Origin: Sphingobacteriaceae bacterium
GTDB taxonomy: Bacteria; Bacteroidota; Bacteroidia; Sphingobacteriales; Sphingobacteriaceae
Assembly (NCBI GenBank): GCA_947460275.1
Contig: CANHHZ010000002.1
Span: 1 to 33,105, forward strand
Length of the DNA: 33,105 nucleotides
Reading direction: 5' to 3'
This document shows, one piece after another, positions 1 through 33,105 of the stretch (positions are counted from its first letter, which is position 1; each line of letters begins with the position of its first letter). The notes beneath the pieces were generated by a model. The model made no database searches, was not told where the DNA came from, and saw only the letters and a list, made by a program, of their open reading frames with translations. The position numbers and the translations under genes were made by a program.

Positions 1-1797
1 ACGGTTAATGGAAGTTATTTCTTCAACAAAACATCTTTGTTTAATACCAATAATAGCTTTACGCAAAATTTATTGGGCAATGTAACTACTACAAACAATA
101 GCGATTTAAATAGTACAACCGAACGTTTAAACCATAGATTAAATTTTACTATTGATACCAAAATTGATTCTACTACTTCTATCAGAATTCAGCCTTCGGT
201 TTCTTACAGCGATAATACGGCCAATAGCCTAAGCCATTACAATAGAAATGTTTTAACCACCAATACTATTGGCACACAAAATTATCAAACCAACTCTACT
301 TCGCCATCAATAAGCAATAGTTTGTTGATACGTAAAAAATTCCAACGTAGAGGGCGCACGTTATCCTTAAATCTCAATACCAATATCAATAACAGCGACG
401 CAAACAATTACAATTATATTTTGGATCAAACAGTTTTTGGATCAACTACTACTCAAAAATTAACTAACCAATTGAACGATAACAATTCGCATGCGTTAAA
501 TAATACTACTCGATTGGTATATACAGAGCCTTTATCTAAAACCTTAAGTTTAGAATTGAACTATCAAAATGGATATAGTATTGACAATAGCGAACGTGGT
601 GTGTATAATTTCAACACAGCCACCCAACAGTTTGATTTGAAAGATCTTACGTATAGCAATCAATTTGAAAATACGACCTTGACCAATAGTGTAGGTTTTA
701 GTTTTAACAAAACACAAAAGAAATACAATTGGAATTTGGGTTTAGCGGTACAAAATACAGATCGTAAAAATGTGAATGAAACGTCAGGATTGGTATTGAA
801 ACAAAATTTCATCAATTTAACGCCTCAGGCTAACTTTAGATATAACTTTAGCACTACTAAGCGTTTAAACATTAGGTACAACGGACGTACACAACAGCCA
901 GGGATTAATCAAATACAGCCAATCCCAGACAATACCAATACGCAAAGTATAATTTTAGGTAACCCTGATTTGAAACCTGCTTTTGTAAATACCTTAGCTG
1001 TTTTTTATAACAATTTCGATTTTGCAAGTTACCGCACCTTATTTTTTGGAACTTTTATCAATCAAAGCTTTAATGCCATTGCTAGCTCGCAGCGATTAAT
1101 AACAAATCCGGCGGATATAAACTATGGTAAAATTGCAACCAGCTATGTAAATGTTGATGGGAACTTTACGGCTAATGCATTTGGTAATTTAAGTCAACCA
1201 ATTATTAAAGGAAACAAGTTAACCCTACAAATTAATGCTAGTGGTAGTTTCGGTAAAAGCAGCAATATTACAACCGATTTACTCAATGTAACTAAGGATT
1301 ATTCACTTACAAACGGTTATAAATTCGTTTCAAATGTTGATAAATTTGATTTAATTGCCGGAATTAGCGGAACAATAAATCGTTCTACGTATTCGGCCAC
1401 GCCAAAAAGTAATACTAAGTATTACACCATTGCACCAAATATTGATATCAGTTATGTGTTTCCGGGCAACATTCGCTTACAGGCAGATGTAACCTACAAT
1501 AAAGTGACTGGCCGTGGTGCCGGTTTCGATACAGAATATACCTTGATTAACTCTTATATCAGTCGCCAGTTCTTCAAAAACAGAGGTACATTTAAGGTAG
1601 CTGCTTACGACATGCTTAATCAAAATACAGGTGTTTCTCGTTCGTCGAGTAGCAATACCATTAGCGATATCAATTACAATGTTTTAAAACGTTACTATAT
1701 GTTCTCGTTTACCTATTCATTAAACAAAGTTGGTGGCAAGACAATGTCTGCTGATGCGCAAGGCGGAGGTCGTCCGATGATGATGATGAGAATGTAG
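1..1797 (+). CDS. Outer-membrane beta-barrel / TonB-dependent receptor-like protein, C-terminal part (5' end outside window)
   Basis: The frame is open to base 1 (TVNGSYFFNKTSLFNTN...), so the listed TTG start at 37 is not the true start. Asn/Thr-rich alternating beta-strand sequence, with a C-terminal strand followed by a Gly/Met-rich tail (GGGRPMMMMRM), typical of Bacteroidota outer-membrane beta-barrel family proteins. Confidence 0.8.
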   Translation, partial: TVNGSYFFNKTSLFNTNNSFTQNLLGNVTTTNNSDLNSTTERLNHRLNFTIDTKIDSTTSIRIQPSVSYSDNTANSLSHYNRNVLTTNTIGTQNYQTNSTSPSISNSLLIRKKFQRRGRTLSLNLNTNINNSDANNYNYILDQTVFGSTTTQKLTNQLNDNNSHALNNTTRLVYTEPLSKTLSLELNYQNGYSIDNSERGVYNFNTATQQFDLKDLTYSNQFENTTLTNSVGFSFNKTQKKYNWNLGLAVQNTDRKNVNETSGLVLKQNFINLTPQANFRYNFSTTKRLNIRYNGRTQQPGINQIQPIPDNTNTQSIILGNPDLKPAFVNTLAVFYNNFDFASYRTLFFGTFINQSFNAIASSQRLITNPADINYGKIATSYVNVDGNFTANAFGNLSQPIIKGNKLTLQINASGSFGKSSNITTDLLNVTKDYSLTNGYKFVSNVDKFDLIAGISGTINRSTYSATPKSNTKYYTIAPNIDISYVFPGNIRLQADVTYNKVTGRGAGFDTEYTLINSYISRQFFKNRGTFKVAAYDMLNQNTGVSRSSSSNTISDINYNVLKRYYMFSFTYSLNKVGGKTMSADAQGGGRPMMMMRM

Positions 1798-1815
1798 TTC
1801 TATTTTAAAAATATC

Positions 1816-1847
1816 AAACGCCATCAATAAGTTGATGGCGTTTTTTT
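1816..1847 (+). terminator. Rho-independent terminator of the beta-barrel gene
   Basis: 12-bp perfect stem AAACGCCATCAA/TTGATGGCGTTT, loop TAAG, followed by a T-run. Confidence 0.9.
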
Positions 1848-1882
1848 ATGACATTTATTTTAAATAGGATTGCTAACACTTA

Positions 1883-1914
1883 TTTGGATTTAATATAAAT
1901 AAAGGTTAAATTTG
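1883..1914 (+). promoter_or_regulatory. Putative Bacteroidota-type promoter for feoAB
   Basis: TTTG (1883-1886), 20 bp, TAAATTTG (1907-1914), matching the Bacteroidota consensus TTTG / TAnnTTTG. The feoA ATG is at 1931. Confidence 0.5.
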
Positions 1915-1930
1915 CCGATATAATTTCAAT

Positions 1931-2146
1931 ATGAAGCTTTCGCAGTTAAACCCAGGAGAACAAGGAACAATCGTTTCGTTTACTGACTTAGAGATGTCTG
2001 TAAAACTTATGGAAATGGGTTTTCTTCCGGGCGAAGTGGTAGAGGTAGAGCGCTTTGCTCCCCTTGGCGATCCAATAGCCATTAGAGTTTCTGGATATCA
2101 ATTGTGCTTGCGTAAAAGCGAAGCAGCGGTTATCATAATTCAATAA
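1931..2146 (+). CDS. feoA: FeoA family ferrous iron transport protein
   Basis: 71 aa with FeoA SH3-like sequence (MEMGFLPGEVVEVERFAPLGDPIAIRVSGYQLCLRKSEA), directly upstream of feoB. Confidence 0.93.
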   Translation: MKLSQLNPGEQGTIVSFTDLEMSVKLMEMGFLPGEVVEVERFAPLGDPIAIRVSGYQLCLRKSEAAVIIIQ

Positions 2147-2150
2147 TACA

Positions 2151-4268
2151 TTGGCTAATATAAAGGTTGCTTTAGTTGGAAATCCAAATACAGGTAAATC
2201 TACCTTGTTTAACCTCCTTACTGGGTTAAATCAGAAAATAGGTAATTTTCCTGGAATTACGGTTGATAAAAAAATAGGTTTTTGTAAGTTTTCTAACGGT
2301 ACCACAGCCGAAATCATCGATTTGCCTGGCACTTATAGTTTATATCCAAAAAGTAAGGACGAAAGCATAGTTTTTCAAGTACTCGCAGATAAAAATAACC
2401 TAAGCTATCCTGATATGGTAGTTTTAGTGGCAGATGCGACCAACTTAAGACGCAATCTTTTGTTATACTCTCAAGTTGCTGATTTAGGTTTGCCAATTTT
2501 ATTGGTACTAAACATGACAGATTTGGCCCGTAAAGAAGGTATTCATATCAACGTTGATAAATTGGCAGAACGTTTAGGTATACAAGTTGTGGCTATTTCG
2601 GCCAGAAAAGCTGATGGATTAGATCAACTGAAAAAGGCAATTTCACATACCACGTCAATTATTACCCAAAAAACAGATATAGACGTCAGTATTTTTGCAC
2701 CCGAAGCGATAAAAGCGGTAAAGGAAAAGATCAACACGAATAATGATTATTATGCCTTACAAGTATTGCACCAGCACGAAAATTTGACGTTTTTTACTGG
2801 TCAGGAACAAGATGAAATAGAAACTATTGTAGCGCAATATGGTTTCGAATCGTCGAAAGTACAAGGGGCAGAAACCATTGCCAGATACAGGTTTTTAAGT
2901 AGCGTGTTAAGTGATGTCGTTTTTGATACTGGTGCAGCCAAAAAATTTAAGGTTACCGATAAACTAGATTCGATATTAACCAATCGCTTTTGGGGATTTT
3001 TAATCTTTATTCTCATTTTATTTTTCATTTTCAACGCTATTTTTTCTTGGTCGTCTTATCCTATGTCGCTCATCGAAACTGGATTTGTATGGCTTACCGA
3101 CTTTGGGCATCAACATTTGCCGGCTGGGGTACTTACCAACTTAGTGTTGGATGGAGTATTGGCGGGTTTGGGTGGCGTTATTATATTTATTCCTCAAATT
3201 GCTATTTTATTTGCCCTCATTTCTATTTTAGAAGACACAGGCTATATGGCTCGTGTTACTTTTATGCTCGATAAAATCATGCGCAAGTTTGGCTTAAGCG
3301 GTAAATCGGTAGTTCCTATGATTGGAGGTATTGCCTGTGCTGTGCCTTCTATTATGAGTGCCCGAAATATAGAAAACTGGAAAGATAGAATTATCACGAT
3401 CATGGTTACTCCTTTGGTAAGTTGTTCGGCAAGGTTGCCCGTTTACACCTTACTCATTTCACTTGTTGTACCCAATAAAATGATATTCGGTTTCTTGAGT
3501 TTGCAAGGGCTTACCTTAATGGCCATGTATGTCATCAGTATTTTTGCTGCTGTAATGGTAGCCATGGTCATGAAATTCATCATCAAGGCTAAAGAAAAGT
3601 CGTACTTTATTATGGAATTGCCTGTTTATCGTATGCCGCGGTGGAGCAATGTAATTTATACGATGTACGAGAACTCAAAAACTTTTGTGTTGGAAGCTGG
3701 AAAGGTAATCATTGCCATTTCTATTGTACTTTGGGTATTGGCAACTTATGGGCCAAGTGATAACTTTAAGGCTATAGATACAAAATATGCCAAATTAACG
3801 ACTGCTGTTACCGATAGTGTAAAATTAGCAGCTATTCAAAGAGATGAAGCTGCAGAAAAGTTGGAAAATTCTTACGCTGGTATTTTAGGACAAACCATAG
3901 AGCCTGCAATTAAACCCTTGGGTTTCGATTGGAAAATTGGTATTGCATTAATTACTTCTTTTGCTGCTCGTGAGGCTTTTGTTGGAACCATGTCTACCAT
4001 TTATAGCGTTGACAATGGCGATGAACAAACGGCAACCATACGTAATAAAATGCGTGATGCCGTAAATCCAGAAACAGGATTGCAAGTGTTTACTTTTGCT
4101 ACGTCGCTCTCGCTAATGCTTTTTTACGCTTTTGCTATGCAATGTATGAGTACCGTAGCGGTAGTGTATCGAGAAACTAAATCGTGGAAATGGCCAATGA
4201 TACAATTGATATATATGACCGCTTTGGCTTATGTGGCGAGTTTAGTTGCTTATCAATTGTTAAAATAA
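2151..4268 (+). CDS. feoB: Ferrous iron transport protein B
   Basis: GTPase motifs GNPNTGKST, DLPGTYSL and NMTD; FeoB membrane domain with gate motifs (MIGGIACAVPSIMSAR, TPLVSCSARLPVY). TTG start 4 nt after the feoA stop. Confidence 0.97.
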   Translation: MANIKVALVGNPNTGKSTLFNLLTGLNQKIGNFPGITVDKKIGFCKFSNGTTAEIIDLPGTYSLYPKSKDESIVFQVLADKNNLSYPDMVVLVADATNLRRNLLLYSQVADLGLPILLVLNMTDLARKEGIHINVDKLAERLGIQVVAISARKADGLDQLKKAISHTTSIITQKTDIDVSIFAPEAIKAVKEKINTNNDYYALQVLHQHENLTFFTGQEQDEIETIVAQYGFESSKVQGAETIARYRFLSSVLSDVVFDTGAAKKFKVTDKLDSILTNRFWGFLIFILILFFIFNAIFSWSSYPMSLIETGFVWLTDFGHQHLPAGVLTNLVLDGVLAGLGGVIIFIPQIAILFALISILEDTGYMARVTFMLDKIMRKFGLSGKSVVPMIGGIACAVPSIMSARNIENWKDRIITIMVTPLVSCSARLPVYTLLISLVVPNKMIFGFLSLQGLTLMAMYVISIFAAVMVAMVMKFIIKAKEKSYFIMELPVYRMPRWSNVIYTMYENSKTFVLEAGKVIIAISIVLWVLATYGPSDNFKAIDTKYAKLTTAVTDSVKLAAIQRDEAAEKLENSYAGILGQTIEPAIKPLGFDWKIGIALITSFAAREAFVGTMSTIYSVDNGDEQTATIRNKMRDAVNPETGLQVFTFATSLSLMLFYAFAMQCMSTVAVVYRETKSWKWPMIQLIYMTALAYVASLVAYQLLK

Positions 4269-4322
4269 TTGTTTATTTTTAATTCAAATGTTGTTGTCTT
4301 TAAAATGAGCAACTTAAAATAA

Positions 4323-4931
4323 ATGGATAAAATAGATGTTTTAGCCCAATACTTGCCTGGGGCAGCTGCACCGATCATTTCAAAATGGATTGATTATTTT
4401 CAATGTGAATTCAAGATTTCAAAAAGTAGGGCGACCAAACTTGGCGATTATAGGCATCCATTTAAAGACCATTGGCACAAAATATCTGTTAATAATAATT
4501 TAAATCAATATGCCTTTTTGGTAACAACCGTACACGAGTTTGCACATTTGCTAACCTGGAATGAACACAAAAATAAGGTTAAACCACATGGTGACGAATG
4601 GAAAAATAACTTTAAAAGGATGATGAAGCCATTTTTTGACGTAAATATTTTTCCTACAGACGTACATCAAGGTATTGTAAACTACTTGAACAATCCGACG
4701 GCATCAAGTTGTACAGATTTAAACTTAGCTAGAGTACTTAAAAAATACGATGTAGACTTGAATACCACCCGTATTGAAGAGTTGCCTATGCACAGTGTTT
4801 TTACTTTAAAAGACGGTCGAAAATTTAAAAAAGGCGAAAAAATACGTAAGCGCTATAAATGTATTTGTTTAACCAATGGAAACACTTATTTATTTAATCC
4901 TTTAGCCGAGGTTTTAGCCACAGGTACTTAA
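4323..4931 (+). CDS. SprT-like domain-containing protein
   Basis: HExxH motif in TTVHEFAHLLTWNEHKNKVKPHGDEWK, typical of SprT-like zinc metalloproteases of Bacteroidota. Confidence 0.85.
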   Translation: MDKIDVLAQYLPGAAAPIISKWIDYFQCEFKISKSRATKLGDYRHPFKDHWHKISVNNNLNQYAFLVTTVHEFAHLLTWNEHKNKVKPHGDEWKNNFKRMMKPFFDVNIFPTDVHQGIVNYLNNPTASSCTDLNLARVLKKYDVDLNTTRIEELPMHSVFTLKDGRKFKKGEKIRKRYKCICLTNGNTYLFNPLAEVLATGT

Positions 4932-4962
4932 ACTCATCCTTTTTTTAAACTTTCACTGCGTT

Positions 4963-5217
4963 TCAGTTCTGCAGTACGATGCCTCTAGACACCACATCCG
5001 GTGTTAAAATTTGTTCGCATTCTACGTATTCGATAAATATACTTAATGGCAAACCATAGATGGCCGCCACCTTTTGCGCTTGATCCAGCTTCAGCATTAC
5101 TTGGCTGCGCTCCCATTTTGCATCGGTAGTACGTTCTATATTCAATAATGTAGCAATTTCAGCTTGTGAAACTGCTTTCATTAAACGTAAGCGCTTAAGA
5201 ATAATTCCTACATTCAT
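4963..5217 (-). CDS. Small XRE-family helix-turn-helix transcriptional regulator
   Basis: 84 aa with HTH pattern GIILKRLRLMKAVSQAEIATLLNIERTTDAKWERSQ. Confidence 0.8.
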   Translation of the reverse strand: MNVGIILKRLRLMKAVSQAEIATLLNIERTTDAKWERSQVMLKLDQAQKVAAIYGLPLSIFIEYVECEQILTPDVVSRGIVLQN

Positions 5218-5296
5218 TTGGTAGAGTTAGAAGTTAGTATTTAAGTCTTCTGAAACTAAGCTATTAATGTGGTTTTTTTGAATTTTTTTTAAAAAA

Positions 5297-5321
5297 TAAA
5301 TGGGAATATTATGCCCATTTA
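5297..5321. promoter_or_regulatory. Inverted repeat upstream of the XRE gene, candidate operator
   Basis: TAAATGGG (5297-5304) / CCCATTTA (5314-5321), perfect 8-bp arms with a 9-nt AT-rich centre. Confidence 0.35.
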
Positions 5322-5440
5322 GTGACTAATTTAGCCCCTAATGTGATAAAAATATCCATTCTAATCATTAAAAATTGCCTTATTTTTACAACATCATCTA
5401 CCGAATGATTTATCATCCTACTTATGAAAATAATTGCAAA

Positions 5441-5473
5441 GTTTTAGTTGATGAAGAATTCATCAACTAAAAC
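5441..5473. repeat. Perfect 15-bp inverted repeat (hairpin)
   Basis: GTTTTAGTTGATGAA GAA TTCATCAACTAAAAC in the xre / E1 intergenic region. Confidence 0.85.
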
Positions 5474-5570
5474 ATCTTGCGAAGTATAACTTACTTATTA
5501 CATCAGCCCTTTTGTGATTTAGAATTTTATAGGTTACTCTAAGCCAATATTTTCAGGCTCAATCATCAAC

Positions 5571-7550
5571 CTAATACGCCAGTAGTTTGTTCACGGTTTC
5601 TGCCAATTTACTTTTAGCTAAGAAACTTTCTTCTAAAATTTTGCTCATTGGAATTGCAGTGTCTAGGCTAGCACAGCGCATTATTGGTGCATCTAAGTAT
5701 TGGAAGCAATTTTCGCTAATCCAAGCCGCAAGTTCAGCGCCAAAGCCCGAACTTAGCGTATCTTCATGTAAAATGATAACTCTTCCAGTTGCTTCAACTG
5801 CCTTGGCCACTGTTTCTTTATCCCAAGGTTGCAAACTTAACAAGTCTATCAATGTCGCATCAACTTCTGGATGCGCTTTTAAGTAATCTAAAGCCCAATG
5901 CACACCTAAACCGTAAGTAATAATGCTAAGTTGTTGGCCATTTTTTAGCACTTTGGCTTTTCCAATTTCTATATTGTAGTACCCATCAGGCACCATTCCT
6001 GTAAGGTTTCGGTATAAATATTTGTGCTCAAAGTAAATTACGGGGTTTGGATCTTCAATTGCCGAAATTAATAAACCTTTGGCATCATAAGGAAAAGCTG
6101 GATAAACCACTTTTAGACCAGGTGTTTTGGTAAACCAAGCTTCATTGCTTTGTGAGTGGAATGGACCGGCGCCAGTACCGGCGCCAGTTGGCATACGTAC
6201 TACTACATCTGCTTTTTCGCCCCAGCGGTAATGCGTTTTAGCTAAATTGTTTACAATTTGGTTAAAACCACAACTTACAAAATCGGCAAACTGCATTTCT
6301 ACAATAGCTTTATAACCATTAATAGATAAACCCAAACCTGTTCCTATAATTGCCGATTCGCAAATTGGTGTATTTCTAACTCTTGCTTTGCCAAATTTTT
6401 CTACAAATCCTTCTGTAATTTTAAAAGCGCCCCCATATTCGGCAATGTCTTGGCCCATGATTACCAAATTGTCAAAACGCTGCATGCTTTCTTTTATACC
6501 ATCGCTTATGGCATCCATATATCGTTTTTCAGTATGATTTTCGTTTGCTGCTACCGCTTGATATGTGTAAGGGAAGTACATGTCAGACAATTCTATGCTA
6601 TCATTAGCCATAGGTTCAGCTTCATTAAATGCTTCTTCTACCTCATTTGATATGTCTATTTTAAAAGCAAGCTTTGTGTTGGTAATAATTCCTTGGTCTA
6701 AAACACCTTCGTTGATAAGATAATTTTCGAAATTTTGTATGGGATCTTTTTTCTCCCATTCCTCAAAAAAGTGTTGCGGAACATATTTTGTACCCGATGC
6801 TTCTTCGTGACCTCGCATTCTAAAAGTGAGACATTCTATCAAAACTGGGCGTGGATTTTCTCTTATGCTTGTAGCAATTTCACTGATTTTATCATATACT
6901 TCTAAAATATTATTCCCGTCTATTTGTATGCCTTCAACACCGTAACCAATAGCCCTATCTACCAAATTCTTACAATTGTATTGCTCGTTTATTGGAGTTG
7001 ATAGGCCGTATCCGTTGTTTTCTATTAAAAATATCACTGGCAAATTCCAAACTGAGGCTACGTTAATGGCTTCATGAAAATCGCCTTCGCTGGTTGCGCC
7101 TTCGCCAGTAAAAACTAATGTTGCATTTTTTTTGTTGGCAATTAAGTCGGCAAGTGCAATTCCATCGGCTAGGGCCATTTGAGGACCTAAATGGGAAATC
7201 ATTCCAATAATTTTGTAGTCTTGTGTCCCAAAATGAAAAGATCTATCTCTTCCTTTGGTAAAACCTGATATTTTGCCTTGCCATTGGGCCATCAGTTTTT
7301 TTAAGGGGATGTTTCTGCTTGTAAATACGCCCAAATTGCGGTGCATCGGTAAAATATACTCATCGCTTTGCATAGCTAGGGTACTGCCCACGGCAATAGC
7401 CTCCTGCCCAATTCCTGAAAACCATTTTCCAATACGACCTTGACGAAGAAGAATAAGCATTTTCTCTTCTATCATTCTTGGATAAAGCAAGGTTTTGTAT
7501 AGGTTTAAAAGTTCTTCGTTGCTTTTATCTTTTCTATCGAATTGCATCAT
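5571..7550 (-). CDS. 2-oxoacid dehydrogenase E1 component, alpha and beta domains fused (branched-chain type)
   Basis: N-terminal thiamine-PP E1-alpha motifs (GQEAIAVGSTLAM, GEGATSEGDFHEAINVASVWNLPVIFLIENNGYGLSTP); C-terminal E1-beta (DAISDGIKESMQRFDNLVIMGQDIAEYGGAFKITEG... VRMPTGAG). Confidence 0.95.
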   Translation of the reverse strand: MMQFDRKDKSNEELLNLYKTLLYPRMIEEKMLILLRQGRIGKWFSGIGQEAIAVGSTLAMQSDEYILPMHRNLGVFTSRNIPLKKLMAQWQGKISGFTKGRDRSFHFGTQDYKIIGMISHLGPQMALADGIALADLIANKKNATLVFTGEGATSEGDFHEAINVASVWNLPVIFLIENNGYGLSTPINEQYNCKNLVDRAIGYGVEGIQIDGNNILEVYDKISEIATSIRENPRPVLIECLTFRMRGHEEASGTKYVPQHFFEEWEKKDPIQNFENYLINEGVLDQGIITNTKLAFKIDISNEVEEAFNEAEPMANDSIELSDMYFPYTYQAVAANENHTEKRYMDAISDGIKESMQRFDNLVIMGQDIAEYGGAFKITEGFVEKFGKARVRNTPICESAIIGTGLGLSINGYKAIVEMQFADFVSCGFNQIVNNLAKTHYRWGEKADVVVRMPTGAGTGAGPFHSQSNEAWFTKTPGLKVVYPAFPYDAKGLLISAIEDPNPVIYFEHKYLYRNLTGMVPDGYYNIEIGKAKVLKNGQQLSIITYGLGVHWALDYLKAHPEVDATLIDLLSLQPWDKETVAKAVEATGRVIILHEDTLSSGFGAELAAWISENCFQYLDAPIMRCASLDTAIPMSKILEESFLAKSKLAETVNKLLAY

Positions 7551-7585
7551 AAGTTAGGCATTTGGTAAGGCTGTGATGTTCCGTG

Positions 7586-8980
7586 TTAAAGCGTTTTATT
7601 TTTGTGGTGTTCGTCCCACTGTTTGGCAAAAGATTTATCGGCAAGGTTTGGCATTTCGCGATAATTTCCCCAGCTTTTGGAGAAGAATTTTTTAAGCATA
7701 TAATTTTTTATTTTTCCACCTACCAGATCCATTGTTGATCGCTTTAGCATGCCTTTTTTCCATAATTTCCAACTTATTTCTTCAGTTTTACTGTTGTCGT
7801 GGTTTGTTGCTGCATCCCTTCTGTTTAGTAGCAGCATTTTATGGATATCAATTTTAACTGGGCAAACTTCCGAACATTTTCCGCATAGGCTAGAAGCATA
7901 GCTGAGGTGCTTAAATTCTTTCATCCCTTTTAAATGCGGGGTGATAATTGATCCAATTGGTCCACTGTAAGTAGTGTTGTAGGTGTGGCCACCAATATTT
8001 TTGTATACAGGACAGGCATTTAAACAAGCCCCACACCTAATGCAGTACAAAGCTTGTCGTTGTTCTTTTTGTGCCAATAAGTTCGTCCTGCCATTGTCTA
8101 AAAGGATAACGTACATTTCCTCTGGACCATCAGTTTCTGTAGCTTGTTTTGGGCCGCTTAAAATGGTATTGTAAACGGTTAGGTTTTGGCCTGTGCCGTG
8201 GCTTGATAACAGCGGCCAAAAGAGGTCTAAATCAGCTATAGATGGGATCACTTTTTCGATTCCCACAACGGCGATATGTATTTTAGGGAAAGTAGTACAT
8301 AAACGGGCATTACCCTCGTTTTCTGTAAGTGCAATGCTGCCAGTATCTGCAATTAGAAAGTTTCCTCCCGAAATTCCGATATCCGCTTTTAAGTATTTTT
8401 CACGTAATAATTCTCTAGCTTTTTGGGTAAGTTGTTCGGGGGTAGCATCCACTGGCGTGCCAAATTTTTCATGAAATAGTTTGGCAATTTCCTCTTTACT
8501 GAGGTGCATAGCTGGTGTTACAATGTGATAGGGTTTTTGCCCTAACAATTGTACAATGTACTCGCCTAAATCACTTTCTAATGATTCGATATTATTTTCT
8601 TCTAGAAATTCATTGAGATGAATTTCTTCGGTTGTCATGGATTTAGATTTAATGACTGATTTGCCATTATTCTTTTTGATGATGCTTAGAATTTCTTTTT
8701 GTGCTTCTTCTACAGTGTTTGCCCAAATCACCTTTCCACCTCTCTTAACAAAATTGCTTTCAAATTCGGGCAAAAATTTATCAAGATTTTCCATTACCCG
8801 CCATTTGATAACGTGTGCTTTCTTTTTTGATGCTTCTAGGTTTTCGAATTTTGATAAGCCTCGCTCTACTGCAGTATTGTATTTTCCAATGTTATTGTTA
8901 ATTGTTTTACGATGAGGTAAGTCGAATGCCTTTTCATCTGATTTTACTAAAAATTCTTCTGCAGTATTCATCATGTTCAA
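7586..8980 (-). CDS. lutB: LutB/LldF-family iron-sulfur protein
   Basis: 464 aa with two ferredoxin-like motifs CIRCGACLNACPVY and CGKCSEVCPVKIDI plus the LutB N-terminal domain (SKSMTTEEIHLNEFLEENNIESLESDLGEYIVQL). Confidence 0.9.
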   Translation of the reverse strand: MNMMNTAEEFLVKSDEKAFDLPHRKTINNNIGKYNTAVERGLSKFENLEASKKKAHVIKWRVMENLDKFLPEFESNFVKRGGKVIWANTVEEAQKEILSIIKKNNGKSVIKSKSMTTEEIHLNEFLEENNIESLESDLGEYIVQLLGQKPYHIVTPAMHLSKEEIAKLFHEKFGTPVDATPEQLTQKARELLREKYLKADIGISGGNFLIADTGSIALTENEGNARLCTTFPKIHIAVVGIEKVIPSIADLDLFWPLLSSHGTGQNLTVYNTILSGPKQATETDGPEEMYVILLDNGRTNLLAQKEQRQALYCIRCGACLNACPVYKNIGGHTYNTTYSGPIGSIITPHLKGMKEFKHLSYASSLCGKCSEVCPVKIDIHKMLLLNRRDAATNHDNSKTEEISWKLWKKGMLKRSTMDLVGGKIKNYMLKKFFSKSWGNYREMPNLADKSFAKQWDEHHKNKTL

Positions 8981-8992
8981 ATATACAAGCCA

Positions 8993-9020
8993 AAAGCGTA
9001 AAGACCAAAGACTAAAAAGA
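8993..9020. repeat. Degenerate heptad array (AAAGACY type)
   Basis: AAAGCGT AAAGACC AAAGACT AAAAAGA in perfect 7-bp phase upstream of the lutB-like gene. Confidence 0.6.
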
Positions 9021-9040
9021 AATAAGCCATGGCGTTAAAC

Positions 9041-9072
9041 AAAAAATCCCGGTAGCTAAACTACCGGGATTT
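9041..9072 (-). terminator. Rho-independent terminator of the M28 peptidase gene
   Basis: 12-bp stem AAATCCCGGTAG/CTACCGGGATTT, loop CTAAA, T-tract on the minus strand. Confidence 0.9.
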
Positions 9073-9088
9073 GATACAGTTAAGTTAT

Positions 9089-10729
9089 TTAATTTTTTAG
9101 TGTGCCATCTGCATTTTTATCAACCACAGGGCGATTTGCTCTATTGGCCAATTCCCATGCTGTATAATAAGCAAGGTGGGTTCGTTTAGCTAATAAATCG
9201 AAGTTTATTTTGCTTACTTCATCACCAGGTCTGTGGTAATCTTGTTGCAACATACCATCATAATAAAAGATAACAGGTATGCCTAATTTTGCAAAGTTAT
9301 AGTGGTCTGAACGATAATAAATTTGTTGGGTATCTTTTGGATCGTCATACTTATAATCTAATATCATTTTAGTATAGGTATTGTTTATCGTTTCGCTTAG
9401 TTTTCCAAGTTCGGTGCTTAATTTAAACGAGCCTACAGAGTAGATGTAATTTGCACTATCTGGTTTACCTAAATATTCTTCGCCAATACGTCCAATCATA
9501 TCTGTGTTTAAATCAGCGATGGTGTTTTCAACTGGGAATACAGGGTTTTCCGAATACCATTCAGAGCCGAGTAATCCTTTTTCCTCACCTACTACTGTCA
9601 TAAATAAGATGCTTCTTTTTGGTCCTTTTCCTGCTTTTTTGGCATTGGAAAAAGCTTCAGCCATAAGTAAAACACCAGTAGTTCCTGAACCATCATCATC
9701 TGCACCGTTGTTTACTTTATCAGTAGCATTTGGGTCTGCTACCAATCCGATGTGGTCGTAATGGCCAGTAATTACCAATACTTCATTTTTCAATTTAGGG
9801 TCAGAACCTTCTAGGAAACCTAAAACATTTTCGGCTCTAACAGGCGTTTCTTTGCTTGTTGCGCTAAATGCAAGGGGTACATTAATTGAAACTGTAGCCG
9901 GCTTCAATGTTTCTGCAATCTTTTTCTTTACTTCGTCAAGGTTTGTATTTGCGGCCGCTAAAATTTGATTAGCTACAGCAGTACCTATCACAATAGTTGG
10001 CAATGCAGCAGCAGCTTGCATGCTTTTTGCTCTATCTGCAGTTTTTAAATATGGACTGCCATTTTGCAACATATTTTTTAGCTGTGAAGATAGATTGTCT
10101 GCATTTTGGTTGATCACCAATACACCAGCTGCTTTATTTTCCATCAGGTATTTAATTTTTGCTTGTTGACTACCAGCGCCAGAAGGAGCACGACGACCAG
10201 TTTGTGCAGGCGCAGGTGTTTTAGCAGTGGGATCGCCAGTAGCAAAAATCATGACTACTTTACCAGCTACATCTATACCCTCATATTCATTAAAACCTTC
10301 TTTATTTAGGCCGTATCCTGCAAATACGATATTATTTGCTGTGATGTTGTAACCTTTTTCGCTTACGGTTGAAGGAAGGATATAGTAATCTTTTAAGCTT
10401 TCTTTAGCTTGGTTATTTACAGCAAGTGCTGAATTGGTTAAACTTTGAGAAAAGTAACCTATTTTTTGAAAATAAGGATCTGTAGAATTTTTTACAGGAC
10501 CTGTTAAGCCAAAACTTTGAAATTGTTTTTTAATGTATTCGGCGGCCATCCAAGCACCTTTTTTGCCTGTTTCTCTACCTTCGTATTCATCAGAAGCTAA
10601 TATTGAAAGATGGCTATAGCCTCTATCTTTGTTGATGGTTTTACTAAACTTAATGGCACTTTTGTCTTGTGCCATTGCACTTAAGCTTAGCATTATAGCT
10701 AGGCCCGAGGATATCAATTTTCTTTTCAT
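9089..10729 (-). CDS. Secreted M28-family metallopeptidase
   Basis: Signal peptide (MKRKLISSGLAIMLSLSAMAQ), PA-domain-like insert, M28 motifs (ITGHYDHIGL, NGADDDGSGTTGVLLMAEAF, VVGEEKGLLGSEWY). Confidence 0.93.
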   Translation of the reverse strand: MKRKLISSGLAIMLSLSAMAQDKSAIKFSKTINKDRGYSHLSILASDEYEGRETGKKGAWMAAEYIKKQFQSFGLTGPVKNSTDPYFQKIGYFSQSLTNSALAVNNQAKESLKDYYILPSTVSEKGYNITANNIVFAGYGLNKEGFNEYEGIDVAGKVVMIFATGDPTAKTPAPAQTGRRAPSGAGSQQAKIKYLMENKAAGVLVINQNADNLSSQLKNMLQNGSPYLKTADRAKSMQAAAALPTIVIGTAVANQILAAANTNLDEVKKKIAETLKPATVSINVPLAFSATSKETPVRAENVLGFLEGSDPKLKNEVLVITGHYDHIGLVADPNATDKVNNGADDDGSGTTGVLLMAEAFSNAKKAGKGPKRSILFMTVVGEEKGLLGSEWYSENPVFPVENTIADLNTDMIGRIGEEYLGKPDSANYIYSVGSFKLSTELGKLSETINNTYTKMILDYKYDDPKDTQQIYYRSDHYNFAKLGIPVIFYYDGMLQQDYHRPGDEVSKINFDLLAKRTHLAYYTAWELANRANRPVVDKNADGTLKN

Positions 10730-10775
10730 TCTATTTTTTTAGGTTTAAAAGCTTATATGGTTGTTTTGTTTATAA

Positions 10776-11213
10776 TTAGCAAGATACTTTTGATACTCTA
10801 GTTTGGTGTCTTCCGCCCTCAAAAGTTGTGGTTAAAAAGGTGTGGGTTATTTCTTTGGCCAACTCCTCAGAAACAAACCTCGCAGGCAAACATAAAATAT
10901 TAGCATCGTTATGTTGTCTGGCCAAGGCAGCTATTTCGTTTTGCCAGCAAATGGCTGCTCTTATTTGCTGATGTTTGTTGGCAGTGATTGCAACTCCATT
11001 GGCGCTCCCACAAATCAAAATCCCAAAGGTAAAACCTCCGTTTTCTACGGCACTAGCTACGGGATGCGCAAAGTCTGGATAATCAACCGAAGCAGGCCCA
11101 AAAGTCCCAAAGTCTTTTATTTCATGCGAATTTAAGAATGTTTTTAGCATTTCTTTGTAGTTAAAGCCTGCATGGTCTGCACCTATGGCAATGGTTAATT
11201 TTTCTGTGGGCAT
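10776..11213 (-). CDS. rpiB: Ribose-5-phosphate isomerase B
   Basis: AIGADHAGFNYKE, ICGSANGVAITANKHQQIRAA and the NDANILCLPARF motif. Confidence 0.95.
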   Translation of the reverse strand: MPTEKLTIAIGADHAGFNYKEMLKTFLNSHEIKDFGTFGPASVDYPDFAHPVASAVENGGFTFGILICGSANGVAITANKHQQIRAAICWQNEIAALARQHNDANILCLPARFVSEELAKEITHTFLTTTFEGGRHQTRVSKVSC

Positions 11214-11290
11214 AATTCAAATTTAAACAGAAATATATTGATAAAGCGTAAATTTTTTGTTGCGCTATTTTATGAACCTAAATCAGTTTT

Positions 11291-12172
11291 TTAGTTTTTA
11301 TAAAATAAAGCCTCTGCTTTTTGTTTTTTCTTTTGAATGTTTGCCGAAATCATGATACTCACTTCGTAAAGCACGAATAGCGGTAACGCAACAATCATCA
11401 TGGTATATGGATCGGCGGTGGGTGTTACCACGGCGGCAATAATTAATATCAAAACAGTAGCATATCTTCTACTTGCTCTCATAAATTGCGGGGTCATTAT
11501 CCCTAATTTTGATAAGATGTAAATAACTACTGGCAATTGAAAAATAATGCCTGTCCCTAAAGTTAGCGTTAGCACTGTTGAAAGATATGAATCTATGCTA
11601 AACATATTTTGTATGCCTTTGTCGACCGTAAAATTGATAAGGAAGTTTACAGACAGCGGGGCAATAATATAATAGCCGAATAAAATGCCTGCTATAAATA
11701 GTATTGTGGCAAAAAGTACAAAGCCACTAGCTGATTTTCTCTCAGTTTCTAACAAAGCAGGCTTTATAAATAACCAAATTTCGAATAGTAAGTAGGGTAC
11801 GCCCATTACTAAACCCGCGGTGATACACGAGTTCATTTGTAAGGTAAACTGTCCCGACATTTCGGTGTTTATAATTTTAGCATCTATTTTGGTGATGCAA
11901 AAATCACTACCTATCGAGGGAATAAGCTCTACTAATTTACACATCATTCTGTAAGTCCAAAATGAAGGATCTTTAGGGCCCATGATAACAGAAGACCAAA
12001 TGAAGTCAGAGAAATAGAAAGCCACGCAGGTAAAAACAAATACAACAGCCACAGCTCGTAGTAAATGTTTTCTTAACACATCAATATGGTCAAAGAAAGA
12101 CATCTCTGCTTCCAAACTTTTTCCTTTGTTTTTAATAGAATCGATTAGATCTTTTGCTCTGTTATCGCTCAT
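11291..12172 (-). CDS. tatC: Sec-independent protein translocase TatC
   Basis: MSFFDHIDVLRKHLLRAVAVV, multiple TM segments, PYLLFEIWLFIKPALLETERK, VVTPTADPYTMMIVALPLFVLYE. Confidence 0.95.
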   Translation of the reverse strand: MSDNRAKDLIDSIKNKGKSLEAEMSFFDHIDVLRKHLLRAVAVVFVFTCVAFYFSDFIWSSVIMGPKDPSFWTYRMMCKLVELIPSIGSDFCITKIDAKIINTEMSGQFTLQMNSCITAGLVMGVPYLLFEIWLFIKPALLETERKSASGFVLFATILFIAGILFGYYIIAPLSVNFLINFTVDKGIQNMFSIDSYLSTVLTLTLGTGIIFQLPVVIYILSKLGIMTPQFMRASRRYATVLILIIAAVVTPTADPYTMMIVALPLFVLYEVSIMISANIQKKKQKAEALFYKN

Positions 12173-12183
12173 TGAAGTAAATT

Positions 12184-12222
12184 GTAAACAAAAATACCAT
12201 TCTGTTTTAAAAGAATGGTATT
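12184..12222 (-). terminator. Rho-independent terminator of accC
   Basis: 11-bp stem AATACCATTCT/AGAATGGTATT, followed on the minus strand by TTTTTGTTT; lies between accC and tatC. Confidence 0.8.
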
Positions 12223-12250
12223 ATTAAATATAAATCTATAAAAGTTTATT

Positions 12251-13591
12251 TTATTCCGAATATTCGAAAGTTTCCATAAACTTAGTTGTAAAATTACCTG
12301 CTCTAAAATTAGGGTCTTTCATCAGTTTGAGATGAAAAGGAATAGTAGTTTTAACACCTTCGATTACAAATTCACTCAAGGCACGTTCCATCGTACAAAT
12401 TGCTTCCTCGCGTGTTTGTGCTACGCAAATTAGTTTTGCAATCATCGAATCGTAATTTGATGGAATTTGATAGCCTGCATAAACGTGAGTATCCACACGA
12501 ACGCCGTGGCCGCCTGGCGAATGAAAATTGGTAATTTTTCCTGGCGAAGGTCTAAAGTTATTAAATGGGTCTTCGGCATTGATACGACACTCTATGGCGT
12601 GCATTTTTGGCTCGTAATTTTTACCAGATATAGGAATTCCAGCTGCCACTTTAATTTGCTCTTTAATTAAATCGAAATTGATGACCTCTTCTGTAACAGG
12701 GTGTTCTACCTGAATACGTGTATTCATCTCCATGAAATAAAAGTTGCGATGTTTGTCCACTAAAAATTCTACAGTTCCAGCGCCTTCGTAGTTTACGGCT
12801 AAGGCACCTTTAATTGCTGCATCGCCCATTTTCTTTCTCAACTCAGTGGTCATGAAAGGAGAGGGAGCTTCTTCTACTAATTTTTGATGGCGACGCTGGA
12901 TGGAGCAATCTCTTTCAGATAAATGGCAAGCTTTTCCAAACTGGTCGCCAATGATTTGAATTTCTATGTGGCGTGGATCTTCAATATATTTTTCTAAATA
13001 GAGGCCATCGTTACCAAATGCGGCACCAGATTCTTGACGGGCGCTGTCCCAAGCGGCTTCAAAATCTTCATCTTTCCATACAATACGCATCCCACGGCCA
13101 CCACCCCCAGCGGTTGCTTTTAAAATTACTGGATAGCCCATTTCGTTGGCTATCTTAATGCCCTCTTTTACGCTTTCTAGTAACCCTTCAGATCCTGGAA
13201 TAGTTGGTACTCCAGCAATTTTCATGGTTTCTTTGGCCGATGATTTATCGCCCATTCCATTAATTTGTTCTGGAGTTGCGCCAATAAATTTAATTCCATA
13301 ATCGCGGCAAACAGAAGAAAATTTGGCATTTTCAGATAAAAAACCATAACCTGGATGTATCGCGTCGGCATTGGTAAGTTCGGCTGCCGAGATGATGTTT
13401 GGAATGCTTAAATAGGAATCTTTACTAGCGGGCGGGCCTATACATACGGCTTCATCGGCAAAACGAACGTGTAAACTGTCTCTATCTGCGGTAGAATATA
13501 CAGCAACTGTTTTAATGCCCATTTCTTTGCAGGTGCGTATGATACGCAACGCAATTTCGCCCCTATTGGCAATTAGTATTTTCTTAAACAT
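12251..13591 (-). CDS. accC: Acetyl-CoA carboxylase biotin carboxylase subunit
   Basis: [39 protein letters not shown]-grasp [22 protein letters not shown]. Confidence 0.98.
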
Positions 13592-13611
13592 AATTTCTTT
13601 TAGTTTCGTTA

Positions 13612-13688
13612 CCCCGAATTTAGTTCAGGGTTTTTATGTATTGAGCTACTCAAATTTGCACAAGGCAAATCGTAAGGAAACGCTCAAT
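13612..13688. repeat. Composite inverted-repeat region between accB and accC
   Basis: Hairpin CCCCGAA-TTTAG-TTCAGGG (13612-13630), ATTTGC/GCAAAT (13654-13659 / 13665-13670) and flanking ATTGAGC/GCTCAAT (13640-13646 / 13682-13688). Confidence 0.5.
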
Positions 13689-13689
13689 T

Positions 13690-14157
13690 TTAAACAGGCT
13701 CTACCAAAAATAAAGGTTGATCGTACTCAACAGGCGAAGCATTATCTACCAGCACTTTGATGATACGGCCTGAAACTTCGCTTTCAATTTCGTTAAATAA
13801 TTTCATGGCCTCAATAATGCACAATACTTTTCCGGTACTTATCTCATCGCCAACATTTACTAAAGAAGGTTTGTCTGGACTAGAAGAACGATAAAATGTG
13901 CCAATCATTGGCGACTTTATGGTTATGTATTTAGAAGTGTCTTCGGCTGCAGGTGCCGACGCAATAATTTCTTGAACTGCAGGTGCATTTGAAGCCGCTG
14001 GTTGCGCTGCAACAGGCGCAGGTGTGACTGCATTTACATAAACTGGTGCTTGGTTGGTTTTGATAGTAATTTTAAAGTTTTCCTCTTCTATGGAAACTTC
14101 ATTTACGCCCGACCTAGAAACAAATTTAATGAGGTCCTGAACTAGTTTAATATCCAT
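13690..14157 (-). CDS. accB: Acetyl-CoA carboxylase biotin carboxyl carrier protein
   Basis: Ala/Pro-rich linker and biotinylation motif CIIEAMKLFNEIE. Confidence 0.97.
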   Translation of the reverse strand: MDIKLVQDLIKFVSRSGVNEVSIEEENFKITIKTNQAPVYVNAVTPAPVAAQPAASNAPAVQEIIASAPAAEDTSKYITIKSPMIGTFYRSSSPDKPSLVNVGDEISTGKVLCIIEAMKLFNEIESEVSGRIIKVLVDNASPVEYDQPLFLVEPV

Positions 14158-14254
14158 TCTTTTGTTTTTATGTTAAAAAAATTGGTGTCTATTTTGAATT
14201 AACTAAGGTATAATTTTTTTGTTTTAAATTACAAACTCATTTCAAGTTTATAAT

Positions 14255-15244
14255 TTAGTAAGCCCATTTTAAATAAACCGAGCCCCAAGTAAATCCTCCG
14301 CCAAATGCGGCTAAAATAAGGTTATCTCCTTTTTTTAGTTTACTTTCCCATTCCCATAAGCAAAGCGGAATAGTTCCATTGGTTGTATTTCCATAACGTT
14401 CAATATTCACCATTACTTTCTCGGCGTCTACGCCCATTCTCGAAGCTGTTGCATCAATTATTCTTTTGTTTGCTTGATGTGGAACCAACCAAGCTACATC
14501 ATCGGCAGTTAGTTGGTTGCGTTCCATAATTTCGGCTGCAACATTTGCCATATTTGTTACAGCAAACTTAAATACCGCTTGTCCTTCTTGATGTACAACA
14601 TGTTCGTTATTGGCAACTGTTTCGGCTGTGGCCGGACGGGCTGAACCACCTGCTTTTTGACCTAAATAATTACGCCCAGATCCGTCTGTGTGTAATATTG
14701 AATCTTGAACTCCTAAGCCTTCTTCATTTGGTTCTAACAATACTGCACCGCAGCCATCGCCAAAAATTATACAGGTTGTTCTATCTTGATAATTAATAAT
14801 CGAGGACATTTTATCGCCGCCTACCACTAATACTTTTTTATGTTTCCCAGTTTCTATAAACTGCGACCCAGTTGATAAGCCAAAAATAAATCCCGAACAA
14901 GCTGCTTGTAAATCGTATCCCCAAGCGTTAATTGCCCCAATTTTATCGGCCAAAATATTTGCAGAAGCTGGAAAAGGAAAATCTGGAGTGGTTGTACAGA
15001 ATATAATTAATTCTATTTCTTCTGCACTAATTCCACGTTTTTTGAGTAGGCCATTTACAGCTTCTACAGCCATATCAGAAGTACCTAAACCTTCGCCTTT
15101 CAGTATTCTTCGCTCTTTAATGCCCGTTCTCGAGGTTATCCATTCGTCTGATGTTTCTACAATTGTCTCTAATTCGGCATTGGTTAAAATATAATCAGGA
15201 ACGTAACCGTTTACGGCAGTAATGGCAGCGTGAATTTTACTCAT
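14255..15244 (-). CDS. fabH: 3-oxoacyl-ACP synthase III
   Basis: [53 protein letters not shown]. Confidence 0.97.
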
Positions 15245-15257
15245 TTGTGTGTATTTT

Positions 15258-16196
15258 TTATTGGAATGCAGCTTGTATTTTAGCTACTAAACCAGTTGTA
15301 ATCATATCTCTAGATTGGAAAATCATGTTTTTTACGGCTTCTGGACTCGAAATTCCGTGTCCAATTAATACCGGAGCATTAACGCCTAATACAGGACTTC
15401 CACCATAATTTTCATAATTAAAACGGTCAAAAAACTCGTCTTTTAATCCTTTTTTAATGGTAAGTACATAAAATGATTCGGCTAATTTTAGCATTACATT
15501 TCCTGTAAAACCATCGCAAACAATAACATCTGCTTTGTCGTTAAATAAATCTCTTCCTTCTATGTTGCCTACAAAATTAAAAAGCTTGGTCTCCTTCATT
15601 AGCGGAAAGGTGGCCATAGCTAGCATATTCCCTTTTTCATCCTCTTCGCCAATATTCATTAGTGCTACTTTTGGATTTGGGATTTGCATGATATTTTCGG
15701 CATATAAACTACCTAAAATACCAAACTGCAATAAGGTGTCCGGTTTACAGTCGGCATTTGCACCCACGTCTAATAAAAGGCCACTACCACCTTTTAACTT
15801 TGGCACCATTGAACACAAGCATGGTCTTATAATACCTGGAATAGTTTTTACGCTAAAAACAGCGCCAACTAACATAGCACCAGAATTACCAGCACTTGCA
15901 AAAGAATCTATTTTGCCTTCTTTTAAGAGTTGAAAACCAACGGAAATGCTTGAATTAGGCTTTTGAACAATAGCCTTAGTAGGGTGTTCGGCCATACCTA
16001 TAACTTCTTGGGTATGCACGTACTCAAAGTGGTCTGGATTAAAACCAGCTTCAGAAAGTAGAGGTTTAATCTGCGTAGTATCTCCAATAAGCACCAAATG
16101 CTGATCTGGAGTAAGTGATTGATGAGCTGCTATTGCCCCTAAAACGATTGCCTTAGGAGCATAGTCTCCACCCATAATATCGAGACCTATTTTCAT
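15258..16196 (-). CDS. plsX: Phosphate acyltransferase PlsX
   Basis: [56 protein letters not shown]. Confidence 0.97.
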
Positions 16197-16206
16197 AGTA
16201 AAAAAT

Positions 16207-16277
16207 ATTTTGTGAGTAAGGTTTACTTTAAATTCCTGGGGCCTAAGATAGGCTTAAACCCTCGGAAAACACAAAAT
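16207..16277 (-). promoter_or_regulatory. Nested inverted-repeat structure in the rpmF-plsX intergenic region
   Basis: Nested arms ATTTTGTG/CACAAAAT (16207-16214 / 16270-16277), AGGTTTA/TAAACCCT (16219-16225 / 16255-16262) and GCCTA/TAGGC (16241-16245 / 16249-16253). Confidence 0.4.
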
Positions 16278-16289
16278 TTTTCTTGAAAA

Positions 16290-16481
16290 TTAACCTATTG
16301 AAGTGTTTTCTATAACTAATTTGCCGTTGTAATACAAATTACCATCAACATTGTAAGCATGGTGAGGAACGTGTATAGTACCAGTAGTTTGGCATGTAGC
16401 CAAAGAAGGAGCGACTGCTTTGTAGTGCGTTCTTCTTTTATCTCTTCTTTGTTTAGAAATCTTGCGTTTTGGATGTGCCAT
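16290..16481 (-). CDS. rpmF: 50S ribosomal protein L32
   Basis: [22 protein letters not shown], 63 aa, next to plsX and YceD. Confidence 0.97.
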
Positions 16482-16499
16482 TGCTAATTTATTTAATTA

Positions 16500-17033
16500 T
16501 TATTTTAATTTTTTTAATGCGGCCCAACGTGGGTCGTCAGTCTTTTCGTTTTCTTCCGTTGCGTTTCCACTTGCCAATTTTTCTAAAGTAGCAATCATTT
16601 CTGGATCGCAACTTTGGTCTTGGCCTGCTTGTTCGCAGTTATTTACATAAGGGATAGCTACGTTGATGAGTTCGTAAATCATTTCTGAAACATCAATTTC
16701 GCTTTCCTTTCTATTTAAAACAATGATTTCTAAATCATCGCTTTCTAAATCGTCTTCAGCAAATTTTACAATTTGTCTTTCTTTAATTTCAATTGGCTGA
16801 GCGAAGGAAGATAAACATTTGTCGCAATTAAGCTGTATCGTTCCCATAATATGGAAATTTAACAACAACATTGTTTCTTGTTTATCTAGTTCAACAGTCG
16901 CTTTGAGTGTTCCTTCCTTAACTAAAGAGTACTCAAATGCATCAAAAAAGCTTTTATCAATTTCAAACTCAAATTGATGCAGGCCCAATTTTAGGCCTGA
17001 AAACGGGATTGAAAATTGCTTTAATGCCTTCAA
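16500..17033 (-). CDS. DUF177 / YceD family protein
   Basis: 177 aa, LNCDKCLSSFAQPIEIKERQIVKF; conserved position upstream of rpmF. Confidence 0.9.
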   Translation of the reverse strand: MKALKQFSIPFSGLKLGLHQFEFEIDKSFFDAFEYSLVKEGTLKATVELDKQETMLLLNFHIMGTIQLNCDKCLSSFAQPIEIKERQIVKFAEDDLESDDLEIIVLNRKESEIDVSEMIYELINVAIPYVNNCEQAGQDQSCDPEMIATLEKLASGNATEENEKTDDPRWAALKKLK

Positions 17034-17129
17034 TTGTAACTAAATTTTAGCCTGCAAAGGTAGGAAATATTTTTACAAAACGAAATATTTTCACAAAATT
17101 GAATAGGCATTTATTTTAAAAGCAAAGCT

Positions 17130-17966
17130 TTAAGGCTTTGGTGCTAAAATCATTTCCTTATTATTTCTACTCCATTCGCTCCACGAGCCAATGTATAATT
17201 TAGGTATGGCTAAGCCAGCATAATCCATGGCCAACAGCATATGGCAAGCAGTAATGCCAGAGCCGCAATGCACAATGGTATTTTCGGCCTTGCTATTGGC
17301 TAATAACGCTTGATATCTTTGTTTTAAAATTTCTGGCGCTAAAAACAAACCGTCATCGTCTAAATTTTCAGTAAAGGGGATGTTAATTGCGTTTGGGATA
17401 TGGCCGGCAATCAAATCAATAGGTTCTGTTAGTCCTGCATATCGGCTCGCGTCTCTTACATCAACTATGGTTTGGTTGCTGGTTTTGCTAGCCATTTCTA
17501 CTTCATCCATATCGGCCAATGGCAAATTCCAGTTGCTGATAGGGTAGGCTTCTACTTTATTGGCTGTAGGTATTGCCGTATTTGTTGCAAAACCTACTTT
17601 AATGGCTGCGTTAAAACCACCATTTAATACCTGCACTTTTTCATGTCCAATGGCTTTTAACATCCACCAAAATCTGGCAGCTGCATTGCTTGCGTTTTTA
17701 TCGTCGTAAACAACAACTTGGGTAGCTTTTGCTATGCCAAATTTTTTCAAAACCGTTTTAAACTGTTCTAAAGTGGGCAATGGGTGTCTTCCGCCAATGG
17801 CAAAATCTCCAATATTGGCTAAATCTGTATTGACATCTGCAAAAAAAGCACCGCTTAAGTGGCTTTCATCGTATCGAGTTTTTGAACCTGCACTTGCATC
17901 GATTAGTACAAATTCTTCAGGATTAAGTTCAAGAAGTTCTGCGGGTTGTATAATTGGTGATTCCAT
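17130..17966 (-). CDS. Sulfurtransferase with two rhodanese domains
   Basis: Two rhodanese-like domains; active-site loop VHCGSGITACH; LIDASAGSKTRYDESHLSGAFFADVNTDL. Confidence 0.92.
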   Translation of the reverse strand: MESPIIQPAELLELNPEEFVLIDASAGSKTRYDESHLSGAFFADVNTDLANIGDFAIGGRHPLPTLEQFKTVLKKFGIAKATQVVVYDDKNASNAAARFWWMLKAIGHEKVQVLNGGFNAAIKVGFATNTAIPTANKVEAYPISNWNLPLADMDEVEMASKTSNQTIVDVRDASRYAGLTEPIDLIAGHIPNAINIPFTENLDDDGLFLAPEILKQRYQALLANSKAENTIVHCGSGITACHMLLAMDYAGLAIPKLYIGSWSEWSRNNKEMILAPKP

Positions 17967-17979
17967 TTTTTTAGTCAGA

Positions 17980-18024
17980 AAAGTCCAGAAGACGGAAACT
18001 CAGAAAGTCCGGTGTCCGAAGTTT
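17980..18024. repeat. Degenerate heptad array (GAAGTCC type)
   Basis: AAAGTCC at 17980-17986 and AAAGTCC GGTGTCC GAAGTTT at 18004-18024, separated by degenerate GAAGACG/GAAACTC units. Confidence 0.55.
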
Positions 18025-18036
18025 AGTGTGTTAATC

Positions 18037-18064
18037 TACTCTTAACTCGTAACCCACAACTCAA
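18037..18064. repeat. Heptad array (AACTCRN, i.e. GAGTTRY on minus) overlapping the pdxA stop codon
   Basis: TACTCTT AACTCGT AACCCAC AACTCAA in perfect 7-bp phase; pdxA TGA (minus) lies at 18061-18063. Confidence 0.75.
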
Positions 18065-19140
18065 TTAGCGTCGTCTTTAATATCCAAAGCAGTTTCAATG
18101 ATTTTTCCGCCACTACGCAATTGGTTTTTTAATAAGCTTTCTTGTTCGCGGCGATGTTCAACAATATGAATGGCTGCAAAAACGGCTTCCATGAATGAAG
18201 TTGGATCGGCAAGGTTTTTACCGGCTATGTCGTAACCCGTTCCATGATCTGGTGATGTACGCACAAATTTTAACCCAGCCGTATAGTTTACGCCGGTTTC
18301 AAAAGCAATGGTTTTAAAAGGAATTAAACCTTGGTCGTGGTACATGGCCAAAACGGCATCAAATTTTTTGTAAGTCCCGTTGCCAAAAAATCCATCGGCA
18401 GGGTAAGGTCCAAAACAAATTATGCCTTTGTCAAACGCCTCTTGTATGGCTGGAGCGATAATTTCGGCTTCTTCTTTCCCTAAAAGCCCATTGTCACTAG
18501 CATGCGGATTTAAGCCTAAAACAGCAATTTTTGGTTTTTCTATCCAGAAATCTTTTTTCAGGCTATCGTTGATCAGCTGTATTTTTTTTACTATTCTTTC
18601 TTTGGTAATTGCTGTTGGCACTTCTAAAACTGGAATATGGCCTGTAACTACGCCAACGCGTAAGGTTTCGCTAATTAAAAACATGAGCACGTCTTTGCTC
18701 TCGCTTCGTTCTTGCAAATATTCGGTATGACCCGGAAAAGCAAATTCGGCCGATTGGATATTGTTTTTGTTGATTGGTGCAGTTACCAAAGCATCAATCG
18801 CTCCACTTACCAAATCGTCAGTGGCTTTTTGCAAGGATAGAAAAGCGTATTTGCCGCCAATTTCGTTGGCTACACCAAGTTCTATTTTTACATCTTCTTC
18901 CCAACAATTGATCATGTTTACTTTGCGAGGATTAGCCTCCTCAGGCGTATTGATCACGTTGAACATAAAATCGCCCATATTTAGCGCTTTTCTATGAAAA
19001 GAAGCCACTTTGGTGTGTCCATAAATAATAGGCGTACAATAATCGAGCATTTTAGCTTCAGTAAAAGTTTTTAGAATAACTTCTAAACCAATACCATTTA
19101 CATCGCCAATACTTATACCTAATTTTATTTTATCGCTCAT
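18061..19140 (-). CDS. pdxA: 4-hydroxythreonine-4-phosphate dehydrogenase
   Basis: KLGISIGDVNGIGLEVILKTF, APINKNNIQ, FPGHTEYL, RTSPDHGTGYDIAGKNLADPTSF. The ORF track begins at a TTG at 19167; the ATG at 19140 (MSDKIKLG) is the more likely start. Confidence 0.95.
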   Translation of the reverse strand: MSDKIKLGISIGDVNGIGLEVILKTFTEAKMLDYCTPIIYGHTKVASFHRKALNMGDFMFNVINTPEEANPRKVNMINCWEEDVKIELGVANEIGGKYAFLSLQKATDDLVSGAIDALVTAPINKNNIQSAEFAFPGHTEYLQERSESKDVLMFLISETLRVGVVTGHIPVLEVPTAITKERIVKKIQLINDSLKKDFWIEKPKIAVLGLNPHASDNGLLGKEEAEIIAPAIQEAFDKGIICFGPYPADGFFGNGTYKKFDAVLAMYHDQGLIPFKTIAFETGVNYTAGLKFVRTSPDHGTGYDIAGKNLADPTSFMEAVFAAIHIVEHRREQESLLKNQLRSGGKIIETALDIKDDAN

Positions 19141-19177
19141 TTTGCTGTAACAAAGAATTTGGTGCAAATTAACAAAT

Positions 19178-19198
19178 AGATTTGAGATTTGAGATTTG
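19178..19198. repeat. Three perfect tandem AGATTTG heptads
   Basis: AGATTTG AGATTTG AGATTTG. Confidence 0.85.
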
Positions 19199-19217
19199 GC
19201 AAGTGATGTTTATCGTA

Positions 19218-19258
19218 TAAAACTAAAATCTAAACGCTAAACCCTAGCCCTAAAATCC
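19218..19258. repeat. Degenerate heptad array (AAACCCT type)
   Basis: TAAAACT AAAATCT AAACGCT AAACCCT AGCCCT AAAATCC. Confidence 0.75.
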
Positions 19259-19308
19259 TTACATTTGTTTTTATTTAAATATTTAAAGCTCTTTTTGGGT
19301 TTGGGTTT

Positions 19309-20094
19309 ATGGGTTTAGTAAAAGCGAAAAAACATTTAGGTCAACATTTTTTAACTGATAAAAAAATTGCTGAAAAAATTGTAGATGGTTTGGTACATAC
19401 CGGCAAATACCATCAGGTTTTAGAAGTAGGGCCCGGTATGGGCATTTTATCAGACATCTTACTGTCACGCGAAAATTTAGAAATCTATCTAATAGATATT
19501 GATGTAGAATCGATTGCTTTCTTGGCCAATAAATATCCTCAATTGGGCAATCGCCTAATTAGTGGAGATTTTTTAAAGCTAGATTTAACCACTATTTTTC
19601 CTGGCAAGTTTGCAGTCATAGGAAATTTCCCCTACAATATTTCTTCTCAAATTTTGTTTAAGATTTTGGAGCACAAAGACAATGTTGTTGAAATGGTGGG
19701 CATGTTCCAAAAGGAAGTGGCCGAGCGTTGCGCCTCAAAATCGGGGACTAAAGAGTATGGTATTTTAAGCGTTTTGATACAGGCTTATTACGATATTGAG
19801 TATTTATTTACCGTAAAGCCTGGAACTTTCAATCCACCGCCAAAGGTAAACTCTGGAGTTATCCGTTTGAGTAGAAATGAAATGGAAACACTTCCTTGCG
19901 ATGAAAAATTATTTTGGCGCACGGTAAAAGGAGGCTTTAATCAACGCCGAAAAACCTTACGCAATGCACTTTCGGGCACTATACCAAAAGATAAAATGGA
20001 TAACCATCCTTTTTTTAATAAGCGGGCTGAGCAATTGAGCGTGGAAGATTTTATAACTTTAACCCAGCATTTAACCCACTTAACGCAAGCATAG
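19309..20094 (+). CDS. rsmA: 16S rRNA (adenine(1518)-N(6)/adenine(1519)-N(6))-dimethyltransferase
   Basis: KKHLGQHFLTDKKIAEKIV, VLEVGPGMGILSDILL, VIGNFPYNISSQILFKIL. Confidence 0.97.
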   Translation: MGLVKAKKHLGQHFLTDKKIAEKIVDGLVHTGKYHQVLEVGPGMGILSDILLSRENLEIYLIDIDVESIAFLANKYPQLGNRLISGDFLKLDLTTIFPGKFAVIGNFPYNISSQILFKILEHKDNVVEMVGMFQKEVAERCASKSGTKEYGILSVLIQAYYDIEYLFTVKPGTFNPPPKVNSGVIRLSRNEMETLPCDEKLFWRTVKGGFNQRRKTLRNALSGTIPKDKMDNHPFFNKRAEQLSVEDFITLTQHLTHLTQA

Positions 20095-20096
20095 GT

Positions 20097-21023
20097 ATGC
20101 AAAAAATTCTTATCATAGATGATCTTCATCCTGCGTTTAAAGAAAAAGCAATGGCTTTAGGCTTTGAGGTGGATGACCAACCCCTAATTACCAGAGCTCA
20201 AACCTTGGAAATTGTTAAAGATTACGTGGGCATAGCGGTGCGTACCAAATTTAAAATAGATGCCGAGCTTTTTAATGCCGCACCAAACCTAAAATTTGTA
20301 GCAAGGGCAGGCGCAGGTTTAGACAATATTGATGAGGCGGCTGCAAAAGCAAAAAATATACAATTAATTAATGCGCCAGAGGGAAATTGCGATGCCGTTG
20401 GCGAACACGCCGTTGGGTTGTTGTTGGCTTTGATGAACAATTTTAGAAAGGCAGATACAGAAATTAGAAATGGCATTTGGGATAGGGAAGGCAACCGTGG
20501 ATACGAGCTTAAAGGCAAAACCGTTGGCCTAATTGGTTATGGTTTTATGGGCCAAAAAATGGCCCGTAAATTGGCCGGTTTTGAAGTAAATGTAATTGCC
20601 TACGATAAATATAAAACTGGTTTTAGCGATGATTTTGCCCGCGAAGTAAGTATGGAAGAAATTGTAAAACACAGCGATGTGCTGAGTTTGCACATACCGT
20701 TAACGAACGAAACCCGACAAATGGTAAAAGACGAATACTTTTTCCATTTTAAAAAGCCTATTTTCTTTATCAATACCGCAAGGGGTGAAATTGTAAATAC
20801 CTCAGCAGTGCTAAACGGCATAAAAACAGGTAAAATTTTGGGTGCGGGACTTGATGTTTTAGAAACCGAAAAGTTTCCGGCATTGTCCGAACAAGCTTTC
20901 TATCAAGAATTAAAAACTAACGAAAAGGTAATTTTAACACCGCATGTAGCAGGGTGGACATTTGACTCGTACCGAAAAATTTCTGAAGTGTTGGCAGAGA
21001 AGTTAGAACAATTAGGAGTTTAA
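20097..21023 (+). CDS. D-2-hydroxyacid dehydrogenase (phosphoglycerate dehydrogenase-like)
   Basis: NAD-binding GKTVGLIGYGFMGQKMARKL; FINTARGEIVNTSAVL; catalytic His in ILTPHVAGWT. Confidence 0.92.
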   Translation: MQKILIIDDLHPAFKEKAMALGFEVDDQPLITRAQTLEIVKDYVGIAVRTKFKIDAELFNAAPNLKFVARAGAGLDNIDEAAAKAKNIQLINAPEGNCDAVGEHAVGLLLALMNNFRKADTEIRNGIWDREGNRGYELKGKTVGLIGYGFMGQKMARKLAGFEVNVIAYDKYKTGFSDDFAREVSMEEIVKHSDVLSLHIPLTNETRQMVKDEYFFHFKKPIFFINTARGEIVNTSAVLNGIKTGKILGAGLDVLETEKFPALSEQAFYQELKTNEKVILTPHVAGWTFDSYRKISEVLAEKLEQLGV

Positions 21024-21173
21024 AACTAGAATCACTAAAAATCTTTACCCCCATTTCGTTTATTTGTAGTAGTGCATATTCCGTATTGCATTGCTTTGAA
21101 TGAGTAATTTTTATTTTTTTAGTTCAAAATATTTGTTTTTGTAACAATTCACTTCTATCTTCGTTTTAATATA

Positions 21174-21221
21174 AAGCAAGACTATGTAGGCTAATGGCCG
21201 ATGTAGTCTTGTTTGTTTTTT
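21174..21221 (+). terminator. Terminator-like hairpin in the greA leader (possible attenuator)
   Basis: CAAGACTA (21177-21184) / TAGTCTTG (21204-21211) with internal GGC/GCC pairing, then TTTGTTTTTT; ends about 27 nt before the greA ATG. Confidence 0.55.
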
Positions 21222-21247
21222 AGAGGATTTAAAGAAATAGATTTGCT

Positions 21248-21721
21248 ATGTCAGAAGTAACGTATTACACCCAAGAAGGATTAGATAAGCTAAAAGAAGA
21301 GCTACATAGGTTAAAAACCGTAGAGCGGGCTGCTATTTCTAAAGCTATTGCAGAAGCAAGAGACAAAGGAGATTTATCTGAAAATGCAGAATATGATGCC
21401 GCCAAAGAAGCGCAGGGAATGCACGAAGCTAAAATATCCAAGCTTGGTGTAGTACTCGCCAATGCCCGCTTAATTGACGAGAGTAAGTTGGACTTAACTA
21501 AAGTTTTAGCTTTGTCGATTGTCAAAATAAAAAACGTAAAAAACGGCGCAACTATGACCTATCAGTTGGTACCGGAGAGCGAAGCAGATTTAAAAACCGG
21601 AAAAATATCTGTAAAATCGCCTATTGCACAAGGTTTATTAGGTAAGTCTGTTGGGGACAAAACCGAAATTCAAGTGCCCGCAGGTAAAATGGAATTTGAA
21701 ATATTAGAAATATCCAGGTGA
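21248..21721 (+). CDS. greA: Transcription elongation factor GreA
   Basis: 157 aa, YYTQEGLDKLKEELHRLK, ARDKGDLSENAEYDAAKEAQG, SPIAQGLLGKSVGDKTEIQVPAG. Confidence 0.97.
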   Translation: MSEVTYYTQEGLDKLKEELHRLKTVERAAISKAIAEARDKGDLSENAEYDAAKEAQGMHEAKISKLGVVLANARLIDESKLDLTKVLALSIVKIKNVKNGATMTYQLVPESEADLKTGKISVKSPIAQGLLGKSVGDKTEIQVPAGKMEFEILEISR

Positions 21722-21786
21722 GTTGTGAGTTGTCAGTTATGAGTTGCGAGCCTGTAACCCCATAACTCGTTACTCTAAACCCTAAA
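21720..21786. repeat. Inverted heptad array (GAGTTGT ... AACTCGT/AACCCTA) starting in the greA stop codon
   Basis: GAGTTGT GAGTTGT CAGTTAT GAGTTGC GAG-CCTGT-AACCCCAT AACTCGT TACTCTA AACCCTA AA; left half GAGTTRY, right half its reverse complement type. Confidence 0.85.
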
Positions 21787-21809
21787 TGGGCTTAACTTAT
21801 AAGTCGACA

Positions 21810-21844
21810 CCTTAAACCCTAAACCTTTAACCTTCAACCTAAAA
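21810..21844. repeat. Heptad array (CCCTAAA/CCTTNAA type)
   Basis: CCTTAAA CCCTAAA CCTTTAA CCTTCAA CCTAAAA in perfect 7-bp phase, ending 2 nt before the HIT ATG. Confidence 0.85.
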
Positions 21845-21846
21845 AA

Positions 21847-22236
21847 ATGAGCATTTTTTCTAAAATAGTAAGCGGCGAAATTCATGCACATGTTGTTGCC
21901 GAAACTAACGATTTTATGGCTTTTCTGGATGTAAATCCATTGGTAATGGGTCATGTTTTGGTTATTCCTAAACAAGAAATCGATTATATTTTTGAGATGG
22001 ACGATGAATTGTATGCCGGTTTAACCTTGTTTGCTAAAATAGTTGCAAAGGCCGTTAAAGCTGCTTTTCCGTGTAAGAAAGTTGGTGTAGCTGTAATAGG
22101 TTTGGAAGTGCCGCATACACATATCCATTTAATACCTATGAACAATGTAAGCGATATGAACTTTAGTAAAGAAAAACTAAAACCAAGCCAGCAAGAATTA
22201 GCTGCGGCAGCTACAAAGATAAGAGCACAATTTTAA
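21847..22236 (+). CDS. HIT family protein
   Basis: SIFSKIVSGEIHAHVVAETNDFMAFLDVNPLVMGHVLVIPK and histidine triad HTHIHLIP. Confidence 0.95.
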   Translation: MSIFSKIVSGEIHAHVVAETNDFMAFLDVNPLVMGHVLVIPKQEIDYIFEMDDELYAGLTLFAKIVAKAVKAAFPCKKVGVAVIGLEVPHTHIHLIPMNNVSDMNFSKEKLKPSQQELAAAATKIRAQF

Positions 22237-22257
22237 ATACTTTAACTCGTTGAAAAT

Positions 22258-22289
22258 AAAAAAGCTCCGATAATCATCGGAGCTTTTTT
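22258..22289. terminator. Bidirectional terminator between HIT and MazG-like genes
   Basis: 14-bp perfect stem AAAAAAGCTCCGAT/ATCGGAGCTTTTTT, loop AATC, between convergent genes. Confidence 0.92.
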
Positions 22290-22650
22290 ATTTAAGTTTC
22301 TCGTTGTTTTTGTGTCTTTCTGCATCCCTAATGCTTTTTTTATCCATATTTTTAAGCAAGGCTTCATTTAAATCTATCCCCGTTTGGTTGGCCAAACAGA
22401 TCAATACAAAAAGAACATCGGCCATTTCGTCGGCAAGATTTACATCTTCATCACTTTTTTTAAAAGATTGTTCGCCATATGTCCGTGCCATAATTCGGGC
22501 AACCTCACCAACTTCTTCCATTAAAATGGCCGTGTTAGTCAATTCGTTAAAATATCGAATTCCGGTGGTGGTTATCCACTTGTCAACCAATTGCTGTGCT
22601 TCTTTAAGTTTTAAGTCTTTTAAAACGGGTTTATCTTCTATTTCGTTCAT
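22288..22650 (-). CDS. MazG-like nucleotide pyrophosphohydrolase
   Basis: Helical 120 aa with LMEEVGEVARIMAR and DEDVNLADEMADVLFVLICLAN motifs. Confidence 0.88.
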   Translation of the reverse strand: MNEIEDKPVLKDLKLKEAQQLVDKWITTTGIRYFNELTNTAILMEEVGEVARIMARTYGEQSFKKSDEDVNLADEMADVLFVLICLANQTGIDLNEALLKNMDKKSIRDAERHKNNEKLK

Positions 22651-22652
22651 TT

Positions 22653-23111
22653 TTAATGGTTGTCTTTATCTTTCGTGTCCATTATTATAGTAACAGGCCC
22701 GTCGTTTAGCAAGTCAATTTTCATATCAGCGCCAAAAATACCGCACTGTATTTCCTTGTTAAGCAAAGCCGATAGTTGTTTAATCATTTCTTCGTAAAAT
22801 GGAATGGCTTTTTCTGGTCGAGCCGCTCGGGTAAATCCTGGTCTATTTCCCTTTTTGGTTGCAGCAAACAAAGTAAACTGACTAATTAATAGAATATTTC
22901 CCTCAATATCGCCCAAGGATTTGTTCATTAAGCCATTTTCGTCATTAAAAACACGCATGCCTGCTATTTTTTGTGCAAGCCAAGTTAGGTCTTCTTCAGT
23001 GTCAGAATCTTCAATGCCTAGCAATACCAAAAACCCTTGGTCAATTTTCCCCGTAATTTCATTGTTTACGGTACAGCTTGCTTTTGTTACCCGTTGAATA
23101 ACTGCTCTCAT
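22653..23111 (-). CDS. dtd: D-aminoacyl-tRNA deacylase
   Basis: MRAVIQRVTKASCTVNNEITGKIDQGFLVLLGI, LLISQFTLFAATKKGNRPGFTRAARPEKA, GPVTIIMDTK. Confidence 0.97.
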   Translation of the reverse strand: MRAVIQRVTKASCTVNNEITGKIDQGFLVLLGIEDSDTEEDLTWLAQKIAGMRVFNDENGLMNKSLGDIEGNILLISQFTLFAATKKGNRPGFTRAARPEKAIPFYEEMIKQLSALLNKEIQCGIFGADMKIDLLNDGPVTIIMDTKDKDNH

Positions 23112-24031
23112 TATGTTCTTGTATCGTTTCCGTGAAAAATGCTTAAATAGCTTTCATACCTGCTGATGTCAATTTCTCCATCTTCAACCCCTTTAATTAT
23201 TGCACATCCTGGCTCGTTTACATGCCTGCAATTGTTAAACTTGCATTGGTTTAATTTATTCCTCATTTCCACAAAATAATGGCTTAATTCTTCGGGCTTG
23301 ATATCGAATATGCCTAATTCCCTAATGCCGGGCGTATCTATTAAGTAACCGCCAAAAGGAAGTTTGTGCATTTCGGCAAAAGTAGTGGTGTGTTGTCCTT
23401 TGTCGCTCCAATCAGAAATCTCGCCTGTTTTAATTTCAAAACCTGGTAATAAAGTATTAATTAAGCTCGATTTTCCTACGCCTGAATGGCCTGAAAATAA
23501 AGTGATTTTATCTTTTAAAAGGGCTTCAATTTGGCCAATATTGGTTCCTTTCAATGCTGAAACCTCGTAACACGGATAGCCTATTTTCTCGTAAATGGCT
23601 TTGTATTCGGCTAAAATTTCTAACCCTTCTTTGCTAAATAAATCTAGTTTGTTAAAAATTAAGCAAGTAGGTATGCCGTAAGCTTCGGAGGTAACCAAAA
23701 AGCGATCGATAAAGCCCAGAGAAGTACGAGGAGAGGCGAGGGTGACAATTAAAAATGCCTGATCGAGATTAGCTGCAATAATTTGTGCTTGCTTACTTAG
23801 GTTGATCGATTTTCGGATAATGTAATTTTTTCTGTCGTGCAATTTGTCAATTACACCAGTTTCTGCATTGGGCTCTAGCTCAAAGCCCACTTTGTCGCCA
23901 ACAGCAATAGGGTTTGTGGTCTGAATACCTTTTATCCTAAATTTACCTTTAATTCGGCAATCGTAGGTCTTGCCATCTTCGGCATTTACTTGGTACCAGC
24001 TTCCGGTCGATTTTATGACTAATCCGTGCAT
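23111..24031 (-). CDS. rsgA: Ribosome small subunit-dependent GTPase A
   Basis: Circularly permuted GTPase: NKLDL, GHSGVGKSSLIN, DTPGIRELG; zinc site CKFNNCRHVNEPGC. Start/stop overlap TAATG with dtd. Confidence 0.97.
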   Translation of the reverse strand: MHGLVIKSTGSWYQVNAEDGKTYDCRIKGKFRIKGIQTTNPIAVGDKVGFELEPNAETGVIDKLHDRKNYIIRKSINLSKQAQIIAANLDQAFLIVTLASPRTSLGFIDRFLVTSEAYGIPTCLIFNKLDLFSKEGLEILAEYKAIYEKIGYPCYEVSALKGTNIGQIEALLKDKITLFSGHSGVGKSSLINTLLPGFEIKTGEISDWSDKGQHTTTFAEMHKLPFGGYLIDTPGIRELGIFDIKPEELSHYFVEMRNKLNQCKFNNCRHVNEPGCAIIKGVEDGEIDISRYESYLSIFHGNDTRT

Positions 24032-24238
24032 ATATTAACGTAAAGGTATAAAAATGATTACATAGATTGCAGGGTGTTTTTAATTTAAGCGATAATGAAA
24101 AAAAATTGAAATCTAAACGCATTTCAAATGCCTATTGTTGCTATTTTATGTCACAACTTTATAGTTCCTATCAAATTTAAGAAATGCATCAGGCAATTTA
24201 AAACTTAATGAAACTCGATAATATTGTTTTTTTGCATA

Positions 24239-24266
24239 CGCTAATCGCTAATTGATTTGCTGATTA
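24239..24266. repeat. Inverted heptad array (CGCTAAT type)
   Basis: CGCTAAT CGCTAAT TGATTTG CTGATTA; the right half reverse-complements to TAATCAG CAAATCA, sharing AATCNGC with the left half. Confidence 0.6.
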
Positions 24267-24441
24267 ACGTTTAGGTCTTAAAACCTGTTTAGATTATAAT
24301 TGCGTGTGGTTTTAAAGCAATCTAATGTTGTGCCTTAATCAGAATAATTACAAAAAAAATAAATTTCTGTTGTTAAATCGCTTATATTCAATCTAAATTG
24401 GTGTTGTGTTTTTCAGTTGCAGATAAATATTTTTACTTTTG

Positions 24442-24825
24442 ATGGTGAAAAAAATCATGGCTATAGGGTTACTTTCGGCTTACCTGTTTACCACAACAGA
24501 GTTGGGTCAGCTGTTTAAAATACCATTTTTAATAGGCCATTATCTAGAGCATAAAGCTTCCTCAAATTTATCATTGGCCCAGTTTTTAAGTATGCATTAT
24601 GCCCAGGGCGATGTGAGAGACGCTGATAATGCAAAAGACATGAAGTTGCCTTTTAAAACTCATGAAAATTGCACAAACTTTATCAACACATTAGTTTCGC
24701 AACCCTTTTTATTGGTTGTTCATCCACCTTGTTCTTCTATTAAAAAAAATAAACATTTATTTATCGACAATATGCTTACCTTTTCTTACCATTCAAGTAT
24801 TTGGCAGCCTCCAAAATTTTGTTGA
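24442..24825 (+). CDS. Small uncharacterised protein upstream of a heavy-metal RND efflux system
   Basis: About 127 aa with an N-terminal hydrophobic segment, ELGQLFKIPFLIGHYLEHK, LSLAQFLSMHYAQGDVRDADNAKDMKLPFKTHENC, C-terminal IWQPPKFC. ATG at 24442 is preferred over TTG at 24439. Confidence 0.75.
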   Translation: MVKKIMAIGLLSAYLFTTTELGQLFKIPFLIGHYLEHKASSNLSLAQFLSMHYAQGDVRDADNAKDMKLPFKTHENCTNFINTLVSQPFLLVVHPPCSSIKKNKHLFIDNMLTFSYHSSIWQPPKFC

Positions 24826-24904
24826 GCATTTATGCAAACAGTTTAAATGTACTGTGCGTAATTCTTAATAAAAATGTATTTCTTTAATTAACAAAAATTA
24901 AATT

Positions 24905-27900
24905 ATGTTGAATAAAATAATTGAGTTTGCCATAAAAAACAAGCTCATTATTGGGCTTTTTACCATTGCCCTTATTGGTTATGGTAGCTATGAGTTTACC
25001 AAACTGCCCATAGATGCCGTGCCAGATATTACCGACAATCAAGTTCAGGTAATTACCATTGCGCCCTCTTTTGGCGCAACCGACATCGAAAGGTTGGTTA
25101 CCTTTCCTATAGAGCAAGCCAATAGCAATATTGCCGGGATAAAAGAAATAAGAAGTTTTTCGCGTTTTGGATTATCCTTAGTTACCATTGTTTTTGATGA
25201 TGCAACCGATGTGTATTGGGCAAGACAGCAAGTGGCCGAGCGTTTGCAGCAAGTACAAACCCAAATTCCGCAAGGTATAGGTACGCCCGAACTTGGCCCT
25301 ATAAGTACGGGCTTGGGCGAAATTTATCAATATGTAGTTAAACCAAAGCCTGGTTACGAAAAGAAATACAACGAAACCGAACTGCGAACAATACAAGATT
25401 GGGTGGTGCGTAGGCAATTGCTCAGCGTAAAGGGGGTGGCCGAAGTAAGTAGTTTTGGTGGTAAGCTAAAACAATTTGTAATTGAAGTAGACCCTAATAA
25501 ATTGCAAGCCTACGCAATTACTGTTAATGATGTTTTTGATGCTTTAGCCGCCAACAACCAAAACACGGGTGGTGCATACATAGAAAAAGGGCCGCGGGTA
25601 CTTTACATTAGAAGCGAAGGATTAATTGGAAGCACAACAGATATCGAAAATATTGCTATAAAAAACAATGAGGCGGGTAGTCCATTGTACATCAGAGATG
25701 TTGCCGATGTAAAAACAGGTTATGCAACTCGCTATGGTGCGATGTGTTATAACGATGAGGGCGAGGTTGCGGGAGCAGTTGTAATGATGCTGAAAGGCGC
25801 CAATAGCGGCGAAGTAATTAAAAATGTAAAGGAGCGTATTGCTCAAATTAAAAAAACATTGCCAAAAGGTGTGGAGATAGAACCCTTTTTAGACCGTAGC
25901 AAAATGGTAAACAATGCCATAGGAACAGTACAAAAAAATTTATTAGAAGGCGCATTAATTGTGATTTTTGTACTGGTTCTTTTTTTGGGCAATTTTAGGG
26001 CGGGCTTATTGGTAGCATCGGTTATACCTTTGGCCATGTTGTTTGCCGTGATCATGATGAACCTTTTTGGGGTAAGCGGCAATTTAATGAGTTTGGGTGC
26101 ATTAGATTTTGGCTTAATTGTAGATGGTGCCGTAATTATTGTAGAAGCGGTAATGCATCTGCTGCACCACAATAAACGGCATAATCAAGATACATTAACG
26201 CAGGCACAAATGGATAGCAGCGTACAGCAATCAGCGGGTAAAATGATGAACAGTGCGGTATTTGGACAAATTGTAATTTTGGTGGTTTACTTGCCCATTT
26301 TTACCTTACAAGGTATAGAAGGTAAAATGTTTAAGCCCATGGCCCAAACGGTTGCTTTTGCACTTGTTGGCGCATTTATACTCTCGCTTACCTATGTACC
26401 TATGATGAGTGCGCTGTTTTTGAGCAAAAAGACCAAGCACAAGCCAAATTTTTCTGACCGAATGATGGGCAAACTCGAAAATTTTTATCAGCATAAGTTA
26501 AAAGCGGTAATCGAATTTCCAAAAGTTGTGCTGCTGTCTGTAGTTTCACTTTTTGTAATTGCGCTTGTGGTTTTAAGTACTTTGGGTGGCGAATTTATCC
26601 CTACATTAGAAGAAGGAGATTTTGCTGTAGATACTCGGGTATTAACCGGAAGCAGCCTTTCTACAACTATAGAGGGCACCCAAAAAGCCGCACATATACT
26701 CAAATCTCGGTTTCCAGAAGTAGAAAAAGTGGTTACCAAAATTGGTAGTGGCGAAGTGCCAACAGATCCCATGCCTATGGAAGCCAGTGATATGATGGTA
26801 ATTTTAAAGGATAAAAAAGAGTGGACATCAGCTTCGAGTTTTGATGAATTGGCCGAAAAAATGGGAGAGGCACTTAAAGATGTGCCCGGTGTTACCGCAG
26901 GGTTTCAATATCCTGTGCAAATGCGTTTCAATGAATTAATGACTGGCGCAAGACAGGATGTAGTTTGTAAAATATTTGGCGAAGATTTAGATACCCTTGC
27001 TTTTTATGCCAATAAATTGGGCAAACTGATAAATAACGTTGAAGGGGCAAAAAATCTCTATGTAGAAAGCGTTTCGGGCCTACCACAAATTATTATCAAC
27101 TACAATAGAAATGCAATTGCGCAATACAATGTAAGCATAGCTGATATCAACAAAGTGGTTAATATGTATTTTGCCGGTCAAAGTAGCGGTATGGTGTTTG
27201 AGGGCGAAAAGCGGTTTGATTTGGTGGTAAAAATAAATGGGCAAGGTAAAAAAAATCTCGAGGACATTAAAAATGTACTCATTCCTACGTCCAATGGCAA
27301 TCAGGTTCCTTTATACCAGTTGGCAGATGTTGCTATAAAAGAAGGGCCAAATCAAATTCAGCGGGAAGATGCCAAACGTCGAATTGTGGTTGGTTTTAAC
27401 GTGGGTAGCAGAGATGTGCAAAGCATTGTAAAAGAACTGCAGGACAAAGTAGATGCTAAAATTAAATTTCCGGCAGGATATTATGTTACCTATGGCGGCG
27501 CTTTTGAAAACCTAAATGCTGCCAAAAAAAGGTTAATGATTGCTGTTCCGGTGTCGCTATTGCTTATCTTCTTACTCTTGTTTTTTGCATTTAGTTCGGT
27601 AAAACAGAGTTTGCTCATTTATTCGGCCATTCCGCTTTCTGCCATTGGTGGTATTTTATTTTTAGCTTTTCGAGGTTTGCCGTTTAGCATTAGTGCTGCC
27701 ATTGGTTTTATTGCTTTGTTTGGGGTTGCTGTATTGAATGGCATTGTGCTTGTGGCCGAGTTTAATCGGATTAGGAAAGACGGAGAAACAGATCTTAAAC
27801 AAGTTGTGCTTAAAGGTACAAAACTAAGGCTGCGCCCCGTGTTGATGACGGCCGCAGTTGCATCTTTGGGCTTTTTGCCCATGGCCATAAGCAATGGCGC

Positions 27901-29248
27901 AGGGGCAGAGGTGCAACGCCCCTTGGCAACCGTTGTAATTGGCGGCTTATTGGTGGCCACTTTGCTTACGCTTTTTGTATTGCCTATTTTATATATCGTG
28001 TTTGAAAAAGGAATAAAAATGAACTCCAAATTAACCGCCATTTGTTTTGCATTTGGTTTATTGCTTTTAAATTCAGCTGCAAATGCACAAACCAAAATTA
28101 GCTTACAGGCTGCAATAGACACCGCTTTGGCCAACAATTTAAATGTAAAAGCGCAAAAATTAAAGGCCAATTATCAGCAACAGCTTATCCAATCGGCTAC
28201 CCAATTGCCCAACACAAGTTTTATGGCCGAAGTGGGACAGTTTAACAGTGTTTATACGGATAACAGATTGGGCGTTTCGCAGTCGTTCAGTTTTCCAACG
28301 GTGTATGCCAGACAAAAAAACCTGTTTACACAAGAGTGGAAAACGGCCATTTTAAATCTGTCTTTAAGGGAGGCAGAGCTGAGAAAAGCAGTTAGCGAAA
28401 CTTATATCAACCTTATTGCACTTCATCAAAAAGAGCAGTTATTGCTAAAAAGCGATACCATATTTGGCGAATTTTTGAGAAAAGCAACACTGCGGTTAAA
28501 TAAAGGAGAAAGCAATATATTGGAAAAAATTACCGCCGAAACACAGCGTGGAAACATCAATTTGCAATTGAAACAGTTGTTGCAAGAAAAAGCCATGCTC
28601 AAAAGTCAGTTTCAGCTGCTTTTAAATACCGAAAACGAGCATGAGCCCAGCGAAATCAATTTAATTATTGTGGCCGGAGATTTTGCAAAACCCGATATAG
28701 ATAGCCATCCGCTTTTAGAAATAAAGAAACAACAACAGCAAGTCGGACAAGCATTAACTGCTTTAGAAAAAACTAAGTTGTTACCCGATATAAGCTTGGG
28801 TTTTTACACCACAACCATTAAAGGTGTTGGGCCAAACGAGATATTTTATAGCGGAAAAGACCGTTTTAACTCGGGTCAAGTTGGCTTAAACATCCCGATA
28901 TTTACTTCCGCACAAAAAGCAAAAATTAAGGCGGCCAAAATTCAAGAAACCGAAATGGCCAACGCTTATTTGATAGAAAAACAGCAATTGACGCAACAGT
29001 ACAAATCAACTTTAGCGGCGTATAAAACCAGTAAGGAAACTTTGGAGTACTTAGCGCAAACAGCCTTGCCCAATGCAAAAGTTATTGGGCAAACAGCCGA
29101 TAAACAGTTCATAAACGGCGATATCAACTATTTAGATTGGGTGGTTTTAACCAATCAGTCTGTTGGTATTATAGACCAATACATTAACGCCACAAAAACG
29201 CTTAATGAAAATGCCATTCTACTTAATTATTTAATAGCTAAAAATTAA
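24905..29248 (+). CDS. CzcA/CusA-type heavy-metal RND transporter fused to a C-terminal TolC-like outer-membrane factor
   Basis: RND features (FTKLPIDAVPDITDNQVQV, HME signature DFGLIVDGAVIIVE, 12-TM pattern) to about residue 1036. Then MNSKLTAICFAFGLLLLNSAANAQ-TKISLQAAIDTALANNLNVKAQKLK, an outer-membrane efflux protein with its own signal-peptide-like segment. Confidence 0.95.
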   Translation: MLNKIIEFAIKNKLIIGLFTIALIGYGSYEFTKLPIDAVPDITDNQVQVITIAPSFGATDIERLVTFPIEQANSNIAGIKEIRSFSRFGLSLVTIVFDDATDVYWARQQVAERLQQVQTQIPQGIGTPELGPISTGLGEIYQYVVKPKPGYEKKYNETELRTIQDWVVRRQLLSVKGVAEVSSFGGKLKQFVIEVDPNKLQAYAITVNDVFDALAANNQNTGGAYIEKGPRVLYIRSEGLIGSTTDIENIAIKNNEAGSPLYIRDVADVKTGYATRYGAMCYNDEGEVAGAVVMMLKGANSGEVIKNVKERIAQIKKTLPKGVEIEPFLDRSKMVNNAIGTVQKNLLEGALIVIFVLVLFLGNFRAGLLVASVIPLAMLFAVIMMNLFGVSGNLMSLGALDFGLIVDGAVIIVEAVMHLLHHNKRHNQDTLTQAQMDSSVQQSAGKMMNSAVFGQIVILVVYLPIFTLQGIEGKMFKPMAQTVAFALVGAFILSLTYVPMMSALFLSKKTKHKPNFSDRMMGKLENFYQHKLKAVIEFPKVVLLSVVSLFVIALVVLSTLGGEFIPTLEEGDFAVDTRVLTGSSLSTTIEGTQKAAHILKSRFPEVEKVVTKIGSGEVPTDPMPMEASDMMVILKDKKEWTSASSFDELAEKMGEALKDVPGVTAGFQYPVQMRFNELMTGARQDVVCKIFGEDLDTLAFYANKLGKLINNVEGAKNLYVESVSGLPQIIINYNRNAIAQYNVSIADINKVVNMYFAGQSSGMVFEGEKRFDLVVKINGQGKKNLEDIKNVLIPTSNGNQVPLYQLADVAIKEGPNQIQREDAKRRIVVGFNVGSRDVQSIVKELQDKVDAKIKFPAGYYVTYGGAFENLNAAKKRLMIAVPVSLLLIFLLLFFAFSSVKQSLLIYSAIPLSAIGGILFLAFRGLPFSISAAIGFIALFGVAVLNGIVLVAEFNRIRKDGETDLKQVVLKGTKLRLRPVLMTAAVASLGFLPMAISNGAGAEVQRPLATVVIGGLLVATLLTLFVLPILYIVFEKGIKMNSKLTAICFAFGLLLLNSAANAQTKISLQAAIDTALANNLNVKAQKLKANYQQQLIQSATQLPNTSFMAEVGQFNSVYTDNRLGVSQSFSFPTVYARQKNLFTQEWKTAILNLSLREAELRKAVSETYINLIALHQKEQLLLKSDTIFGEFLRKATLRLNKGESNILEKITAETQRGNINLQLKQLLQEKAMLKSQFQLLLNTENEHEPSEINLIIVAGDFAKPDIDSHPLLEIKKQQQQVGQALTALEKTKLLPDISLGFYTTTIKGVGPNEIFYSGKDRFNSGQVGLNIPIFTSAQKAKIKAAKIQETEMANAYLIEKQQLTQQYKSTLAAYKTSKETLEYLAQTALPNAKVIGQTADKQFINGDINYLDWVVLTNQSVGIIDQYINATKTLNENAILLNYLIAKN

Positions 29249-29249
29249 C

Positions 29250-30380
29250 ATGAAAAAAATATTAATAATTTCCATTTGTGTTTGCCTGGCTAGTTGTGGG
29301 CAAAAAAATGCCGAAAACATTGCTCAAGTGCAAGAGGCTAACCAAACACAAATTACCCTAACCAAAGCACAGCAAAAAAATGCCAATTTATCGTTTGCCA
29401 AACCTCAGCAAAAAGAAATGGCCACCGTATTAAAGTTAAATGGTAAAATAGATGTACCGCCACAAAATATGGTTTCTATCAGCGTGCCAATGGGCGGATA
29501 TTTAAAAACGACCAAATTGTTGCCAGGTATGCACGTAAATAAAGGCGAAGTTATAGCCATTATTGAAGATCAGCAGTACATACAACTACAGCAAGATTAC
29601 TTGTTGGCCAAAGCCAAAATTGTATATGCCAAACTAGAATACGAGCGACAATTGGCGCTAAATCAAAGCAAGGCCAGCAGCGATAAAGTTTTTCAGCAGG
29701 CAACGACCGAATACAATAGCTTAAAAATTATGCTCAGTTCACTAGCAGAAAAACTGAAGTTAATTGGTAAAAATCCAGCTACTTTAACCGAAAGCAATAT
29801 TAGCAGAAGCATAAATGTTTATGCGCCAATTAATGGCTTTGTAAGTAAGGTAAATGTAAATGTTGGCAAGTACATTTCGCCAACAGATGTGCTTTTTGAA
29901 CTGGTAAATCCGGCCGATATTCATTTGGCTTTAACGGTTTTTGAAAAAGATTTGGCACAGCTTTACGTTGGGCAGCGTGTAATTACCTACACCAATAACG
30001 AGCCAAATAAAAAGCACAATGCCGAAATATTGTTGATTGGGAAAGACTTAAGCACCGAGCGCAGCACCGAGGTGCATTGTCATTTTGAAGATTACGACAA
30101 GTCGCTAATTCCTGGCACCTATATGAACGCCGAAGTGCAGGTAAAAACAGGCATCAACTTGGTATTGCCCGAAGAGGCAGTTGTAAATTACGAAAACAAA
30201 CAATATGCTTTTATTCAGAAATCGGCAAATAGTTTTGAGATGGTTCAATTGCAAACTGGCGTGGTTAAAGATGGATATATTGCCCTGTTAAACGCCCAAG
30301 CTTTGGCCAACAGCAATTTTGTAGCCAAGGGCGCCTATACTTTATTAATGAGTTTAAAGAATAAGCCAGAAGAAGATTAA
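29250..30380 (+). CDS. Efflux RND transporter periplasmic adaptor (CusB/CzcB-like lipoprotein)
   Basis: Lipobox LASC-G in MKKILIISICVCLASCGQ; adaptor motifs GYLKTTKLLPGMHVNKGEVIAIIED and VYAPINGFVSKVNVNVGKYISPTDVLFELVNP. Confidence 0.93.
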   Translation: MKKILIISICVCLASCGQKNAENIAQVQEANQTQITLTKAQQKNANLSFAKPQQKEMATVLKLNGKIDVPPQNMVSISVPMGGYLKTTKLLPGMHVNKGEVIAIIEDQQYIQLQQDYLLAKAKIVYAKLEYERQLALNQSKASSDKVFQQATTEYNSLKIMLSSLAEKLKLIGKNPATLTESNISRSINVYAPINGFVSKVNVNVGKYISPTDVLFELVNPADIHLALTVFEKDLAQLYVGQRVITYTNNEPNKKHNAEILLIGKDLSTERSTEVHCHFEDYDKSLIPGTYMNAEVQVKTGINLVLPEEAVVNYENKQYAFIQKSANSFEMVQLQTGVVKDGYIALLNAQALANSNFVAKGAYTLLMSLKNKPEED

Positions 30381-30385
30381 ATGTA

Positions 30386-30414
30386 AAAAGCCTGAGTGTT
30401 TAACTCAGGCTTTT
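30386..30414. terminator. Bidirectional terminator between the RND adaptor gene and metF
   Basis: 12-bp stem AAAAGCCTGAGT/ACTCAGGCTTTT, loop GTTTA, between convergent genes. Confidence 0.92.
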
Positions 30415-30416
30415 GC

Positions 30417-31370
30417 TTAAAATATGGCCTCAGCAATTTTTTTGGTTGGCTCTGGATTGCTCATCGTATAGAAGTGTAAAACGGGTGCGCCTATTTTTAT
30501 CAATTCTTTGCATTGAGCAATCATAAATTCTATTCCTACCTGCTTTACTTGTGCTTCGTCTTTACAATTTTGAATGGCTTCGCTCAAATCTTCGGGCAAA
30601 TCTATATGAAAAACTTTAGGTAAACTTATCAATTGCTTTGACGAAGTTATTGGTTTTAAGCCTGGTATAATTGGCACATTGATTCCGTTTTCTCTACATT
30701 TTTTAACAAACTCTAAATATTTGGTATTGTCAAAAAACATTTGGGTTACGATAAATTCGGCACCCATATCTACTTTTTGCTTTAAGTACTTAAAATCTGT
30801 TTTAAGGTTTGGTGCTTCAAAGTGTTTTTCTGGATATCCAGCAACCCCTACACAAAAATCTGTTTTAAAAGCTTCGTGGTCTTCGTGCAAATATTTACCA
30901 TTGTTCATGTCCATTACTTGCCCTAATAGCTCTGTTGCAAATGCATGGCCGCCGGGTGTTGGTATAAAACTTGAGTCGGCATGGCGGGCATCCCCACGTA
31001 AAACCAATACATTGTCTATCCCCAAAAACTGTAAATCTATCAGTGCATTTTCAGTTTCTTCTTTGGTAAAACCACCACAAATTAAATGGGGAACGGCATC
31101 TACTTTGTATTTATTGATAATTGCTGCACAAATGGCAACAGTTCCGGGTCTTTTACGGTAAGATATTTTTTCGAGTAAACCTGTTTCATGCTGCTTGTAA
31201 ATGTAATCTTCTCGGTGGTAGGTCACATCAATAAACGGTGGATTAAACTCCATTAACGGGTCTATCGCATTGTAAATAGCATCGATACTTTTTCCTTTAA
31301 CAGGAGGTAAAAGCTCGAAAGAAAATAAGGTTTTACCCTTTGCGTTTTTAATATGGTCTGTAATCTTCAT
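30417..31370 (-). CDS. metF: Methylenetetrahydrofolate reductase
   Basis: FSFELLPPVKGKSID, DVTYHRE, DNVLVLRGDARH, GAEFIVTQMFFDNTKYLEFVKKCRENGINVPIIPGLKPI. Confidence 0.97.
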   Translation of the reverse strand: MKITDHIKNAKGKTLFSFELLPPVKGKSIDAIYNAIDPLMEFNPPFIDVTYHREDYIYKQHETGLLEKISYRKRPGTVAICAAIINKYKVDAVPHLICGGFTKEETENALIDLQFLGIDNVLVLRGDARHADSSFIPTPGGHAFATELLGQVMDMNNGKYLHEDHEAFKTDFCVGVAGYPEKHFEAPNLKTDFKYLKQKVDMGAEFIVTQMFFDNTKYLEFVKKCRENGINVPIIPGLKPITSSKQLISLPKVFHIDLPEDLSEAIQNCKDEAQVKQVGIEFMIAQCKELIKIGAPVLHFYTMSNPEPTKKIAEAIF

Positions 31371-31373
31371 ACT

Positions 31374-31408
31374 GGGTTACGTGTTGCGAGTTATCAGTTA
31401 CGAGAACT
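31374..31408 (+). repeat. Heptad array (GAGTTRY type), left flank of the four-helix-bundle gene
   Basis: GGGTTAC GTGTTGC GAGTTAT CAGTTAC GAGAACT in perfect 7-bp phase, ending 3 nt from the metF start codon. Confidence 0.85.
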
Positions 31409-31416
31409 TATATTGC

Positions 31417-31788
31417 CTAATTAGCAAGTTGTTTATAATATTTTATAAATCCGTTTAAGAGTTTTCTTGTTGTTTCTATTTTAACCAAAGATGAACTTAA
31501 AACCTCAGATTTAATATATTTTTGGTCGAAAGCAATGTAAAGTTGTGTTTCAAGCTCATAAATTGAGCCCCTAGCAATAAAGAAAAATTGGATACTATCT
31601 TTAGGATGGTTTCGTCCGCAACCTTCGGCAATATTTGAGGGAATGGATACAGCACATCTTCTCATTTGGCTAACTAATCCAAATATTTCATCCTTTGGAA
31701 ATTCTTTTGTGATGGCATAAGTGTCATTTGCTAAAATTCTAGCTTCTTTCCAAACATCCAAATTAGTATACGATTTTTTCTCTTCCAT
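31417..31788 (-). CDS. Four-helix-bundle protein (S23 / 23S rRNA intervening-sequence protein family)
   Basis: 123 aa with signature sequence LDVWKEARILANDTYAITKEFPKDEIFGLVSQMRRCAVSIPSNIAEGCGR...FFFIARGSIYELETQL. Confidence 0.95.
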   Translation of the reverse strand: MEEKKSYTNLDVWKEARILANDTYAITKEFPKDEIFGLVSQMRRCAVSIPSNIAEGCGRNHPKDSIQFFFIARGSIYELETQLYIAFDQKYIKSEVLSSSLVKIETTRKLLNGFIKYYKQLAN

Positions 31789-31817
31789 TTTTATAGCTAG
31801 CTTTTTTCTATTACACC

Positions 31818-31869
31818 AACCTCACAATCCAGAACCCGTAACCCACAACTCATAACCCATAACTCGCAA
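31818..31869 (-). repeat. Heptad array (GAGTTRY on minus), right flank of the four-helix-bundle gene, inverted relative to the left flank
   Basis: + strand AACCTCAC AATCCAG AACCCGT AACCCAC AACTCAT AACCCAT AACTCGC AA. The minus strand carries TTGCGAGTTAT, identical to 31384-31394 on plus. Confidence 0.88.
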
Positions 31870-31880
31870 GGGGCAGGGGG

Positions 31881-33105
31881 TTAATACGCCAAATTAGGAC
31901 TTAGCCATTTTTCAGCTTCTTCTATACTTATCTTTTTTCTGGTTGCATAATCTTCCACTTGATCTTTGGTAATTTTACCTAAACCAAAATAGCGCGATTG
32001 TGGATGAGCAAAGTAAAAGCCACTTACCGCAGCTGCGGGATACATGGCAAAACTTTCGGTAAGCTTTAATCCAATTTTATTTTCTGCAGCTAAAAGATTA
32101 AACAATGTTGCTTTTTCGGTATGGTCTGGACAGGCAGGATAGCCAGGTGCCGGACGAATACCTGCATATTTTTCTTTAATTAAATCTTCGTTGGTTAAGC
32201 TTTCGTCGTTGGCGTAGCCCCAATATTCTTTACGCACCATTTCATGCATTCGCTCTGCAAAAGCCTCTGCAAGCCTATCGGCCAATGCTTTGGCCATGAT
32301 ACTGTTATAATCGTCGTTATTTTTTTCAAACTTTGCAACCAATTCATCGCAACCAATTCCCGTGGTTACGGCAAAACCGCCAAAGTAGTCTTGAACGCCA
32401 GTTTCTTTTTGTGCTACAAAATCTGCCAGTGCATAATAAGGCTCGCCGTCCATTTTTTCTGCCTGTTGACGAAGCGTGTGGATGGTTGTCAGTCCTGAGT
32501 CTTGAGTCTTGACATCGGACATCGGACTTCCAACTTCTAAAACAATATCATCGCCCACAGCATTTGCAGGCCAAAAACCAATAACGCCTTTGGCGCTTAG
32601 CAATTTTTCGTTAACGATGCGGTTCAATAAAGTTTGTGCATCGTGGTACAGTTTTTTAGCTTCGTCGCCAACAATTTTATCATCAAATATTTTTGGGTAA
32701 CTGCCGTATAATTCCCAAGTATGGAAAAACGGTGTCCAATCTATATAGGGCACAAGTTCTGTAAGTGGGAAATCTTCAAAAACCTTAGTTCCAGTAAAGC
32801 TTGGCTGGGTAATTACTTTATTGATATCAATTTGAAATTTGTCTTTTCTAGCTTCTTCAATAGTTCTGTAACGTTTATCCGAGCGTTTGTTCAAGTGCGT
32901 TTCACGGGCCTTGTCGTACTCGCTTTTAATGGTGTCAATATACGCCGTTCGGGTGTCTTGGTTCATTAAAGTGCTACAAACCGTTACACTACGCGAAGCA
33001 TCTAATACGTGTATTGCTGGGCCCGAATAATTGGGCGCAATTTTTACCGCTGCATGAATGCGAGAAGTGGTGGCGCCACCAATAATTAACGGAACGGTAA
33101 ATCCT
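31881..33105 (-). CDS. metH: Cobalamin-dependent methionine synthase, C-terminal part (5' end outside window)
   Basis: The frame continues past the listed start 32966 to the window end (FTVPLIIGGATTSRIHAAVKIAPNYSGPAIHVLDASRSVTVCSTLMNQDTR...). Activation domain GIRPAPGYPACPDHTEKATLFNLL, KLTESFAMYPAAAVSGFYFAHP. Confidence 0.97.
   Translation of the reverse strand, partial: GFTVPLIIGGATTSRIHAAVKIAPNYSGPAIHVLDASRSVTVCSTLMNQDTRTAYIDTIKSEYDKARETHLNKRSDKRYRTIEEARKDKFQIDINKVITQPSFTGTKVFEDFPLTELVPYIDWTPFFHTWELYGSYPKIFDDKIVGDEAKKLYHDAQTLLNRIVNEKLLSAKGVIGFWPANAVGDDIVLEVGSPMSDVKTQDSGLTTIHTLRQQAEKMDGEPYYALADFVAQKETGVQDYFGGFAVTTGIGCDELVAKFEKNNDDYNSIMAKALADRLAEAFAERMHEMVRKEYWGYANDESLTNEDLIKEKYAGIRPAPGYPACPDHTEKATLFNLLAAENKIGLKLTESFAMYPAAAVSGFYFAHPQSRYFGLGKITKDQVEDYATRKKISIEEAEKWLSPNLAY
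32489..32537 (-). repeat. Seven-unit heptad array (GAAGTCC type) inside the metH reading frame
   Basis: Minus strand GAAGTTG GAAGTCC GATGTCC GATGTCA AGACTCA AGACTCA GGACTGA; translated in frame as EVGSPMSDVKTQDSGL. Confidence 0.9.

Follow-up and report, generated by a model that had tools for sequence, protein, structure and literature searches.

We found that the arrangement of a heptad array, a gene of the S23 family and an inverted heptad array is a real unit, and its recurrence points to a widespread type of gene cassette, bounded by hairpins, that seems not to have been described before. In the window (the whole stretch of 33,105 nucleotides analysed here), the minus strand carries, in this order, metH, a heptad array, the S23 gene, an inverted heptad array and metF. 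Specifically, the 3' part of the methionine synthase gene metH (31881-33105, minus), recognised as an ORF and by tblastn to metH in 57 loci of the genus, is the upstream gene of the junction; a G-rich upstream arm (31821-31869, minus), reading TTGC GAGTTAT GGGTTAT GAGTTGT GGGTTAC GGGTTCT, starts about 11 nt past the metH stop codon; the S23, or four-helix-bundle, ORF of 123 aa (31417-31788, minus) follows; and a downstream inverted arm (31374-31406, plus), reading GGGTTAC GTGTTGC GAGTTAT CAGTTAC GAGAACT and thus C-rich on the coding strand (TAACTGATAACTCG...), ends a few nucleotides short of the start codon of metF (30417-31370, minus), the downstream gene. The position that the original prediction had given for the S23 gene was correct, and profile scores confirmed its identity, the protein being a full-length domain match to PF05635 (129.3 bits, cut-off 33.8) and TIGR02436 (124.9 bits, cut-off 24). 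The opposed arrays, with the 11-mer TTGCGAGTTAT common to both arms (31384-31394, plus; 31859-31869, minus), also held up when judged against 2000 dinucleotide-preserving shuffles: the inverted match between the focal 150-nt flanks scored 13.5 against a null mean of 8.0 (P=0.002), none of the 2000 shuffles reached the score of the intergenic parts alone, and the lag-7 score was 14.2 for the right array (0/2000 shuffles) and 6.5 for the left (P=0.0035). In addition, pairs of GAGTTRY with up to two mismatches occurred 12 times in the window, with 1.8 expected. The focal locus alone is a moderate case, since its down-arm ranks fourth among 113 in the match to its own up-arm, and the decisive support for the unit is its recurrence across the S23 family. 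The 11 nucleotides between the metH stop codon and the first heptad (31870-31880) read CCCCCTGCCCC, which resembles half of a CCCC-type palindrome, as if the cassette had entered or replaced such a repeat.

The nearest named relatives of the S23 protein come from Pedobacter and Daejeonella, indicating that the genus is Pedobacter-like. The window's genome (a 1.97-Mb assembly of 244 contigs, 84% complete) has four S23 loci, one of them frame-broken, and in our sample of the genus, 40 of 61 genomes carried the gene, in 1-18 copies, which gave 113 full-length S23 loci. Across these loci, peaks at lags of 7, 14 and 21 were confined to the 150 nt on either side of S23, with lag-7 values of 0.61 and 0.64 on the two sides versus about 0.43 at other lags. 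Scored against the reverse complement of the down-arm, the up-arm reached 14.5 when both came from one locus and 8.4 when they came from different loci, the maximum over 2000 permutations of arm pairing being 9.2; in the register picked by the alignment, arm identity was 0.81, and it fell to about 0.57 after a slide of 7 nt in either direction and to about 0.28 at other shifts. Strong matched inverted arms were present at 61 of the 113 loci (54% in a sample that, like the others, was made up of best matches to S23 models), versus 6/292 random genes of S23-bearing genomes (2%; P ~1e-33) and 0/310 random genes of S23-less genomes (0%), so that the heptad enrichment proposed as a test of the original prediction was found. 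Likewise, three strong lag-7 arrays were seen in 400 kb of S23-bearing genomes and none in 400 kb of S23-less genomes.

The same pairing of arms was observed well beyond the genus, with own arms scoring 17.8 versus 8.2 for mismatched arms in a class-wide sample of 26 loci, 15.6 versus 8.1 at 62 loci of named Bacteroidota, and 17.7 versus 7.5 around 21 S23 genes of other phyla; in this last sample, again of best matches, 81% of own pairs but 0.2% of mismatched pairs scored at least 14. This sample included genes of Clostridia, Acidobacteria, Cloacimonadota, Gastranaerophilales, Phycisphaerales, Geobacter, Ignavibacteria and SAR324. Within the Bacteroidia, 95 of the 119 genomes sampled contained PF05635/TIGR02436, in up to 23 copies.

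Each arm holds about 4-5 heptads, and the two arms match copy for copy inside a locus while the heptad itself varies between loci (GAGTTRY, TTGAGAT, AGTATCA, AAAGACC, AAGGTNT, GTTTCTG, AGGCATC and others). Arm similarity between copies was 0.26 within a genome and 0.27 between genomes, that is, arms at different junctions resemble one another at background level even within one genome. Hence the arms, read in the original prediction as degenerate terminal inverted repeats, proved to be private to each locus and not a terminal repeat common to the copies. In this the cassettes differ from a MITE or other non-autonomous transposon, as they also do in showing no dispersal of one lineage to many sites. 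The repeats flanking GIY-YIG genes, by comparison, were family-wide and not locus-private (15.5 versus 15.3). We also looked for avoidance of heptad cross-talk inside one genome and saw none.

S23 genes were co-directional with both neighbours at 110/113 loci of the genus, compared with 39/72 control genes of similar size (P=3e-13), and this tendency was weaker outside Bacteroidota (9/17). At the loci of the genus, the upstream arm began at a median of 2 nt past the stop codon of the preceding gene and the downstream arm ended about 5 nt ahead of the following start codon, and the N-terminus of the next protein was often made from the downstream arm. Judging from inspection of the protein termini encoded in the flanking sequence, by which the junctions were named, the genus uses metH-metF, argG-argC, argC-argD, argD-argF, amidohydrolase-agmatine deiminase and folP-diadenylate cyclase, together with thiolase and acyl-CoA dehydrogenase genes and an O-antigen-type ABC transporter pair; beyond the genus, S23 was located at trpD-trpC, at groES-groEL and in split metH genes of flavobacteria. 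The order metH-S23-metF recurred in Pedobacter, Daejeonella, Mucilaginibacter, Flavobacterium and Flagellimonas, whose S23 proteins at this junction share 55-67% identity with that of the window. A motif scan placed none of the fetched S23 loci in rRNA.

On the tree of the 113 S23 proteins, the genomic context changed nine times, with a minimum possible of eight and a shuffled mean of 66.5, and protein pairs more than 50% identical almost always occupied the same junction. Thus, of the mobile unit envisaged in the original prediction, the unit stood and the free mobility was not supported, each lineage staying at its own junction in a manner not expected of a freely jumping MITE family. Free transposition with arms tracking S23 lineages between sites was likewise rejected, protein-arm covariation across contexts being absent (Mantel -0.01). 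Of 58 metH-metF junctions in the genus, 16 were filled by S23; those of one large group of relatives were empty, at about 12-62 bp, and most of the rest contained hairpin repeats of other kinds or remnants of heptads. For example, locus L107 retains a shortened cassette with a C-terminal remnant of S23, L097 has an inverted heptad pair without a gene, and G037 and G038, two close species with near-identical flanks, differ by a clean swap from stop codon to start codon, one having an S23 cassette and the other a hairpin of another heptad with no gene; in addition, different S23 subtypes occupy this junction in sister species. S23 cassettes are therefore lost, shortened or swapped at their own junction between close species. 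The empty sites expected at metH-metF were thus found in many relatives, but without a target-site duplication, and G037/G038 is not a simple empty/filled pair; nor did all relatives carry the gene without arrays. Arm similarity was 0.68 within a locus; between orthologues it was 0.81 where the proteins were more than 70% identical and about 0.33 where they were 40-60% identical, showing that heptads turn over fast between orthologues, yet both arms change together. The S23 orthologues themselves had a median dN/dS of about 0.05, reflecting strong purifying selection. Very close species (L098-L117 and L104-L121) switch between GTCATCCTGAG and CCCCTAAAGGGG hairpins at metH-metF, the junction that is used by S23 cassettes elsewhere.

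We propose, as a tentative reading that we judge nearly as probable as its negation, that these loci are hairpin-bounded single-gene cassettes in operon junctions, with a design like that of the S23-encoding intervening sequences (IVSs) of 23S rRNA. In the operon transcript, the arms would pair over about 30 bp as an imperfect dsRNA stem whose loop contains the S23 ORF, and the stem might be cut or insulated as in an rRNA IVS, by an RNase III type of activity, so that the metH and metF messages would tolerate the insert. An S23 pentamer may bind the heptads of its own locus, perhaps with one heptad to each subunit, and heptad-bound S23 could keep the gene and its two arms united as one unit. 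The architecture of the cassette is observed directly; the RNA processing and the heptad binding by S23 are what we infer from it. The solved S23 relatives 2GSC (XCC0516 of Xanthomonas; PMC4990558) and 2RLD contain five chains each, and together with the 4-5 heptads per arm this leads us to speculate that a pentamer reads about five heptads. Predicted RNA folds paired the arms (at least 15 pairs) in 52/66 cassettes, compared with 24/66 after one arm was swapped, and in the MFE fold of the focal transcript the first arm pairs with the last, the fold as a whole being not unusually stable (z=-1.1). Selection on the RNA strand of the arms was looked for and not seen: the mismatches comprised 86 sense-wobble and 122 antisense-wobble cases, and without a coding-strand preference for G-U the RNA pairing is not demonstrably a target of selection.

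The likeness to the 23S rRNA IVSs of Leptospira and Coxiella (PMC4990558) lies in a single S23-family ORF, a unit of about 430-500 bp with complementary ends that form a stem, a patchy distribution and conserved insertion sites. In the Coxiella IVS, inverted repeats form a 28-bp stem that RNase III cuts, and the S23 ORF lies in its loop; the S23-encoding IVS of 23S rRNA, the closest structure described so far, measures about 430 nt (PMC4990558). Unlike the rRNA elements, the S23 cassettes lie between protein genes of operons, their ends are degenerate, locus-private heptad arrays, and their processing by RNase III is putative; as none of the fetched loci is in rRNA, the tie to true IVS elements rests on the literature. 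The fold family is also that of Avd, the accessory protein of diversity-generating retroelements. Matches to its models were weak (bAvd, 24.2 bits against a cut-off of 40; DivGenRetAVD, 20 bits against a cut-off of 80) and a search of the window's genome, an assembly of 84% completeness, gave no RVT_1; on these grounds a role as an Avd-type accessory is not supported. The cassettes share with MITEs, REP-RAYT and Rickettsia palindromic elements a short intergenic unit with inverted repeats, gene-less versions and in-frame insertion (in metH), but differ in having no common repeat family, no visible target-site duplication and lineages locked to one junction. Confinement of an S23 lineage to one target site across species recalls a homing-type element, from which the cassette differs in that only S23/bAvd-type models match and no nuclease domain is present.

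Heptanucleotide tandem repeats, among which are the cyanobacterial STRRs, resemble the arms in being degenerate, intergenic 7-nt direct repeats with occasional convergent (inverted) pairs. In Beggiatoaceae, cyanobacteria and Bacteroidetes, arrays of TAACTGA have been described just 5' of start codons (PMC4679880); in Xanthomonas the heptad is GGGAATC, and in Nostoc it is GGGGA(T/C)T (PMC4692102). The focal downstream arm, reading GTAACTGATAACTCG, matches the TAACTGA arrays in both sequence and position (PMC4679880). This match, and the occurrence of both an S23 protein and GGGAATC in Xanthomonas, are leads and not tests. In contrast to the S23 arms, which bracket a gene and have a heptad for each locus, the reported repeats use one heptad genome-wide, and S23 is unmentioned in these descriptions (PMC4679880, PMC4692102).

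The 61 genomes of the genus included 21 without S23, whereas 0.7 would be expected under a Poisson distribution, too many for independent random loss. Strong DUF559 matches were present in 27/40 S23-bearing and 0/21 S23-less genomes, solitary GIY-YIG in 38/40 and 2/21, and Y1_Tnp in 36/40 and 2/21. Since the species tree shows only some three changes in S23 presence, leaving two or three independent contrasts, this co-occurrence proves no dependence. Reverse transcriptase showed no association (23/40 S23-bearing versus 13/21 S23-less genomes) and was absent from several S23-rich genomes as well as, in the form of RVT_1, from the window's incomplete genome; a dependence of S23 on reverse transcriptase was rejected on this basis. 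Among genomes G000-G060, the all-or-none distribution of solitary GIY-YIG, DUF559 and Y1_Tnp thus parallels that of S23, although the tree offers few independent changes. RAYT-like Y1_Tnp genes lie about 0.4-3 kb downstream of metF at G007:C20:289683, G054:C5:300107, G032:C7:53608, G043:C358:10274, G001:C14:116399 and G004:C12:41125, and eight near-identical tandem GIY-YIG genes spaced by about 400 bp occupy G059:C1:2860194-2863195.

Other explanations may be weighed against the IVS-like reading. In one, which we consider unlikely, the cassette is a DNA-mobile, non-autonomous element whose arms would be terminal repeats or ssDNA hairpins moved in trans, for example by Y1/HUH RAYT-type transposases, with the solitary arrays as MITE-like derivatives. 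The inward polarity of the inverted ends, the clean G037/G038 swap, the S23 remnant in L107, the different subtypes at metH-metF in sister species, the all-or-none distribution and the accompanying Y1_Tnp would all be accommodated, but the lineages are fixed at one junction, copies lack common arms even in one genome, the target-site duplication looked for was not found, and the Y1_Tnp association amounts to two or three independent contrasts, with G031 and G039 being nearly complete S23-bearing genomes that lack Y1_Tnp. The arms would instead be regulatory sites if S23 were a TRAP-like RNA/DNA-binding ring of the host, setting translation or stability of the neighbouring genes from the stop and start codons that the arms adjoin. 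The patchiness of S23, missing from whole species groups and with unrelated hairpin repeats at the same junction, is unlike that of a needed regulator, and the quick turnover of heptads between orthologues also argues against such a module, leaving it improbable in our estimate even though lineages are tied to given metabolic operons (met, arg, fatty-acid oxidation and agmatine), metH-S23-metF recurs as far as Flavobacterium, Flagellimonas, Daejeonella and Mucilaginibacter, dN/dS is low, the number of heptads per arm is close to the five chains of the solved structures, and TAACTGA heptads near start codons have been proposed as post-transcriptional sites in Beggiatoaceae (PMC4679880).

Polymerase slippage with template switching at junctions might also produce arrays, S23 then being a mere passenger. 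Among the longer tandem repeats of bacteria, those of 7 nt are the most frequent, and slippage has been proposed to cause them (Mrazek 2007, as cited in PMC4679880); gene-less heptad hairpins do exist, and the concerted change of both arms fits correction by template switching. However, strong arms are specific to S23 and recur in many phyla, and strong lag-7 arrays were confined to the S23-bearing 400 kb, making a by-product of this kind highly improbable.

Matched, locus-private inverted heptad arms at core-metabolism junctions in many phyla provide a concrete and testable substrate for S23 proteins, and the cassettes link three puzzles: the rRNA intervening sequences, an Avd-like fold without a retroelement, and the heptanucleotide repeats. 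We found no report in the open-licence literature that joins S23 to heptads. It is conceivable, albeit doubtful, that S23 proteins throughout the bacteria are rings that bind nucleic acids, each reading and maintaining a private 7-nt code in the two inverted arms of its gene, and that such pairs of protein and repeat are the source of the unexplained heptanucleotide repeats in many bacterial genomes, such as the Beggiatoaceae TAACTGA, the Xanthomonas GGGAATC and the cyanobacterial STRRs.

GAGTTRY arrays exceeded the control in nine genomes, all of them S23-bearing (9/40, versus 0/21 S23-less genomes), so array-rich genomes devoid of S23, which would have counted against the original prediction, were not encountered; the window's genome (51 versus 9) and G005 (109 versus 25) were among the highest. 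Most of the excess arrays have no adjacent S23, suggesting that gene-less arrays can multiply or persist. No gene-less heptad hairpin passed the threshold for strong ones in 800 kb of random regions plus the window, and solitary hairpins are thus rare or weaker. In the window, a gene-less inverted GAGTTRY pair (21718-21775, plus) fills the junction between greA and a HIT-family gene, with the greA stop codon TGA within the first heptad; an ACCTTAA array (21809-21844, plus) lies immediately 5' of the start of the HIT-family gene; and a solitary GAGTTRY array (18042-18062, minus) is located at the pdxA stop codon, its TGA being inside TGAGTTG. Three perfect copies of AGATTTG, a heptad type found at other S23 loci of the genus, occupy 19178-19198.

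An inverted heptad hairpin without a gene is also present in frame inside the metH coding sequence (32478-32540, minus). The same site is recognisable in L076, L102, L105, L107, L113 and L119, where the heptad differs or is absent depending on the species. At this metH site, L106 (G003) carries about 430 nt of additional in-frame sequence, located about 1505-1072 nt upstream of metF; the insertion encodes a DUF559-like endonuclease, has CTTCCCAAAGGGAAGGG-type inverted repeats on its flanks and leaves the metH frame open. DUF559 endonuclease domains were similarly observed in frame within host ORFs of about 400 to 1400 aa (G000:C38:5100-5414, G016:C5, G032:C23, G049:C1 and others), their edges being marked by CCCTCTCC..GGAGAGGG palindromes.
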